Shown here in pieces: positions 1 to 64,000 of a stretch of DNA of 64,000 bases. Position numbers and translations under genes: made by a program. Source of the DNA: Bradyrhizobium tropiciagri (lineage in GTDB: Bacteria; Pseudomonadota; Alphaproteobacteria; Rhizobiales; Xanthobacteraceae); assembly GCF_001189845.1 (NCBI RefSeq), contig NZ_LFLZ01000046.1, forward strand, positions 1 to 64,000. The letters are read 5' to 3'. Under the pieces are notes generated by a model. The model did no database searches. It had not been told where the DNA came from and worked only from the letters and a program-made list of their open reading frames with translations. Each line of letters opens with the position of its first letter. Within the stretch, counting starts at the first letter, position 1.

Positions 1-1243
1 AGGCCGGCCCAGCTCCCTGGGTCGCGGTATAGACCGCGTAGAGCGACTGGCTTGCAGCCATGAACAGGCGGTTGCGCTTGGGGCCGCCGAAGGTGATGTT
101 GCCGCACACCTCGGGCAGCCGGATGCGGCCGAGCAGCTTGCCTTCCGGCGACCAGCACGTCACGCCGTTGTAGCCGACCGCGCGGCCGGCGTTGCTCGAG
201 CACCAGACATTGCCGTTGACGTCGCAGCGGATGCCGTCCGGTCCGCACTTCACGCCGTCGATCGTGAAGTCGCTGAACCGCTTGCCGTTGACAGGCTTGT
301 TGTCGGCGCCGACGTCAAACACGAAGACGTCACCCTTGCCGCCCGCGCCCGTGTCGCCCGGTCCCTTGCCGGTCGAGACGACGTAGAGCTTCTTGTAGTC
401 CGGCGAGAAGCAGATTCCGTTCGGGTCCGGCACCTGATCCTCGCTCACCACGAGATCGACGCGTCCGGACGGATCGATGCGATAGCAATTGGTCGGCAGC
501 TCACGCTTGGCCGGCACGAAGCCCGCCGGCTGGCCGATCCGGGGATTGAGCTTGCCGGCGGAATTGCCCGGTCCGCCCGCCGCGTCAGGCTCGCCCTCAT
601 AGAGCTGCCCGCCATAGGGCGGATCGGTGAACCAGTAGCTGCCGTCGGGATGGGCGACGATGTCGTTCGGCGAGTTCAGCCGCTTGCCGTTATAGGAATC
701 AGCCAGCACCGTCGCGGTGCCGTCATTCTCGTAGCGCGTCACGCGGCGGGTGAGATGCTCGCAGGACAGCTGGCGGCCCTGGAAGTCGAACGAATTGCCG
801 TTCGAGTAGTTCGACGGCATCCGGAACACGCTGACATGGCCATCATCCTCCGACCAGCGCATCTGCCGGTTGTTGGGGATGTCGCTCCAGAGGAGATAGC
901 GGCCCTGCGAGCTCCAGGCCGGGCCCTCCGCCCACAGCAGGCCGGTATGGAGGCGCTTGATCGAGGTGTTGGGCTGGGCCAGGTCGTTGAAGGACGGATC
1001 GACGGCGATGATGTCGGGGTCCCAGAAATAGGTGGTCGGCGCACCGCGCGGACTGAAGTCGCGCGGCGGGCTGGTGATGGTTGTCGGCGGCCCGACCGGC
1101 GCCGGCGCATTCTGGGCCAGCGCGCCACTGACGCCGGTTGCGGCAGCAGCCGCCCCCACCGCCAATCCCTGGACAAGTGTTCGTCGTGAAACGTTCGGAT
1201 CGCGCCGCTCTTCTGTTGGATTGCTCCGCGGTTGGCGTGTCAT
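1..1243 (-). CDS. Exported SMP-30/gluconolactonase-family protein (C-terminus cut by window edge)
   Basis: About 414 residues are visible and the 3' end lies outside the window. The start is the ATG at 1243, preceded by a strong GGGAGG ribosome site. Residues 19-25 (SRRTLVQ) followed by an Ala-rich hydrophobic stretch form a twin-arginine signal, so the protein is probably exported folded. The rest reads as a six-bladed propeller typical of SMP-30/LRE-like sugar lactonases, with segments such as GLLWAEGPAW, NSPNDIVAHPDG, DPNGICFSPD and GPDGIRCD, the acidic and Asn residues that bind the divalent metal in this family. The likely role is hydrolysis of a sugar lactone in the periplasm. The exact substrate is unknown. 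It stands alone, with a repeat-bearing gap behind it. Confidence 0.85.
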   Translation of the reverse strand, partial: MTRQPRSNPTEERRDPNVSRRTLVQGLAVGAAAAATGVSGALAQNAPAPVGPPTTITSPPRDFSPRGAPTTYFWDPDIIAVDPSFNDLAQPNTSIKRLHTGLLWAEGPAWSSQGRYLLWSDIPNNRQMRWSEDDGHVSVFRMPSNYSNGNSFDFQGRQLSCEHLTRRVTRYENDGTATVLADSYNGKRLNSPNDIVAHPDGSYWFTDPPYGGQLYEGEPDAAGGPGNSAGKLNPRIGQPAGFVPAKRELPTNCYRIDPSGRVDLVVSEDQVPDPNGICFSPDYKKLYVVSTGKGPGDTGAGGKGDVFVFDVGADNKPVNGKRFSDFTIDGVKCGPDGIRCDVNGNVWCSSNAGRAVGYNGVTCWSPEGKLLGRIRLPEVCGNITFGGPKRNRLFMAASQSLYAVYTATQGAGPA

Positions 1244-1419
1244 CGCATCCTCCCACTCTGTTGACCGGCCGTTGATCCGGCCTGGCGCGCGGGAGGTTAG
1301 ACTGCTCGCCCCGAGGTTGCGAGTGACGGTTTTTCATCCCCGCGGGCGGAAATTTCACATTGTTGTGGTGCACGCCATCGTGCGGAGCGCGCTAATGCGC
1401 GGCAAGGCGACGTCCTTCA

Positions 1420-1555
1420 CCTCGCCCCGCTTGCGGGGAGAGGTCGGATTGCATCGTCAGATGCAATCCGGGTGAGGGGGTACAGGTCTCACGACGGTCA
1501 CAACTCGCGGAGACGGCCCCTCACCCGACCCTCTCCCCGCAAGAGCGGGGCGAGG
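1420..1555. repeat. Palindromic intergenic repeat, family A (CTCGCCCCGC type)
   Basis: The left arm begins CTCGCCCCGCTTGCGGGGAG and the right arm ends CTCCCCGCAAGAGCGGGG, so the element folds into a long hairpin. The internal segment GATTGCATC..GATGCAATC is a second small palindrome. A close copy lies at 54499-54641. It fills most of the gap 1244-1567, in which no gene is seen. Confidence 0.85.
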
Positions 1556-1567
1556 AAGAAGAAAGAG

Positions 1568-2191
1568 CTAATCCGGCCGGATCATCTCGAACATGTTTTC
1601 CGGCTTGATCTCGAAATAGTCACCTCTCCGCCCGGCGCGGACGATCGGGTGCGCGAGACCGGTCTGGTAGACGCCGTCCTTGATGAAGGCCTTGTCGATG
1701 TGGACGGCGACGACCTCGCCGAGCGTCAGCCAGGCCTCGGCCTTCTTGCCGTCGGCGCCCTGGAGCTGAATGATCTGGCTCACCTTGCATTCGAAGGAGA
1801 CCGGGCTTTCGGCAACGCGCGGCACGTTGACAAGCTTGCCGGGTACCTGCGTCAGCCCTGCGAGCTTGAACTCGTCGACATCGCGCGCGACATGCGCCGC
1901 GGTCGCATTCATGTGCTTGGCGAGATCCATCGTCGCCAGGTTCCAGACGAACTCGCCGGTGTCCTGAATGTTGGCGACACTGTCCTTCCAGTTGGTGGAG
2001 GAGAAGCCGATGATCGGCGGCACGTAGCAGAAGGCGTTGAAGAAGCTGTAGGGCGCGAGGTTGACGTTGCCGCCCTTGTCGCGCGAGGCGATCCAGCCGA
2101 TCGGCCGCGGCGCCACGATGGCATTGAACGGATCATGCTTCAGGCCGTGGCCGTTCTTCGGCTCGTAGAAATGCAGGTCTTTCTCGGTCAC
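1568..2191 (-). CDS. Flavin reductase-like domain protein (FMN-binding)
   Basis: A 207-residue protein of the flavin reductase/FMN-binding split-barrel family. The N-terminal part carries the family pattern: FNAIVAPRPIGWIASRD, then NLAPYSFFNAFCYVPPIIGFSS, the loop that holds FMN, then a stretch ending SPVSFECKV. These proteins reduce or carry FMN for partner oxygenases, or act on small molecules themselves. The GTG at 2191 is preferred because GAAGGG lies just upstream and the longer ATG start at 2248 would fall inside a palindromic repeat. No partner oxygenase is adjacent, so the physiological role is open. Confidence 0.8.
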   Translation of the reverse strand: MTEKDLHFYEPKNGHGLKHDPFNAIVAPRPIGWIASRDKGGNVNLAPYSFFNAFCYVPPIIGFSSTNWKDSVANIQDTGEFVWNLATMDLAKHMNATAAHVARDVDEFKLAGLTQVPGKLVNVPRVAESPVSFECKVSQIIQLQGADGKKAEAWLTLGEVVAVHIDKAFIKDGVYQTGLAHPIVRAGRRGDYFEIKPENMFEMIRPD

Positions 2192-2205
2192 GGCACAGCC
2201 CTTCG

Positions 2206-2291
2206 GTAGCCCGGATGGAGCGCAGCGCAATCCGGGGCGATCTCGCAAGCGGATCGAATACCCGGATTACGCTGCGCTCCATCCGGGCTAC
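2206..2291. repeat. Palindromic intergenic repeat, family B (GTAGCCCGGATGGAG type)
   Basis: Starts GTAGCCCGGATGGAGCGCAG and ends with its near-exact reverse complement CTGCGCTCCATCCGGGCTAC, making a long hairpin. A second copy lies at 7483-7553. Both are outside coding sequence. Confidence 0.85.
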
Positions 2292-2351
2292 AACGTCCGC
2301 TTCGCTCGCTATGACGGGAGAGTCAATTGACGAAAACGTCAGCCCTGGCGC

Positions 2352-2960
2352 TCAATGGGCGCGGGCGCGCGGCGACAGGCCGGCGATGACGAAATCGATC
2401 ATCTGGTCGATGGTCGGGCCCGGCTTGGTAGCGCATTGGGCGATCATCTGCGGGTGGAAGAACCGCATCATCGCCGTGCAGGCGCACAGCGCGGCGACCT
2501 CGAGATCCTCGACCTCGAATTCGCCCGAGGCCACACCTTGCGCGATCACCTCGCCGATGATCTGGCCGATCAGCTCCATATGGGCGACGCAGACCTCCCA
2601 GTCCTCCTGCATCGCGATCTCGACCATCTCGTGCAGCTTGGAATCACCGACATAACGCTCGGTGTTCATCCGATTGATCGTGGTCATCATCTGGCGCAGG
2701 CGCGTCGCCGCCGGCCCTTCGGATCGCGCGATCCGCTGCGCCTCGATCTCGACCTCGCCCATCAGGCCGCGCGCCACGCCTTCGTGGATCGACTTCTTCG
2801 AATCGAAGAAGCGGTACACGTTGGCGGGGCTCATCCGCAGCTCTTTGGCGATGTCGGCGACCGTGGTCTTCTGGTAGCCGATCTGCCGGAACAAGCGCTC
2901 CGCCACCACGAGAATCCGTTCGCGGGTGTCGGTTTCGCTATGTTCCGAAATCAGTGTCAT
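2352..2960 (-). CDS. TetR/AcrR-family regulator of the adjacent RND pump
   Basis: A 202-residue TetR-type repressor. The N-terminal helix-turn-helix is clear (TTVADIAKELRMSPANVY, about residues 32-49), followed by an all-helical ligand domain. The ATG at 2960 is chosen. A TTG at 2981, directly after the pump's stop codon, is an alternative start. It is the last gene of an adaptor-pump-regulator operon, an arrangement in which the regulator usually represses its own pump. The inverted repeat at 7395-7420, upstream of the adaptor gene, is the candidate operator. The inducer is unknown. Confidence 0.85.
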   Translation of the reverse strand: MTLISEHSETDTRERILVVAERLFRQIGYQKTTVADIAKELRMSPANVYRFFDSKKSIHEGVARGLMGEVEIEAQRIARSEGPAATRLRQMMTTINRMNTERYVGDSKLHEMVEIAMQEDWEVCVAHMELIGQIIGEVIAQGVASGEFEVEDLEVAALCACTAMMRFFHPQMIAQCATKPGPTIDQMIDFVIAGLSPRARAH

Positions 2961-2981
2961 GTTGGCCTGCTCAATCTTCAA

Positions 2982-5900
2982 TTATTCGGCCGCCTCAGCA
3001 AGTGGAAATGCGAGTTGTCCTTTTCCCGCATGCTGCGGCGCAGTATCGGTCTGCTCGGGACCGCTCTCCTCAAGGGTCTTGCGGAACCAGAGGGCGTAAA
3101 GGCCCGGCAGATACAGCAAGGTCAGGAAAGTCGCAACAAACAAACCGCCCATGATGGTGATCGCCATCGGGCCCCAGAACGCCGAGCGCGACAGCGGGAT
3201 CATGGCAAGGATGGCGGCGAGCGCGGTCAGAACCACCGGCCGGGCGCGCCGGACGGTGGCCTCGACGATCGCCTCCCGCCGGGTCAGGCCGGACGCCACG
3301 TCGCTCTCGATCTGATCGACCAGGATCACGGTGTTGCGCATGATCATGCCGGCGAGCGCGATCAGGCCGAGCAGCGCCACGAAGCCGAACGGCTGGTTGG
3401 CGACGTTGAGCCCGAGCGAGGCGCCGACGATGCCGAGCGGCGCGGTCAGGAACACCAGGGTCAGGCGCGAGAAGCTCTGCAGCTGGAACATCAGCAGCGT
3501 CAGCATCACCATCACCATCACGGGGAAGAGGATGAAGATCGACGCATTGCCCTTGGCGGACTCCTCGAACGCTCCGCCCGGCTCGATCCGGTAGGCCGGC
3601 TCGAGATGGGCCTGGATATCCTTGAGCTTCGGCGCGATCTGGTTGGTGACGTCGGGCGCCTGCACGCCGTCGACGACATCCGAGCGCACCGTGATCGCCA
3701 TGTCGCGGTTGCGCCGCCACAGGATCGGCTCCTCATGCGCATATTCGATTTTTGCAATTTGCTGCAGCGGGACCGCCACACCATTGCGTGACGTGATGGT
3801 GAGGTCGCCGACCCGGCCGAGATCGAGCCGTTCGGACTGGACCGCACGGGCGACCACGCCGACCTTCTCGATACCGTCGCGGATCGTGGTGACCGGCGCG
3901 CCCGAGATCAGCATCGCCAGCGCCTGCGAGACATCCTGCGGGGTCAGGCCGAGCGCGCGCGCCCGATCCTGGTCGACGGCGAGCTTCAGATAGGGCGACT
4001 GCTCGTTCCAGTCGAGCTGGACGTCCTTGACGTTCTTGTTCTGGCGCATGATGTCGCGAACCTGGTAGGCGATGTCGCGCACCTTGTTGGCGTCAGGCCC
4101 GATCACGCGGAACTGGACCGGGAAGCCGACCGGCGGACCGAAGTTGAAGCGGTCGACCCGGACCCGCGCCTCGTTCAGCGCGCCGTCGGCGGCGGCCTGC
4201 TCGATCTTGGCCTTGACGCGCTCGCGCGCCTCGACGTTCTTGGCAAGGATCACGATCTCGGCGAAGGCCTCGTTCGGCAACTGCGGGTTGAGGCCGAGCC
4301 AGAAGCGCGGCGAGCCCTGGCCGACGTAAGCCGTGTAGGTCGCAATGTCCTCATCGCCCTTCAAGAGCCCCTCGGCCTGCTTCACTGCCTTCTCGGTGAC
4401 GTTGAAGGCGGTGCCCTCGGGCAAACGGAGCTGCAGGAACAGCTCGGGCCGCTCCGACAGCGGGAAGAACTGCTGCTGGACGTGGCCGAAGCCGACGATC
4501 GCGGCGACGAACACGCCGACGGTCGCCGCCACCACCTTGATGCGGTGATCGACGCACCACTGCACGACGCTGCGCAGGCCACGATACATCCGCGTCTCGT
4601 AGATCGCGTGCGGATCGTGGTTCTGGTGCACCTTGATGTTCGGCAACAGCTTGACGCCGATATAGGGCGTGAAGATCACCGCGACGAACCAGGAGGCGAC
4701 CAGCGCGATCGCCACGATCCAGAAGATGCCGCCGGCGTATTCGCCGACCGCCGAATTGGCAAAGCCGATGGGGAGGAAGCCAGCGGCCGTGACCAGCGTC
4801 CCCGTGAGCATCGGAAACGCAGTAGATTCCCAAGCAAAGGACGCCGCCTTCATGCGGTCCCAGCCCTGTTCCATTTTCACCACCATCATCTCGACCGCGA
4901 TGATGGCGTCGTCGACCAGGAGGCCGAGCGCGATGATCAGCGCGCCGAGCGTGATGCGGTGCAGGTCGAGCGACATCGCGTTCATCACGATGAAGACGAT
5001 GCCGAGCACCAGTGGCACCGACAGCGCCACCACGATGCCGGTGCGCCAGCCGAGCGCGACAAAGGAGACGAACAGCACGATCGCGAGCGCCTCGACAAAG
5101 GAGTGCACGAACTCGCCGACGGCGTGCTCGACCACCTTGGGCTGGTCGGCGATCTGCTTGATATCGATGCCCTGCGGCACCGCCTTCATGAACTCGGCGG
5201 TCGCCTGCTGCACTTCCTTGCCGAGCTCGAGGATGTTGGCGCCCTTGGCAGTGACGACGCCGATGCCGAGCGCCGGTTTGCCTTCCTGGCGGACCTTGAA
5301 GGTCGGCGGATCGACATAGCCGTGGCTGACGGTTGCGATATCGCCGAGCCGGAACACGCGGCCGTTGCTTTCGACCGGCGTCTCGGCAACGGCCTTGACG
5401 CCGTCAAGCGCACCGGTGACGCGCAGCGGCACACGCTGCGACGAGGTCTCGACGGTGCCGGCCGGCGTGACGTTGTTCTGTTTGGCGAGAGAGTCGAACA
5501 GCGCCTGCGGCGTAATGCCGAGCGTCGCGAGCTTGGCATGCGAGAATTCGACGAAGATGCGTTCGTCCTGGATGCCGTAAAGATCGATCTTGGTGACGCC
5601 AGGCACCTTCAAGAGGCGCTGGCGAAAACCTTCCGCGACCTTCTTGAGCTGCGCATAGTTTGCGCCGTCGCCGGTCATCATATAGAGGATCGAATCGACG
5701 TCGGAGAATTCGTCGTTGACCACAGGACCGAGAATGCCGGAGGGCAGCTCGCCCTGCACGTCGACCAGCTTCTTGCGCAAGAGATAGAAGAGATAGGGCA
5801 CGTCCTTCGGCGAGGTCGAATCCTTGAAGGAGACCTGCATCGCCGTGAAGCCCGGCTTGGAATAGGTCTGCACCTTGTCGAAGAACGGCAGCTCCTGCAG

Positions 5901-6119
5901 CTTCTTCTCGATCGGATCGGCGACCTGCATCTGCATTTCCTGCGAGGTCGCGCCCGGCCACATCACCGAGACGTTCACCACCTTGACGGTGAAGAACGGA
6001 TCCTCGGCACGGCCGAGCTTCTCATAGGAGAAGAAGCCGGCGGCGCCGAGGATGATCATCAGGAACAGCACCAGCGTCGGATGGCTGACCGCCCAGGCAG
6101 AAAGGTTGAAGCGCTTCAT
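2982..6119 (-). CDS. RND-family efflux pump, inner-membrane permease
   Basis: A 1045-residue resistance-nodulation-division transporter of the AcrB/MexB superfamily. The first membrane helix follows MKRFNLSAW, and two large periplasmic loops (starting near residues 35 and 560) alternate with clusters of membrane helices. The proton-relay aspartate pair of helix 4 is present in LGLLVDDAIIAVE, about residues 403-404. The start at 6119 is backed by GGAGAG. A longer start at 6137 exists but lacks this support. Sequence such as MQVSFKDSTSPKDVPYLFYLLRKK suggests the small-molecule exporter branch rather than heavy-metal exporters. It works with the periplasmic adaptor encoded upstream. No outer-membrane channel gene is adjacent, so it probably borrows a TolC-like protein. 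Confidence 0.93.
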   Translation of the reverse strand: MKRFNLSAWAVSHPTLVLFLMIILGAAGFFSYEKLGRAEDPFFTVKVVNVSVMWPGATSQEMQMQVADPIEKKLQELPFFDKVQTYSKPGFTAMQVSFKDSTSPKDVPYLFYLLRKKLVDVQGELPSGILGPVVNDEFSDVDSILYMMTGDGANYAQLKKVAEGFRQRLLKVPGVTKIDLYGIQDERIFVEFSHAKLATLGITPQALFDSLAKQNNVTPAGTVETSSQRVPLRVTGALDGVKAVAETPVESNGRVFRLGDIATVSHGYVDPPTFKVRQEGKPALGIGVVTAKGANILELGKEVQQATAEFMKAVPQGIDIKQIADQPKVVEHAVGEFVHSFVEALAIVLFVSFVALGWRTGIVVALSVPLVLGIVFIVMNAMSLDLHRITLGALIIALGLLVDDAIIAVEMMVVKMEQGWDRMKAASFAWESTAFPMLTGTLVTAAGFLPIGFANSAVGEYAGGIFWIVAIALVASWFVAVIFTPYIGVKLLPNIKVHQNHDPHAIYETRMYRGLRSVVQWCVDHRIKVVAATVGVFVAAIVGFGHVQQQFFPLSERPELFLQLRLPEGTAFNVTEKAVKQAEGLLKGDEDIATYTAYVGQGSPRFWLGLNPQLPNEAFAEIVILAKNVEARERVKAKIEQAAADGALNEARVRVDRFNFGPPVGFPVQFRVIGPDANKVRDIAYQVRDIMRQNKNVKDVQLDWNEQSPYLKLAVDQDRARALGLTPQDVSQALAMLISGAPVTTIRDGIEKVGVVARAVQSERLDLGRVGDLTITSRNGVAVPLQQIAKIEYAHEEPILWRRNRDMAITVRSDVVDGVQAPDVTNQIAPKLKDIQAHLEPAYRIEPGGAFEESAKGNASIFILFPVMVMVMLTLLMFQLQSFSRLTLVFLTAPLGIVGASLGLNVANQPFGFVALLGLIALAGMIMRNTVILVDQIESDVASGLTRREAIVEATVRRARPVVLTALAAILAMIPLSRSAFWGPMAITIMGGLFVATFLTLLYLPGLYALWFRKTLEESGPEQTDTAPQHAGKGQLAFPLAEAAE

Positions 6120-6154
6120 CGAACTCTCCAGGTCCAAATCGTCTCGACTTCAAT

Positions 6155-6235
6155 CGTCATTGCGAGCGAAGCGAAGCAATCCATTCTTCAGCGTGCGGCG
6201 ACGTGGATTGCTTCGTCGCTTCGCTCGCAATGGCG
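6155..6235. repeat. Palindromic repeat, family C (CGTCATTGCGAG type), inside the efflux operon
   Basis: Begins CGTCATTGCGAGCGAAGCGA and ends with the complementary TTCGCTCGCAATGGCG. Further copies lie at 9127-9213, 24049-24132 and 25795-25881. This copy sits between the adaptor and pump genes, so a transcript through the operon would carry a strong hairpin there. Confidence 0.85.
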
Positions 6236-6240
6236 CGGGA

Positions 6241-7347
6241 CTAGAACGACAGCGACGACACGACCCGCACCTTCTGGCTCGGATCGAGCTTCTGCACGCC
6301 GAGGGCGACCACCTTGGCGCCATCGTCGACGCCGCCGGAGATGACGACGTTGTTGCTCTCATAGGCCTTCACCTTGACCGGCTTCAGCGCGATGTCGCCC
6401 TTGTCGTCGACGATGTAGAGCGAGGGATCGCCGCCCTGGCTGTACAGCGCCGACAGCGGCAGCTTCGCCACCCGCTCGCTCGCCTTGTCGGCCAGGGTCA
6501 GCGTCGCGGTCATGCCGAGCGAGACGGCCTCGTCGGCATCCGGCAGCGAGAATTTCGCGAGATAGGTGCGGGTCGCGGGATCGGCCTGCGGCGCGACCTC
6601 GCGCAGCTTGGCGGCATAGGACTTCTTGGCATCCGTCCACAGCGTCACCGTGGCAACGCCCGACCTGGCCCGAGCAAGAAGCGTCTCTGGGATCGCGACG
6701 ACAGCTTCCTTCTCGCCAAGTCGGGCGACACGGATCGAAGCCTGGCCCGCGGCAACCACCTGGCCGGGCTCGATCATGGTCGCTGTGACGACACCCCGGG
6801 TGTCGGCCACCAGCGTTGCATAAGAGAGGGAGTTCTTGGTCAGCTCGACCGAGCGCTCGGCGCGGTTCAGCCGCGCCCGCGCTTCATCACCGGCCGCCTT
6901 GGCGGAATCGAGCGCCGCATCGGTGGTCCAGCCCTTGACTTTCAGGTCCTTGGCGCGCTGCTCGGCGGCCGCGGCCTGCGCCAGCACGCCGGTGGCGGCG
7001 TGGAATTCGGCCTCCGCCTGCTCGGCCTGCAGTTTCAGGTCGACCTCGTCGAGGGTGGCCAAGGGCTGGTCGACGTCGACTGTCTGTCCGACCTCGACCA
7101 GCCGCTTGGCCACCTTGCCGGCAACCCGAAAGCCCATATCGGCTTCGATACGCGGCTTGATGGTGCCGACAAAGCTGCGCTCAGGGGTTTCAGCTTCATA
7201 ATGGACGGTCGCCACCAGAACGGGGCGTCCCGGATCGGCGGTTTCGGCCGCCTTTTCGTTGCAGCCGGTCAGCGCGAACACCGCAAAAGCAAGCGATGCT
7301 CCCGTCAAGAGCCTGTAATAGCTCGAGAAAATTGAGCGGCGGAACAT
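6241..7347 (-). CDS. RND efflux periplasmic adaptor (membrane fusion protein), lipoprotein
   Basis: A 368-residue HlyD/AcrA-type adaptor linking the inner-membrane pump to an outer-membrane channel. The N-terminus is a lipoprotein signal, with lipobox FALTGC and the lipidated cysteine at about residue 29. Next come the lipoyl half-motif (GFRVAGKVAKRLVEVGQTVDVDQPL), an Ala-rich coiled-coil hairpin (about 100-170), the second lipoyl half and the beta-barrel and membrane-proximal domains. GGAGAA precedes the ATG at 7347. It is the first gene of the operon with the pump and TetR gene, and the dyad at 7395-7420 lies in its promoter region. Confidence 0.9.
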   Translation of the reverse strand: MFRRSIFSSYYRLLTGASLAFAVFALTGCNEKAAETADPGRPVLVATVHYEAETPERSFVGTIKPRIEADMGFRVAGKVAKRLVEVGQTVDVDQPLATLDEVDLKLQAEQAEAEFHAATGVLAQAAAAEQRAKDLKVKGWTTDAALDSAKAAGDEARARLNRAERSVELTKNSLSYATLVADTRGVVTATMIEPGQVVAAGQASIRVARLGEKEAVVAIPETLLARARSGVATVTLWTDAKKSYAAKLREVAPQADPATRTYLAKFSLPDADEAVSLGMTATLTLADKASERVAKLPLSALYSQGGDPSLYIVDDKGDIALKPVKVKAYESNNVVISGGVDDGAKVVALGVQKLDPSQKVRVVSSLSF

Positions 7348-7394
7348 CTGAATTCTCCATCGGGCTGACGACTGATGAAGAGTATCGATTTATC

Positions 7395-7420
7395 ACTGAT
7401 GAATGTCAATATTCGTCAGT
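7395..7420. promoter_or_regulatory. Candidate TetR operator upstream of the efflux operon
   Basis: An inverted repeat, ACTGATGAAT-6 bp-ATTCGTCAGT, with 9 of 10 arm positions matching. It lies 48 bp upstream of the adaptor ATG. A further half-site ACTGATGAA occurs at 7371, 24 bp from the left arm in the same orientation. Size and position suit a TetR-family dimer. The assignment to the regulator at 2352-2960 is inference. Confidence 0.6.
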
Positions 7421-7482
7421 AGTAACCTATTCGTGAGAATGGCCGTGAACGGGGACGGAAATGGCAATGTTTTGGGAAGCGG

Positions 7483-7553
7483 TAGCCCGGATGGAGCGGA
7501 GCGAAATCCGGGGCGGATCAAACCCCGGATTGCGCTTCGCTCCATCCGGGCTA
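7483..7553. repeat. Palindromic intergenic repeat, family B
   Basis: The arms GTAGCCCGGATGGAGCGGAG and its near reverse complement CTTCGCTCCATCCGGGCTA form a hairpin, matching the element at 2206-2291. Part of the gene-free stretch 7348-7671. Confidence 0.8.
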
Positions 7554-7565
7554 TGGGGTCAGATC

Positions 7566-7653
7566 GTAGGATGGGTGGAGCGCAGCGATACCCATCATCT
7601 CGCCGCGGACACCGAACGATGGGTTTCGCTTCGGCCTACCCATCCTGAGCTAC
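7566..7653. repeat. Palindromic intergenic repeat, family D (GTAGGATGGGTGGAG type)
   Basis: Starts GTAGGATGGGTGGAGCGCAG and ends GCCTACCCATCCTGAGCTAC. It differs from family B in its arms but has the same architecture. It lies 18 bp beyond the stop of the MFS gene and may act as a transcript end. Confidence 0.7.
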
Positions 7654-7671
7654 GCCACTACGCTGGTGCCG

Positions 7672-8997
7672 CTACTTCGCTTCCACGAACTCGGTCTTGG
7701 TCTCGTGGCTGCCGAGGAACACCAGTAGTCCCGCAGCGAGCGGCAGCAGCGACAATACCAATAGCCCGGTCGAGGTGCTGCCCGTCGCCTCCTTCACCCA
7801 GCCGATCAGATAGGGCCCGCCGAAGCCGGCGAGGTTGCCGATCGAGTTGATCAGCGCGATCGCGCCGGCGGCCGCGGTGCCGGACAGCCACGCGGTCGGC
7901 AGCGTCCAGAACACCGCGAAGGTGCAGAACACGCCGATCGCCGCGACCGTCAGCACGACCATGGTCATGGTCGGATCGGTGATGTAGCTGGAGACGGCGA
8001 GCGCCAGTGCGGTGAGCAAGAGCGGCGCGCCGACATGAAACACGCGCTCCCGCGTCGCATCGGAACGGCGCGCCCACAGGATCATCGCGACGGTGCCGAA
8101 CGCATAGGGGATCGCGGTGACGAAGCCGGTCTGCGCATTGGTCAGACCGAACGCCTTGACGATCTGCGGCAGCCAGAACTGCATGCCGTAGAGCGCGGCG
8201 ACGAAGCCGAAATAGATCGCGCTGAGCGCCAGCACCTTCGGCGAGGACAGTGCCTCGAACAGCGTGAAGTGCTTGGCCGCCTGCTTGGCCGCGACCTCGG
8301 CGTCGAGCTTCGCCTTTAGCCACGTCTTCTGCTCGGCCGAGAGCCAGTCGGCCTTCTCCGGCCGGTCGGTGAGGTAGAACCAGGTGACGATGCCGAGCAG
8401 CACCGAGGGGATGCCCTCGATGACGAACAGCCACTGCCAGCCCTTCAGCCCCATAACGCCGTCGAGGCCGAGCAGCAGGCCGGAGATCGGCGCGCCGATC
8501 GCGGTCGAAACCGGAACGGCGATCGCGAAGGCGGCGAGGAAGCGCGCGCGATACTCGGCCGGATACCAATAGGTGAGATAAAGGATGATGCCGGGGAAGA
8601 AGCCGGCCTCGGCGACGCCGAGGAAAAAGCGCAGCGCGTAGAAGCTGTGCTCGTCATAGACCGCCGCCATCAACGCCGAGAGGATCCCCCAGCTCACCAT
8701 GATGCGGGCGATCCACTTGCTGGCGCCGAACCGCTCCAGCGCCAGATTGCTCGGCACCTCGAAGACGAAATAGCCGATGAAGAAGATGCCGGCGCCAAAG
8801 GAGAATACCAGGGGCGAGAACTTCAGCTCGGCATTCATGGTGAGCGCCGCGAAGCTGAGATTGACGCGGTCGAGATAGGAGAAGAAGTAGGCCAGGATCA
8901 GGAACGGTATCAGCCGCCAGGAGATCGCGCGGATCGTCGACGTCTCGATCTCGCTGCGGGCGCCGCGATCGGGCGCGACGGTTGCGGTCTGGCTCAT
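7672..8997 (-). CDS. MFS transporter, anion:cation symporter (ACS) type
   Basis: A 441-residue major facilitator with about 12 membrane helices. The MFS signature lies between helices 2 and 3, and the phrase RLIPFLILAYFFSYLDRVNLSFAAL at the N-terminus is characteristic of the ACS family (permeases for phthalate, 4-hydroxyphenylacetate, tartrate and hexuronates). Other family segments are EAGFFPGIILYLTYWYPAEYR and GGPYLIGW. The start at 8997 is supported by GGGGGAAACAG. The gene is monocistronic. The substrate is probably an organic acid or aromatic acid anion, but nothing here fixes which. Confidence 0.88.
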   Translation of the reverse strand: MSQTATVAPDRGARSEIETSTIRAISWRLIPFLILAYFFSYLDRVNLSFAALTMNAELKFSPLVFSFGAGIFFIGYFVFEVPSNLALERFGASKWIARIMVSWGILSALMAAVYDEHSFYALRFFLGVAEAGFFPGIILYLTYWYPAEYRARFLAAFAIAVPVSTAIGAPISGLLLGLDGVMGLKGWQWLFVIEGIPSVLLGIVTWFYLTDRPEKADWLSAEQKTWLKAKLDAEVAAKQAAKHFTLFEALSSPKVLALSAIYFGFVAALYGMQFWLPQIVKAFGLTNAQTGFVTAIPYAFGTVAMILWARRSDATRERVFHVGAPLLLTALALAVSSYITDPTMTMVVLTVAAIGVFCTFAVFWTLPTAWLSGTAAAGAIALINSIGNLAGFGGPYLIGWVKEATGSTSTGLLVLSLLPLAAGLLVFLGSHETKTEFVEAK

Positions 8998-9126
8998 CTG
9001 TTTCCCCCAAAAGCTATTGCTTGCCTTGAGGATTATTGCGTGGCTCCGCCTTGGGCAATGGCAAAAACGCATGATGCACAGCGCTCAGCGGGCAACTTGC
9101 GAAGTCGTCGGCCGAACCACTCTTCC

Positions 9127-9213
9127 CGTCATTGCGAGGAGCGATAGCGACGAAGCAATCCATCGCTCGGCATACGCGGTGCCATGGATTGCTTCGCTTC
9201 GCTCGCAATGACG
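9127..9213. repeat. Palindromic intergenic repeat, family C
   Basis: Starts CGTCATTGCGAGGAGCGATA and ends TCGCTCGCAATGACG. It lies between the MFS and YcaQ-like genes. Confidence 0.85.
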
Positions 9214-9229
9214 GACGCGACAGTCAGCC

Positions 9230-10393
9230 CTACTCCGCCAACTGGAAGCACGCGAAGCGGTCGAGCTCCTCCTCGATGCGGCGCTTCAGCTCCTTGCGCC
9301 CCGCCTGCTTCTTGCCGTTGCCGACCCAGCTCCATTTCTGCATCAGGAGCTTCTTGTTCTGCCGGTCGGTCTTCAGGTCGAGGGCGGCAACGATGTCGTC
9401 GCCGACCAGCACCGGCAGCGCGAAATAGCCGAACAGGCGCTTCTCCTTCGGCACATAGGCCTCGAAGCGGTGGCCGTAGCCGAAGAACAGCTCGGTGCGC
9501 TTGCGCTGGATGATCAGGGGATCGAACGGCGAGAGGATGTGAACGAGGGCGGGATCCCCCTCGCCGGTCGCTTCCAGCACCTCGGGCCGCGCCCAATGCT
9601 CCTGCTTGCCGGCGCCGTCGAGCGCGATCGGCACCAGCTCCTTGCGGCGCACCCTCGCCTCGATCAAGCCACGCACCGCCTTCTTGCTCGGCGCGTCGAG
9701 ATGGCAGATCGAGTCTAGGCTGACGATGCCCTGCGAACGCAGCGCGCGGTCGAGCAAATACGCGGTCCGGGCCGAGGCCGGCGCGGGCTTCGGCGGCTTG
9801 TCCCAACCGAAATGCCTGCTCATCAGCTCGTAGGTCTTCAGCATGCCGGCGCGCTCGCTGATCGTGACCACGCCGCCATAGAAGGCGAGCTGCAGCGCGC
9901 GCTTGGAGGGTTTCCGGCTCTGCCAGAGATGCTCCTTCTCGGTCAGCACGTCGTCGTCGATGTCGCGGATCGTCAGCGGCCCCTCGCGCAGCAGCCGCAT
10001 GATCTTGCGCGTATCCGACGGCGTCACCGACGAATACCATTTGTGCCCATCGCGCTTATGCGCCTTCATGACCGGCAGGAAAATGCCGATGTCCTTGGAC
10101 GGAATGTAGGACAGCGCGTGCGTCCAATATTCGAACACGCTCTTGTCCTGGCTCTGCGCCTGCTTGAGGTCGGCGCGGCGGTAGTCCGGAATCCGGCTGA
10201 ACAGGATGTGGTGATGGCAGCGCTCGATCACGTTGATGGTATCGATCTGCACATAGCCGAGATGGTCGACGGCGGCGGCCACCGCTGACGCGCCCTCGCC
10301 GAACGGCGCCTTGGTATCGAGCCGCTGCGCGCGCAGCCAGATGTGGCGGGCAGCGGCAGTGTTCAACTGAAGGGGTTCGGCGGCGCGGGGCAT
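9230..10393 (-). CDS. YcaQ/AlkZ-family DNA glycosylase-like winged-helix protein
   Basis: A 387-residue protein of the HTH_42 (YcaQ/AlkZ) family, built of tandem winged-helix domains. Characterised members unhook interstrand DNA crosslinks or excise alkylated bases. The family's catalytic QxD signature is present as QID at about residues 49-51, in LGYVQIDTINVIERCHHHIL. Other family segments include EYWTHALSYIP, LSPFDPLIIQRKR and LFGYFALPVLVGDDIVAALDLK. Length is normal and the ATG at 10393 gives a complete N-terminus. It is a single gene, so the lesion it acts on cannot be inferred from context. Confidence 0.87.
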   Translation of the reverse strand: MPRAAEPLQLNTAAARHIWLRAQRLDTKAPFGEGASAVAAAVDHLGYVQIDTINVIERCHHHILFSRIPDYRRADLKQAQSQDKSVFEYWTHALSYIPSKDIGIFLPVMKAHKRDGHKWYSSVTPSDTRKIMRLLREGPLTIRDIDDDVLTEKEHLWQSRKPSKRALQLAFYGGVVTISERAGMLKTYELMSRHFGWDKPPKPAPASARTAYLLDRALRSQGIVSLDSICHLDAPSKKAVRGLIEARVRRKELVPIALDGAGKQEHWARPEVLEATGEGDPALVHILSPFDPLIIQRKRTELFFGYGHRFEAYVPKEKRLFGYFALPVLVGDDIVAALDLKTDRQNKKLLMQKWSWVGNGKKQAGRKELKRRIEEELDRFACFQLAE

Positions 10394-10602
10394 TGCCCGA
10401 CAATGTAGTGAGATTCGCGCGCGTGTGGAGAGCCGATCCGGGGAAATCGGCTCCGCGTCATCGCGTCATCACGCAGCCTTTGGCGCGCGGGTGCCTCCAA
10501 CGGCGCAGCAGCCAAGCCGGATGCAGGCAAGTTCGCTGTAAATCTATCACTTCGGCATGAGGACCTCGCGCGGATAGCGACGATCATCGGCGGCCGCCGT
10601 TC

Positions 10603-10630
10603 GCCAGGGTGGAGGTTGCCCCACCCTGGC
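10603..10630 (-). terminator. Hairpin after the FAH-family gene
   Basis: GCCAGGGTGG and CCACCCTGGC are perfect 10-bp complements around an 8-nt loop, just beyond the stop at 10646. No T run follows, so it is a weak intrinsic terminator or an mRNA-end stabiliser. Confidence 0.5.
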
Positions 10631-10645
10631 CACGGTGTTCATCGC

Positions 10646-11470
10646 TCAATGACGAATCTCGTGCCGCTGGTCCCCGAGATTGGTGATACCGCATTCCAGC
10701 ACGTCTCCCGGCGTCAGGAACCGGTTCTTGCCGAAGCCGACGCCGGGAGGCGTTCCGGTCGCCAGAAGGTCGCCCGGAAGCAGCGTCATATGCCTGGAGA
10801 AATAAGCCAACATTTCGTTGACCGAAAACAGCATGTCGCTGGTACTGCCCTGTTGCTCGTATCGGCCATTCACCTTGGTCCATAGGTCGAGGTTCATGCC
10901 ATCGATGCCGGTGGTCAGGTAGGGCCCGATCGGCGTGTAGCCTGGCCGCGATTTGGCGCGGACAAGATGCTGGCCGCCCTCGCTATCGACCTGGGTGGCG
11001 CGGTCGGAAATATCGTTGAGGCAAACATAGCCGAAGATATAGTTCGGCGCCTCCGCGGCCGTGATGTCCTGCGCTTCGCGTCCGACCACGATTGCCAATT
11101 CCACTTCCCAGTCCAGCTTCGTGCCCGCATTCGGCCCGCGAGAGATCGGATCGCCAGGTCCGGCCAGGGAGGTAACCGCCTTCAGGAACACCTCGGGTTC
11201 AGTCGGCGGCTTCATTTTGAATTCCTCGATGTGCTTTTTGTAGTTGAAGCCGGTAGCTGAGATCTGCCGCAGGCCGCTGATCGGCGCGAGATAGTTGAAC
11301 GGGCCGCGGACTGGCGACAGTCCCGTTGTGTCCACCGCCTTCAAGGCGCCGCTCGCGATGGCCTCTGGCGTGATGTCCGACACGATCGGACGGAGGTCCA
11401 GATGTTCATCGCCTCTGAGGACGACGGGGATGATCCCATTTTCGGTGAGTACGCGCGCAAACTGTTGCAT
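10646..11470 (-). CDS. Fumarylacetoacetate hydrolase (FAH) family protein
   Basis: A 274-residue enzyme of the FAH superfamily, which hydrolyses or decarboxylates C-C bonds in 2,4-dioxo acids at the end of aromatic and sugar-acid pathways. The metal ligands are visible: DWEVELAIVVG supplies Glu122 and Glu124, and YVCLNDISDRATQ supplies Asp153. The later GDLLATGTPPGVG loop is also standard. It starts at the ATG at 11470 (AAGGAC upstream) and is divergent from a LysR regulator 187 bp away, which probably controls it. The substrate is unknown. Acylpyruvates and 2,4-diketo-3-deoxy sugar acids are typical. Confidence 0.87.
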   Translation of the reverse strand: MQQFARVLTENGIIPVVLRGDEHLDLRPIVSDITPEAIASGALKAVDTTGLSPVRGPFNYLAPISGLRQISATGFNYKKHIEEFKMKPPTEPEVFLKAVTSLAGPGDPISRGPNAGTKLDWEVELAIVVGREAQDITAAEAPNYIFGYVCLNDISDRATQVDSEGGQHLVRAKSRPGYTPIGPYLTTGIDGMNLDLWTKVNGRYEQQGSTSDMLFSVNEMLAYFSRHMTLLPGDLLATGTPPGVGFGKNRFLTPGDVLECGITNLGDQRHEIRH

Positions 11471-11632
11471 GGTCGATTGTCCTTTTTCGATGCGGCCGTC
11501 ATCGGTCGCGCCGCGGAATTGCGGCGGCCGGCGAAAACCCTCGGTCGGTTGCTGAATTGACGCGTCCTATCGCCGCGTCTGGTGTGAAGGTAGGCTCTTG
11601 AACTATAACCGTCCAAGATCGTTTTCTTACCC

Positions 11633-11649
11633 ATTCCATAAGCAGGAAT
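11633..11649. promoter_or_regulatory. Candidate LysR-type binding site in divergent promoter region
   Basis: ATTCC-N7-GGAAT is an inverted repeat ending 8 bp before the LysR start codon. A second weak dyad, TCTTG-N13-CAAGA, lies at 11596-11618. Either could be the autoregulatory or activation site for the FAH gene. This is inference from position only. Confidence 0.35.
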
Positions 11650-11657
11650 TATAGACG

Positions 11658-12542
11658 ATGCTGCTCCGCCATATCCGCTATTTGAAGGCAGTCGCCGATC
11701 TCGGCAGCTTCACCCGGGCGGCTCAAACGCTCCATGTCTCGCAACCAGCCCTTTCGCAACAAATCAAGGAATTGGAGGAGCGATTGGGCGCGCAATTGCT
11801 TGATCGCAGCGGACGCCAGGTTCGCCCCACAGATTTGGGGAGCGCCTATCTGGAGCGCGTGCACCGTGCGTTGAACGAACTCGAGGAAGGCGGCCGCGCC
11901 ATCCGCGATGTCGAGGATTTGTCCGCCGGCTCGCTTCGTCTCGGAATCACGCCTACGGTCGCCGCCTATTTGATCGGTCCGGTGTCGCGGCGCTTTCGCG
12001 CCAGCTATCCAAATATCAAGCTCTCGATTCTCGTTTCGTCGCATGAAGAGATCGAACCGGCGCTGATCGATGACAGACTTGATCTCGGGATCGGTTTTGG
12101 CGACCTGTTGTCTGAAGACATCGAGGGGATACTGCTTCATGTGGAGCGCCTTGCGCTGATCGTAAGTGCGAAGCGATCGTCGGTGCGCAAGACCGTCGTG
12201 ACCGCGGCCGAAGCCGCCAGCACCCCGCTCGCACTACTGGACTCGTCTTTCTCGATCCGTCGGACGGTAGAGCGCTATTTTCGGCACGAAGACCTTCGGC
12301 CGCAAATAGCCGTGGAAGCGAATTCCATTTCGACGCTGCTTGAGCTCGTCCGCATGACCGACCTTGCGACCATCCTTCCGGAAAATGTCGGTGGTGCAAG
12401 CCTGTCCACTATCAAGATGAACCCTGCGTTCGAACCTCGACGCGCCGCGCTGCTGCGCCGCCGCAATGCCTACTGTTCGGCGGCAGCCAGGGCCTTCATC
12501 GCCACGACACAACGGGTTGCTGCGGAATTCGCCGAGGGGTGA
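11658..12542 (+). CDS. LysR-family transcriptional regulator (CynR-like)
   Basis: A 294-residue LysR-type regulator. The N-terminal winged helix (GSFTRAAQTLHVSQPALSQQIKELEERLG, about residues 16-44) is followed by the linker helix and a periplasmic-binding-protein-like effector domain. It is transcribed divergently from the FAH-family hydrolase, the usual arrangement for a LysR protein and its target. The co-inducer is probably a substrate or product of that hydrolase. Ends at 12542. Confidence 0.9.
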   Translation: MLLRHIRYLKAVADLGSFTRAAQTLHVSQPALSQQIKELEERLGAQLLDRSGRQVRPTDLGSAYLERVHRALNELEEGGRAIRDVEDLSAGSLRLGITPTVAAYLIGPVSRRFRASYPNIKLSILVSSHEEIEPALIDDRLDLGIGFGDLLSEDIEGILLHVERLALIVSAKRSSVRKTVVTAAEAASTPLALLDSSFSIRRTVERYFRHEDLRPQIAVEANSISTLLELVRMTDLATILPENVGGASLSTIKMNPAFEPRRAALLRRRNAYCSAAARAFIATTQRVAAEFAEG

Positions 12543-12704
12543 CGCGGCACATCGAATTCGCGCGCTTAGATCGCGCCGCCTTATGGTCCCGGCAAGCCCA
12601 ACTGTGACTCATATCACATTCATGGCTTTGAACTGGTTCTAGGTTCCCGGCATCAAAACGACAGCAAGCCCGATTGGGCTGGCCTGACATTTAAGGACGA
12701 AGCC

Positions 12705-13334
12705 ATGACCCGCTCTCATTCCTTGTCTCTTTTGACAATCGGCGCTGCGCTGTCGATGACGGCGGGCGTCGCACTGGCCGGCAGCGACACCGTTCCGGCC
12801 GCCCAGATCCTCAATGCGCTGAAGCCGAAGTCGGCTACCCGCAGCCTCTCCGGCGCACAGGTCGACCCGGCAGCGACGGCCAAGGAGACAAGCTTCCTCA
12901 ACACCGTTCGCAACCGGCAGACCCGCTCGCTGTCATTGGGCGAACGCCAGGAGATCGCCGACATCGCCGCCAACAAGCCGAAGATCGATCTGGAGATTCA
13001 TTTCGACTACAACTCGGCGCAGATCGCCAAAGGCTCGACCCAGGCGGTGCAGGAGCTCGGCAAGGCGCTGTCGGACGCCAGCATGAAGGGCTCGACCTTC
13101 GTCCTCGCCGGCCACACCGACGCGATCGGCAGCGAGGCCTATAACCAGGATCTCTCGGAACGCCGCGCCGACACCATCAAGACCTATCTGGTCGAGCATT
13201 ACGGCCTGAACGGCTCCGATCTCGTGACCGTCGGCTATGGCAAGACCCGGCCGAAGGATCCGAACGCGCCAATGGACCCGACCAATCGCCGCGTGCAGGT
13301 CGTCAACATGGATACCAAGACGGCGCAGCAGTAA
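12705..13334 (+). CDS. OmpA-family outer-membrane/peptidoglycan-binding protein
   Basis: A 209-residue protein with a Sec signal peptide (cleavage after VALA near residue 25), a short linker region, and a C-terminal OmpA domain (about 95-205). The domain shows the peptidoglycan-binding pattern: IHFDYNSAQI, LAGHTDAIGSEAYNQDLSERRADTIKTYL, TVGYGKTRPKDPN and NRRVQVV. No beta-barrel precedes it, so it is probably a periplasmic or lipoprotein-independent anchor rather than a porin. AAGGACG lies upstream of the ATG. It ends convergently with the GT39 gene at a shared hairpin. Confidence 0.9.
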   Translation: MTRSHSLSLLTIGAALSMTAGVALAGSDTVPAAQILNALKPKSATRSLSGAQVDPAATAKETSFLNTVRNRQTRSLSLGERQEIADIAANKPKIDLEIHFDYNSAQIAKGSTQAVQELGKALSDASMKGSTFVLAGHTDAIGSEAYNQDLSERRADTIKTYLVEHYGLNGSDLVTVGYGKTRPKDPNAPMDPTNRRVQVVNMDTKTAQQ

Positions 13335-13347
13335 TCTCCCGAACTTC

Positions 13348-13380
13348 CGATCCGCCTGTCCGACCCCGGCAGGCGGATCG
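13348..13380. terminator. Bidirectional terminator between convergent genes
   Basis: CGATCCGCCTG and CAGGCGGATCG are perfect 11-bp arms around an 11-nt loop. The hairpin sits exactly between the stop of the OmpA gene (13334) and the stop of the GT39 gene (13397). CTTGTTTC follows on the plus strand. Confidence 0.7.
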
Positions 13381-13396
13381 CTTGTTTCGGAAGGAT

Positions 13397-14854
13397 TCAA
13401 ATCCAGTTCTGGAACAGCATCAGCCGATTGAAGGTCGCGATCGACGTCTCGATCGCGGCGACCGTGATCGGCAGCATCGCGACGAAGCCCGCGCATCCGA
13501 CGGCGACGAAGGCCCACAGCAGCCAGCGCGGCGCCCCCTTGCGCGTCAGCGCATAGACCAGCACAAAGCTCGCCGTGGTCGCGGCCGGCAGATAGTAATA
13601 GATGAATCCGAGCGTGCGCGGCAGCAGCGCCCAGGCGAGATACGGGCCGAGATAGAACGCAAGCACGAGAAACGCATCGCGGCTGCGGGCGACGATCCAG
13701 TCGCGCAGCGCGACGATCAGCGCGATCAATGCCGGCCACAAGATCAGCGGATTGCCGAGAAACACGACCGCCGCGAACCTGTCATCGCCGACCTTCTCGA
13801 ACAGATACCAGACCGGGCGCACCAGGAACGGCCAGGACGGCCATGAGCTCATATAGGTGTGGCCCGCAATCGCGGTCGTGGTGTTGTCGGCGAAGATGCG
13901 GCGCTGCGCCTCGATGATGTCGCTGAACGAGAGGCCGTAGAGCGGCACGAAGGTCGCGAGATAGACGGCCGACGGGATCAGCACGAAACAGATGATGAAG
14001 TGCGGCAGACGGAAATCCGGCCACAGGTCCGGCTGGTACCAATCCTGATCATTGGCATCGGCAAAGCGCGTGCGCCAGCCCTGCATCAGGCGGATCGCCA
14101 CGACGATCGCGACACAGGTCGCGAGCACGAACAACCCGCTCCATTTGCAGGCACACGCCAGCCCCGCGGCCAATCCCGCAAGCGCGAAGGCAGACTGCGG
14201 CCGAGCCTGCCTGAAGCCACGGATGAAAGCTGCAATCGCGAACAGACAGAAGGCGAGCGCGAAAATATCCAGCATCGCGATCCGCGACTGCACGAACAGC
14301 ATCTGGTTGCAGAAGGCCAGCAGCACGGCTGCGATCGCGCGTTCCTGCGACTTAAACAGCGCGAGCGCGCCGAGATAGACGGCGACCAGCGCCAGCGCGC
14401 CGAACAGCGCCGCGGGATAGCGCCATCCGAGCGGCACGTCGCCGAACGCCTTGATCGAGAGCGCGATGATTTGCTTGGCAAGCGGTGGATGCATCGGGTT
14501 GAGGATCGGGCCCTCGACCATCGGCTGCAGCATCTGCCGCGCCGCCGGCACGTAATGCACCTCATCGAAATAGAGCTTGTCCGGCGCCGTGATCCCGAGC
14601 AGCAGCACGACATGGGCGACGACGAAGATGATCGCCGCGACGATCGCCGTGCGGGCGGCGGGACGCCGCAGAACAGAGGGAGATTTGGATGCGATATTCA
14701 AAGGGCGAGCACGTGGAGGAGAACGAGTGTGAGCGGAGTGTGAGCTACGATCGCGCCGTTGCACGCGACGCGTGTGACCTGTGTGATCGGAACTCACTTT
14801 CGCAACCACCGCGTTGAACGCAATCGAATCGACAGAGACTAACCATCCAGTCAC
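13397..14854 (-). CDS. GT39-type membrane glycosyltransferase (protein O-mannosyltransferase family)
   Basis: Up to 485 residues, with about 10 to 12 membrane helices. The family's catalytic acidic pair in the first extracytoplasmic loop is present (KLYFDEVHYVPAARQML, Asp97-Glu98 from the longest start), as is the NPMHPPLAKQ motif. Such enzymes transfer a sugar from a polyprenyl-phosphate donor to protein or lipid on the periplasmic side. The first ~50 residues are Arg-rich and unlike the family. A TTG near 14701 is a plausible shorter start, so the N-terminus is uncertain. It is divergent from the FecR gene. Confidence 0.8.
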   Translation of the reverse strand: MTGWLVSVDSIAFNAVVAKVSSDHTGHTRRVQRRDRSSHSAHTRSPPRARPLNIASKSPSVLRRPAARTAIVAAIIFVVAHVVLLLGITAPDKLYFDEVHYVPAARQMLQPMVEGPILNPMHPPLAKQIIALSIKAFGDVPLGWRYPAALFGALALVAVYLGALALFKSQERAIAAVLLAFCNQMLFVQSRIAMLDIFALAFCLFAIAAFIRGFRQARPQSAFALAGLAAGLACACKWSGLFVLATCVAIVVAIRLMQGWRTRFADANDQDWYQPDLWPDFRLPHFIICFVLIPSAVYLATFVPLYGLSFSDIIEAQRRIFADNTTTAIAGHTYMSSWPSWPFLVRPVWYLFEKVGDDRFAAVVFLGNPLILWPALIALIVALRDWIVARSRDAFLVLAFYLGPYLAWALLPRTLGFIYYYLPAATTASFVLVYALTRKGAPRWLLWAFVAVGCAGFVAMLPITVAAIETSIATFNRLMLFQNWI

Positions 14855-14938
14855 CTCGGGGGAGTTTGTGACATATATACAATATCAGATGCATGCCCGA
14901 TCCGGTACGATGACTGCGTTCAGTCGATCGGTATTGCA

Positions 14939-15643
14939 ATGAATTTGCCTCGCAGCCTTTTTTCCCTGCTTGCACTCGGTCTTTTCGTCGCCCTGACGGC
15001 GCATTCCGCTCAGGCGCAGACCCGCGTCGGCGAAGCGGCGATGGTGAAGAACGAGGTCGTCCGCGTAGCGGCTGCAACCACGCCGATCAATGTCGGCGAC
15101 GCGCTGCTGCGCGATGAGACGGTGCGCACCGGTCTCGAGAGCGCCGCGCGGCTGGTGATGGCCGACAGCACCAACCTCTCGCTCGGACCGAATGCCTCAC
15201 TCAAGCTCGATCGCACCGTGTTCGACGACGAGCATCATTATCGCGATGTCGCGGTCCGCCTGACCTCGGGTGCGTTCCGCTTCGTCACCGGCCACTCGGA
15301 CAAGGCGGCCTACAAGATCACCACGCCGCTTGCGACCATCGGTGTTCGCGGCACGGTGCTCGACATCCTGTCACAGCGCGGCAAAACCACCGTGGTGTTG
15401 CAGGAAGGCGCTTCGACGGTGTGTACGTCGAACCGGCAGTGCATCGACCTGACCCAGCCCGGCGACACCGCAATCATCACCTCGAGCGGCGGCCGCACCA
15501 CGATCCAGAAGATCAACAACCCGCCCTGGACCTTTGCGGCGACCTGCACCCAGGCCGCGGGCCTCTGCACCGTCACCCAGTTCGCGGATGCGTCACCGGT
15601 GACGCCGCCGGTCGACGACACCGGAATGCTGTGCGGACGGTGA
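14939..15643 (+). CDS. Exported FecR-domain protein
   Basis: A 234-residue protein with a Sec signal (cleavage near residue 26, AQA/Q) and a FecR domain (about 45-150). The typical GDALLRDETVRTGLESAARLVMADSTNLSLGPNASLKL is followed by TPLATIGVRGTVLDI and the VVLQEGASTV strand. Unlike the sigma-regulator FecR it has no cytoplasmic or transmembrane part, so it is probably a structural or scaffold domain in the periplasm. Its stop lies 2 bp before the next gene, an autotransporter-like protein, so the two are almost certainly co-translated and probably work together. The mature part has several Cys residues (about residues 161-231). Confidence 0.85.
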   Translation: MNLPRSLFSLLALGLFVALTAHSAQAQTRVGEAAMVKNEVVRVAAATTPINVGDALLRDETVRTGLESAARLVMADSTNLSLGPNASLKLDRTVFDDEHHYRDVAVRLTSGAFRFVTGHSDKAAYKITTPLATIGVRGTVLDILSQRGKTTVVLQEGASTVCTSNRQCIDLTQPGDTAIITSSGGRTTIQKINNPPWTFAATCTQAAGLCTVTQFADASPVTPPVDDTGMLCGR

Positions 15644-15645
15644 TA

Positions 15646-16817
15646 ATGGCACGGCGCATCCATTACGTGGTCCTGTCGACGGCTCTGACGTTGGCGCTGT
15701 CGTTCGCGATGCTGCAGGCGCTGGCTGCGCCGGCGCAGGCACAGACTCCAACGCCGAACTGCACGTCGATTCCCGACACCAACCTGTCAGCATTTGTGTC
15801 GCCGAACTGTGGAGCGACGCCCACGCCGACGCCCACTCCCACGCCGACACCTACCCCCACGCCAACACCGACGCCCACGCCCACGCCGACCCCAACGCCG
15901 AGTCCGTCACCGACACCGATCACCGGCGCGCGTCGAGCGGCAGTTCGATCAACAACCTCGCCGACCAGCGCTTCAACCAGATGATCACCAACCGCGTGCT
16001 CGGCTCGGTGCTGCTCGGCGTCAACGAGCAGGTCAATTGCGACGACTGCATCAGCGCGTTCGGCTCGGCCGGGTCGTTCTCGGCCGGCATCCATGGCCGC
16101 AAGACCATCACGCCGAACCTTTCGCTGCTCGCCGGCATCGCCTACACGCAATATGGCGAAGGCGGCTACAACGTCACCAGTGCGCCGATCGGCGCCTTCG
16201 CGCTGCGCTACGACTTCGTCGACTGGGGCTCGTCGCGGCCGTTCTTCGACGTCGGCAGCATCCTCTCGCCGTTGGAGAAGGTGCGCTATACCCGCAGCTA
16301 CACGACCAGCCTCGGCCCGGTGTCGGTCACCGGCCAGACCTCGAGCGAGAATTACGGCGTGTACGGGCGCGCGGGCTGGATCAGCCGGCTGTCGGCGCGC
16401 GACGAGGTCGCGGCCTCGGTTGAGGTCTGGCAGCTATGGCAACGGGTCAAGGGCTACAGCGATCCGGCGATCGCCTTCAATCCGTTCGACGCCACCATCG
16501 CCGACGGCACCGATCGCACCAGCCTGGTCAAGATCGGCGGCCAGTGGACGCATCTGTTCGGATCGAACATCGAAACCAACATCAATGGCGGCTGGGTGCA
16601 ATCCTTCGCCACCCATTCCGGCATAGTCGCCACCGTCACCGGCGATGGCACCATCGTGCCGACGATCGGTAACCAGGGCTGGTTCGAATATGGCGGCCGC
16701 GTCGGCTTCCGCATCACCAAGGGCTGGATCGCCGACCTCTTCCTCAACGGTACCGCCGGACCGCAGCCGGTCGGCAACACGGTGCACGGCGGCGTCGGGC
16801 TGCGGATCAGTTACTAG
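15646..16817 (+). pseudogene. Autotransporter-like outer-membrane barrel with (Pro-Thr)n linker, frameshifted
   Basis: The reading frame opened by the ATG at 15646 gives a signal peptide (cleavage near residue 32), a short Cys-bearing segment and about a dozen Thr-Pro repeats. It then runs into unrelated sequence and stops at 15984. The true continuation is one frame back: SSGSSINNLADQRFNQMITNRVL leads into a complete autotransporter-type beta-barrel that ends with an aromatic residue (GVGLRISY), as outer-membrane insertion requires. Loss of one base near 15925-15945 explains this. The barrel would export or display the Pro-Thr stalk. It is paired with the FecR protein upstream. The break may be a sequencing error. 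Confidence 0.75.
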
Positions 16818-16964
16818 GACGGGCCTCCGGTGTCAGCGGACCGACCCAGCATCCATGGCACAACAACTGCGATGCCGCCAGAGGTGATCGACCTCCGGCG
16901 ACGCCGCGGCTGACAGAATCGCAGCCTCAGCCTCTCATGATACGCGCGGTCCGTGCGGCCCCGT

Positions 16965-17291
16965 TCAGTCGTTGTCCCAGTAGCCATCCGAGTACCCGTC
17001 GCGGTACCCATATGAATAGCCGTGGTCATATCCGCCCGGATATTCGTCGCCGTAATCGTACACGTGACGATGATAGTGGACGACGGGAGGCGAGTAATAA
17101 TCCCGCTCGTAGACATAGGCCGGCGCCGCCCGCGCAGTCATGGTGGAGCCCAACAGGGCTCCGACGGCGAGACCGCCAACCACGCCGGCGGCCACGGCAT
17201 CTCCCCGCCGCCAGCGCGCCATGGCTTCGGTCGATGCAATACATCCCGTCACGATGACCGCTACGGTCGCCAATACAGCTACTCGCGTCAT
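16965..17291 (-). CDS. Small exported Tyr/Gly-rich protein
   Basis: A 108-residue protein of unknown function. The N-terminus is a signal with a possible lipobox (VTGC at about residues 14-17). It is followed by a short hydrophobic Gly/Ala segment (AAGVVGGLAVGALLG), resembling glycine-zipper proteins, and a Tyr/Gly/Asp/His-rich tail with YGYRDGYSDGYW. Such proteins are common in rhizobial cell envelopes, but no role is established. AAGGAT lies upstream of the start at 17291. Confidence 0.65.
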   Translation of the reverse strand: MTRVAVLATVAVIVTGCIASTEAMARWRRGDAVAAGVVGGLAVGALLGSTMTARAAPAYVYERDYYSPPVVHYHRHVYDYGDEYPGGYDHGYSYGYRDGYSDGYWDND

Positions 17292-17461
17292 TCACGCATA
17301 TCCTTATTTGAGTTCGACACCGCGCGGGCCGGTGGCAGCGATCGACCATCGCGCTTACCGCAGGATGACGTCGCCGCGCGACCAGCATCCTGCTTCGCCG
17401 TGCCCTCGGGTCATCTTGTCGGCTGATCCGCGCCGGACATCCGGCCCGCGGCAGAGAGCCT

Positions 17462-17782
17462 CTAGAACGTGACGAGGTCCTTGATCTCGCTCCGGACAAA
17501 TCGCGGCACAACCCGTCTGCCCACGAAGTCGTTCCAGTCCTTGAACTTCGACTTCGTTCTCGCCTCCGTGATTGCAGTCACGGCGCGAACGCTGAGATGC
17601 GGAAGCTTCACCAGTTCGCTGACAGGTGCGGTGTTGAGGTTGATCTTTTCAGCCCAGCTGACCGGCTCCTGTGTCGCGGGTTTCTGGCGGGTCGAACCGG
17701 TCATGGATGGAGATGTCTGCGCGAGGGCGGTCGCACCGATGATACAAACACCGAGGCAGATGCAAACGAACCGAGTGAACAT
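17462..17782 (-). CDS. Exported helix-hairpin-helix (ComEA-like) small protein
   Basis: A 106-residue protein with a signal peptide (ALA/Q at about residue 21). The C-terminal half reads as a single helix-hairpin-helix DNA-binding unit: INLNTAPVSELVKLPHLSVRAVTAITEARTKSKFKDWNDF. This is the ComEA/HhH_3 pattern of proteins that bind incoming DNA in natural competence, although many small HhH proteins in alphaproteobacteria have unknown roles. No other competence gene is adjacent. The start at 17782 carries GGATAG upstream. Confidence 0.75.
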   Translation of the reverse strand: MFTRFVCICLGVCIIGATALAQTSPSMTGSTRQKPATQEPVSWAEKINLNTAPVSELVKLPHLSVRAVTAITEARTKSKFKDWNDFVGRRVVPRFVRSEIKDLVTF

Positions 17783-17893
17783 GGAGCACTATCCTTCACG
17801 ATATGACGCCCTCGACCCGCGGCCGATAAAGCGGGTGCCGATTACCGCAAGCTTACGGTCGCGATCGTCGCAGCGACTTTCTGCAGCATCCGG

Positions 17894-19570
17894 TCAGCGG
17901 ATCACGACGAACAGTCCGGCCCGGCGCGCTGCAGTGGATCGGCTCGCGGAGACATGCGTCCTTGCCCTCGCCAACATCGTTGCGAGACTTGAAGCAGCAC
18001 TGCCCGGCTCGCGAAGCGGCGCCACCAGGAATGCAACGAGGTTTCGCCTGACGCCTGGAATTCCGAACAAGCTCGATTGAATGGAAATTTCGCGCCTGAC
18101 ATAGTGTCCGGCCTGCGCCGCCATCCGCTCAGTCCACTCAACGCAATCATCTTGGTCATCGAAGCAGAGCGCAGCCCAGCCGCGCTCCGGCGTCACCTGG
18201 CGAGGCAATGCCAATGAATACTGGTGGGCGAAGGGATTGCCATAGTATGGGTGATCGGAGCTGTAGAACGCCACCGCAAGCCCGAGGCTATCGTTGCCTC
18301 CGACGATCGACAGGGGCGTCCCCATCTCCTCGTGCCATAGGCGGGTGAGTTTGTCCGCCGCCTGGTGATAAAAGCTTCGTCCCTCCTCATAGCCGTGGCT
18401 GTTGCGGTAGAGCGCATGGATCGGGGCCGCGATCACGGCGGCAACGATCGCTATCCCTGCAACGAGGAGCGCGGCATTGACCGTGTAGAAGCGCTCGATC
18501 CGGTAGCGGGTGCTGCAAACAATCGGCACGGCAAGCAGGAACAATCCCTGCAGCGCCCATAGCGACGGCAAGTCGGTGCAGAGGAATATCGAGGTGGTGA
18601 AAGGAAGCACGATCGTGCCGATCGCGACGTGCCAGAGCAGTTGCAGGTTTGGGTCCGACGCCGCCATATCGCGAGACAGGCGCCTTATTCGATAGCCCGC
18701 GATCATCACCCACGTCGCGGCGGACAGACTCACTGCCGCAGCAAGGCCCAGCAGGAAATTGGCGGCGTCTTGCAAAGACGTCACGAAATCGGCCCGCACA
18801 TGGGTCGCTGCATAGTAGACGGGCTCCGCGCCTGTCTCGGCCAGCCATTGCAGGTGCGGAAACAGCGCGAGCAGCCCGGCCGCGGTGGAGATCCAGGGCG
18901 AACTGGAGGTGAAGTAGGCGCGCCGCAACGGATGAACCATTGCCGACAACGCGAAGCTCGCGACCAGAAAGATGGAATAGTATTTGCCCAACATGGCAAG
19001 CGAGGCCGTCAGACCTGCGGCAATCGCCCAGAGTGGCGCCCTGGTTTCAAAGGCGCGGAGGAAGCAATAGGTCGCAAGCGGCCAGACCGCGAGCAACACC
19101 GCGTTGGCGTTGAAGCGCTGCGCGTGAAACTGATACGCCGGGGTCAGCATGAGCAGGAGCAGCACGAGCAGGCGCTTGTGCCCACCGACAAACCGCCTTG
19201 CGATCAGGTCGACGAACCACAATGCCAGCGCAGCATTCGTCATCGCCATCAATTGCAACGACCAGTCGGTCAGCGGAAAGACCGAGGTCCACGCGCCGGT
19301 CACCCATCCCATCAACGGCGGGTGTTTGGGATAACCCCACGCGAAATGCCGTCCATACGTCCAGGTCTCCAGCACGTCAGGATGCAGGCCAGCGCCGTGA
19401 TAGGCGACTGACAGATACAGCGTCCAGATGCCGACGAAGCCGGCGAGCAGCAGTGGTACCGACCACCCTGCTTCGACCCCTTCCAGCCACTGGTTGAACG
19501 GGCGGCGCCAACGTGCCGGATCGCGATCCGACCGCTTGGCCATCGCCGACAACGCAAAATCTATCGGCAT
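17894..19570 (-). CDS. GT39/ArnT-like membrane glycosyltransferase
   Basis: A 558-residue polytopic membrane protein of the dolichyl-phosphate-mannose/ArnT-like superfamily. The first loop carries an acidic motif in GAGLHPDVLETWTYGRHFAWGYPKHPPLMGW, followed by about 10 helices and a soluble C-terminal domain. The HPPL segment matches the family. It would transfer a sugar from a polyprenyl-phosphate carrier outside the cytoplasmic membrane. It is the second enzyme of this class within 5 kb, although its sequence is quite unlike the one at 13397-14854. The acceptor is unknown. A Met at 19543 is an alternative start. Confidence 0.8.
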   Translation of the reverse strand: MPIDFALSAMAKRSDRDPARWRRPFNQWLEGVEAGWSVPLLLAGFVGIWTLYLSVAYHGAGLHPDVLETWTYGRHFAWGYPKHPPLMGWVTGAWTSVFPLTDWSLQLMAMTNAALALWFVDLIARRFVGGHKRLLVLLLLMLTPAYQFHAQRFNANAVLLAVWPLATYCFLRAFETRAPLWAIAAGLTASLAMLGKYYSIFLVASFALSAMVHPLRRAYFTSSSPWISTAAGLLALFPHLQWLAETGAEPVYYAATHVRADFVTSLQDAANFLLGLAAAVSLSAATWVMIAGYRIRRLSRDMAASDPNLQLLWHVAIGTIVLPFTTSIFLCTDLPSLWALQGLFLLAVPIVCSTRYRIERFYTVNAALLVAGIAIVAAVIAAPIHALYRNSHGYEEGRSFYHQAADKLTRLWHEEMGTPLSIVGGNDSLGLAVAFYSSDHPYYGNPFAHQYSLALPRQVTPERGWAALCFDDQDDCVEWTERMAAQAGHYVRREISIQSSLFGIPGVRRNLVAFLVAPLREPGSAASSLATMLARARTHVSASRSTAARRAGLFVVIR

Positions 19571-20246
19571 GAAGCCTTCGTTTTCATATCGCGAACGCCA
19601 GTCGGCGCTTCCATCGACATGCTCTTCACAGCCAGCATTACGACAGCCTGACGCGGCTCAGCTCACGTCTCCCGAGTGCCCTCGCCAACGCTGATGGCGG
19701 TCATGCGCCGGTAATGCTGATCGATGCCTCTGGCGGATCAATCCCGTCGAGGAGATCCGCATGCAAAGACTCGCCATCATGATGATCATGACGCTGATTG
19801 GCTTTGGGGTGCTTGGTGCTCGAAGCCGGCGCCGGTTACGGGGCAGCAGTGGCCGCAGGGGTCATTGAGCTTTGCCGATCGTTAGCCGCGGCGGCGATTG
19901 CGCGCACTCCGGCCGATGCCGCATGACACCCACGATGCGCCTATCAACTGTGTCGAAGCACTCCTGCTCGGCATAACACGATCTGGCTGCCCCTGAAGCC
20001 GAGCCGAAGAAGGGATTGAGCTCGATCGACGGAGCTTTGGCGCCCATCCCGACGGGTCTTTCCGAGGGCAGCCAATCGGGCGGCGACCTGATCGCTTCCG
20101 GCATCAAAAAACCCGACGGAATCGTCAAGAAAACGCCAATCACATCAACGTATTGAGATGAAATATCGCACTTTTCCGACCAGCCGTAATCTTCTGGTAA
20201 TCCGTCCGTAATGGTAGAAGCCGTGTCTCATGCTTGGGAGAATGCG
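19571..20246. other. Gene-poor stretch with possible gene remnants
   Basis: No confident gene. An ATG at 19761 with an excellent GAGGAG site opens a hydrophobic leader (MQRLAIMMIMTLIGFGVLG), but the frame ends at 19868 in Arg-rich sequence. Downstream in the same orientation, coding-like sequence GLSSIDGALAPIPTGLSEG runs to about 20157. This suggests a decayed small exported protein. A 93-residue frame on the opposite strand (19862-20143) has no recognisable feature. Confidence 0.35.
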
Positions 20247-20918
20247 GTGCGAGTTCTGGTCGTGGAGGATGACCCTCAGCTTGGGCCATGGCTGCGGGAT
20301 ACTCTGGGAACGGCCTTCGGCTCGTCTGATATGGTCACAACGCTCGAGGAAGGCCGGGCCGCGATTGCCGTCCGGAATTTTGAACTCGTGGTAATCGACC
20401 GCGGACTACCGGATGGCGATGGCCTGGCCCTGCTGCGCGACCTGAAGCAACAGAAGCCGAGCCCCGCGACGATTGTGCTGACGGCACTTGATGATCCCGT
20501 CGATATTGCACGCGCCCTCGACGACGGGGCGGACGATTATGTGGCGAAGCCATTTGAACCGATCGAGCTGGTCGCAAGAGCAAAGGCCGTGCTCCGGCGT
20601 CTGTTCCTGGATCGAGGGGCGGTCGTTCGCATCGGCAATCTGAGCTACGACGTCCTCAATCGCGAGGTCTGCGTCGATCACCAGCCGATCGTCGTCCCGC
20701 GGCGCGAGCTGGCAATCCTGGAAGCCATGGTGCGACGGATCGGGCGCGTGGTCCTGCGCGAGACCCTTGAAGTTGCGGCCTATGATTTTGACGACGAGAT
20801 TCAATCGAACGCGATCGAGGCGCATGTTTCGCGGCTGCGCCGACGGCTCCGTGCGGCCAACTGCAGGATCGTCATCAAACCGGTCCGTGGCCTCGGCTAT
20901 CTGTTGAGTGGTGAATGA
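20247..20918 (+). CDS. OmpR-family response regulator
   Basis: A 223-residue two-component regulator. The receiver domain (1-115) begins RVLVVEDD, carries the phospho-acceptor Asp51 in VVIDRGLPDGDG and the conserved Lys101 in YVAKPFEP. The C-terminal winged helix (about 125-220) has the OmpR pattern ending VSRLRRRLRAANCRIVIKPVRGLGYLL. The GTG at 20247 is chosen because GGGAG lies at ideal spacing and the protein then starts exactly at the receiver. The longer ATG start at 20211 adds 12 unusual residues. Its stop overlaps the kinase start by 4 bp. Confidence 0.9.
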   Translation: MRVLVVEDDPQLGPWLRDTLGTAFGSSDMVTTLEEGRAAIAVRNFELVVIDRGLPDGDGLALLRDLKQQKPSPATIVLTALDDPVDIARALDDGADDYVAKPFEPIELVARAKAVLRRLFLDRGAVVRIGNLSYDVLNREVCVDHQPIVVPRRELAILEAMVRRIGRVVLRETLEVAAYDFDDEIQSNAIEAHVSRLRRRLRAANCRIVIKPVRGLGYLLSGE

Positions 20919-22341
20919 TGATGTCCAAGTGGCAAGCGCTCAAGCGCATCCATCGCTCGATTGCGGTGCTGTCCGCGACGCTGATCGGTGCGGTGACGAC
21001 CATCATGCTGCTCTGCGCGGCAGCCTTGCTGATCCGGTTTGGCGGCGACGACGACGGTACCTGGGCCGCGGCTGACGTCGCCGACGCCTTGAAAGCAGCC
21101 GTCACACGCAACGAGGCGGGTCAGCTGGCCCTCAAGCACACCTCGCGGCTGGAGGAGATCACCCGCAATTTTCCGACATTCTGGTATGTCTCTCCGACAA
21201 GAGTGGCGAGGTCAGCTACGGCCCGGTGCCGAAATGGCGTCCGCAAAAGACGCTGGCGTCACGTGACGGGACGAGTTTCCTCGCCTATGCGATCGACGGC
21301 GAAACCACCAAGCTGAAGAAGATGGCCGGCGTCCGAAACACGCCGGTGGGCGAGGTATGGATCGAAACCGGTGGCGTGGCCTATACGGCAACGCAACTGA
21401 CGGTCGGAACGCTCACCGATGCGACGATCGTTGCGCTCCCCATCATCCTCGTCCTCGCAGCGACGGCGTTCACTGCCATGGTTTTCGTGCCGACGCTCAT
21501 CGCGCGTCCCGTTCGGGCCGTCGCTGCGGCCGCCGAAATGATCGACGGGGTTTCAGATGGCCGACGACTGCCGGAAGACAATGCGCCATCCGAGCTGTTG
21601 CCTCTCGTCATGGCCTTCAATCGCGCGCTGTCGCGGATAGACACCGCTTCGAAAGCGCAGCGAAATTTCCTGTCGAATGCGGCACATGAACTTCGGACAC
21701 CCTTGACCAATGCGCGCACCATACTCGAGCAGGTCGAGGACGCTCCGTTGCGTACCAAGCTGATAGCCGAGAACCAGAAGCTGTCGTCGATCGTCACCAT
21801 GTTGCTGCAGTTGGCGCGCATCTCGGCCGAACCTGCCGAGCTGATCGACATGGATCTTGCTGCGCTCGCGCGCAGGGTGGCAGCCGAACATGTGCCGATG
21901 GCGTTGAAGAACGGAAGCGATGTCGAATTCACCGAGCCGCGTCACCCGGTCCGGGTGCGCGGCTCGGAAACCGCGATCGGCGTTGCACTCTCGAATCTGA
22001 TCCGAAACGCCGTGACGCATGGAAGCGCCGGCGGCTCCGTGCTCATCAAGGTCGAAGCGCCGGCGCGGTTGAGCGTTGTTGACTTCGGATCCGGTCTGCA
22101 GCTTGGCCAGCCCGAACGTCTACTCGAACCGTTCAAGCGTGGAAACACCGGCGCGGAAGGGACTGGGCTCGGGCTTTCGATCGTTTCCCAGGTGATGACC
22201 ACCCATAACGGCAGTGTTTCCCTCCGCGATACGCCGGGAGGCGGCACCACGGTCGAACTGAACTTTCCGGCCCTTCCCTGTCAGCCGTCCGAGCTGCCGC
22301 AGGGCAGAAAGGCCGCCCACGCCGTGACCGACGCCGCCTGA
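20915..22341 (+). pseudogene. Sensor histidine kinase, split by a -1 frameshift
   Basis: The partner of the response regulator. The first frame gives membrane helix 1 (about residues 17-41) and the start of the periplasmic sensor. It loses sense at 21169-21172, where the run TTTT would need to be TTTTT. One frame over, the protein continues as FSDILVCLSDKSGEVSYGPVPKW, then the rest of the sensor, membrane helix 2, a HAMP-like region, the HisKA box (NFLSNAAHELRTPL, phospho-His codon near 21685), and the ATPase (NLIRNAVTHG, GTGLGLSIV). All domains are intact apart from the one-base loss. A sequencing error in a homopolymer is likely. Confidence 0.85.
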
Positions 22342-22349
22342 AGCAACTT

Positions 22350-22377
22350 CCCCCGCCTCGCACAAGCGAGGCGGGGG
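22350..22377. terminator. Strong hairpin after the two-component operon
   Basis: CCCCCGCCTCGC and GCGAGGCGGGGG are perfect 12-bp arms with an ACAA loop, 9 bp beyond the kinase stop. It lies between convergent genes and can serve both. Confidence 0.75.
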
Positions 22378-22426
22378 AGCGAGGGAGAACGGCTGACACC
22401 GCCTTGCCTTCATAGGCGCGCCGCGA

Positions 22427-22861
22427 TCAGGCAGTGGCTGCGGCGGATTGCTTCGTCGCGGCCTCGACGTCCATCCACATCACTTCCCAGATGTGACCAT
22501 CGGGATCCTCGAAGCTGCGGCCGTACATGAAGCCGTAGTCCTGCTTCGGCGACGGATCGGCGGTGCCGCCGGCGCCCTTCGCCTTGGTCACGTAGCCGTC
22601 GACGACGTCGCGGTTATCGGCGGAGAGGCAGACCAGCACTTCGCTGGTGGTCTTGGCGTCGGCGATCTTTTTCGGCGTAAACTGGCGGAATTTGTCATGG
22701 GTCAGCAGCATGACGAAGATCGTCTCCGAGATCACCATGCAGGAGGCGGTGTCGTCGGAGAATTGCGGGTTCTTGGTCGCGCCGATCGCCTCATAGAACG
22801 CAGTGGCATGGGCGAGATTGCTGACCGGCAGGTTGACGAAGATCATTTTGGGATTGGCCAC
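22427..22861 (-). CDS. VOC-family (glyoxalase-like) protein
   Basis: A 144-residue single-unit vicinal-oxygen-chelate protein: MIFVNLPVSNLAHATAFYEAIGATKNPQFSDDTASCMVIS at the N-terminus and SFEDPDGHIWEVMWMD at the C-terminus, the classic beta-alpha-beta-beta-beta halves. It resembles the glyoxalase/bleomycin-resistance branch often annotated as lactoylglutathione lyase-like, with no firm substrate. The GTG at 22861 has GGAG at good spacing. An upstream ATG at 22924 would add a leader with no family match. Confidence 0.82.
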   Translation of the reverse strand: MANPKMIFVNLPVSNLAHATAFYEAIGATKNPQFSDDTASCMVISETIFVMLLTHDKFRQFTPKKIADAKTTSEVLVCLSADNRDVVDGYVTKAKGAGGTADPSPKQDYGFMYGRSFEDPDGHIWEVMWMDVEAATKQSAAATA

Positions 22862-22966
22862 GAGAAGCACTCCAATTGGCGGGGTTGTGGTCCGAGGACG
22901 AACCGCATAGCCGCTTCCCGACATCGCCGCGCAAATTTTTCTTGCGGCGTCGTGCCGCAGGCCGCC

Positions 22967-23979
22967 TCAGGTCACGATCGGCGTCGGCATGGTCAGAAAT
23001 GCCCGCGTCACATGCCAGAACAGCTCGCGATTGGTGGCCAGGGCCACCGAATGGGCGGTGCCGGGCAGGATGATGAACTGCCGGTCGCCATTCGGCAGCT
23101 TGTTGAAGAACTCCTCGAGATCGGGCACCGCCGCGATCCCGTCATATTCGCCGCGGACCAGCAGCACCGGCGCCAGCACCTTCTCCGGATGCACCACCGG
23201 CAAATTGGCGATCATGTCGAGATAGGTGCCGGTCGGGATCTGATCGCCGAACTGCATCTCGACATCGGCCAGCGCCTCGATCACGGCCGGGTCCGACGTG
23301 CCGGGCCGGTCGCGGGTCGCAATCGAGCGGATCATGTCGCGGTCGCGCTTGCGCATGTTGTGGCTGCGGTAATAGGCGAGCTGCTCGGCGCGCTTTGCCA
23401 GTGTCGGCGAACCCTCGCCTTTATATGTGAAGGCGGCGAACACCAGCCGCCGATCCGCTCGGGCGCCGCCATCGCGAAGGCGCCGGCCCGCAGCGCGCCG
23501 GAGGATTCGCCGATAAAGTGATATCGCCTCTCGCCGGTCTCGCGCGCGATCACCTCGACCGCCGCCTTCAGGTCCTCGACGCCGCTCGCGATGTCAGCAT
23601 TATCAGACGTGCGGCCCGACTTGCCGTAGTTCTCGTGATCCATGGTCCAGCAATCGAAGCCGTAGCGCGCGAACACATTGAGCAGCGAGTACTCGCCCTT
23701 GCCCGGCACCGTGAGGTCGAACACCCTCGATGTCACCGACGAGCCGTGGACGAAGAACACCACGGGTCGCGCCGGCTCGCCCGGCTTCGGCGCGCCGATC
23801 CGCTTGCGGAACATCCACAAGGGGACGTCACCCTTCTTCGCCCAGTATTCGTTGCTCCATATTTCTCCCTCAGTGGGAACGGCCATCGCAGCCTGCGCAG
23901 GCGCTGCGCCGAGCACTCCGGCGGTTGCAACCCCAATGCCCTTGATGATGGTGCGCCGCGAATGGTCCGAATGCATCAT
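22967..23979 (-). pseudogene. Exported alpha/beta hydrolase, split by a -1 frameshift
   Basis: Starts at 23979 (GGGGAGG upstream) with a twin-arginine signal, SRRTIIKGIGVATAGVLGA. The oxyanion segment VVFFVHGSS and the nucleophile elbow GESSG are intact. The frame then breaks at about 23445: the genome reads GGCGGCTGG, whereas GGCGGCCTGG would restore MAAPERIGGLVFAAFTYKGEG and the remaining 158 residues. Those include the acid loop LLVRGEYDGIAAV and the catalytic histidine in LPGTAHSV. The fold is complete but for one base, so this is either a fresh pseudogene or a sequence error. The substrate, probably an ester, is unknown. Confidence 0.82.
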
Positions 23980-24048
23980 GGCTGGCCTCCCCTTCGGAAC
24001 AACGGGGCTTCGTTCGGCCTCGTGTTGTGCAATGCTAGCATCTACAAC

Positions 24049-24132
24049 CGTCATTGCGAGCGCAAGCGAAGCAATCCATGGCGCCGCTTGCGGAAGCGTG
24101 GATTGCTTCGTCGCTGCGCTCCTCGCAATGAC
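24049..24132. repeat. Palindromic intergenic repeat, family C
   Basis: Starts CGTCATTGCGAGCGCAAGCG and ends CGCTCCTCGCAATGACG. It lies in the divergent space between the exported hydrolase and the amidohydrolase. Confidence 0.85.
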
Positions 24133-24256
24133 GGCGACGGTGATGCACGATTTTGTGAACGTCGGTCGCGGCATTCTGCGCGGACGACGGAGGGACTTGG
24201 TCCTAGTCTCCGCCGCGGTTCGACCGGAAAAATCCGGCGAGAAGCGGGAGCGAAGA

Positions 24257-25783
24257 ATGAGCAGCAATCTCACCGACGAAGAACTTGCCGCCTTGATGCC
24301 CTCGGAACTGTGCCAGCACCAGACGCCGATCCCGACCCAGATCGTCTCCAGCGACGAGTTCTATCCCGACCCACAGAACGAACGGCAGCGCGAAGTCGAG
24401 GCGCGGCTGCTCGCGATGGCCGACGATCTCGGCGGCAAGCAGGGCCTCGATCGCCGCAAATTCTTCCAGACCGCCGCCGGCATGGCCGCTTCCTTCGTCG
24501 CGATGAACCAGGTCTACGGGGAGCTGTTCGACGTGACGCCGGCGGAAGCCGCAACGCCCGCGATGGCGCAAGAGCGCGCCAACGGACTGAAGGATCAGTT
24601 CATCATGGACATGCACACGCATTTCCTGCGCGACGACACCCGCATCATGGGCTTTGTGGAAATGCGCAAGGCGGTCGGCAAGGCCGGCTGGAATAAGGAG
24701 CTCAAAGATCACGAGCAGACCATCGAGGATCTGAAGTTCAACAACTACAAGAAGGAGATGTTTCTCGATTCCGACACCAAGATCGCGCTGATCTCCTCGG
24801 CGCCGTCGGATATCGAGCAGGACTGGTTCCTGACCAACGAGCAGATGGCTGACGCGCGCAAGAAGATGAACGACGAGGCCGGCTCGCGCCGCGTGTTCTG
24901 CCACGCAATCTTCACGCCCGGGCAGCCCGGCTGGCTCGACAAGCTCGATGCTGCCTTGGCCTTGAAGCCGGAATCCTGCAAGGGCTACACGATCGGCGAC
25001 AACACCCACAAGGAGATCAGCCGCTACCCCTGGCGGCTGGACGACGAGAAGGTTGCCTACAAGGGCTATGAGAAGATGGTGAAGGCGGGCATCAAGAATG
25101 TCTGCGTCCACAAGGGACTGTTCCCGCCCGGGATCGAGAAGCAATATCCGAATCTGCGCGGCTTCGCCGACGTTGCCGATGTCGGCCAGGCCGCCAAGGA
25201 CTGGCCGCAGCTCAATTTCATCATCTACCACTCGGCCTATCGCCATGTCGGCGGCGATCCCAGGGTCGCGCTCGCCGAGTTCGAGCGCACCGGCCGCATC
25301 ACCTGGACCTCCGATCTCGCCGACATCCCGGCGCAGTATGGCGTCAACAATGTCTATGGCGATGTCGGGCAGTTGTTCGCGACCACGCTGGTCGCAGAGC
25401 CCAATGTCTGCGCCGCGCTGATGGGCACCCTGATCAAGGGCCTCGGCGTCGACCACGTCTGCTGGGGCACCGACGCACTGTGGACCGGCGCGCCGCAATG
25501 GCAGATCGAGGGGCTGCGGCGGCTGGAGATCCCCGAAATGATGCAGAAGAAGTTCGGCTACGCGCCGCTTGGGCCGGCCGACGGGCCGGTGAAGACCGCG
25601 ATCTTCGGCGACAACAACGCACGGCTCTACAACATCCAGCCGAAGCGCGCGATGCTCGACATCAAGGGCGACCGCTTTGCGATGATGAAGGCGCAGTATG
25701 AAAAGGCCGGCCCCGAGCCGTCGCACACGCGCTACGGCTATGTGGTGCCGAACGGGTCGATCGATCACCGGGTGTTTGTGTGA
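24257..25783 (+). CDS. Amidohydrolase-family protein with internal Tat-like signal
   Basis: A 508-residue amidohydrolase-2 type TIM-barrel enzyme. Metal ligands are recognisable: DMHTHF (HxH) opening the barrel, HSAYRHVGG, and the Asp in WGTDALW. Ahead of the catalytic domain is an unusual ~70-residue leader, then LDRRKFFQTAAGMAASFV. That stretch looks like a Tat motif but lies about 73 residues from the ATG, far from the usual position. Either the real start is further in or the motif is a remnant. The start at 24257 has GGGAGCGAAGA upstream. Family members decarboxylate or hydrolyse aromatic and cyclic acids. The substrate here is unknown. Confidence 0.82.
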   Translation: MSSNLTDEELAALMPSELCQHQTPIPTQIVSSDEFYPDPQNERQREVEARLLAMADDLGGKQGLDRRKFFQTAAGMAASFVAMNQVYGELFDVTPAEAATPAMAQERANGLKDQFIMDMHTHFLRDDTRIMGFVEMRKAVGKAGWNKELKDHEQTIEDLKFNNYKKEMFLDSDTKIALISSAPSDIEQDWFLTNEQMADARKKMNDEAGSRRVFCHAIFTPGQPGWLDKLDAALALKPESCKGYTIGDNTHKEISRYPWRLDDEKVAYKGYEKMVKAGIKNVCVHKGLFPPGIEKQYPNLRGFADVADVGQAAKDWPQLNFIIYHSAYRHVGGDPRVALAEFERTGRITWTSDLADIPAQYGVNNVYGDVGQLFATTLVAEPNVCAALMGTLIKGLGVDHVCWGTDALWTGAPQWQIEGLRRLEIPEMMQKKFGYAPLGPADGPVKTAIFGDNNARLYNIQPKRAMLDIKGDRFAMMKAQYEKAGPEPSHTRYGYVVPNGSIDHRVFV

Positions 25784-25794
25784 CGCTCTAGCCC

Positions 25795-25881
25795 CGTCAT
25801 TGCGAGGAGCGACAGCGACGAAGCAATCCATTCATCCGCATGCGCGGAAAGATGGATTGCTTCGCTTCGCTCGCAATGACG
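25795..25881. repeat. Palindromic intergenic repeat, family C
   Basis: Starts CGTCATTGCGAGGAGCGACA and ends TCGCTCGCAATGACG. It sits 11 bp after the amidohydrolase stop, between convergent genes. Confidence 0.85.
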
Positions 25882-25894
25882 CGCAGCCGGAGGT

Positions 25895-26632
25895 TCACCT
25901 TCCCGTAAATCTCGGCTTGCGCTTCTCGCTGAAGGCCTTGACGCCTTCCTTGAGATCATCGCTGTCCCTGACTTCGTCGAGCAACCGCCGCACGTCGGCG
26001 ACCGTCTCCAGCGGCCCCTTCGGCATGGCTTCACGGGCGAGCTTCTTTAGCGCGCGGACCACCAGCGGCGCGTTGCCGGCGATCTTCGCGGCCATCTCCT
26101 GTGCCATCGCGATATGTTGTCCCTTTGCCACCACCTTGTTGACGAAACCGATCTGGTAGGCGCGCTCCGCCGACATCTCCTCGCCGACCAGAAGAAACTC
26201 CATCGCGATCTTGTGCGGCATCCGCGCCATCACCGACGAGACGCCACCCGCCGTGGTTCCGATCTTGCCCTCGGGATAAATGAAACGCGTCGTCTCCGAC
26301 GCCACGCACAAATCGGCCATCTGGACCAGCACGAAGGCCCCGCCGACCACCCAGCCAGACGTTGCCGCAACGACCGGCTTGTCCAGTTCGACGCCCAGAC
26401 CGGGGACCGCGTGCCACATATTGACCGGAAGGTCGGCCACATCGGCGCCGACCGAAAAATACTTCTCCTCCGAGGAAGCCAGCACCGCGACGCGATCGTC
26501 GCTGTCGCGAAAGCGCAGCCAGGCATCACGCAACTCGCTGCACAGCGCATTGTTCAGCGCATTGTGCTTTTCGCTGCGGGCCATCGTGATGGTGGCGACG
26601 TGATCCGCACTCTCGTAACGAACGAGCGTCAT
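25895..26632 (-). CDS. Enoyl-CoA hydratase/isomerase (crotonase) family protein
   Basis: A 245-residue crotonase-fold enzyme acting on acyl-CoA thioesters. Both acidic positions used by true hydratases appear to be occupied (Glu in YPEGKIG and Glu in KIAMEFLLVG), and the oxyanion-hole segments EEKYFSVGADVADL and SGWVVGGAFVLVQM are in place. That makes hydratase activity more likely than for the relative at 53674-54485. The ATG at 26632 with GGGAGG is preferred over the one at 26662. The downstream cupin gene lies beyond its 5' side, so it is probably expressed alone. Confidence 0.85.
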   Translation of the reverse strand: MTLVRYESADHVATITMARSEKHNALNNALCSELRDAWLRFRDSDDRVAVLASSEEKYFSVGADVADLPVNMWHAVPGLGVELDKPVVAATSGWVVGGAFVLVQMADLCVASETTRFIYPEGKIGTTAGGVSSVMARMPHKIAMEFLLVGEEMSAERAYQIGFVNKVVAKGQHIAMAQEMAAKIAGNAPLVVRALKKLAREAMPKGPLETVADVRRLLDEVRDSDDLKEGVKAFSEKRKPRFTGR

Positions 26633-26680
26633 GCTGGCCTCCCTGTTTTGTTGTTCTTTCAACGCGGCCTGGCCGCCTCG

Positions 26681-27205
26681 TCACTTCTTCTCGTCGGGAT
26701 GCCGGTGCACCGGATCGACCCACAGCACATTCTCCGGCTTCTCGACCGGCTCGATGTCGAGATTGATCGCGACCGCCTCGCCGTCGGAGCGCACCAGCAC
26801 GCATTCCAGCACCTCGTCGGGACTGGCATTGATCTCCTGATGCGGCACGTAGGGTGGCACGAAAATGAAATCGCCGGGGCCGGCTTCGGCGGTGAACTGC
26901 AGCTTCTCGCCCCAGCGCATCCGCGCCTTGCCCTTCACGACGTAGATGATGCTTTCGAGATGACCGTGATGATGCGCGCCGGTCTTGGCGTCCGGCTTGA
27001 TGCTGACGGTGCCCGCCCACAATTTCTGCGCGCCGACGCGGGCGAAATTGATCGCGGCCTTGCGGTCCATGCCGGCGGTCGACGGGACGTTCGGATCGAG
27101 CTGGTTGCCGGGAATCACGCGGACGCCGTCGTGCTTCCAGCGCTCGTCGTCGTGATGGTGATGACCGTGGTCATGAGAATGGGTGTGATCGTGGGAACCG
27201 CTCAT
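26681..27205 (-). CDS. Cupin-domain protein with His-rich N-terminus
   Basis: A 174-residue single-domain cupin. The N-terminal 25 residues are extremely His/Asp-rich (HDHTHSHDHGHHHHDD), a probable metal reservoir. The cupin motif 1 is TGAHHHGHLESIIYVVKGKARMRWG, giving the usual His, His and Glu ligands, and motif 2 is GDFIFVPPYVPHQEIN. It resembles uncharacterised bacterial cupins often placed next to catabolic genes. Its reaction is unknown. It ends 48 bp before the crotonase start and could form an operon with it. Confidence 0.8.
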   Translation of the reverse strand: MSGSHDHTHSHDHGHHHHDDERWKHDGVRVIPGNQLDPNVPSTAGMDRKAAINFARVGAQKLWAGTVSIKPDAKTGAHHHGHLESIIYVVKGKARMRWGEKLQFTAEAGPGDFIFVPPYVPHQEINASPDEVLECVLVRSDGEAVAINLDIEPVEKPENVLWVDPVHRHPDEKK

Positions 27206-27349
27206 CGTTCTTGCTTTCGTTGGTCGAGTTTCGTGCCTGGAACGCTACCGAAAAGCGCGCGCGCAGGCGAGCGCAAAATCGGAACATTGCCAATCGGAAC
27301 ATCGCGATGTCCCAGCGCGTTGCGTCAGCGTATTTCGAAGGAGTATTTC

Positions 27350-27565
27350 ATGACCAGCACGACCGACAAGATCAGGGGCAGGGCCAACGAGGCGATCGGC
27401 AGGCTCAGGCGGCGCATTGGCAAGGCCACCGGTTCTCCGGCGATGCAGGGCCGAGGCGCGATCCAGGAAGCCAAGGGTAAGGGGCAGAAGGCACTTGGCG
27501 GCGCCAAGCGTATCGTCAGAAATGCGCTCAAGAGAGCGACCTCAGCGGCCCATTGGCCTCGCTGA
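27350..27565 (+). CDS. CsbD-family small stress protein
   Basis: A 71-residue basic protein. TDKIRGRANEAIGRLRRRIGKATGS and GRGAIQEAKGKGQKALGGAKRIVRNA match the CsbD-like pattern of small, Gly/Ala/Lys-rich proteins induced by general stress in many bacteria. AAGGAG lies 7 bp before the ATG. It is transcribed alone, between two minus-strand genes. The molecular function of the family is not known. Confidence 0.85.
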   Translation: MTSTTDKIRGRANEAIGRLRRRIGKATGSPAMQGRGAIQEAKGKGQKALGGAKRIVRNALKRATSAAHWPR

Positions 27566-27622
27566 ACGACAGACAAGACGGCCGGCCGATCGGGCCCGCT
27601 GTTCGAGCATGTGCGACGCGCG

Positions 27623-28630
27623 TCAGCCGCGCGGGCGCGGATGTGCCAGCACATCCGGATGTGCCAGCACATCCGGATTGACCACATTGGTCGGCGTACC
27701 GGCGGCGTAGGCCACGACCTGATCGAAGATGTCGGTGAACTGGATCTCGTATTCGTCGCGCGAGACGTAGCCGAGATGCGGCGTGCAGACCACATTGTCC
27801 ATATTGAGCAGCGGGTCCGTCGTGTCGCGCAGCGGCTCCTTCTCGTAGACATCGACCGCGGCCATACCTGGCCGGCCAGCCCGCAGCGCATCGACCAGCG
27901 CGCCCGGCTCGATCAGCGGCGCGCGGCTGGTGTTGACGATCAGCGCGGTTTCCTTCATTCGCGCGAGATCTTCCGCCTTGACGATGCCGCGCGTCGCGTC
28001 GACCAACCGCATATGCAGCGACAGCACGTCGCAGCGAGTAAAGAAATCGGCCTTGCTGGCCGCGGTCTCGTAGCCGTCGGCGCGGGCCTTCGCCAAGGCG
28101 CCCTCGCGCGCCCAGACCAGCACGTTCATGCCGAACGCCCTGCCGTAACCCGCGACCACCGCGCCGATGCGGCCGTAGCCATAGATGCCGAGCGTCTTGC
28201 CGCGCAGCGTATGGCCGACGCCGATCTGCCATTTGCCGGCCTTCAGCGCCGCCATCTGCTGCGGGATCGCGCGCATCGCGGCGACGATCAGGCCCCAGGT
28301 GAACTCGGCGGTCGCGTAAGACGGCGTATCGGCGTGCTGGCTGGACGACACGATGATGCCGAGCCGCGTGCAGGTCTCGATGTCGATATGCGGATAGACG
28401 CTGCGCTGGCTGATCAGCTTCAGCTTCGGCAGCCGCTCGAGTAGCGGCGCGCGGATCTGGGTGCGTTCGCGGATCAGGACCAGCGCGTCGGTGTCGGAGA
28501 GCCGTTCCGCGAGCGCGTCGACATCCTGGACATGATCGTTCCAGATCGTGACGTCGTGGCCGTCGAGCTTGCGGAAACAATCGAGGGTGCGCAGCGTGTC
28601 GAAATAATCGTCGAGGATCGAGATCTTCAT
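27623..28630 (-). CDS. D-2-hydroxyacid dehydrogenase family protein
   Basis: A 335-residue NAD(P)-dependent oxidoreductase. The nucleotide-binding motif is GIYGYGRIG, and the catalytic triad is recognisable: Arg in NTSRAPLI, Glu in YEKEPL, His in CTPHLGY. It oxidises or reduces D-2-hydroxyacids. Substrate is unknown. GGGGAGG precedes the ATG at 28630. The C-terminus reads [19 protein letters not shown], the product of an 18-bp tandem duplication (27640-27675) that adds six residues at the end. Confidence 0.9.
27640..27675. repeat. 18-bp palindromic tandem duplication in a gene's 3' end
   Basis: Two identical copies of GATGTGCCAGCACATCCG. The sequence is self-complementary (CGGATGTGC-CA-GCACATCCG), so each copy can fold back. 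It encodes the repeated residues PDVLAH in the dehydrogenase above. Confidence 0.85.
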
Positions 28631-28659
28631 CGCTGCGCCTCCCCTTTCGCGGGTGCCGC

Positions 28660-29118
28660 TTATTTCACGCCCAGCAGCTCGACGTCGAACATCAGCGTGG
28701 CATTCGGCGGGATCACGCCGCCGGCGCCGCGCGCGCCGTAGCCGAGGTTCGGCGGGATGATCAGCGTGCGCTTACCGCCGACCTTCATGGTGGCGACGCC
28801 CTCGTCCCAGCCCTTGATCACGTGGCCCTGGCCGATCGGAAACTCGAACGGCTCGTTGCGATCGACCGAGGAGTCGAATTTCTTGCCCTTCTGGCCGTTC
28901 TCGTAGAGCCAGCCGGTGTAGTGCATAACGCAGGTCTGGCCGGGCTTCGGCGAGGCGCCGGTGCCGGCCTTGCTGTCGATGATCTGGAGGCCTGAAGCTG
29001 TGGTCATGGGCTTTCCTGCGGTTTGGGCCGCTGCCGGACCGCCGGCAACGGATGTGGAGACTGCCGCCGCAAGGCCGGCGAACGCAGTCCTGATGATCGT
29101 GCGTCGTGAAGATTGCAT
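28660..29118 (-). CDS. FKBP-type peptidyl-prolyl cis-trans isomerase, exported
   Basis: A 152-residue protein. Residues 1-33 form a signal with a twin-arginine look ([11 protein letters not shown]). The remainder is one FKBP domain: [79 protein letters not shown] and [16 protein letters not shown]. It folds proteins in the periplasm. The ATG at 29118 is chosen over the upstream one at 29220, which would overlap the end of the GGT gene. Confidence 0.9.
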
Positions 29119-29153
29119 CCGGGACGTCCTTCCTTGATTGATGTTGATCGCGA

Positions 29154-30740
29154 TCAGTAGCCGAGCGCGCAACCGTCCTTGCGCGGATCGGAGCCGCCGG
29201 TCAGCGTGCCCTTGTCCCAATCGATCCAGATGCCCTGGCCGCCGCCGAGCGGCGCGACCACGCTGGTGGTCTTGTGGCCGATCTTCTTCAGGCCTTCGAC
29301 AATCTCCGCCGGCACGCTGTCCTCGAGCTGATAGACGCCCTCGTAATGCAGGCCGCGCGGCATGTCGATCGCTTCCTGAATGTCACAGCCGTAGTCGAGC
29401 ATGTTGGTCAGCACATGGGTCTGGCCGACCGGCTGATACTGCCCGCCCATCACGCCATACGGCATCACCGCACGGCCGTTCCTGGTGGCCAGCGCCGGGA
29501 TGATGGTGTGCAGCGGACGCTTGCCCGGCGCGATGCAGTTCGGATGGCCGGGCTGGATGCGGAAGCCGCCGGCGCGATTCTGCAGCAGGACGCCGGTCTT
29601 GTTGGAGACGATCGCCGAGCCGAACGAATGCGCGATCGAGTTGATGAAGGAGCAGACGTTGCGATCCTTGTCGACCACCGTGATGTAGACGGTCGACGGA
29701 TTCATCGGTGGCGCAACATTCGGCAGTTCGAGCAGCCGGTCCATCCGGATGTTCTTGATGTGCTCGTCGGCGAACTCCTTCGACAGGATGCCGGCGACAT
29801 CGACATGGGCGTGCTGGGGATCGGCGATATACTGCTCGCGCATCATGTAGGCGATGCGCGCAGCTTCCGCCTCGAGGTGGAAGCGCTCGATGCTGAGCGG
29901 CTTGAACTTGGTCAGGTCGAAGCGCGACAGGATGTTGAGCATCACCAGCATCGTGATGCCCGGGCCGTTCGGCGGGCACTGCCAGACGTCGTAGCCCTTG
30001 TACATCGTGCCGATCGGCGAGGTCGACTCCGTCGAGTGCGCCGCAAAGTCCTCGAGCGTGTGCAGGCCGCCGATGCCGCGCAGCGTGTCGACCATGTCGG
30101 CGGCGATCTCGCCGCTATAGAAGGCATCGCGGCCCTTCTGCGCGATGGCGCGCAGCGTCTTGCCGAGCTCGGGCTGGCGGATCACGTCGCCGGCGACCGC
30201 AGGCTTGCCGTGCGGCAACAGATAGCGCTCGGTGTTGGTGCCGTTCTTCAGCTTCTCGAAGCCGTTCTTCCAGTCGAAGGCGATGCGCGGAGCGACGACA
30301 TAGCCTTCTTCGGCGGCCTTGATCGCGGGCTGCAGCAGCCGGTCGAAGCCGAACTTGCCGTGATCCCTGAGGATCACGTCCCAGGCATCGATGGCGCCGG
30401 GAATGCTGACGGCATGCGCCGAGGTCAGCGGCACCGAATGGATCTTGCGCTCGAGGTACCAATCGGCGGTTGCCGCCATCGGTGCCCGGCCGCTGCCGTT
30501 GTAGGCCGTGATCTTGCCCTCGCCCCTCGGCTGGATCAGCGCAAAGCAGTCGCCGCCGATGCCGGTCGATTGCGGTTCGATGACGCCGAGCAGCGCGCAG
30601 GCCGCGACAGCTGCGTCAGCCGCCGTGCCGCCCTCGCGCATCACCTCGATGGCCACCAGCGCCGCCTGCGGATGCGATGTAGCGACCATCGCGTTCTGGG
30701 CGTGGACCGTGGAACGGCCGGCGAAGTGGAAATTCCTCAT
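29154..30740 (-). CDS. Gamma-glutamyltransferase family protein
   Basis: A 528-residue Ntn-hydrolase of the gamma-glutamyltranspeptidase family. The nucleophile region, where the precursor would be cleaved, reads [31 protein letters not shown]. The canonical pattern has Thr-Thr, but here a single Thr is followed by Val. N-terminal landmarks are [32 protein letters not shown], and the C-terminal GGGQGIW loop is present. No signal peptide is evident, unlike the classical periplasmic enzyme. The start at 30740 is preferred over 30863. The role may be peptidase or amide hydrolase rather than glutathione cleavage. Confidence 0.85.
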
Positions 30741-30910
30741 AACAGAGAGCTCGCTTGATCGTGATGGGCTGATGCTGCTGCGGCGGACGGTGGGAGTACA
30801 TGGCACATTCATCCCCGGCTGAGCAATGCCTGGCATGCCAGAGGGATTATCCCGGTAATGCATGGCTTTGCGGGGTTACGCCGACCCAGCCGGCCTGATA
30901 AACCCCGGCC

Positions 30911-31663
30911 ATGCCCCTCAAGGTCGCCGCCTTCTATCAGTTCGCCGTGCTGCCCGACTTCCGCGCGTTGCGCGAGCCGCTGCGCGCGCTCTGCGCAAGG
31001 CTCGATCTTAGGGGCAGCGTGCTGCTCGCGCATGAGGGCATCAACGGCACCATCGCCGGCAGCGACCAAGCGATCGATGGCTTCATCGCCGAACTCAGGC
31101 ACGGGCCGCTGTTCGGCGGCCGCCTCGACAATCTCGAGCTGAAATTCTCCGAGGCCGCGCAGATGCCGTTCCAGCGGCTCAAGGTCCGGCTGAAGAAGGA
31201 GATCGTCACACTCGGCGATACCACGGTCGATCCGACGCGGCAGGTCGGCACCTATGTCGACGCCGCCGACTGGAACGAACTCATCGCCTCACCCGACATC
31301 ATGGTGCTCGATACCCGCAACGCGTTCGAGGTCGCGATGGGCAGCTTCGAAGGCGCGGTCGATCCCAGGATTGCGAGCTTTGGGCAATTCAAGGAATTTG
31401 CCGCGCTGCATCTCGATCCCGCCAAGCACCGCCGCATTGCGATGTTCTGCACCGGCGGCATCCGCTGCGAGAAGGCGAGCGCCTATCTGCTCGCGCAGGG
31501 CTTCGCCGAGGTCTATCACCTCAAGGGCGGCATCCTCAGATATCTCGAGGAAACGCCACAGCAGGACAGCCGCTGGCGCGGCGACTGCTTTGTGTTCGAC
31601 GAGCGTGTCGCGCTCGGCCACGGGCTGCGCGAGCGTGGACGCGAGGACGCCACGCATGAATGA
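30911..31663 (+). CDS. trhO: Rhodanese-type tRNA uridine-5-hydroxylase TrhO
   Basis: A 250-residue protein of the TrhO (YceA/UPF0176) family, which makes 5-hydroxyuridine at position 34 of certain tRNAs without molecular iron. It has an N-terminal acylphosphatase-like domain (GSVLLAHEGINGTIAGS) and a rhodanese domain with the active Cys180 in AMFCTGGIRCEKASAYLLAQGF. The length is shorter than the E. coli protein, which has a C-terminal zinc-binding extension. The stop overlaps the next start (ATGAATGA), so the two are co-translated. Confidence 0.88.
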   Translation: MPLKVAAFYQFAVLPDFRALREPLRALCARLDLRGSVLLAHEGINGTIAGSDQAIDGFIAELRHGPLFGGRLDNLELKFSEAAQMPFQRLKVRLKKEIVTLGDTTVDPTRQVGTYVDAADWNELIASPDIMVLDTRNAFEVAMGSFEGAVDPRIASFGQFKEFAALHLDPAKHRRIAMFCTGGIRCEKASAYLLAQGFAEVYHLKGGILRYLEETPQQDSRWRGDCFVFDERVALGHGLRERGREDATHE

Positions 31664-31871
31664 CACGGCAAGACTGAGCGAACGGATCGATGCGCTGGAG
31701 GTCCGCCTGACCTATCAGGACGAAACCATCGAGACGCTCAATCAGACCATCACGGCGCAGTGGAAGCAGATCGACGCGTTGACGCGCCAGCTCGCCGAGT
31801 TGCGCGACCGGCTTCAGGAAGCCGAACGCCAGGCGCCAGGCCCCGCCAGCGAGCGCCCACCGCACTATTGA
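31656..31871 (+). CDS. slyX: SlyX-family small coiled-coil protein
   Basis: A 71-residue protein: LSERIDALEVRLTYQDETIETLNQTITAQWKQIDALTRQLAELRDRLQ, a single heptad-rich coiled coil matching SlyX. The C-terminus PHY is also seen in the family. The start lies 8 bp before the end of trhO, so translation is coupled. The function of SlyX is not known. Confidence 0.85.
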   Translation: MNDTARLSERIDALEVRLTYQDETIETLNQTITAQWKQIDALTRQLAELRDRLQEAERQAPGPASERPPHY

Positions 31872-31901
31872 TCAGTGCCGCCGGAATGCGGCGGCACCGG
31901 A

Positions 31902-32789
31902 CTACATGTTGCTCGCCTGACGCATCGGCTTCGCGCCGCTGAAGAACAGGCTGGACAACCGCTGCACCATCGCCGTCGCGCGGCTGCCCTCGAGGCCCGG
32001 GCGAACACACAGCAGGCGCTTCTGCACCGGAAGATCAGGAAGATAATAGTCCTTCGCCGAAATCAGCGAGGACGGGATCATCCGCTCGGGGCACGCCGTC
32101 AGGCCGTATCCGGCCCATGCGGCTTCCAGTCGCAGTTGGTGGTTCGGGCTCCTGAACACGATCTTGTACGAGATGTTGTGCTTGGTGAGCGTCCGGATCA
32201 TCCAGTCGTCGCCCGGCCACGCCAGGATCGGGATCGGGGCGCCCGGCCGCAGCACAAAATCGCGTGATCGCACCCAGACCGAACGCTCGTCGGCCTCGGC
32301 GGCGATCGTCACCTCGTCTTCGTTCTCAAGCGAAGGGTTGCTGTAGACGAAGGCGATGTCGATGTAGCCATCGATCAATCCCCTGATCACGATCGGCGAC
32401 ATGTCGGCGTGAACCAACACGTCGGCGAGCGCATCGGCGGGATGCAGCTTGAGGAACTCCTCGGCGAGCATCGTGCTCATGCCGAGCCGCAACGGCTGCG
32501 GTCCTTCATGATTGCCGCCCAGCCGAAGCAGCTGATCGTTCGCTTCGAGGATGCGCCTTGCCTGCTGCACGGCAACCTTGCCGAGCTCGGTGGTCGTTGT
32601 GCCGTTTGCCGTTCTGACGAAGAGCGCGCCACCAACCAGGCTCTGCAGTCGTTTGACCTGCGAACTGATCGCCGGCTGACTGAGGCCGAGACGTTCCCCT
32701 GCCTTCGATAGACTTCCCGTCTCCGCAATCGCAACGACGGTGCGAACAATCTCAGTAGGAATATTCAAATGCTGACGTGGTCTGTGCAT
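31902..32789 (-). CDS. LysR-family transcriptional regulator
   Basis: A 295-residue LysR protein. The winged helix is clear (GSLSKAGERLGLSQPAISSQVKRLQSLVGG, about residues 25-54), with the ligand domain behind. GGAGGG sits upstream of the ATG. No divergent target is close: the neighbour on the upstream side, tadE, is almost 400 bp away and of a very different function. Its regulon may be remote. Confidence 0.87.
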   Translation of the reverse strand: MHRPRQHLNIPTEIVRTVVAIAETGSLSKAGERLGLSQPAISSQVKRLQSLVGGALFVRTANGTTTTELGKVAVQQARRILEANDQLLRLGGNHEGPQPLRLGMSTMLAEEFLKLHPADALADVLVHADMSPIVIRGLIDGYIDIAFVYSNPSLENEDEVTIAAEADERSVWVRSRDFVLRPGAPIPILAWPGDDWMIRTLTKHNISYKIVFRSPNHQLRLEAAWAGYGLTACPERMIPSSLISAKDYYLPDLPVQKRLLCVRPGLEGSRATAMVQRLSSLFFSGAKPMRQASNM

Positions 32790-33185
32790 CGCGAGCCCTC
32801 CAATCTCAGCACGGGACGCAATTACGTTCTCCAGTATGTGATTCAGCTATACTAACATTTGGTTGCACTTTCGTTTAGTTTCAATTTGTCGCGACACCGC
32901 CATGATTGCGCGCCATATGTATTGTTACGTGCATTGCCACGTAATGCTACGGTATTGGACGGCTGCACCTGCACACGGGCGCAGCACCTCGACGCCAGCA
33001 GCCCCCGGATTTCTGCGGGCACGGCATCAAAGATTTTGATCGCCCCATAACGCACCGCGCACCCAATAAGTCCAAGCGCCGCCATTCATCTGAATTGACG
33101 TCCCTGATTCGCGAAAGCGTTTTCATAGTTTTCCTTAATCAAAGCCTCGCAACGTGGCGCCGTAGATTGCGTTTCGAGGTGTCTC
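32790..33185. other. Long AT-richer regulatory gap between LysR and tadE
   Basis: No gene seen. The stretch 32830-32950 is clearly richer in A and T than its surroundings, as expected for promoters of both flanking genes. It contains a perfect dyad at 32925-32944. GAGGTG just before 33186 is the tadE ribosome site. Confidence 0.5.
32925..32944. promoter_or_regulatory. Perfect 20-bp dyad TTACGTG-N6-CACGTAA
   Basis: Seven-base arms match exactly around the spacer CATTGC. No T run follows, so it is more like an operator than a terminator. It lies between the divergent LysR and tadE genes, about 240 bp upstream of tadE. The binding protein is unknown. Confidence 0.4.
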
Positions 33186-33599
33186 ATGACCAGGCTATTT
33201 CGCTGTCGAAGCGGCGCTTCTGCCGTCGAATTTGCGCTGATGCTGCCGCTGTTCCTCGCCTTCATTTTCGGCATCATTGTATTCGGCTCGTACCTTGCGA
33301 TGGTGCATGGCGTTCAGCAACTCGCCGCCGAAGCGGCGCGGTCGTCGATCGCCGGAATGACCGACACTGAACGCAACAGCCTCGCAACCAATTACGTCAC
33401 CGCCAACGTATCGACCTATCCGCTGCTCGTTCCCAGCAATCTCACCGTCAATGCCGCGCCGTCGGCATCGAACGCGAACGTCTACATCGTGACGCTCAAC
33501 TACAACGCGGCCGGCAACTTCATCTACAAGCTGCCTTTCGTGCCGGCGCCCGCGAGCACCATCGTCCGCTCCGCCGCGATTCAGTATGGGGGGTTCTAG
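33186..33599 (+). CDS. TadE-family pilus-assembly protein
   Basis: A 137-residue protein with the TadE pattern: a short basic N-terminus, then SGASAVEFALMLPLFLAFIFGIIVFGSYLAM (the invariant Glu five residues into a pseudopilin-like hydrophobic helix, about 10-38), and a periplasmic C-terminal part. TadE-type pseudopilins assist tight-adherence (Flp) pili. The stop at 33597-33599 is one base before the TadG start. No other tad gene lies in the window. Confidence 0.85.
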   Translation: MTRLFRCRSGASAVEFALMLPLFLAFIFGIIVFGSYLAMVHGVQQLAAEAARSSIAGMTDTERNSLATNYVTANVSTYPLLVPSNLTVNAAPSASNANVYIVTLNYNAAGNFIYKLPFVPAPASTIVRSAAIQYGGF

Positions 33600-33600
33600 G

Positions 33601-35258
33601 ATGAGCGGCATCCTCACGCTGATGCGGCGCTTCGGCGCCGACGAGCGGGGAAACTTCGCGATGATCGGCGCCGGCCTGATGACGCTCCTGATCGGGTGCG
33701 CCGGGCTTGCCATCGATCTCGGCACGATCTTCGCCGATCGGCGCAAGACCCAGAGCACCGCCGACCTCGCCGCGATCGTCGCCGCCGCCAATTTGAGCAA
33801 TCCGGTCAACGCCGCCTCCGCGACGGTGACGCAGAACAACTATCCGGCCAGTGCGCTGGTCAAGGTCGAGACCGGGACCTACACTGCAAGCAGCGCCATC
33901 GCGCCACAGGCCCGTTTCGTGACCCCGGCGGTCGGAATTCCGAACGCGCGCGCGTCACGCTGACGACCCAGACCCCGCTCTACTTCGCGCGCTACCTCAC
34001 CGGCGCGAGCAGCTTCAACATCACGACGACCGCCACCGCGACATCGACCGAAATGGCTACATTCGCGATCGGCTCGCGGCTGCTCTCGGTCAACGGCGGT
34101 GTGGTCAACGCGCTGCTCGGCTCGATGCTCGGGACCACGCTGTCGCTCTCGGTGATGGACTACAATTCGCTGATCAGCGCCAAGATCGACGCGCTGGACT
34201 TCCTGTCGGCGCTGGCAACCCGGATCAATTTGACCGGCGTCACCTATAGCGACCTCTTGAGCAGCAACGTCAAGGTCGGCGATTTGATGGCGGCTGCGCT
34301 GACCACCCAGCAGATCACCAATGGCGCGGGCGCCGCGACCACCGCGCTGTCGACGATCTCCCAGGCCGTCACCGGCTCCTCGACCAAGGTTTCGCCGGGC
34401 ACCCTGATCGACCTCGGGCCCTTCGCGAACCTCACCGTAGGGCAGAAGCCGAAGGTCGGCGCCAGCGTCTCGGTGTTCGACCTCGTCAACACGGTGGCGC
34501 AGATCGCCAACGGCAGCCATCAGATCGCAACCTCGGTCAATCTCGGCCTGCCCGGCATCGCCAACGTGTCGGTGATCGCGACGATCGGCGAGCGCCCGGT
34601 CGGCTCGAGCTGGATCGCGATGGGCACCCAGGGCGTGAGCGTGCACACCGCGCAGACCAGGATCCTGGCGACGGTCAATGTTCTCGGCTCCGGCAGCATC
34701 GCGTCGATCAATCTGCCTGTCTATGTCGAAGTCGCCTCGGGAACCGCCACGCTCAATGCGGTGTCCTGCGGCCATCCGAACATCAGCACCTCGCAGGTCA
34801 CCGTCGGCGTGACCCCGGGAATCGTGGATGCCTGGATCGGCAACGTCACGGTCGCCGATATGACCAACTTCGCGACCAAGCCCAATCCGCCGCCGGCGAC
34901 GCTGGTCACTGTGCTGGGGATCCCGATCACGGGCCTCGCCCAAGCCGGCATGGGCAACACCACGCCGACCAACGTCAATTTCAGCTACAGCGACATCCAG
35001 GCAGGAACGAAGAAGACCGTAACGACGACCAACTTCCTGTCTTCGCTGACGGCAAGTCTGCTCGGTGACCTCACGCTCAACATCGCTGGCATTCCGATCC
35101 CGGGATTGGGCGCGCTCGTCATGAGCATCCTGAACGGCGTGACGAGCCCGATCGATCAGGTGCTGGCGTCCCTGCTCTCGACTCTCGGCATCGGGCTCGG
35201 CCAGGTCGACGTCTGGGTGCTGGGCATCCGCTGCGACGGCGCCGTGCTGGTGAACTAG
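33601..35258 (+). pseudogene. TadG-type pilus-assembly protein, split by a -1 frameshift
   Basis: The start at 33601 follows tadE directly. The first 110 residues match TadG N-termini: DERGNFAMIGAGLMTLLIGCAGLAIDLGTIFADRRKTQSTADLAAIVAAAN, one membrane helix and the AxLAA segment. The frame breaks in a CG run at 33945-33954. Adding one G (GCGGCGC) would restore PNAARVTLTTQTPLYFARYLTG and over 430 further residues with no stop. The C-terminal part is a large exported domain of hydrophobic and Thr/Val-rich repeats, with one Cys near VSCGHPN and another near the end (GIRCDG). The break may be a sequencing error. Confidence 0.8.
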
Positions 35259-35301
35259 AGCACGATCGCGACCGGGCATCACACCGGGGTAGGAGACTGC
35301 C

Positions 35302-35592
35302 GTGAGTACAACAATAAGAAGATACAAGACCGACAGCCAGCGAATGGCCTTGATGAAACGCGGCACGATCCTGTTCCGCAACGCCAGCGTCGGATGTCTT
35401 GTGCTCAACATCTCGACCGGAGGGGCGGGACTTGCGGTGGAAAGCGACACCGCACTTCCGTTCGCGTTCGACCTCGAGATCGAGAGCGAGCCGATCCGGC
35501 GGCACTACATTCTGGCCTGGCGCCTGGAGCGCCGGCTCGGCGTGACCTTCGAATTCGACCGGATGCTGTGTCCCGAATGCGGCCCTGTCTAG
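35302..35592 (+). CDS. Small PilZ-like domain protein
   Basis: A 96-residue protein starting at GTG. The core CLVLNISTGGAGLAVESDTALPFAFDLEIE fits the PilZ beta-barrel, with the NxSxxG element that follows the c-di-GMP-binding turn. The N-terminal RxxxR is not clear (RMALMKRGTILF), so c-di-GMP binding is doubtful. The context, just after TadE/TadG, suggests a surface or motility link. AGGAGAC precedes the start. Confidence 0.65.
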   Translation: MSTTIRRYKTDSQRMALMKRGTILFRNASVGCLVLNISTGGAGLAVESDTALPFAFDLEIESEPIRRHYILAWRLERRLGVTFEFDRMLCPECGPV

Positions 35593-35695
35593 CTGAGTGG
35601 GCGCGGCCCGCGTCGAACCGCCACGACGCGGCGGTTCGTTCCAATATGATTGAGCTGATTTCGCGTCGTGGTTAGCATTCGCTGGGATATACCAG

Positions 35696-37049
<1,354 letters not shown>

Positions 37050-37068
37050 GGCAAAGCCCCCCTATCAC

Positions 37069-37192
37069 CGTCACCCTGAGGAAGCGCGCTCTTGCGCGCG
37101 TCTCGAAGGGTCGACGGCCCGAGTCTCTCCGAGCCGCAAGAGCGGGGCCGTGCATCCTTCGAGACGCCGCTTCGCGGCTCCTCAGGATGACG
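37069..37192. repeat. Palindromic intergenic repeat, family E (CGTCACCCTGAGGA type)
   Basis: Begins CGTCACCCTGAGGAAGCGCG, contains TCTCGAAGG..CCTTCGAGA, and ends GCGGCTCCTCAGGATGACG. It lies between convergent hemE and the GMC oxidoreductase gene. Confidence 0.85.
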
Positions 37193-37209
37193 GGTTCGCT
37201 ACAGCCGCG

Positions 37210-38823
37210 TTACCGCGCATCCTCCAAAATCATGTCGGACGCCTTCTCCGCGATCATGATCGTCGGCGCGTTGGTGTTGCCCGACATCAGGTCCGGCATG
37301 ACGGAGGCATCGACCACGCGCAGCCCCTCGACACCGCGCACCTTGAGCCTGTTGTCGACCACCGCGAGCGCATCGTTGCCCATCCGGCAGGTCGAGGTCG
37401 GATGATAGACCGTGCTGCCGGTGCGGCGGCAGAAATCGAGCAGATCGTCGTCGCTGACCACCTTCGCGCCGGGATCGACTTCGCCAACCGAGTATGATTT
37501 CAGCGCCGGCGCGGCCAGGATCTTGCGCAGGATGCGGATGCCGTCGATGAAGGCGCGGCGATCGGTCTCGGTCGCCAGATAATTGATGCGGATTTCCGGC
37601 GGCACGCTGGGATCCGCGCTCCTGATCTTCAGCGAGCCGCGGCTCTCCGGGCGCAGCTGGCAGACCGAGGCCGTGAAGCCCGAGAACGGATGCAGCTTCT
37701 CGCCCATCTTGTCGGTCGAGAACGGCAGGAAGTGGATCTGGATGTCGGGCGACGCCAGCCGCGGGCTGGTCTTGAAGAACGCCCCCGACGTGCCGGCCGC
37801 GATCGTCAGCGGCCCCTCGCGCAGCGCGGCGTAGCGCAGGCCGGCCATGACGCGGCGCACCGGATTGTTGACGACGTCGTTCAGCGTCACCGTCTGCGCG
37901 CAGCGCGTGATGATGCGCACCTGCATGTGATCCTGCAAATCGTTGCCGACGCCGGGCGCATCGAGCACGATCTCGATGCCATGCTGCTTCAACAGCTCGG
38001 CCGGGCCGACGCCGGAGAGCTGCAGCAGTTGCGGCGAGTTGTATGCGCCGCTCGAGACCAGCACCTCTTTGCGCGCCTTGGCCGCGCGCAACTGCCCGTT
38101 CTGCTTATACGCAACACCGCTCGCGCGCTTGCCGTCGAACAGGATGCGCTGCGCCAGCGCCGAGGTCTCGACGCGCAGATTGCCGCGCGTCAGCGCCGGC
38201 CGCAGATAGGACCGCGCCGTCGAGGCGCGCCGGCCGCGCCGCGTCGTGGTCTGGAAGAAGCCCGCGCCCTCCTGGGTCGCGCCGTTGAAATCCGGATTGG
38301 TCGGAATGCCGACCTCGGCCGCAGCATGAACGAAGGCTTCCGACAGCGGATCGTGATGGCGCCAGTCCGACACCGGCAGCGGACCGCCCGCGCCGTGATA
38401 CTTGTCGCCGCCGCGTTGCTGATCCTCCGCCTTCCTGAAATAGGGCAGCACGTCGTCATAGCCCCATCCGGCATTGCCGCGCTGGCGCCAGCGATCGTAG
38501 TCCTCGTGCTGGCCGCGCACATAGAGCAGGCCGTTGATCGAGCTCGAGCCGCCAAGCACTTTTCCGCGCGGCTGGAACACCTGCCGCCCGTTCAGGCCGG
38601 GCTCGGGCTCGGTCTGGTACATCCAGTTGACGGATTTTTCCTTGAACAGCTTGCCGTAGCCGAGCGGGACATGGATCCAGATGTTGGTGTCCTTCGGCCC
38701 GGCCTCCAGCAGCAGCACCGAATGCTTGCCGTCGGCGCTCAGGCGATTGGCGAGCACGCAGCCGGCCGAGCCGGCACCGACGATGACGTAGTCATACTCG
38801 GCCGCATCATTATTGGCGTTCAC
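37210..38823 (-). CDS. GMC-family FAD oxidoreductase (choline-dehydrogenase-like)
   Basis: A 537-residue flavin-dependent alcohol oxidase or dehydrogenase. The FAD-binding motif VIVGAGSAGCVLANRLSADGKHSVLLLEAG opens the protein, followed by RGKVLGGSSSINGLLYVRG, the second GMC signature with GAYNSPQLLQLSGVGP, and the C-terminal catalytic HPTSTCRMG and NTNAPTIMIAEKA. It oxidises an alcohol to an aldehyde. The substrate is not fixed. The GTG at 38823 is preferred (GGGGGAAA upstream). An ATG at 39132 would add 103 residues of low family resemblance across a palindrome. Confidence 0.9.
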   Translation of the reverse strand: MNANNDAAEYDYVIVGAGSAGCVLANRLSADGKHSVLLLEAGPKDTNIWIHVPLGYGKLFKEKSVNWMYQTEPEPGLNGRQVFQPRGKVLGGSSSINGLLYVRGQHEDYDRWRQRGNAGWGYDDVLPYFRKAEDQQRGGDKYHGAGGPLPVSDWRHHDPLSEAFVHAAAEVGIPTNPDFNGATQEGAGFFQTTTRRGRRASTARSYLRPALTRGNLRVETSALAQRILFDGKRASGVAYKQNGQLRAAKARKEVLVSSGAYNSPQLLQLSGVGPAELLKQHGIEIVLDAPGVGNDLQDHMQVRIITRCAQTVTLNDVVNNPVRRVMAGLRYAALREGPLTIAAGTSGAFFKTSPRLASPDIQIHFLPFSTDKMGEKLHPFSGFTASVCQLRPESRGSLKIRSADPSVPPEIRINYLATETDRRAFIDGIRILRKILAAPALKSYSVGEVDPGAKVVSDDDLLDFCRRTGSTVYHPTSTCRMGNDALAVVDNRLKVRGVEGLRVVDASVMPDLMSGNTNAPTIMIAEKASDMILEDAR

Positions 38824-38880
38824 TGGTTTCCCCCGGAGTTTCTTTCTTCCGGTGGTACAGACAAAGCGGCGGCTTGAAAA

Positions 38881-38923
38881 GGCTAGAGCCCCATTCCGAT
38901 TTAATCGGAATGGGGCTCTAGCC
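38881..38923. repeat. 43-bp perfect palindrome
   Basis: A 21-bp arm starting GGCTAGAGCCCCATTCCGAT, one central T, and the exact complement. It is followed by TTTTGTTTTGACGC and a second segment (to about 38984) that resembles 61203-61301, so it belongs to a dispersed repeat family. The end overlaps the stop codon of the FAD monooxygenase gene. Confidence 0.9.
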
Positions 38924-38980
38924 TTTTGTTTTGACGCGTTTTCTTGACGCGAACCGGCATCCACCTCGCTCGAAAACGCT

Positions 38981-40582
38981 CTAGTGCCATGCGCTGAGGT
39001 TCTGGAGCAGTTGCCCGACAAGCATATTGAGCTCGTCGGCGTTCCTGGCAGCACCGAAGACGTAACGGTCAGGCCGCACGATGATAGCTGCAACACCATG
39101 TTGCCGCATCCAGTCGGCGAACAGCCCGTCACGCTCCACCACGCTCAGAACGCCGTCGGCATCACCGCTTTCACCTGATGTGATGATCACGATGCGCTCG
39201 CCGGCCAGATGCTGCCAGGCGGCACGGGATTCGTCCGATAGCCACACCATCGGCTCCGCTGCCGCCGTCACGATCGCAAATTCCGGCTTCAGCAGATCGT
39301 CGAGCCGACACGTTCGCCCGTCCGGCGCACGCACATGCGGCTGCACGAACAGCCGCCCGGCAAGGACAGCATCGCGCGCGATCAGACCGGAGACGAGATC
39401 GGGGATGAATTTCTGCCTGATGGTTTCGGCCTTGCCGGCTTTCAGATCGGCGCGCAATCGCACGTCACGTTCGGCGGCAGCCACGGGATCGAGCTCGCCG
39501 ATGATCTTGCCGAACTCCTTGGCGCTGGCGACGACGGCACGGACATGCGGCTTGCGCTCGACCTCGTAACTGTCGAGCAGCGCCTCGGCGGCATCGCCGC
39601 GCAGCACCAGCCTCAGCTTCCAGGCGAGGTTCACGGCATCGCGGATGCCGGCACACAGCCCCTGCCCGAGGAACGGCGGCATCTGGTGCACGGCATCGCC
39701 CATCAGCAGCACGCGGCGATCACGCCAGCGCTGCCCAAGCAGCGCGTGGAAGCGATAGACCGCCGAGCGCCAGATCGTGAGATCGGAGATGTCGGTGAAG
39801 CCCTGCAGCAACCGCACGACATTGTCGGGTGCGCCGGCCGCCTCGGGATCCTCGCCCGGCAGCAGCTTGATCTCCCAGCGCCGCAGATTGCGCGGACCCG
39901 GCACGAAGGTGCCGGGACGCGACGGCCAGCAATACTGAAAGCTCCTGGCCGGCCGCTTGGCGGGATCGCTGGTCAGCGTGTCCACCACCATCCACCATTC
40001 GTCGAAGGCAAGGTCGTCGAGGCCGACGCCGAGCTGCTTGCGGACAAAGCTGTTGGCGCCGTCGCAGCCGACCAGATAGCGCGCGCGGATCAGGAACTCC
40101 TCGCCTCGCTCGCGACGCGCGGTCAACGTCACCGCGGTGTCGTCCTGCTCGAGCGCCACGCCGGCGGTCGCAAGGAAAACGTCGACATGCGGATATTCGG
40201 CGAGCCTGTCGCGCAGCGCCTGCTCGAGGTCAGGCTGCACGAAGGTGACATTCGGAATCCAGCCGAGCGGGAACGGCGGCGGCATCGGATCGAAGATCTT
40301 GATGATCTCGCCGTCGACGCCGAGATAGTGCGAGCCGTTATGCGGAGCGATCGCCTGCTCCATGAAATCGCCGAGCCCGATCGCCTGCAGCACACGCAAC
40401 GCCTCGTGATCGAGCGTGATCGCGCGCGGCTTGTCGTAGATGTCGGCGACGCGCTCGACGACGGCAACACGCAAGCCGGCTTTCGCCAGCAGATTGGCGA
40501 AGATCGCGCCGACCGGTCCGAGGCCGACGATTGCCACATCGTAGATTGGATCAGGCTCGGGGTTTGCGACGGACAACGACAT
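38981..40582 (-). CDS. MhpA-like FAD-dependent aromatic monooxygenase
   Basis: A 533-residue class A flavoprotein hydroxylase. The N-terminal GxGxxG is VAIVGLGPVGAIFANLLAKAGLRVAVVE, the DG motif appears as YLVGCDGANSFVRKQLG, and the GD motif as RVLLMGDAVHQMPPFLGQGLCAGIRDAVNLAWKL. It resembles 3-(3-hydroxyphenyl)propionate hydroxylases, which add an OH group ortho to an existing one to give a catechol for ring cleavage. The next gene upstream, a VOC dioxygenase-like gene ending 2 bp before this start, is consistent with that role. The C-terminal part is longer than in p-hydroxybenzoate hydroxylase. Confidence 0.87.
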   Translation of the reverse strand: MSLSVANPEPDPIYDVAIVGLGPVGAIFANLLAKAGLRVAVVERVADIYDKPRAITLDHEALRVLQAIGLGDFMEQAIAPHNGSHYLGVDGEIIKIFDPMPPPFPLGWIPNVTFVQPDLEQALRDRLAEYPHVDVFLATAGVALEQDDTAVTLTARRERGEEFLIRARYLVGCDGANSFVRKQLGVGLDDLAFDEWWMVVDTLTSDPAKRPARSFQYCWPSRPGTFVPGPRNLRRWEIKLLPGEDPEAAGAPDNVVRLLQGFTDISDLTIWRSAVYRFHALLGQRWRDRRVLLMGDAVHQMPPFLGQGLCAGIRDAVNLAWKLRLVLRGDAAEALLDSYEVERKPHVRAVVASAKEFGKIIGELDPVAAAERDVRLRADLKAGKAETIRQKFIPDLVSGLIARDAVLAGRLFVQPHVRAPDGRTCRLDDLLKPEFAIVTAAAEPMVWLSDESRAAWQHLAGERIVIITSGESGDADGVLSVVERDGLFADWMRQHGVAAIIVRPDRYVFGAARNADELNMLVGQLLQNLSAWH

Positions 40583-40583
40583 G

Positions 40584-41579
40584 CTACTTCGCGAGGTGGC
40601 TCTCTAGCGTCAGCGGCTTCGGCTTCATCTGCGGCTCACGGATCGGAACATCGGCAAACGGCGTCGCCTCCTCGAACCAGGCCTGCCGCGCCGGCAGGCC
40701 CCATGGAAACGAGATCTTGTGGTCGGACGGATCCCAGCCGATCGGCTCGTTCTCGATGTCCATGATCTGGTAGTGGGTGTTGAAGAGCTCGACGCGGTGC
40801 CCGTCGGGATCGCGCATATAGACATACATCGCGTGTCCCGGCCCGTGCCGCCCCGGGCCGCGTTCGACGGCCGCGCCATAGCCGAGCTCGCCGGCGAGAT
40901 CGCAGGCGTTCAGCAGATAATGGATCTCGGGCGCCAGGAACGCGAAATGGTGCAGCCGCGGTCCCGCACCGTTGAAGAACACGATGTCGTGCGGATTGCC
41001 CTTGCGCTGCAGGAACACGCCGCGCAGATCGGACGTGCCGGCGGGCGCGATATACTCGCTGAGCCGGAAGCCCGCCGCGGTGTAGAATTCGCATGCCTTG
41101 CGCACGTCCGGCGTCAGCACCTGATAGTGATCGAGCCGCAGCGCTGAGCCGCCGGCATGGCGGCTGAATTGCGTGATCATGCGCGGCTCGACCGGCATGG
41201 TCGCACAGAACTCCAGCGGCGTTCCCGCCGGATCGGTCGCCTGCAGCGTGCGGCCCTGGTGCGGCACCTCGGCCCAGGCGGCCTCGCATCCATGCGCCTC
41301 GAAGAAAGCCTTGAGCCGATCGAGGTCGTCGTCCCTGAACACCCGCAGGCCAAGCCGCGCGCAGACCGCGCCCTTGCCCTTGCGCAACACAAGGCTGTGA
41401 TGACAGGCCTCCTCGACACCGCGGAAGTAGAGCGTGTCACCCTGCTCCGCGGTCAGGATCAGCCCGATCACCTTTTCGTAAAACCGCCGGCTCGCCGCGA
41501 GGTCGCGGACGGTCAGGACCACATGGCTCGCCCGCGTGATACGAAACCCGGGATCATGGTTCGTGGCCGGGAGGCTCAT
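40584..41579 (-). CDS. Extradiol ring-cleavage dioxygenase-like VOC protein
   Basis: A 331-residue two-domain VOC protein resembling catechol 2,3-dioxygenase and homoprotocatechuate 2,3-dioxygenase. The metal triad is visible: His in LRLDHYQVLTPD, His in RLHHFAFLAPE and Glu in DGHRVELFNTHY, the 2-His-1-carboxylate set for Fe(II). The N-terminal domain carries the repeat of the fold (HVVLTVRDLAASRRFYEKVIGL). AGAAGG precedes the ATG at 41579. It forms an operon with the FAD hydroxylase downstream (2 bp between them), so the pair can hydroxylate a phenol and cleave the resulting catechol. Confidence 0.87.
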   Translation of the reverse strand: MSLPATNHDPGFRITRASHVVLTVRDLAASRRFYEKVIGLILTAEQGDTLYFRGVEEACHHSLVLRKGKGAVCARLGLRVFRDDDLDRLKAFFEAHGCEAAWAEVPHQGRTLQATDPAGTPLEFCATMPVEPRMITQFSRHAGGSALRLDHYQVLTPDVRKACEFYTAAGFRLSEYIAPAGTSDLRGVFLQRKGNPHDIVFFNGAGPRLHHFAFLAPEIHYLLNACDLAGELGYGAAVERGPGRHGPGHAMYVYMRDPDGHRVELFNTHYQIMDIENEPIGWDPSDHKISFPWGLPARQAWFEEATPFADVPIREPQMKPKPLTLESHLAK

Positions 41580-41859
41580 GCGCACCTTCTGGTTTTTAGT
41601 CGCGGGAACCCGACTCATTGCGAAAAACCGGCGAGCGATCAAGCAGCGCGCTGGGCAAACTCTGCCGGTCCGTGACGTCGCGTCACGCATTTGTATCAAT
41701 TTGTTAGCAATGCCCGCCCGTGGAACCGAAACGTGAGCCCAGCGTGGCACGGTCTGTTCCAATAGTTCATAGTTTGTCAAAGGTTTGCAGAGAATTCTTC
41801 GGCGCTGCGCCACGGCCAACCGCGCAGGCGACGTCGTGACGCGCAGGCAACGTAGTGAG

Positions 41860-43818
41860 ATGCGTACCTATCTCAGATCATATTTCGCGGCCCTGTTCGC
41901 GGGTGACCTCGCGGCCTTCGGCGCACCGACGGATGAAGCGCTTGCCGGCCACATCCGCGCCGAGCAGGTGTCGCTCGTGCTCGGCTATTCCTTCGGCATC
42001 ATGCTGGCCAACGCCTGCAACGCGCTGGTGCTGGCAGCTGCGTTGTGGCAATCGCCCGATTGGATCTTTGCGCTGGTGTGGGCGGCCGCCGTGAGCGGCG
42101 CCGCGCTGTTCTTCGGCCTGCAGGCGCGCGCATCGCGCCGCATCGCCAAACCGCAATTCGTCTCGCGACGAACCATGCACCGGCTGGTGCGCAATGCGCT
42201 GGCGCTCGGCGCCGCCTGGGGCGTCGTCCCCGTCGCCTTCTTCGCGAACGCATCGAGCGGCGCACAATTGGTGATCACGTGTCTTTGCGCAGGCATGCTG
42301 GCCGGCGGCGCTTTCGCGTTCTCCACGATTCCGATCGCCGCGATCGCGTTTACCGCGCCGATCTTCGTCGGCACCGCGATCTGCCTCGGCCGCGACGGCG
42401 ACTTCATCTATCTCCTGATGGCGGTCCTCGTGCTGGTCTACGGCTCCGTGCTGCTGCGCGGCGTCTTCGTCAATGCGTTCGAGTTCCGCCGGCGCATCAT
42501 TGCCCAGCATGAGGCCGAGCGGACGGTGCGGCAGGATCCGCTGACGCATCTGCCGAACCGCGTCGCCTTCAACGAGGCGCTCAGCGGCGCGCTGAACCGC
42601 CTGTCGCGCTCGGGCGAGGAATTCGCCGTGCTGCTGCTCGATCTCGATCGCTTCAAGGAGATCAACGACAGGTTCGGCCGTCCGGCAGGCGACGAATTCC
42701 TGGTGCAGGTCGCGGCCCGGTTGCAGCGCTGCACGCGCGCGGCCGAGCATGTCGCGCGGATCGGCGGCGACGAGTTCGCGCTGATCATGTCCAATCTGAC
42801 CCGGCCCGAGGACGTGCTTGCGATCGCCGAACGGTTCGTCGCGGCCTTCGCCGATCCATTCCCGATCGACGGATTCGAGATATCAAGCGCGATCAGCATC
42901 GGCATCGTGCTCGCGCCGCGGGACGGCAACACATCGCACGATCTGCTCAAGCATGTCGACATCGCGCTCTACCGCGCGAAGAAGTCCGGTCCCGGCACGA
43001 TCTGCTTCTTCGAGGCGAGCGACGATCAATCGGCGCGCGACCGCCGCGCCTTGCAGCGCGACCTCGAACAGGCGATCGAGGCGAACCAGCTGTTTCTCGT
43101 CTACCAGCCGTTCCTCGACATCCGCAAAGGCCGCATCACCGGCTTCGAGGCGCTGTTGCGCTGGCAGCATCCGGCGCGCGGCCTGATCCCGCCGAGCGTC
43201 TTCATTCCGATCGCCGAGGAGAGCGGCCTGATCCACCAGCTCGGCGAGTGGGTGATCCGCCACGCCTGCGCGATGCTGTCGCGCTGGCCTGACGACGTCA
43301 GGATCGCGGTGAATTTCTCCGCGGTCCAGTTCCAGAACGTCGGCATCCTGCAAACCATCGTCGAGGCGCTTGCCGAGGCCAACGTCGCGCCGAACCGGCT
43401 CGAGATCGAAATCACCGAGTCGATGCTGATCTCGAAATACGGATCGGCGCCCGCGATCCTGAACGGGCTGCTCGAGCTTGGCCTGACGGTTGCGCTCGAC
43501 GATTTCGGCACCGGCTTTTCGTCGCTGACCTATCTGCGCAAGCTGCCGTTCAGCCGCATCAAGATCGATCAATCCTTCATCCGGGACATGCTGACCCAGC
43601 CGGATTGCGCCGCGATCGTCAAATCGGTGATCGGCCTCGCGCAGGACCTGCAGATCGGCGTCGTGGCCGAAGGCGTCGAGACCGCCGATCAGCTCGAATA
43701 TCTGCGCCAGACCAGTTGCGACGAGGTCCAGGGCTATCTGATCGGCCGGCCGATGTCCGCCAGCGAGATCACCGCGCTGCTCGATCACGATCCGCAGCAC
43801 TCGGTGCACGCGGCGTAG
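41860..43818 (+). CDS. GGDEF-EAL c-di-GMP turnover protein with N-terminal membrane region
   Basis: About 652 residues. The N-terminal ~220 residues hold about six membrane helices. The diguanylate cyclase domain has an intact GGDEF (RIGGDEFALI, near residue 301) and the phosphodiesterase domain an intact EAL (GFEALLRWQHP, near residue 430), plus DDFGTGFSSL. So it could both make and degrade c-di-GMP. The start is uncertain: an ATG at 41860 has a weak ribosome site, and a TTG at 41785 is another. It is divergent from the ring-cleavage operon, with a 280-bp gap. Confidence 0.9.
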   Translation: MRTYLRSYFAALFAGDLAAFGAPTDEALAGHIRAEQVSLVLGYSFGIMLANACNALVLAAALWQSPDWIFALVWAAAVSGAALFFGLQARASRRIAKPQFVSRRTMHRLVRNALALGAAWGVVPVAFFANASSGAQLVITCLCAGMLAGGAFAFSTIPIAAIAFTAPIFVGTAICLGRDGDFIYLLMAVLVLVYGSVLLRGVFVNAFEFRRRIIAQHEAERTVRQDPLTHLPNRVAFNEALSGALNRLSRSGEEFAVLLLDLDRFKEINDRFGRPAGDEFLVQVAARLQRCTRAAEHVARIGGDEFALIMSNLTRPEDVLAIAERFVAAFADPFPIDGFEISSAISIGIVLAPRDGNTSHDLLKHVDIALYRAKKSGPGTICFFEASDDQSARDRRALQRDLEQAIEANQLFLVYQPFLDIRKGRITGFEALLRWQHPARGLIPPSVFIPIAEESGLIHQLGEWVIRHACAMLSRWPDDVRIAVNFSAVQFQNVGILQTIVEALAEANVAPNRLEIEITESMLISKYGSAPAILNGLLELGLTVALDDFGTGFSSLTYLRKLPFSRIKIDQSFIRDMLTQPDCAAIVKSVIGLAQDLQIGVVAEGVETADQLEYLRQTSCDEVQGYLIGRPMSASEITALLDHDPQHSVHAA

Positions 43819-43840
43819 CCTGATCGAGCGCCCGCGCCCG

Positions 43841-44833
43841 TCACAGGACGTCGGGGCGATGCAGTGTGTCCACCGTGATGGTGCCGCGCGCACGCGAAAC
43901 ACACGCGCAGATCTTGCGGCTTTCCCGCTTCTGGTGCTCGCTGAAGAAGACGTCGCGATGGTCGATTTCGCCGTCGACAGCGACGACGTCGAGCGCACAG
44001 ACGCCGCATTCGCCGCGCCGGCAGTCGCTCATCACTTCATGGCCGGCGTCGTTGAGCACGTCCAGCATCGAGCGGTCGTGCGGGATCACGAACTCGGTGC
44101 CCAACTCGCCGCCCTGGCCCGCGAGCCGCACGCGGAACGCCTCGGTCGGCAACAGCCCGCTCGATCCAAAGGTCTCGTAACGCAGGTCGGTCATCGCCCG
44201 GCCGGACGCTTCCCAGGCGCGCCGCGCTGCATCCAGCATCCGCATCGGCCCACAAAACAGCGTCATCGTATCCCGCGGCAGGTTTGCGAAGACGCGTTCG
44301 AGGTCAAGCCGGCTGCCCTCGTCACCGGCATGGACGATGAGGCGCTCGCCGAGCAAACCTTCGAGCCTATCGAGATAGGCCGCATCGCTGCGCGTGCGCA
44401 CGGCATAGTGCAGCACAACGCCTGCGTTGCGGCGGGCCAGCGCCTGTGCCGCACCGACGATCGGCGTGATGCCGACGCCGCCCGCGATCAGGCAGAACTG
44501 CCGCCGCGTCCAGTCGAGCTGCATCAGCGAGGCGGGCTGCGTGATGTTGAGCCGCGCCCCCGGCGCGAGCGACCACATGTAGCGCGAGCCGCCGCGCGAA
44601 TCCGGAGCGCGCCGCACCGCGATCCGATAGCCTTGCGGATCGACTTCGCCGACCAGCGAATAGGAACGGGTCTGCGGCTGGCCGTCGATGGTGACGCCGA
44701 CATCGATATGACTGCCGACGGGATAGGGCGCGCCGGTGAAATGATCCGGCCGCAGCAGGAATTCGCGGATGGCGGGCGTGAGGTCGCGCGTCTCAACCAG
44801 CGTCGCTGATGTCCAGGTTTCGATGAATCGCAT
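43841..44833 (-). CDS. PDR/VanB-type oxygenase reductase (FMN, NAD, 2Fe-2S)
   Basis: A 330-residue electron-transfer protein. It has the flavin domain (residues 10-110, TRSYSLVGEV), the NAD domain (LIAGGVGITPIVGAAQALARR, about 125-220), and a C-terminal plant-type 2Fe-2S ferredoxin (CRRGECGVCALDVV with later Cys in ICACVSRA). This is the phthalate dioxygenase reductase/vanillate demethylase reductase layout. It very probably delivers electrons to the Rieske oxygenase encoded in the same operon. The regulator gene sits between them. GGAGCG precedes the ATG. Confidence 0.9.
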   Translation of the reverse strand: MRFIETWTSATLVETRDLTPAIREFLLRPDHFTGAPYPVGSHIDVGVTIDGQPQTRSYSLVGEVDPQGYRIAVRRAPDSRGGSRYMWSLAPGARLNITQPASLMQLDWTRRQFCLIAGGVGITPIVGAAQALARRNAGVVLHYAVRTRSDAAYLDRLEGLLGERLIVHAGDEGSRLDLERVFANLPRDTMTLFCGPMRMLDAARRAWEASGRAMTDLRYETFGSSGLLPTEAFRVRLAGQGGELGTEFVIPHDRSMLDVLNDAGHEVMSDCRRGECGVCALDVVAVDGEIDHRDVFFSEHQKRESRKICACVSRARGTITVDTLHRPDVL

Positions 44834-44845
44834 GGCGCGCTCCGT

Positions 44846-45592
44846 TCAGCCTGATGTGATCAGCGCCAGTGCCGGCAGCAGATCGAGGTGAGTGCGGTTG
44901 CGCAGCGCGAGCCGCAGATTGCGCGCCGCAAGCCGGGCGTGCTCGCGCATGACCGCTTCGGCGCGCGCGCCCTCGCGATTCTCGATGGCGTCGACCACCA
45001 CGCGATGGTGGTCCTGCGCGATCAGCAGGATCTGGCGCGCCTCGGGCAGGGCCGATTGCGCCATCACGAAGCCGCTCGGCGAGGCGAACGGCAGCGCCGA
45101 GGCGCGGTCGATCTGCCGGATCAGCGGCGGGCTGCGCGACAACTCGGTCAGCAGCGCATGGAAACGCGCGTTGAGCGCGACATAGGATGAAAACGCTTCG
45201 ACCGAGATCGGATCCTGCCGCACCAGGCCATCGATCTCGTTGAGGCATTCCTTCAGCGGCTCGAGATCGCGCGACGACACGCCGCGCTCGGCGGCAAAGC
45301 GCGCAGCCAGCCCCTCCAGCGTGCCGCGCAGCTCGATCGAATCGAGAATGTCCCGCTCGGAAAATGCCTTGACCATGAAGCCGCCGGACGGGATCGCCTC
45401 CAGCAGGCCTTCCTCCTCGAGCCGGACCAGCGCCATCCGCACCGGCGTGCGCGACACCCCGGTGATCTCGACCGCCTGCAGCTCGGATATGCGCTCGCCC
45501 GGCCGCAGCCGGCCCGAGAGCACGAGATCGCGCAGCGCAAGCTGCGCCCGCACGGTCTGCGACACGGAGCGATCGGTTTCGCGTTCCGCCAT
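44846..45592 (-). CDS. GntR-family (FCD-type) regulator of the oxygenase operon
   Basis: A 248-residue GntR regulator. The N-terminal winged helix is clear (SELQAVEITGVSRTPVRMALVRLEEEGLLEAIPSGGFMV, about residues 38-77), followed by a long all-alpha FCD domain. The stop is 13 bp before the reductase start and its own start is 6 bp after the oxygenase stop, so the three genes are one operon. The two GTATAC sites at 46680 and 46743 match the kind of site this subfamily binds, and would make the gene autoregulated. The ATG at 45592 has GGAG upstream. Confidence 0.88.
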   Translation of the reverse strand: MAERETDRSVSQTVRAQLALRDLVLSGRLRPGERISELQAVEITGVSRTPVRMALVRLEEEGLLEAIPSGGFMVKAFSERDILDSIELRGTLEGLAARFAAERGVSSRDLEPLKECLNEIDGLVRQDPISVEAFSSYVALNARFHALLTELSRSPPLIRQIDRASALPFASPSGFVMAQSALPEARQILLIAQDHHRVVVDAIENREGARAEAVMREHARLAARNLRLALRNRTHLDLLPALALITSG

Positions 45593-45597
45593 GCCGC

Positions 45598-46644
45598 CTA
45601 CTCCGCTGCCTGCAGCTGCGACGGAGTCTCCTTCGCCACCATGCGGTCGATGACGCGCCGCGCCCACATCGCGCCGGCATCGATGTTGAGATTGTAGAAT
45701 ACGCGGTCCGGATTCTCGTCCATCGCGCGCTGTTGCGCCTCCAGGATGATCTCGTCCTCGTGGAAGATGCCGGCGACGCCGTCGCGGATTTCGCTGGTCA
45801 GACGCTGCTCGGTGATGCGGTGATTGCGGACGAAGGCCCAGAAATAATGGCAGGTCTTCTCGGTCTCCGGCGTGATGGTGTTGAGCACATAGCCGTTCAC
45901 GCCCTGCGAGCGATCGCCTTCCGGCGCGCCCGATCCGGCCGGCGCGACGCCGACATCGATATTGACGGTGCATGGCGCCTCGAAGCGGATGATCTGCCAG
46001 CGATCGACCGGGCCCGGCTTCTGCAGCTGCTTGGCCCAGAACGGTGGCGCCTCGATGCCCTGCATCCAGCGCGTCACCGTCACGGTCTTCTCGCCATGGG
46101 TGACGTCGAACGGCGCTTCGGCGACCGCATCATTTCCGATGCTCGAGCCGTGCACGAAGGTCTCGTGCGTCAGGTCCATCAGATTGTCGACGACGAGGCG
46201 GTAATCGCATTTGACGTGAATGGTCTTGCCGTCGCCGGCCCAGGCCGGATCGTGATTCCAGTGCATGTCGGGCACCAGCGCCGGATCGGCCAGCGCGGGA
46301 TCGCCCATCCAGAGCCAGATGAAGCGGTGGCGCTCGACGACGGGATAGGCGCGCACGCAGGCCGACGGATTGATCGTCTCCTGCGAGGGCATGAAGGTGC
46401 AGCGGCCCTGTGCATTGTATTTCAGGCCGTGATAGCCGCAGACCACGGTATCGCCGTCGAGCCGGCCCTTGGAGAGCGGCACCAGGCGATGCCAGCAGGC
46501 ATCCTCGAGCGCCACGACCTCGCCGTCACCCTTCCGGTACATCACGACATGCTTGCCGCAGATCGTCCGCGGCAACAGCGCGTGCTTGATCTCGGCGTCC
46601 CAGCCGGCCGCGTACCACGCGTTCATGGGGAAGGGTTTTGGCAT
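45598..46644 (-). CDS. Rieske oxygenase large subunit (VanA-like aromatic demethylase/hydroxylase)
   Basis: A 348-residue oxygenase component. The Rieske 2Fe-2S ligands are Cys50 and His52 (ACWHRLVPLSKG) and Cys69 and His72 (VCGYHG). The mononuclear-iron site follows in DNLMDLTHETFVHGSS. Note CWH in place of the more common CPH. It resembles vanillate O-demethylase and similar one-subunit oxygenases that work with a PDR-type reductase, which is encoded two genes on. The start at 46644 carries GAGGGC. Substrate is inferred only as a substituted aromatic acid or related compound. Confidence 0.88.
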   Translation of the reverse strand: MPKPFPMNAWYAAGWDAEIKHALLPRTICGKHVVMYRKGDGEVVALEDACWHRLVPLSKGRLDGDTVVCGYHGLKYNAQGRCTFMPSQETINPSACVRAYPVVERHRFIWLWMGDPALADPALVPDMHWNHDPAWAGDGKTIHVKCDYRLVVDNLMDLTHETFVHGSSIGNDAVAEAPFDVTHGEKTVTVTRWMQGIEAPPFWAKQLQKPGPVDRWQIIRFEAPCTVNIDVGVAPAGSGAPEGDRSQGVNGYVLNTITPETEKTCHYFWAFVRNHRITEQRLTSEIRDGVAGIFHEDEIILEAQQRAMDENPDRVFYNLNIDAGAMWARRVIDRMVAKETPSQLQAAE

Positions 46645-46676
46645 CGTTCGCCCTCTCAGCATCTCCTCGGATACTT

Positions 46677-46750
46677 TATGTATACATCATTAGCCATCAT
46701 AATACAAATTACGGTAATATAATACTTTGATATCCAATTTACGTATACAG
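46677..46750. promoter_or_regulatory. Paired GTATAC operator sites and AT-rich promoter of the Rieske operon
   Basis: The sequence GTATAC occurs at 46680-46685 (in ATGTATACAT) and 46743-46748 (in ACGTATACAG). Their spacing is 63 bp, six turns of B-DNA, so both face the same side. The 60 bp between them are strikingly rich in A and T. The first lies 36 bp before the oxygenase start. GntR FCD regulators bind GT-N-AC type palindromes of this sort. Assignment to the operon's own GntR is inference. Confidence 0.6.
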
Positions 46751-46893
46751 TATTGATCGTCGAGAGGTATGAGAGCTTTGCCTGAACGTTCCATCACGCC
46801 CACGGCGCATCGCCCGGCGCTTTCGCGCCGGAGGTAAGGAGACATTCTGAATGTTGATGGACCTGATGCACCGAACAGCGCCGGCGCGCGGCC

Positions 46894-47940
46894 TTAAGAG
46901 TTCGACGCCGAGCGGGTCGAGGCCGACTGGACATCCCTGATGCTGATGACGACGGCGATGCGCTTGATCGTGCCGCTGCGGTAGGCCTGCAGGAATTTGT
47001 CGTAGTGCTTGACCGAGATGCAGCCGTTGGAGTCGCCGTTCGGGCCGAGCATGTAGCTGTGGACCAGCAGGCCGACGCGCCCGAACGTATCGCTGCCATC
47101 GACCGGCGTCATGCGCAGCGCCGGCACGCCGTGGAACAGCTTTTCGCGCGGCTTCATCTCATAAATGCCGGGTGGAGTTGCGCCGGCGTTGCGGGCGTTC
47201 ACATGCGCCGGATCGTCGAGCAGGTTGCCGAGCCCCGAATGCGCTTCGAACTTGGTGCCGTCGGGCATGTACACGATGCGGCCGGTGATATCGTAGACCG
47301 CCGTGGTGCTGTCATAACCGAGCTTGCCGAGATCGGGGCTCGGGCCGGACAACAACCCGTCATTCGGATCGACCGAGGCCAGCTGCAATTTGCCCGGCAT
47401 CATGTCGGCGATCTTCTGCAGGAACGTCCGGTTGTCGCCCTGCTGAACCGGCGCCTGCGGCGGCAGCGGCTGATCGTTGCGGGCGAGCAGATTGGCCTCG
47501 GCCGGCCGCGACCGCGGCATCGGCACCGCGGGTGCGGTCGTCACCGTGGTCGTTGCGGCGACCGACGCCGTCGCCGGCTCGCTGCTGCTCGGCAATTCGG
47601 TCTGCGTGTCACGCAGCTGACCAGACAGCGCGTCCTCGATCTGACCGAACTCGGAATTGAAATCGCCGCGGCTCGAACGGAACCCGCGGCGCAGAGGATA
47701 GTAGAGCGAAGCCGTGTTGATGGTGGAGCGAGAGCCGAAGCGGTCGTCGAAATTCAACGAGGCGGTGGTATTGGCGAGTGCCGGTCCGTGCAGCCACGCG
47801 GTCGGGTCGATGCCGACCATCCAGGCGGCAAGGCCAGACGACAGGACGAGCGCGCTCACGGCGAACGCCGTGCTGCCCACCAGAGACATGCCGCGGCTTG
47901 ACCTACGCCCGGCAGCTTTCGTCGTACGTTGACCCATCAT
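46894..47940 (-). CDS. DUF2778 (Tlde1-type, L,D-transpeptidase-like) protein
   Basis: About 348 residues. A membrane anchor near residues 20-45, a long low-complexity region, then a C-terminal domain from about residue 200 with AHSGLGNLLDDP, RVGLLVHSYML and GDSNGCISVKHYDKFL. The His and Cys (HS..GCIS) are the catalytic pattern of the YkuD-like DUF2778/Tlde1 domain, known from peptidoglycan-targeting effectors and cell-wall enzymes. It is anchored and therefore more likely a cell-wall enzyme than a secreted toxin. No type VI genes are adjacent. The start at 47940 is tentative. Confidence 0.75.
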   Translation of the reverse strand: MMGQRTTKAAGRRSSRGMSLVGSTAFAVSALVLSSGLAAWMVGIDPTAWLHGPALANTTASLNFDDRFGSRSTINTASLYYPLRRGFRSSRGDFNSEFGQIEDALSGQLRDTQTELPSSSEPATASVAATTTVTTAPAVPMPRSRPAEANLLARNDQPLPPQAPVQQGDNRTFLQKIADMMPGKLQLASVDPNDGLLSGPSPDLGKLGYDSTTAVYDITGRIVYMPDGTKFEAHSGLGNLLDDPAHVNARNAGATPPGIYEMKPREKLFHGVPALRMTPVDGSDTFGRVGLLVHSYMLGPNGDSNGCISVKHYDKFLQAYRSGTIKRIAVVISIRDVQSASTRSASNS

Positions 47941-48123
47941 CCCCAAGTTCGGTGTTCTGGGGCCTGTTAGCCGGCCCACGTGGGATTCACCGATCGCTCA
48001 TCATATCAGGGAATTAGAGTAAGGCATAATCGAGACGAAGCCGGCAACGACAGGCTTTTTAAACGTTTTTCGGATGGAAAGTGCCGGAGAATCAGCCTCG
48101 GACGGGCTGAAACGGCCCAAAAA

Positions 48124-48138
48124 GTCCCGATTCGGGAC
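48124..48138. promoter_or_regulatory. Short perfect dyad GTCCCGA-T-TCGGGAC
   Basis: Seven-base arms around one base, 13 bp beyond the end of the GGDEF/EAL gene. It may be a weak transcript end or a binding site. Nothing more can be said. Confidence 0.3.
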
Positions 48139-48150
48139 AATCTCGGCGAC

Positions 48151-50547
48151 TCAGGCGATCTTTTCTTCCCGCAGCGTCAGCACCGGGACCGGCTTCCCGA
48201 TCGCGTAACCCTGGACGTAGTCGACCCCGATCTGGCGCAGCTCGTCCAGGATCGCGAGGCTCTCGACGAACTCCGCAACCACCTGCTTCTGCATGATCTT
48301 GGCGGTCTTGGTGATCATCTCCACCATCGCGCGATCGACCTTGCTGTTCAGGATCTCCTTCACGAACGAACCGTCGATCTTGATGATGTCGACCGGCAGG
48401 TGCTTCAGATAGGCGATCGAGGACATGCCGGTGCCGAAATCGTCGAGCGAGAAGCTGCAGCCGATCTCGCGCAAGCGCGCGATGAATGTCTGCGCTTCGT
48501 CGAGATTGGAGATCGCACTGGTCTCGGTGATCTCGAAACAGACCAGCGCCGGCGGGACGTCGTGTTGCGCGAACAGCCCGGCGACGAAGTCGACGAAGTC
48601 GCTGTCACCGATAGTGGCGCCGGACAGGTTGATGGCGTAGCTCGCGATCTTGCGCGGATGGTGCTTGCGCTCGGCGATGATCTCGAAGGCGCGGCGCACC
48701 ACCCAGCGGTCGATCAGCGGCATCAGTCCGTAACGCTCGGCCGCGGGCAGGAAGCTGCCGGGCGGCACCAGGGCGCCGTTCTCGTCGCGCAGGCGCAGCA
48801 GCAGCTCGCGCCGATCGTTGCCCCTCAGCAGGCCGTTCACCGGGCGGATCTCCTGCTCGTAGAGGCAGAAGCGGCCCTCGTCCAATCCCTTGCGGATGCG
48901 ATTGACCCAGCTCATCTCGGCAACCCGCACCGCCATGCCGGTATCGGACGGACGGTGCTCCTGGACGCGGTTGCGTCCCTTGTCCTTGGCGAGGAAGCAG
49001 GCGACGTCGGCAAGCCGCAGCGCGTCCTGCACGCCGGCGCTGTCGGCAAGCCCGACCAGGCCGATGCTTGCGCTGATCCTGAAGCTCGAGCCCTCATGGA
49101 CGAAGTTCGACTGCTCGACCACCGCCCTGATCCGCTCCGCGACATCGGCGGCAACGTCGTGCGTGGCGGAGCCGTCGTCGCGCAGCAGAATGCCGAATTC
49201 GTCGCCGCCGAGACGCGCAACCAGCCCGTTGTCGCCAACCTCGGCGGTCAGCAACCGCGCCACCTGTCTCAGCAGCCGATCGCCGGCCATGTGGCCGCAG
49301 GTGTCGTTGACGATCTTGAACTGGTCGAGGTCGATCAGCATCAGATCGGCGCCCGCCGCCGGTGCGCCCGACATCGCCTTGTGCAGCTCGAACTCGAACT
49401 GTCGCCGGTTCGCAAGGCCGGTGAGCGCGTCGTGCGAGGCGGCCCACGCCAGTTCCTCGACCAGCCGCCGCTCGGCGGTCATGTCGTGAATGATCATGAC
49501 GCGGCCGGACGGTTCGCCTTCATGCACGATCGGGGTCTCGACCACCGAGACCGGCACGCTGGAATGATCCGGCCGCACCAGGAGCGGCTGCTGCGGCCGG
49601 CTTTCGTCATCGTCATCCGCGCTCTGGAACGATCCGCGCACCGGCTGCTCGGCGATGTTGAACAGCGATGAAAGCTGCCACCCTGTCACGTCCTGCCCCG
49701 ACGCGATCAGCCGCTCCGCGGCGGCGTTCATGTAGCCGACGCGATCGTCCTCCGTGGTCACGATGACAGCATCGCCGATCGAGGCCAGCGTGAGCTGGGC
49801 GCGCTCCTTCTCGACGGCGAGCGCGGTCTCGGCAAGCCAGCGCCGCCACAGCATCCGCCGCGTGTGGAACAGCACGATGCCGGCAAGGCAGGCCGCGATC
49901 CCGAGATTGACCAGCAGCAGCAGCGCGGAAACCTGGCGCGACGCCTTGCCCAATTCATCCGAGAAATCGACGGCGAGCGTGCTCATTGCGGCATCGACCG
50001 CACCGATCCGCTCGGCCCAGTGCTTGATGGCCGCAGCCGAGGGATCATGCAGCGCGACGTCGTTGGCGGCCTCGTTCCTGATCTCGATCAATTGATCGAG
50101 CAGCGCATCCGAATTCCGCCACGCCGTCACCGCGCCGGCCACGTGGTGCATCTTGCGGAAATATTTGAACAGCCAGATCAGGCCGCCGATGTCGTCATCA
50201 TGATTACCCGCTTTGGCGAAACCGGCGCGGGCCACCGCGTCGTTATTGCCCGGCGATTCCAGCGCGCGCCGCGCCGTGCGATCGGCCAGCGGCACCGCGA
50301 TCGCGGCGTCGAACTTCTGCAAATAGAGCGGCGCGCCGGTGCTGACATAGGTCTGGAGGTAGTGAATGGCGTCCTTCTGCCCCTTCGACCACATGCTTTC
50401 GCCGGCGACATAGGCCCTGACCGCGGACATCACCTGCAGGCTGCCCGCCGACAGGCCGCCGAGCAGCAGCACGATCGCCAGCAGAGGGCCGACGACCCGC
50501 CACAGCGCCCAGCTTCGGAATGAAAAGAACATGCCCAATGCGCCCAA
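48151..50547 (-). CDS. GGDEF/EAL protein with PAS domain and sensor region
   Basis: A 798-residue membrane-bound c-di-GMP protein. Membrane helices near residues 18-40 and 210-232 flank a periplasmic sensor. A PAS domain follows (about 250-370), then a cyclase domain with intact RLGGDEFGIL. The phosphodiesterase domain has ELLLRL where active enzymes usually show EALLRW. The Glu is conserved, along with CFEITETSAISNL and LDDFGTGMSS, so activity is uncertain. An ATG at 50532 is an alternative start. Confidence 0.88.
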   Translation of the reverse strand: MGALGMFFSFRSWALWRVVGPLLAIVLLLGGLSAGSLQVMSAVRAYVAGESMWSKGQKDAIHYLQTYVSTGAPLYLQKFDAAIAVPLADRTARRALESPGNNDAVARAGFAKAGNHDDDIGGLIWLFKYFRKMHHVAGAVTAWRNSDALLDQLIEIRNEAANDVALHDPSAAAIKHWAERIGAVDAAMSTLAVDFSDELGKASRQVSALLLLVNLGIAACLAGIVLFHTRRMLWRRWLAETALAVEKERAQLTLASIGDAVIVTTEDDRVGYMNAAAERLIASGQDVTGWQLSSLFNIAEQPVRGSFQSADDDDESRPQQPLLVRPDHSSVPVSVVETPIVHEGEPSGRVMIIHDMTAERRLVEELAWAASHDALTGLANRRQFEFELHKAMSGAPAAGADLMLIDLDQFKIVNDTCGHMAGDRLLRQVARLLTAEVGDNGLVARLGGDEFGILLRDDGSATHDVAADVAERIRAVVEQSNFVHEGSSFRISASIGLVGLADSAGVQDALRLADVACFLAKDKGRNRVQEHRPSDTGMAVRVAEMSWVNRIRKGLDEGRFCLYEQEIRPVNGLLRGNDRRELLLRLRDENGALVPPGSFLPAAERYGLMPLIDRWVVRRAFEIIAERKHHPRKIASYAINLSGATIGDSDFVDFVAGLFAQHDVPPALVCFEITETSAISNLDEAQTFIARLREIGCSFSLDDFGTGMSSIAYLKHLPVDIIKIDGSFVKEILNSKVDRAMVEMITKTAKIMQKQVVAEFVESLAILDELRQIGVDYVQGYAIGKPVPVLTLREEKIA

Positions 50548-50679
50548 CCCTGAAATTATCGGGTGAACCTAGGAACGCCGGCTTAACCTCACGTTGCAAA
50601 ACGCGATGAGTTTGAAACGACTTGGTTGTAATTGAATTGCGTCAAAATTTACGCACCCGGCCGACCGGGCCGGCAGCGC

Positions 50680-51090
50680 TCAGGGACGCAATGTCGGCGA
50701 CGTATTCGGTGCCGGCGCCTGCTCCATCTCGGCCTCTTCGGGCAGCTTGTCGGCATGGACGGCGAGCGGCGTGCCGATCCAGAGCGGATCGTCGCGATGA
50801 TCGCGGCGCGGATTGGTCGTGTTGGGATGGACCAGGATGCTCAGGCTGCCGTGGTTGAGCATCAGCCACGGCACCAGGGTCGGAAACAGCTCGGCCACAA
50901 ACGCCACCTGATACATCGCCTGATCGTGCGGGCCGACCTTGACGTCGTGCCAGCGCCCAAGCGTGACCAGGAAACGCTCGCCCATCCAGTTGCGCAGGCG
51001 CTCGGCCTCGCCGCGGCTGGTTGCGGGATCGTAATAGACATGGGCGTGATAGCTCGCGATCTCGCCGATCGTCCGTGGCGCGTCCGTCAT
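50680..51090 (-). CDS. DOPA 4,5-dioxygenase-family protein
   Basis: A 136-residue protein of the DOPA-dioxygenase family (fungal and plant enzymes open the ring of DOPA, and bacterial members are mostly uncharacterised). The signature is [10 protein letters not shown] at the N-terminus with a pair of His. [10 protein letters not shown] and [16 protein letters not shown] follow. The ATG at 51090 is preceded by GGAGAGG. It is just after the methyltransferase gene (stop at 51113), so the two may be co-expressed. Confidence 0.8.
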
Positions 51091-51112
51091 CTCACCTCTC
51101 CTCCGCGGCCTA

Positions 51113-51732
51113 TCACCTGCGCCGCAGCACACTGAACTGGAACGACTGCGTCGCGCCCCAGGGCGTGACGTGCCGGTGCGCCTCATGCGCGATCAATTCG
51201 AATGCCGGACCGATGGCCCGGCCGAGCGCTGCGGGATCATAGCGCTGCACCGGCAGCCCGCTGCATTTCTCCGGACCGTCCAGCGCGAAGGTGCCGATCA
51301 CGGCGTGGCCGCCTGCCTTGACGCCGCGATGCAGCCGGTCGAGATAGGCCGCGCGATCGTTCGCCTCGACCAGAAAATGAAACGCCGCACGATCGTGCCA
51401 GATGTCGAGGCCCGCGGCAGCTGCCAGACCGTCGCATCATCGGCGACCCAGAGCACCGCATCGCCGGTCGCGCCGATGCGCTTCCGCGCGCTCGCCAGCG
51501 CCGCCTCGGAGAGATCGAGCACGGTCAGATCATGGAAGCCGCGCATCAGCAGCGCATCGACGAGGCGCGAGGCCCCGCCGCCGATGTCGATGATCGACGC
51601 GTCGCGGCCCGGCGCCACGGATTCGATCAGGCGCAGCGAAGGCTGCGGATCGGCTTGCGACCAGCTCACCTGCTGCTCGCCCTTGGTCAGATAGACGGTC
51701 TGCCAATGCAATTGGCGATCAGACGCGGTCAT
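51113..51732 (-). pseudogene. Class I SAM-dependent methyltransferase, split by a -1 frameshift
   Basis: The first frame opens MTASDRQLHWQTVYLTKGEQQVSWSQ and carries the SAM-binding motif IIDIGGGASRLVDALL and LTVLDLSEAAL. It breaks at about 51420: the genome reads CAGCTGCC, while CAGCCTGCC would restore VWQPAAGLDIWHDRAAFHFLV, the usual continuation, and the final 80 residues. This is again loss of a single base from a CC doublet. The fold looks complete otherwise. The family methylates small molecules and sometimes tellurite/thiopurines. Substrate unknown. Confidence 0.82.
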
Positions 51733-51917
51733 GGCGATACGTCCCGAAAGCGGCGGCAACCTGCGTTGCGTACGGTTAAGCATGAGCTAGGCGCGGCGCT
51801 ACCCCGCGTCAACCGGCAGCAGCCGGCACGCACGGCCGCATGGCGGCAAATGCCGCATTTGCATCGCCGCATTTTCCATCTAACCTGACACACAGGTTGA
51901 GATCGAGGCGCCCGGGG

Positions 51918-52619
51918 ATGGCCAATTTCGGCTGGACACGCGTCAACAGGCCTGCACAAGCGGAGGATGCCGCCAGCGACTTGCGCGGCCTCACCGACCC
52001 CTGTGCGTTTCTCGCCGCGCTCGACAAGGTGGTGCCGCGCTATCTCGATCTCGCCGACAATGGCGTGCTGGTCTATCCGGCCTGCAAGCGCAAGCCCGGC
52101 GACCTGCTCGGCGATGCCAGGGCGATCTGGGAGCACACCCGCCTCGAAGCGATGCGCTATGTCCCGATGGTGCCACGGAAGGATACCGCGCTGCTGACCG
52201 ATCCGGCCCGCCAGGCCGAGACGATCGATGCCTTCCTGCGCCAGCGCGCCCACGACAACACCGTCGTCGATTTCACGGGAACCGCGATCGAGGATTACGG
52301 CATCGCGATCTATGCGGCGCTGAACTGGCTGAACCATTGCGGCGCCATCGTGAATGCCGATCCGCAGAAATTCTCCGGCACGCTGCGAAGCTTCCGCAAG
52401 GTCATGGTCGTCGCCCGGCAGTGGTGGGCGCTCGACGGCGCCGCGGAGCGCTGCCGGCAGATGCTGGAGGCGCGCGAGCGGCCGCCGCTGGTGTTCTTCC
52501 TGCTGTGGGCCGAATGCACCAACCTGGCGCGCGAGATTGCGATCGCGGCGGCCGGTGCGACTGCTGCCGAGGACAGCATCGCGCGCATGCGCGCAGCCGA
52601 GGATCCGGAACAGCTGTAG
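51918..52619 (+). CDS. Hypothetical protein
   Basis: A 233-residue soluble protein that I do not recognise. It has no signal peptide or membrane helix. Features are LRGLTDPCAFLAALDKVVPRYLDL, the central LLTDPARQAETIDAFLRQRAHDN and a helical C-terminus with WALDGAAERCRQMLEARE. GAGG sits 9 bp before the ATG at 51918. A longer start at 51840 exists but has a poor site. It is convergent with the PilZ gene. Confidence 0.65.
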   Translation: MANFGWTRVNRPAQAEDAASDLRGLTDPCAFLAALDKVVPRYLDLADNGVLVYPACKRKPGDLLGDARAIWEHTRLEAMRYVPMVPRKDTALLTDPARQAETIDAFLRQRAHDNTVVDFTGTAIEDYGIAIYAALNWLNHCGAIVNADPQKFSGTLRSFRKVMVVARQWWALDGAAERCRQMLEARERPPLVFFLLWAECTNLAREIAIAAAGATAAEDSIARMRAAEDPEQL

Positions 52620-52641
52620 CGAAGCGGCGGAGCCCGGCGGT

Positions 52642-53295
52642 TCAGGCAACAGAGTCCGCGTCGGCCGACACCACCAGCAGGTCCTTGGACTTGCGCGCGA
52701 TCAGGCGGCCGAGATCGCCCTGCTTGTAGCTCTCGACGAATTTGATGGCGAAGCCGTTCGGCAGATGCCGGACCACGCGCCCGACACAAGCTCCGATCGC
52801 CAGCGGCATGCCGACCGGCGGCTGCACCTCGGAGGACACCGCGGCCCCCGACAGCGACATATCGATGATGAAGCAGCTCTGCACGGTGCCGTCCGCCAGC
52901 GTCAGCATCGCATGCGGCGCGACCGGAACGAAACGCGGATTGTTGCGCGCCTCGCGGACGCTCGGATCCTTCTGCTTCTTCTCGATCCAGGTCAGCTTGT
53001 CGGCGAACTTCTCGCGCCTTGCATGCGTCATCTCGAGCTCGAGCAGGAAGCTGCCGCTCATCGTATCGGTGATGCAGCCCTCGAACTTGCCGAACTCCTC
53101 GAAATATGAGGTCAGCCGGTCGCCGACCTTGCCGACGACAGGCACGTCCACGATCATGCGGAACGGCGACACGCGCGTGGTGCGGCAGGCGAAGGTGCGC
53201 AGCTTGCCCTGCGCGTCGTACCAGTTCGGCAGCGTGTAGCTGCCGTTGACCGTGATCCTGACCGCGCGTTGCTTGAGGAACTTTTCGACAGACAC
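52642..53295 (-). CDS. PilZ-domain c-di-GMP receptor
   Basis: A 217-residue protein with a C-terminal PilZ domain (about 120-210). Both key elements are present: REARNNPRFVPV (RxxxR) and IIDMSLSGAAV (DxSxxG), so c-di-GMP binding is likely. The N-terminal half has a second barrel-like segment (YTLPNWYDAQGKLRTFACRTTRVSPF), as in YcgR-type proteins. The GTG at 53295 is preferred. It lies near the GGDEF/EAL gene, so it may respond to that signal. Confidence 0.82.
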   Translation of the reverse strand: MSVEKFLKQRAVRITVNGSYTLPNWYDAQGKLRTFACRTTRVSPFRMIVDVPVVGKVGDRLTSYFEEFGKFEGCITDTMSGSFLLELEMTHARREKFADKLTWIEKKQKDPSVREARNNPRFVPVAPHAMLTLADGTVQSCFIIDMSLSGAAVSSEVQPPVGMPLAIGACVGRVVRHLPNGFAIKFVESYKQGDLGRLIARKSKDLLVVSADADSVA

Positions 53296-53673
53296 GACTG
53301 GACCTCGCCCGAGGCGATGTGAGTGCACGGAGGTCTGGGTTGACCGACATCCCGGGTCGGTCCGGTGGTGGGACTTCCGCTACCGACGCGATGGCAGCGT
53401 GAAGGCTGCAGCACGCGTCCCAGCGCGCCGCGGGAGGGTCCTGGCGCGCAGGTGCGTACAGTCGTACCGTCGAAAAACTAGGAAAACGTTAAGCCGGGAC
53501 GGAGCGCGGGCGGCGCACTCTATGGCGCAACCCTTACGCGGCAGTTTATTTTGCGAGCCGTACAACTACCGGGAGAGTTGCCACACGCCGATGCAATCGC
53601 GCCGTGCCCTAAACCGCCTGCCTCGGCGCACGAGCGGGTGCTAGCTTTGGCCGAAATCAGACCGGACCCTCAT
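53296..53673. other. Gene-free stretch between PilZ and crotonase-fold genes
   Basis: No gene or strong repeat is seen. It must contain the divergent promoters for the two flanking genes. An open frame that extends upstream of 53674 in the crotonase frame looks like untranslated sequence. Confidence 0.4.
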
Positions 53674-54485
53674 ATGCCCAATATCTCAGAGAAGTCGCTC
53701 GCCGACGGCAAGATCCTGCAAAGTGTGGTCGACGGCGTCGGCGTCATCACCTTCAACAACCCCGGCAAGCGCAACGCGATGTCGCTGGAGATGTGGGAAG
53801 GGCTCGGTGAGGCGTTGATCGCCCTGCGCGACGATCCGGCGGTCCGTGTCGTGATCCTGGTCGCGCCGGCGACAAGGCCTTCGTGTCGGGCGCCGATATC
53901 AGCCAATTCGAGAAGACGAGACACAACGCCGAGGCCTCCGAGGAATATTCGCGGCGCAGCGCCGCCCAGCGCGCTTTGCTCGCCGACTACCCGAAGCCGA
54001 CCATTGCCTGCATCCGCGGCTTCTGTCTCGGCGGCGGAATGCAGGTCGCGATGCTGACCGATATCCGCATCGCAGGCGCCAGCGGCCAGTTCGGCATTCC
54101 CGCCGCCAAGCTCGGCATCGCCTATGGCTATGACGGCTTGCGCCATCTGGTGTCGCTGGTCGGCCCGTCCTGGGCGCGGCTGATCATGTATACGGGGATG
54201 CGGATCGATTCCGCGGAAGCGCTGCGGATCGGCCTCGTCGATCGCGTGCTGCCGGATGCCGAGCTCTGGGACGCGACCATGGAGATCGCGCGCACCATCT
54301 CGGGCAACGCGCCGCTGGCGATCAAGGCCGCCAAGATCACCATCGCGCAGGTGCTGAAGGATCCCGCCGATCGCGACATGGCCGCGATCAAGCAGATCGG
54401 CATCGACTGCATGGACAGCGCGGATTTCCGCGAAGGCCGCAACGCCTTCATGGAAAAGCGCAAGCCGCAGTTCAAGGGCCGGTAG
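53674..54485 (+). pseudogene. Crotonase-fold protein, split by a -1 frameshift
   Basis: The first frame starts MPNISEKSLADGKILQSVVDGVGVITFNNPGKRNAMSLEM and breaks at about 53868, where GTCGCGCC would need to be GTCGGCGCC to read GAGDKAFVSGADISQFE. The second frame continues to a normal C-terminus. Both Glu positions used by true hydratases are replaced (IPAAKLGIAYG, WARLIMYTG), so even when intact it is unlikely to hydrate enoyl-CoA and may be an isomerase or dehalogenase relative. It is followed by a family A repeat. Confidence 0.82.
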
Positions 54486-54498
54486 AGCGGTCTTCTTA

Positions 54499-54641
54499 CC
54501 TCGCCCCGCTTGCGGGGAGAGGTCGGATCGCATCGAAGATGCGATCCGGGTGAGGGGGAGCCTCCGCGAATCCCGCTACTAGCATTGGCGCGGCGATAGC
54601 CCCTCACCCCAACCCTCTCCCCGTAAGAACGGGGGAGGGAG
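54499..54641. repeat. Palindromic intergenic repeat, family A
   Basis: Starts CCTCGCCCCGCTTGCGGGGA and ends CTCTCCCCGTAAGAACGGGG. It matches 1420-1555 and lies between convergent genes. Confidence 0.85.
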
Positions 54642-54670
54642 AATCTTCACCGCCTGCGCTCGACCCTCGC

Positions 54671-55453
54671 CTACTTCTTGTCGTGGACCGGCACCGTGTA
54701 ATTGAGGATCAACCGCCCGCCATCGGGATAGATGGTCTGGCCGGTGATGTAGGAGGCATCGTCGCTGGCGAGGAATGCGACGACCGAGGCAACCTCGCTC
54801 GGCTCGCCGCAGCGGCCGGCCGGTGTACGTGACAGCACGCTGCGCCGCGCGTCCTCCGACGAGAAGATCGCCGTCGCCACCATCTCGGTCAGGATCGTGC
54901 CGGGCCCGACCGCCACGACGCGAATGCCGTGCGGCGCCAGCGCCACGGCGGCCACCGAGGTGAGCTGCTTCATCGCGCCCTTGGACATCGCGTAGGTCGC
55001 AAGCGAGGGGATCGCGAGCAGCGCATTGACCGAGGACATGTTGACGACGACACCGCCGCCGCCCTGCGCGATCATCTGGCGCGCCGCGGCCTGCACGCCG
55101 AAGAATGCGCCCTTCAGGTTGATCCCCATCACGTCATCGAACTCGGCCTCGGTGATGTCGAGGAAGTCGCGATTGCGCGCGACGCCGGCATTGTTGACCA
55201 TGACGTCGAGCCGGCCGAACTCCTTCACCGCCGTGGCGACGATGCGATCAACGTCAGCGCGCTTGCTGACATCGGCTTCGACGGCCCGCAACTGATCGAC
55301 CTGTCCGAGTTCCTGGGCGGTGTGGACCAGCCCGGTGGCATCGACATCCGAGATGACGACCCTGGCGCCATCGGACAGGAAGCGCGCGGCGCAGGCCTTG
55401 CCGATGCCACGCGCCGCGCCGGTGATGGCGACGACCTTGCCGGAATTCTTCAT
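54671..55453 (-). CDS. Short-chain dehydrogenase/reductase (SDR)
   Basis: A 260-residue classical SDR. The nucleotide motif TGAARGIG, the NNAG of the active site (VNNAGVARNRDFLD), and the catalytic Ser-Tyr-Lys set (NMSSVNALLAIPSLATYAMSKGA) are all there. It is the last gene of the TetR-led operon and probably oxidises or reduces an intermediate there. The substrate is unknown. GGAGGC precedes the ATG at 55453. Confidence 0.9.
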   Translation of the reverse strand: MKNSGKVVAITGAARGIGKACAARFLSDGARVVISDVDATGLVHTAQELGQVDQLRAVEADVSKRADVDRIVATAVKEFGRLDVMVNNAGVARNRDFLDITEAEFDDVMGINLKGAFFGVQAAARQMIAQGGGGVVVNMSSVNALLAIPSLATYAMSKGAMKQLTSVAAVALAPHGIRVVAVGPGTILTEMVATAIFSSEDARRSVLSRTPAGRCGEPSEVASVVAFLASDDASYITGQTIYPDGGRLILNYTVPVHDKK

Positions 55454-55540
55454 GGGAGTGCCTCCAAAACGAAACTGTTTACGGAGCAATAGCGCATTGC
55501 GCGGCGCCAGGGAACGCGGCGGATTCTCCGCGCGCCCTGC

Positions 55541-56464
55541 TCAGGATTTAATGCGCGCGAGAATCCGGTCGGCCTCGGTGCGCCAATCGGCGCTGCGGGC
55601 GAAGTCCGCGGTGCCCTTGCGTCCGAACACGCCCTCATCGGCAAGATCGGCGATCCAGCCTTGCCGCTCGGCGGTCCCGGACGCGGACCATGGCGTCAGC
55701 CCGGCCTCGCGCACGGTCTCCGCCACCTCGCGCACCTCCTCGGCGCGCCGCCGGCCGTGCTCGATCACCCGCTGGAAGAAGTAGGCGCCCTGCTTCTCCC
55801 AGTCGATGCCAGGGAAGGTCTCCTTGAGCGAGGCCAGCACCGCGTCCTCGACGCCATAGGCGCGCGCGGTGGTGAAACTCTCGATCACCATCGCCTCGAG
55901 CCCCTTGATCATGATGCTGCGGCACATCTTGACCGCCGAGGACACGCCAAGCTCGTCGCTTGCTACCTTCGCCGCGAAGCCGAGCGCAGCCAGGAGCGGC
56001 GCCAGTTCGCGGGCGCCGCGGCCGCCGAGCAGCAGCGGCACCTTGATCCGGTACGGCGGCAGCGAGGTCATCACCGCGCCCTCGACGTAGCGGCCGCCGG
56101 CGCCATCGATGTGGGCCGCCGCGCGCTGCTTGGCACCGGGCGAGGCCGAGTTGAAATCGAGGAACCAGGCGCCCTTCCGGATTGCGGGCGCGCAGGCCTC
56201 GGCCACCGGCACCGCCTGGCTCGCCGTCACCGCCGAGATGATGAAATCGGCCCGCGCCGCAAGATCGGCATGCGATTCCGCAAGCACGACGCCGGTTTCC
56301 GCCGCATGCGCGCGCAGCGGCGCGCCCTGCCCGCGGTCGAGCTTGATGTCGCAGGCTGCAACCTTCACACCCTGCTGGCGCAGATCTTCGGCGAGGATGC
56401 GACCGACCTCGCCATAGCCGAGCATGCCGACCTGCCACTGCCGCGGATCGCTGGAGATGGTCAT
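55541..56464 (-). CDS. NAD(P)-binding dehydrogenase of the DUF1932 type
   Basis: A 307-residue protein. The N-terminal NAD(P) fold (VGMLGYGEVGRILAEDL) resembles 6-phosphogluconate and 3-hydroxyisobutyrate dehydrogenases, with FLDFNSASPGAKQ matching the substrate loop. The C-terminal part has the DUF1932 helical domain (KMCRSIMIKGLEAMVIESF). Its start overlaps the upstream stop (TGATG). Members act on phosphogluconate-like or aromatic-derived hydroxyacids, but the substrate here is not known. Confidence 0.83.
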   Translation of the reverse strand: MTISSDPRQWQVGMLGYGEVGRILAEDLRQQGVKVAACDIKLDRGQGAPLRAHAAETGVVLAESHADLAARADFIISAVTASQAVPVAEACAPAIRKGAWFLDFNSASPGAKQRAAAHIDGAGGRYVEGAVMTSLPPYRIKVPLLLGGRGARELAPLLAALGFAAKVASDELGVSSAVKMCRSIMIKGLEAMVIESFTTARAYGVEDAVLASLKETFPGIDWEKQGAYFFQRVIEHGRRRAEEVREVAETVREAGLTPWSASGTAERQGWIADLADEGVFGRKGTADFARSADWRTEADRILARIKS

Positions 56465-57333
56465 CAGTTCAAGTCCCGTGTTGTGTCGTCGAACAGCTCG
56501 TCGACCGTGACGCGCCGGGGGATCAACGCCTGCTGGGCGCAATAGTCGATCATCAGCCCGAGCGGCTTACGGTTCGCCTCGACGCCGAACGGCACCAGAT
56601 CAGGCACGCCGGGCGGACCGGCGTTGGCCTTGCTGCGCTTGAGGAGATCGTAGAGGCTCCGCACCACGTCCGGCCGCGACGCCGCGAGCCGCGTTGTCAC
56701 CACCACCAGATGATTGACCGGCACGACGCTATGCCGCGCGTACCACCGCGCCGCCTCCGCGGGCGGATCGGCGAACAACGGCCTGAGCGCCGGATCGTTC
56801 GAGGTCTCGCCAAGCACGGCGTCGAGCTCGCCGTCTTTCAGCATCTGGATGATGCTGCCGCCCTTCGGGGCGCGCTCGGTGCGATCGACATATTCGGCGA
56901 CATGCGGATCCTCGAAGGTCACCCAGTTGATCCTGTCGAGGTTGACGCCATGGTCGTTGGCGAGGATGCCGCGCATCCACGCTCCGGTCGTGGTCGTGAA
57001 CGAGCGGATACCGACCCGCTTGCCTTCCAGATCGGCAGGCGTGAGCGTGCCGCGGTCGGCACGATAGAGCGCGTAGCCGTGCTGGAAGCGGCCGACCATC
57101 GCCGCCGGCAGCAGCACCAGCGGCTTGCCGTAGGCCTTTGCCATCAGATAGGTCACGATCGCCATCTCGCAGACGTCGAACGCCTGCTCGCGCACCATCG
57201 GCTTGAACGCGGCATTGGTCGGCGTGAACTCGGTGAAGTCGAGGTCGAACAGTTCCGAGCGCAGCTCACCGCGCTTCACCGCCTGGACGTGGGGGTGATT
57301 GCCAAGCACCGTGCGGAGCCGAAGTTTCTCCAT
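56464..57333 (-). CDS. 4,5-dihydroxyphthalate decarboxylase-like protein
   Basis: A 289-residue protein with a periplasmic-binding-protein-like fold but no signal peptide: VRIGIRSFTTTTGAWMRGIL-type segment (GKRVGIRSFTTTTGAWMRG), QAFDVCEMAIVTYLMAKAYGKP, and LDAVLGETSNDP. Such sequences are annotated as 4,5-dihydroxyphthalate decarboxylases or substrate-binding proteins. Context with an SDR and a dehydrogenase favours a catabolic enzyme over transport, as no ABC permease is near. GGAG precedes the start at 57333. Confidence 0.72.
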   Translation of the reverse strand: MEKLRLRTVLGNHPHVQAVKRGELRSELFDLDFTEFTPTNAAFKPMVREQAFDVCEMAIVTYLMAKAYGKPLVLLPAAMVGRFQHGYALYRADRGTLTPADLEGKRVGIRSFTTTTGAWMRGILANDHGVNLDRINWVTFEDPHVAEYVDRTERAPKGGSIIQMLKDGELDAVLGETSNDPALRPLFADPPAEAARWYARHSVVPVNHLVVVTTRLAASRPDVVRSLYDLLKRSKANAGPPGVPDLVPFGVEANRKPLGLMIDYCAQQALIPRRVTVDELFDDTTRDLN

Positions 57334-57352
57334 GGCGACGAACTCCGCGGGG

Positions 57353-58087
57353 TCAGGTCAGCGCTCGTCCTGGAGCTGCGCCCGGCACCTTGCGCGGCGC
57401 TGATATCGGCGGATCGAGCGGCGCGGCTTGCAGCGCAGCAACAGTTGCGCGCACCAGCTCCTCGATGGCGTGGCCGGCGTCGGTGCCGTCGGCGCTGCCG
57501 CGCGACAGGCGCGACACGCGCTCCGGCGTCACCAGCGTGTAATAGAGCGCGCCGAGCAGAAAGTGGCCGCGCCAGACCAGATCGGTCCGCGGAATATGCG
57601 GCAGACTCTCGTGGATCGCGTCGATGAAGGCGTGGCTGGTGTCGTCGAAGGTCTGCGCGATGATCTTGCGCACAACCTCGTTGCCTTCGGCCGACATGAT
57701 TGCGCGCAACCGCGTGAACCGCGTTCCGCCGCCGGCAAGGTCGCTGCCCGAGGTGAAGGCCGGCAGCACATAGGCACGCACGATCGCCTCCAGCCGGTCC
57801 TGCAGGTCGCGCACCCGCCGCGCCGCCGCCAGAAGCTCGGAGCGCCGACGGTTCATCGGGCCGCAATGGCGCCGATAGATCTCGAGCAGCAGGCCGTCCT
57901 TGGTCTTGAAATGATAGGTCACGCTGCCGGGATTGGCGCCGGCGGCCTGCGCGATGTCGCGCACCGAGACGGCGTTGAAGCCGTAGGTCGAGAACAACTC
58001 CTCCGCCGCGGCGAGGATCGCCTCGCGCATGTTCGGCTTGCGCGTGCTCACGGCCTTTACGTTGGACTTGGTGGGCTTGCGGACCAT
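57353..58087 (-). CDS. TetR-family regulator leading a catabolic operon
   Basis: A 244-residue TetR protein. A basic tail (MVRKPTKSNVKAVSTRKPN) precedes the helix-turn-helix (VSVRDIAQAAGANPGSVTYHFKTKDGLL, about residues 40-67). The C-terminal domain is long and helical. It lies 19 bp before the decarboxylase-like gene and is probably the first gene of that operon. The dyad at 58087-58108 overlaps its start codon and suggests autorepression. The ATG at 58087 is preferred over 58126. Confidence 0.87.
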   Translation of the reverse strand: MVRKPTKSNVKAVSTRKPNMREAILAAAEELFSTYGFNAVSVRDIAQAAGANPGSVTYHFKTKDGLLLEIYRRHCGPMNRRRSELLAAARRVRDLQDRLEAIVRAYVLPAFTSGSDLAGGGTRFTRLRAIMSAEGNEVVRKIIAQTFDDTSHAFIDAIHESLPHIPRTDLVWRGHFLLGALYYTLVTPERVSRLSRGSADGTDAGHAIEELVRATVAALQAAPLDPPISAPRKVPGAAPGRALT

Positions 58088-58108
58088 ATTTGTACTATCG
58101 TCCAAATA
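58087..58108. promoter_or_regulatory. Candidate TetR operator at the regulator's own start
   Basis: On the minus strand TATTTGGAC-GATA-GTACAAATA, with 8 of 9 arm positions complementary. It overlaps the start codon of the TetR gene, an ideal place for autorepression. It also lies 40 bp after the end of the sugar-oxidation operon. Confidence 0.55.
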
Positions 58109-58147
58109 ATCAGGTCGCGTCAACAAGGCGGCCTGCGTCCGCTCTCG

Positions 58148-59065
58148 TCAGGACAGTTTGACGTCAGGCTCGGCCCGGCCGCGTGCCGCGGCATCGAGCA
58201 GAAAGGTCTGGCCGTGCCCGGGATCGGCCGCGCGCTGCGCCTCGTCCATGTCCTGCCAGGCCGAGGTGACCAGCACACGCGCAAAATCGCGGCCGACAAA
58301 GGCCGGACAGCTCGATTGCTTCGCCGGCACCTTCAGCGAGCGCAGATGCCGGCCGGAGGGATCGTAGACATCGACGCAGCCGCCGCCCCAGCGCGCGTTC
58401 CAGATCATGCCGTCGGCATCGACGATCGCGCCGTCGAGCCCGCCGACGCCTTGATGTCTGATCAAATCGATCGGCTCGCCGGTCGGCAATCCCGTTGCCG
58501 GATCGAGCGGCACGCGATGCAGCACGTTGGTCGCGGTGTCGGCGAAGTAGCCGACGTCGCCCGCCGGCGAAAAGCAGATCGCATTCGGGATCGTGATCCC
58601 GGGATAAAGCCGCGTGATGCGGCCCCGGTGCAGCGCGTAGATCGCGCCGGCGCTCTGCTCGGCCTGGCGCCCCATGGTGCCGAGCCAGAAGGTGCCCGAC
58701 GGATGCACGCGTGCATCGTTGGAGCGCGTCAGCGGATTGTCGGCCTCCAGCGCGGCAAACAGTTCCAGGCGGCCGTCGGCGACCTGCCGGACGTAGAGCC
58801 CATCTTCGGCAAGGATCAGCTGCCGCTCGCCGTCGATCCGCGCCAACGCGCTCGCCATCTTCGGCAGCGCGTGAATGATGGTGCGGCCATCTGCAAAGCG
58901 ATGCTCGAACAGGCGCCGCTCGCGGATGTCGAACCACCAAGCGGTGTCGGTCGATGCGTCATAGGCCGGGCCTTCGCCGAGATGACAACGCTCGGCCGAC
59001 AGCACGGATATCGGCACCTCTTCGATCGGCGGCTCGGCGGCACGGTCGGTCATGGCGGCACTCAC
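58148..59065 (-). CDS. SMP-30-type sugar lactonase of the sugar-oxidation operon
   Basis: A 305-residue SMP-30/gluconolactonase-like enzyme: CHLGEGPAYDASTDTAWWFDI (Glu metal ligand), NDARVHPSGTFWLGTMG (Asn and Asp), IPNAICFSPAGDVGYFADT and GLDGAIVDADGMIWNARWGG. It has no signal peptide, so it acts in the cytoplasm, unlike the one at 1-1243. It opens the lactone formed by the dehydrogenase upstream. Its start overlaps the aldose-epimerase stop (GTGA, GTG at 59065). An in-frame ATG at 59053 is an alternative. Confidence 0.88.
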   Translation of the reverse strand: MSAAMTDRAAEPPIEEVPISVLSAERCHLGEGPAYDASTDTAWWFDIRERRLFEHRFADGRTIIHALPKMASALARIDGERQLILAEDGLYVRQVADGRLELFAALEADNPLTRSNDARVHPSGTFWLGTMGRQAEQSAGAIYALHRGRITRLYPGITIPNAICFSPAGDVGYFADTATNVLHRVPLDPATGLPTGEPIDLIRHQGVGGLDGAIVDADGMIWNARWGGGCVDVYDPSGRHLRSLKVPAKQSSCPAFVGRDFARVLVTSAWQDMDEAQRAADPGHGQTFLLDAAARGRAEPDVKLS

Positions 59066-60132
59066 ACGGTTGAAAAGCAGTAGACGATGCTGCGCCGGTA
59101 GATCTGGCCGGGATCGAGCCGCGCCGACGGGAAATCCGGCCGGTTCGGCGTATCCGGCCAGGCGTGCGGCTCGAGACAGAGCGCGTCGGATTGCCGGTAC
59201 AACCGATCACCCTTGCCGGCCGTCGAGCCGTCGAGGAAGTTGCCGGAATAGAACTGCAATCCCGGCTGATCGGTGAACAGCTCCATCACGCGGCCGCTGT
59301 GCGGCGCCTCGAGGCGCGCGGCAAAGTGAAGGCCCGTCCCCGAGGCCAGGCAGAAATTGTGGTCGTAGCCGCGCCCGAGCCGCAGTTGCTCGTCATTCAT
59401 CCTGATCCGCGCGCCGATCGCCGTTGGCTTGCGGAAGTCGAACGGCGTGGCGTCGACCGGCCGCGGCGGTTCCGGCAGCGGGATCGCCGTGGCGTCCACC
59501 GCAAGGAAATGGTCGGACGCGATCGTCAGCCGGTGATCGAGGATTGGCGTGCCCGCGCGCGCGCCGTCGAGATTGAAGAAGCTGTGATTGGTAAGATTGA
59601 TGTAGGTCGGCCGGTCGGTGGTCGCCTCATAGGTGACCGCGAGTTCCATCGAATCGCGGACACGATAAGTCACGCGCGTCGCGAGAGTGCCCGGATAGCC
59701 CTCTTCGCCATGCGGGCTTTCGCGTTCCAGCACCAGCGTCGGCGCTGGATCGTCCGACAGTTCAACGATCCGCCACAGCCTGCGGTCAAAGCCCTGCGGC
59801 CCGCCGTGCAGCGCGTTGGGGCCGTTGTTGGCCTCGAGGTTCACCGTCTCGCCATCGAGCACGAAGCGCCCGCCGGCGATCCGGTTGGCATAGCGCCCGA
59901 TCGTCGCGCCGAAGAATTTACGCTGCGCGAGGTAACCGTCGAGCTCGTCGTGGCCCAGCACGATATCGTCGCAACGGCCGTCGCGATCCGGTGTGAGCAG
60001 CGCTTGCAGCGTGGCGCCGAAGGGAAGGATGGCAGCTTCAAAGCCGTGTTCGCCGCGCAACGTCACGCGTTCGACCACGGTGCCGTCGTGCAACTTGCCG
60101 AATGGCGCGCGAGCAATGCTGGCTGATGTCAT
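59062..60132 (-). CDS. galM: Aldose 1-epimerase
   Basis: A 356-residue mutarotase. GATLQALLTPDRDG, ATIGRYANRIAGGRF, GPNALHGGPQGFDRRLW, and the catalytic His pair region TNHSFFNLDG all match, with YDHNFCL and FYSGNFLDG near the C-terminus. It equilibrates alpha and beta sugars to feed the dehydrogenase. It lies 3 bp after the dehydrogenase stop. The symbol is given by family, not by confirmed substrate. Confidence 0.9.
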   Translation of the reverse strand: MTSASIARAPFGKLHDGTVVERVTLRGEHGFEAAILPFGATLQALLTPDRDGRCDDIVLGHDELDGYLAQRKFFGATIGRYANRIAGGRFVLDGETVNLEANNGPNALHGGPQGFDRRLWRIVELSDDPAPTLVLERESPHGEEGYPGTLATRVTYRVRDSMELAVTYEATTDRPTYINLTNHSFFNLDGARAGTPILDHRLTIASDHFLAVDATAIPLPEPPRPVDATPFDFRKPTAIGARIRMNDEQLRLGRGYDHNFCLASGTGLHFAARLEAPHSGRVMELFTDQPGLQFYSGNFLDGSTAGKGDRLYRQSDALCLEPHAWPDTPNRPDFPSARLDPGQIYRRSIVYCFSTV

Positions 60133-60134
60133 TT

Positions 60135-61064
60135 TCAGTCCTCGAACGCCTCGACGAGGCGCCGTCGCCCCAGCATGAAGCTATCGGCGGCGAGCCGCAA
60201 GGGTGCGAGGTCGACGTCGGATTTTCCGTCCGACGTCAACGTGACAAAGCGGCGGTACAGCGCGGGATATTCCTCGTCGGTGGCATCGACGATCAACCTG
60301 TTGCCATCGCGCAGCTGCCGTCCGCCTTTCGACAGCATCACGGGCCCGGCCTCGGTCTCGCACAGGATGTCCCAGCTCGGCGCCCCGCTCTGGCGAAAAT
60401 CGAATTCGGCGTGGATCGGCAAGCCGTTCGCATCGGACAGCTCGATGGTGGCTGCAATCGGCGTCTCCCGATTGGCGGGAAAGTCCAGCACCGCACTTTT
60501 GACAAAGACCGGATACGGCAGGATCTCGGTCAGGATCGATAGCGCGTTGATGCCGGGATCGAACACGCCGAGGCCACCCGCCTCGAAGATCCACGCCTGG
60601 CCGGGATGCCAGACGCGGACGTCTTCCTTCCAGATGACCGTTACCCTGTTGATCGTGCGTCCAGCGAGCAATTTTCGCGCCGGACCAACTGCGGGCGCGT
60701 AACGCGAATGCCATGTCGCGAATAATGTCCTGTTTGCCTCGTGCGCGGTCGCGATCAACGGCGTGAGCTCGCTTACCGTGGCTCCAGGTGGCTTCTCCAG
60801 CAGCACATGCTTGCCGGCGGCGAGCGCCGCGGCAGCCTGTACATGACGCATCTGCGGAGGCGTGCACAGCGCGACCGCATCGATCTCCGGCCCGTCGCGC
60901 AACAACTCCGGCAAATCGCGGAAATGCGGCAGGCCGGATGGGGTCTTGGCAGGATCGACCACCGCCACGAGTGCGGCGCCTGACGTCTTCGCGATCGCAG
61001 GCACGTGCTGCCGGCAGGCGATCTCGCCGAAACCGACGATGGCGATGCGAAGCAGGTCGCTCAT
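60135..61064 (-). CDS. Gfo/Idh/MocA-family sugar dehydrogenase (galactose/arabinose 1-dehydrogenase-like)
   Basis: A 309-residue NAD(P)-dependent enzyme. IAIVGFGEIACRQHVPAIAKT is the nucleotide fold, HVLLEKPPGATVSEL is the EKP motif with the catalytic Lys, and WHSRYAPAVGPAR and EAGGLGVFDPGINALSILTEIL match galactose and arabinose 1-dehydrogenases. It is the first gene of the operon with galM and lactonase, which fits sugar oxidation to the aldonic acid. GAGGACGG precedes the start. The exact sugar (D-galactose, L-arabinose or D-fucose) is unresolved. Confidence 0.87.
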   Translation of the reverse strand: MSDLLRIAIVGFGEIACRQHVPAIAKTSGAALVAVVDPAKTPSGLPHFRDLPELLRDGPEIDAVALCTPPQMRHVQAAAALAAGKHVLLEKPPGATVSELTPLIATAHEANRTLFATWHSRYAPAVGPARKLLAGRTINRVTVIWKEDVRVWHPGQAWIFEAGGLGVFDPGINALSILTEILPYPVFVKSAVLDFPANRETPIAATIELSDANGLPIHAEFDFRQSGAPSWDILCETEAGPVMLSKGGRQLRDGNRLIVDATDEEYPALYRRFVTLTSDGKSDVDLAPLRLAADSFMLGRRRLVEAFED

Positions 61065-61202
61065 GGCCGTCCTCGCGTTGCTGCCCGCCCGGCCGGCCGA
61101 TGCCGCCAGGCGAGATCATAAGCCAGCGCCGAATACCAACGGCATGATCCGGGTTTGGTTGCAATCGTGCAAGCCCACGACGCCCTGTTGTGGCGCACGC
61201 GC

Positions 61203-61301
61203 TGGGGCATCGGTTCTGATCCATCACAACCGATGCTCCAGCCTGTTGTTTTGACGGGCTTTCTTCACGCGAACCGGTCGCCACGTCATTCGAAACCCAC
61301 G
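61203..61301. repeat. Dispersed repeat related to 38881-38984
   Basis: Contains GGGGCATCGGTT..AACCGATGCTCC, a hairpin, followed by GTTGTTTTGACGGGCTTTCT and ACGCGAACCGG, which resemble the segment after the 43-bp palindrome at 38881. It lies between the dehydrogenase and amidohydrolase genes. Confidence 0.7.
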
Positions 61302-62327
61302 CTAGCGCGCGGCCTCGAATCCGCCGAGCACCGCCGTCAGATTGGCACCGAGGATGTCGGAGAGATAGCCGCCCTCCTGCACCAGCACGGTCGGCAGGCC
61401 GAACCGCGCCAGCGCCTCGCCGATCCGCCGGAAGCCGTCGGTGGTGACGGCGAGGCCCGCCAGCGGGTCCTTCTCGGAGGCGTCGAGACCGAGCGCAACC
61501 ACGAGCGCGGTCGGCGCGAAGGAACGGATCGTCTTCTCCGCCAGAGCGAGCGCCTTGATGTAGTCGTCGTCGCCGGTACCCTTGGCCAGGGGAATATTGA
61601 GATTGGTGCCGAGGCCGGGCCCGGCGCCGCGTTCATGCGCATAGCCCCAGACGAACGGGTAGAAGAACGACGGATCGGCGTGGATCGAGACGGTGAAGAC
61701 ATCGCCCCGCTCGTAAAAGATGCCCTGCGTGCCGTTGCCGTGATGCACGTCGACATCGAGGATTGCGACGCGCTCGTGCTTCTGGCGCAGATGCTCGGCC
61801 GCGATCGCGCTGTTGTTGAGGAAGCAGAAGCCGCCGGCGAGATCGCGGTAGGCGTGGTGGCCGGGTGGACGGCACAGCGCGTAGACGGCGTCCTCGCCGT
61901 CGAGCACCATCTGCGCCGCGGTGACCGCGACGTCGCTCGAGGCGCAAGCGCCGGCCCAGGTGCCGGGGCCGATCGGGGCCGCGGTGTCGACCGTATGCCA
62001 GCCGAGCTTGCCGACGATGTGGGTGGGATAGGTGCCGGGGTTACGCACCGGATGCACGTTCGCGATCATTTCCGGTCCGGCATTGCCGAGCGCCGACCAT
62101 TCGTCCCAGGCACCTTCGAGAAAGCTCAGATATTCAGGGCTGTGCACGCGCGCCCGCGGCCCCTGTCCGAATTTGGTCGGCTCGATCAGCGTGTGCCTGC
62201 CGGCTTTCAGGCCCGCCAGCAGGCGGTCGGCGCGCTCGGGCTGCTCGGTGGTGCGCTGGACCACACCGCGGACCAGGAAGAACTGCGGATCATGGCTGCG
62301 GTGCAGATCACTGTAGACGGCCTTCAC
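61302..62327 (-). CDS. Acetylpolyamine amidohydrolase-like (histone deacetylase family) protein
   Basis: A 341-residue class II-like zinc deacetylase. CRPPGHHAYRDLAGGFCFLNNSAIAAEHL, AILDVDVHHGNGTQGIFY (Asp and His ligands), and ALGLDASEKDPLAG (third ligand) complete the active site, and LVQEGGY is present. This branch, exemplified by AphA, removes acetyl groups from polyamines or other amines. The GTG at 62327 with AGGAG is preferred over the ATG at 62378. It is divergent from a TetR gene, which may regulate it. Confidence 0.88.
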   Translation of the reverse strand: MKAVYSDLHRSHDPQFFLVRGVVQRTTEQPERADRLLAGLKAGRHTLIEPTKFGQGPRARVHSPEYLSFLEGAWDEWSALGNAGPEMIANVHPVRNPGTYPTHIVGKLGWHTVDTAAPIGPGTWAGACASSDVAVTAAQMVLDGEDAVYALCRPPGHHAYRDLAGGFCFLNNSAIAAEHLRQKHERVAILDVDVHHGNGTQGIFYERGDVFTVSIHADPSFFYPFVWGYAHERGAGPGLGTNLNIPLAKGTGDDDYIKALALAEKTIRSFAPTALVVALGLDASEKDPLAGLAVTTDGFRRIGEALARFGLPTVLVQEGGYLSDILGANLTAVLGGFEAAR

Positions 62328-62473
62328 GGGACACTCCTGTTTGAACAGCGGCTGGGTCTTCGCTGGCGCGTTGTACACTATCAGCGACAGCGATGATCTG
62401 AAACCGACCGCGATTTCATGCTATGTCCGCATGCAGCGGAGTGATTCAACGACGCAGGACACAAATCGCACCC

Positions 62474-63082
62474 ATGGCGAGCAAGGCGGAGACCGAGGAT
62501 GCGACGGCGGGACGGCGCGGCCGGCCGCGCTCCGCCGCGACCACGGCCGCGATCCTGCAAAGCGCCTATACGCTGATGGCGACAACAGGCCTTGCCGCGA
62601 CCACCATCGACGCGATCGCCAAACATTCCAACGTCTCGAAGATGACGATCTACAAATGGTGGCCATCGCGCGAGGCCTTGCTGATCGATGCCTTCCTCGA
62701 CCAGGCCTCGCGGGCCGTGCCGCTGCCTGAGGCGGGTAATCCCGTGGCCCGCATCCGCCGCCATGTCGCGACCTATGTCGAGGCGCTGCAGGGCGAGTTC
62801 GGGCGGGTGCAGCTCGCGGTGATCTCGGAATGCATCTCGAAGACCGGCACAGCCGAGCTGTTCTACGAGCGCTATCTCGGTCTTCGCCGCGCCAGGATGC
62901 TCGAGATCATCACCGCCGGTCAGAAGGACGGCAGCATCGGTGCGCCGGGCGTGCCGGGCGATATCTATGACGCGATCTACGGCAGCCTGTTCTATCGCTA
63001 TGTCTTCGGCATCAAGCCGTTGACGCCCGCCTATGCGCGCAATCTCGTTAATCTGGTGCTCCGGCCGCGCGCCGACGCTTAG
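62474..63082 (+). CDS. TetR-family regulator divergent from the deacetylase gene
   Basis: A 202-residue TetR protein. The helix-turn-helix is LAATTIDAIAKHSNVSKMTIYKWWPSREALLIDAF, about residues 39-73. The C-terminal domain is helical, ending LVNLVLRPRADA. The start is uncertain: the Met at 62474 gives MASKAETEDATAGRRGRPR, typical for the family, and an in-frame ATG at 62423 is an alternative. Its stop overlaps the desaturase stop in convergent orientation. Confidence 0.85.
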   Translation: MASKAETEDATAGRRGRPRSAATTAAILQSAYTLMATTGLAATTIDAIAKHSNVSKMTIYKWWPSREALLIDAFLDQASRAVPLPEAGNPVARIRRHVATYVEALQGEFGRVQLAVISECISKTGTAELFYERYLGLRRARMLEIITAGQKDGSIGAPGVPGDIYDAIYGSLFYRYVFGIKPLTPAYARNLVNLVLRPRADA

Positions 63083-64000
63083 GCCGAGCGCTGCCGCTGG
63101 CGGCGGAACCAGGCCCAGGTCTCGCGCGTCACCGCGCGGTAGTTGCGGCCGCGATAGACGATGTGGCCATCGACGATGGCATTCAGCTTCGGCAACGCAT
63201 GGAACGGCACCGTCGGATAGGCGTGGTGCTCGACATGGTAAGGCATGTTCCAGGTGAACCACTTCATGATCCGGCCGGTCATCGTGGTCCGTGTGTTCTC
63301 GAATGCGCTCCGCGTCCGCTCGCAACCGGTGTGCTCGGCATAGAGATAGGGGCGCAGGATGAGCTGACCGGCCAGCAGCGGCACGATCCAGGCCCAGAGC
63401 AGGATCGCACTGTGCAGCGCGAGCGATGCAGCGAGCAACAGCAGATAGCCGGCGAGATAGAGCCTTGCCTCGAGCACGATCGCGGCGCGCTTGTGCGCTG
63501 GAATCCACGGCACGACCACTTGTCCCGTGAGGGCATGCCGTAGCATCAGGCGGATGCGGACCAAGACCTGCAGCAGTCCCGAATAGGCGATCGCGAGCTG
63601 GGTGTCGGACGCGGGCTTGGGACCGACGATCAACTCCGGGTCCTTCTCCGGATCCTGGGTGTAGCGATGATGGTCCCAGTGAAACAGGCAGTAATATTGA
63701 TAGGGCAATCCGATCATGAAGGCGGACAGATTGCCGACGACAAGATTGAGGGCATGGCTGCGGAACGCGGTCTTGTGCGCGGTCTCATGCACCACCATGA
63801 ACAGGAACGCGACGAAGTAACCCTGGATGGCGATCAGCGGCAGCGCCCATGGCAGGCCGTAACGCGACGAGACCAGCCAGATCAGCATGCCGCCGATCAC
63901 GATCATCCCATAGTGGCTTGCCGCGCGCACCGCGCCGGCCAGGTTCGACTTGGTCGACAGGTCGCGCAGGGTCAGCGGGCTGAGCGGCTTCAGGCGCGGT
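63079..64000 (-). CDS. Fatty acid desaturase family protein (N-terminus cut by window edge)
   Basis: At least 306 residues are visible. The frame continues past the window end (LKPLSPLTLRDLSTKSNLAGAVRAASHY upstream of the first in-window start at 63930). The three His boxes of membrane di-iron desaturases are intact: HETAHKT, HWDHHRYTQD and YHVEHHAYP. About four membrane helices are present. It inserts a double bond or hydroxyl in an acyl chain or carotenoid-like lipid. The substrate is unknown. It ends convergently with the TetR gene, overlapping by 4 bp. Confidence 0.85.
   Translation of the reverse strand, partial: PRLKPLSPLTLRDLSTKSNLAGAVRAASHYGMIVIGGMLIWLVSSRYGLPWALPLIAIQGYFVAFLFMVVHETAHKTAFRSHALNLVVGNLSAFMIGLPYQYYCLFHWDHHRYTQDPEKDPELIVGPKPASDTQLAIAYSGLLQVLVRIRLMLRHALTGQVVVPWIPAHKRAAIVLEARLYLAGYLLLLAASLALHSAILLWAWIVPLLAGQLILRPYLYAEHTGCERTRSAFENTRTTMTGRIMKWFTWNMPYHVEHHAYPTVPFHALPKLNAIVDGHIVYRGRNYRAVTRETWAWFRRQRQRSA

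Follow-up and report, generated by a model that had tools for sequence, protein, structure and literature searches.

A vanARB Operon and a Hydroxylase–Dioxygenase Gene Pair as Two Probably Separate Catabolic Units in Bradyrhizobium tropiciagri

Introduction

Six genes at positions 38981–46644 of the window (the whole stretch of DNA analyzed, 64,000 nucleotides) had been proposed in an initial annotation to form one uncharacterised aromatic-degradation pathway. We consider it likely that they constitute two separate catabolic units instead: a vanARB operon and a two-gene hydroxylase/dioxygenase operon, the latter probably reduced from a larger module. The supposed single new pathway is thereby replaced by two separable units, of which vanARB can be named and is widespread in Bradyrhizobium; both are best read as separately inherited pieces of the Bradyrhizobium chromosome that probably do not belong to one pathway. 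Moreover, the comparison highlights a recurring importer–regulator–hydroxylase–dioxygenase module, for which simple enzyme assays could identify the substrate, and a series of losses at a single chromosomal site, from the full module through the pair and a hydroxylase beside a broken dioxygenase to a stub.

Results and Discussion

Gene Content and Layout of the Block

All six block genes are intact ORFs on the strands given below (ORF check, 38981–46644), and Pfam/NCBIfam agree with the families originally named for the Rieske, GntR/FCD, PDR-type reductase, GGDEF+EAL, hydroxylase, and dioxygenase proteins. The block and its flanks are composed as follows:

46679–46686, no strand: TGTATACA palindrome 5′ of vanA, presumed VanR operator
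45598–46644, minus strand: vanA, vanillate/syringate O-demethylase oxygenase component (Pfam Rieske and VanA_C, 174.5 bits)
44846–45592, minus strand: vanR, regulator (Pfam GntR and FCD), 5 nt after vanA
43841–44833, minus strand: vanB, PDR-type reductase (Pfam; FAD, NAD, C-terminal 2Fe-2S), 12 nt after vanR
41860–43818, plus strand: GGDEF+EAL c-di-GMP protein (Pfam), convergent with vanB and divergent from the dioxygenase gene
40584–41579 or 41585, minus strand: type I (VOC) extradiol dioxygenase, HpaD-like, starting at ATG 41579 or GTG 41585
38981–40582, minus strand: class A flavoprotein aromatic hydroxylase (Pfam FAD_binding_3), MhpA superfamily
38879–38925, no strand: perfect 20-bp hairpin, terminator-like, between the hydroxylase and GMC genes
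37210–38823, minus strand: GMC oxidoreductase, a neighbor probably outside the unit of the pair

The TAG stop codon of the dioxygenase gene and the ATG of the hydroxylase gene are separated by 1 nt, so the two were correctly described as translationally close; likewise, the c-di-GMP gene does separate the two halves of the block, on the opposite strand. For comparisons with up to 16 relatives, our own script gave median dN/dS values of 0.12 (dioxygenase, n = 15), 0.16 (hydroxylase, n = 16), and 0.06 (Rieske gene, n = 15), and these low values indicate that the three genes are not chance ORFs and that selection keeps them where they are intact. As previously noted, none of the six block genes encodes a hydrolase or hydratase (Pfam/NCBIfam). 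Among the 47 out of 59 genes called in the window on which Pfam was run, an FAA hydrolase (10646–11470) and two crotonases (25895–26632 and 53883–54485) lie far outside the block.

The GGDEF+EAL gene adjoins vanARB also in relatives that lack the pair (e.g., L046–L049, L064, and L065). The GMC gene was considered as a third member of the pair, which is unlikely: It stands at this chromosomal site without the pair (L046–L048, L064, L065), and the long hairpin lies in between. While the stem length of this hairpin is notable, the hairpin count in the region does not exceed that of shuffled sequences, and 172 other loci contain no exact match to its arm sequence.

The vanARB Operon

For the Rieske half, the label “uncharacterised” fails: Judged from its sequence, the Rieske–GntR–reductase stretch (43841–46644) is the already known vanARB operon. 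As expected for VanAB, a Rieske oxygenase with a VanA_C domain is paired with a PDR-type reductase, and relatives of VanB in the PDB include phthalate dioxygenase reductase (2pia). Both the order vanA–vanR(GntR)–vanB and the similarity to an experimentally required vanARB were found: Rhodopseudomonas vanARB (rpa3619–3621) likewise has a GntR-type regulator and TGTATACA boxes upstream, and the loci L159 and L160, which we take as Rhodopseudomonas, show identical gene order and 83–84/85/62% identity to vanA/R/B of the window. In these two loci, the vanARB ORFs are the three that follow the vanA-start primer and lie between the outer published primers; the primer ending at the Rhodopseudomonas vanA start has matches in 4 of 391 family genomes, two of them exact and all in one genus. 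The neighboring genes, by contrast, differ from those of the window, and neither gene of the pair is present in the 13-kb stretches L159 and L160. In an adapted Rhodopseudomonas strain, vanAB is necessary for anaerobic growth on syringate, as determined by deletion and complementation (PMC6974649).

By analogy, VanA would demethylate vanillate or syringate, the predicted substrates in the window strain, with electrons supplied by the reductase VanB, whereupon the methyl group would leave as formaldehyde. Vanillate in B. japonicum was reportedly the topic of work by Sudtachat in 2009. The TGTATACA box 5′ of vanA, which has a single exact copy in the window (mean of shuffled sequences 0.00), is the probable binding site of the GntR-type repressor VanR. 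Of 40 distinct regions upstream of vanA-type genes, 39 contain this box, but it is present in none of 30 distinct regions upstream of dioxygenase genes and none of 25 upstream of hydroxylase genes (counts exclude loci whose upstream stretch was shorter), and we therefore rejected co-regulation of the pair by VanR. The Caulobacter VanR site does not occur, even allowing up to three changes, in the 13 vanA upstream regions searched for it, but the TGTATACA box was detected in them.

The intergenic stretch that separates the dioxygenase gene from the GGDEF/EAL gene has two conserved blocks, which were evaluated as a private promoter of the pair and discarded, since relatives without the dioxygenase have them too (with 2–6 and 0–4 changes); for the same reason, they are probably the GGDEF/EAL gene's own. 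A search for a sigma-70-type promoter of the pair yielded none (shuffles mean 1.2).

The Hydroxylase–Dioxygenase Pair

The proposed role in aromatic catabolism stands, and the pair plausibly makes and cleaves a catechol, but one joint pathway with the Rieske half is not supported. From the enzyme families, the 1-nt spacing, the intact catalytic residues, and the repeated pairing we infer that the hydroxylase acts first: It would turn a phenol, probably plant-derived, into a catechol, which the dioxygenase would then meta-cleave. The ring-fission product would have to be processed by enzymes encoded elsewhere, with the hpa cluster as a candidate. A comparable arrangement, likened here by description, is the 3-(2,4-dihydroxyphenyl)propionate system HcdAB from Pseudomonas mandelii 7HK4, in which a class A FAD hydroxylase and, encoded next to it, a type I extradiol dioxygenase are reported to act sequentially (PMC6222606). 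The window pair correspondingly consists of adjacent, co-oriented genes with intact catalytic residues in the dioxygenase, whereas HcdAB is adjoined by the hydrolase HcdC, which has no counterpart next to the window pair.

The hydroxylase belongs to the same flavoprotein superfamily as E. coli MhpA (3-(3-hydroxyphenyl)propionate hydroxylase), to which it is 33% identical over 527 columns. It passes the subfamily model NF004829 (PRK06183.1-3) with 522.5 bits versus a cutoff of 390 and fails the MhpA equivalog models PRK06183.1-1, -2, -4, and -5 (nearest: 405.2 versus 546). Whereas MhpA has mhpB–F partners, none of these genes was found in the block (Pfam/NCBIfam, with the E. coli locus as comparison); MhpB belongs to another dioxygenase family. 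In Variovorax and Streptomyces, hydroxylases of greater distance from the window type are accompanied by other partner genes.

With respect to the dioxygenase, we weighed whether it might be a second HpaD, so that the pair would degrade a hydroxyphenylacetate via homoprotocatechuate. It shares the family of the homoprotocatechuate 2,3-dioxygenases HpaD and MndD, is 36% identical to MndD, has HpaD (TIGR02295) as its top-scoring NCBIfam model, and retains in the alignment H155, H214, E267, H200, and Y257, which we take to be the metal ligands and acid–base residues in HpaD numbering, as well as R243 and H248. However, its score of 299.6 bits remains under the equivalog cutoff of 321.4, and at the presumed pocket positions 157, 192, and 292 it carries Q, F, and I in place of the N157, W192, and R292 found in three HpaD-type rows and MndD; a lysine one column ahead of the lost R292 speaks for an HpaD function. 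Furthermore, hpaE and hpaH are absent among the block genes (Pfam/NCBIfam), while a full-scoring HpaD (447.8 bits) is encoded with HpaE, HpaH, and HpaR at C6 of the same genome, which makes a second HpaD an unlikely assignment.

The less polar residue at pocket position 292 would also be compatible with flavonoid A-ring cleavage in an FdeE/FdeC- or Ifc-like manner, in which the hydroxylase would act on a flavonoid and the dioxygenase would open its A ring. Clusters of the fde/ifc type have the same enzyme types, and Bradyrhizobium is among the named carriers of IfcA (PMC11069340). The genus, in addition, comprises legume symbionts. The larger module described below, however, includes a TRAP importer, and the usual cargo of such importers is small organic acids; we give flavonoid cleavage a low probability.

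Distribution and Linkage of the Two Units

Of 265 Bradyrhizobium genomes, 227 contain the Rieske gene (E ≤ 1e-200), whereas a full-length hydroxylase (at least 76% identity) is found in 28. The full-length dioxygenase (at least 81%) was detected in 23 of these 265 genomes plus G210, where the full-length ORF contains an insertion of ~20 residues; both genes are full length in 23 genomes (G210 counted). Plasmid carriage of the pair was rejected because no plasmid match reaches 60% identity, neither among the 170 hydroxylase records nor among the 122 dioxygenase records.

These distributions bear on the joint pathway initially envisaged, in which VanAB would demethylate a methoxyphenol, a second ortho hydroxyl would come from the hydroxylase, and the dioxygenase would cleave the ring. 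In its favor, 20 of the 22 genomes that have both genes full length carry vanA within ~8 kb of the pair (21 of 23 including G210); this linkage is old and counts against a full separation. Two genomes (G192 and G213) even have the hydroxylase gene directly 3′ of vanB on the same strand, with gaps of 89 and 110 nt and no dioxygenase trace in the stretch, which leaves room for a link between vanARB and the hydroxylase. On the other hand, the two units differ in their distribution, have a gene on the opposite strand between them, and share no TGTATACA box; vanAB, moreover, works in Rhodopseudomonas, where the pair was not found in the 13-kb stretches. Protocatechuate, the product of VanAB, is already a catechol. 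In B. pachyrhizi (L076), both pair genes are full length although vanA and vanR are missing and vanB is in two pieces; conversely, L043 and L150 have vanARB and a dioxygenase reduced to a stub, so that vanARB and the pair appear independent of each other. Taken together, we regard a single pathway as quite improbable and favor two separate units.

At the same chromosomal site, the pair is broken or missing in several relatives. Full-length hydroxylases whose neighboring dioxygenase is broken, partial, or absent (G105, G281, G225, G192, G213), together with a dioxygenase (81%) in G116 that adjoins another member of the hydroxylase family in place of the window type, weaken the notion that the two enzymes work only as a pair.

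The Larger Module

Since several relatives hold a larger module, SDR/TRAP importer–dioxygenase–GntR–hydroxylase, the pair looks like a remnant, and its lineage has probably lost the importer, the regulator, and the SDR. We looked at the gene surroundings in 21 of 36 loci plus L072, L074, and L099. The gene caller, for which nine genes of the window served as training set, called no genes in L098, L101, L103, and L105. The full module was observed in L087/L138 (one genome), L102/L139 (one genome), and L091–L095, and parts of it on the short contigs L088 and L090; in L139 it adjoins vanARB with one small called ORF in between. Among 27 hydroxylases selected for a tree, those of the window type form one clade (100/99), and the full-module rows fall outside it, both near and far. 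Literature word searches for the gene types of the module together returned one review and otherwise no paper, which is weak evidence of absence.

Tentatively, the module might be an undescribed phenolic-acid catabolic system with a remodeled dioxygenase pocket, of which the window would hold a two-gene remnant beside vanARB that is decaying in relatives, and the bare hydroxylase gene of G192 and G213 may have become part of the vanARB transcript by capture. If true, this capture would provide a follow-on step for VanAB in these two relatives.

Besides Bradyrhizobium, the module occurs in other Hyphomicrobiales and partly on a Burkholderiales contig. Rhodococcus has a related set: Plasmid pRLCBG43 of Rhodococcus erythropolis carries SDR–VOC–FAH–hydroxylase–FAH genes side by side. 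This cluster differs by its FAA hydrolases and an MFS transporter, and the stretch examined contains no TRAP importer, while its dioxygenase, hydroxylase, and SDR are 46%, 44%, and 54% identical to the compared proteins.

Layout of the Block and Identity of vanARB

One half of the block at 38981–46644 is already known, namely the operon vanARB (43841–46644), and the other half (38981–41579) is a hydroxylase and extradiol dioxygenase pair, which is of a known kind. Gene calls and domain searches confirmed that the genes reported for the block in the initial annotation are real. In the assembly of the genome (189 contigs, 9.77 Mb) they are arranged as follows:

vanA, minus strand: Rieske and VanA_C domains, 5 nt before the regulator gene
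vanR, minus strand: GntR/FCD regulator, 12 nt before the reductase gene
vanB, ending at 43841, minus strand: PDR-type reductase
41860–43818, plus strand: GGDEF/EAL gene, convergent with vanB
starting at GTG 41585 or ATG 41579, minus strand: VOC extradiol dioxygenase, divergent from the GGDEF/EAL gene
ending at 38981, minus strand: class A flavin hydroxylase, 1 nt past the dioxygenase stop
38879–38925: perfect, palindromic 20-bp hairpin between the hydroxylase and GMC oxidoreductase genes

Because of this layout, a transcript shared by vanARB and the pair would need read-through of a gene on the opposite strand. For the dioxygenase, homologues suggest the start at ATG 41579 over that at GTG 41585. 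An exact match to the arm sequence of the hairpin was absent from the other loci compared.

Upstream of the GGDEF/EAL gene lies a 36-nt block (41761–41796) that is identical across many relatives and is kept with 2–6 changes where the dioxygenase is absent; it probably acts as a regulatory leader for the GGDEF/EAL gene. An inverted repeat CGTGACG/CGTCACG (41671–41687), some 100 nt upstream of the dioxygenase gene and partly conserved in aligned relatives, is a possible operator of the pair.

The Rieske half had been presented as uncharacterised, but its gene order and its identity to primer-flanked genes of Rhodopseudomonas identify it as vanARB. According to PMC6974649, the Rhodopseudomonas operon rpa3619–3621 has the order vanA-vanR-vanB, an adapted strain requires its vanAB genes to grow anaerobically on syringate (deletion and complementation), and the transcripts are reportedly also up in aerobic growth on vanillate; these findings are taken up again in PMC12366328. 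The published primer ending at the vanA start matched 4 of 391 family genomes, 2 of them exactly, and because it matched one genus alone, we took these genomes as Rhodopseudomonas. In one of them (locus L159), three genes are flanked by the outer primers, the upstream two matching exactly and the downstream two with one mismatch; the inner downstream primer has three mismatches, and a second place within vanA fits equally well. Compared with vanA, vanR, and vanB of the window, these three genes show identities of 83%, 85%, and 62%, respectively (84/85/62% in a further locus, L160). The Rieske protein occurs at E≤1e-200 in 227 of 265 Bradyrhizobium genomes, and the window's own genome carries a second vanARB-like operon (contig C30, 74110–76916; 84/87/71% identical).

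The palindrome TGTATACA stands upstream of vanA-type genes in 39 of 40 distinct regions, which include second copies, such as that on C30 with its own box, and Rhodopseudomonas; the sole exception is B. ivorense. It occurs once in the 64-kb window and never in shuffled sequences, and we infer that it is a candidate site bound by VanR. It was found upstream of neither the dioxygenase (0 of 30 distinct regions, stub and full-module loci counted) nor the hydroxylase (0 of 25).

Predicted Chemistry of the Pair

In an alignment with MndD and HpaD-type rows, the dioxygenase retains H155, H200, H214, R243, H248, Y257, and E267, whereas N157, W192, and R292, present in MndD and three HpaD-type rows, are replaced by Q, F, and I, with a lysine one column ahead of position 292; residue numbering and roles we take to be those of the HpaD/MndD type. 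Its score against the HpaD model (299.6 bits) lies below the cutoff of 321.4, while the genome's own HpaD on contig C6, adjoining HpaE, HpaH, and HpaR genes, reaches 447.8 bits. Because the catalytic residues are kept, three pocket positions are replaced, and the HpaD cutoff is missed, the protein appears to be an active extradiol enzyme with an altered pocket.

A further HpaD-like dioxygenase of the same genome (contig C1, 231427–232422; L037:9428–10429), 52% identical to that of the window, passes the HpaD cutoff (331.1 vs 321.4); it lies among genes that, judged by eye, resemble those of TPP enzymes, aminotransferases, and aldehyde dehydrogenases. The window also encodes a small protein of the DOPA 4,5-dioxygenase family (50680–51090).

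The hydroxylase, 76–94% identical to its counterparts in named Bradyrhizobium relatives, falls into the PRK06183 subfamily, passes none of the four equivalog models tried, and shares 33% identity with E. coli MhpA. The best working parallel to the pair, likened by enzyme types as described in PMC6222606, is HcdAB of Pseudomonas mandelii, in which a class A hydroxylase and then a type I extradiol dioxygenase act on 3-(2,4-dihydroxyphenyl)propionate. The ring-fission product would pass to enzymes encoded outside the block, for which an FAA hydrolase of the window with a divergent LysR regulator (10646–12542, ∼27.5 kb from the block) and the hpa genes on C6 are candidates.

Larger Module and Probable Origin of the Pair

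In other genomes the two genes belong to a larger module, ordered as a divergent SDR gene followed by DctP, DctQ, and DctM (TRAP importer), dioxygenase, GntR regulator, and hydroxylase. It is complete in B. jicamae SZCCT0349 (L102/L139, the latter with an extra gene after the SDR gene), in Bradyrhizobium sp. AUGA SZCCT0176 (L087/L138), and in five metagenome-assembled genomes that carry the label Rhizobiales or Rhizobium (L091–L095); on short contigs of Burkholderiales (L088) and Pseudolabrys (L090) the order holds over the part covered. Module genes were assigned by Pfam for the L091 set and the L087 regulator, and otherwise by similarity and position. The modest interest of the pair lies in the fact that a limited literature search found no described substrate for this parent module.

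In a midpoint-rooted tree of 27 chosen hydroxylases, in which rows on long branches, among them MhpA, Streptomyces, and Rhodococcus, have uncertain positions, the rows of window type group in a single clade (100/99), and those from full modules stand just outside it and also further out; this topology is consistent with the lineage of the window having lost the importer, regulator, and SDR genes.

Related partnerships recur elsewhere. On a plasmid of Rhodococcus erythropolis, genes for SDR, dioxygenase, FAA hydrolase, hydroxylase, and FAA hydrolase follow one another, and more distant Bradyrhizobium hydroxylases (L053–L055, L060) adjoin another VOC dioxygenase and an FAA-hydrolase-like protein of 281–283 aa (both confirmed by Pfam in L053), with one gene intervening in L061. 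This recurrence of the hydroxylase–dioxygenase partnership supports the notion that the two enzymes act sequentially. Against a strict pair count genome G116, in which the dioxygenase (81%) stands beside a 43% hydroxylase without one of the window type, and the Variovorax and Streptomyces hydroxylases (46–51%), which have FAA-hydrolase-like neighbours and no such dioxygenase in the stretch read.

Distribution of the Pair and Its Link to vanARB

Among the 265 genomes, the hydroxylase is full length at ≥76% identity in 28, in two pieces in one more, and at 49–50% in three. The dioxygenase is full length at ≥81% in 23, with two partial matches: closer reading showed the G210 gene to be full length, carrying an insertion of ∼20 residues, and the G105 gene to be split over two frames. 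This makes 23 genomes with both genes at full length (22 from searches alone); in all 22 they are same-strand neighbours, 20 directly and 2 (G111, G197) with an intervening GntR gene. Intact pair genes are under purifying selection. B. pachyrhizi (L076) has the pair at full length, yet vanA and vanR are missing and vanB is in two pieces; G004 and G186 keep vanARB and have the dioxygenase cut to 49 and ∼77 residues, respectively. The dioxygenase lacks most of its middle in G281 and G060, is a 79-residue end piece in G225, and has left no trace beside the hydroxylase in G192 and G213. The pair is therefore unlike vanARB in distribution and history.

A functional tie between the two halves in some lineages is nevertheless possible. 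In 20 of 22 genomes (21 of 23 with G210), vanA and the pair lie no more than ∼8 kb apart, while the stretches read in the remaining two (L076, L138) contain no vanA; this closeness may also reflect inheritance of one site. In L139 the whole module adjoins vanARB. In G192 and G213, vanARB, hydroxylase, and GMC genes follow each other on one strand with gaps of 89 and 110 nt after vanB, an arrangement that may place the hydroxylase on the vanARB transcript in these genomes. Of the joint aromatic-degradation pathway initially proposed for both halves, the aromatic pair stands; a single pathway is unlikely, given that a gene on the opposite strand lies between the halves, that the pair differs in distribution and history, and that TGTATACA is missing upstream of the pair.

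Ahead of the GMC gene, several relatives carry a different operon at this site (L043:11957–18549; also L072, L074, L142, and L150–L152). It encodes a 513-aa protein without a Pfam match together with HbpS-like, aldehyde dehydrogenase, haem-oxygenase-like, and two ferredoxin-like proteins and a GntR regulator, with domains assigned by Pfam in L043 and by similarity and order in the other six loci.
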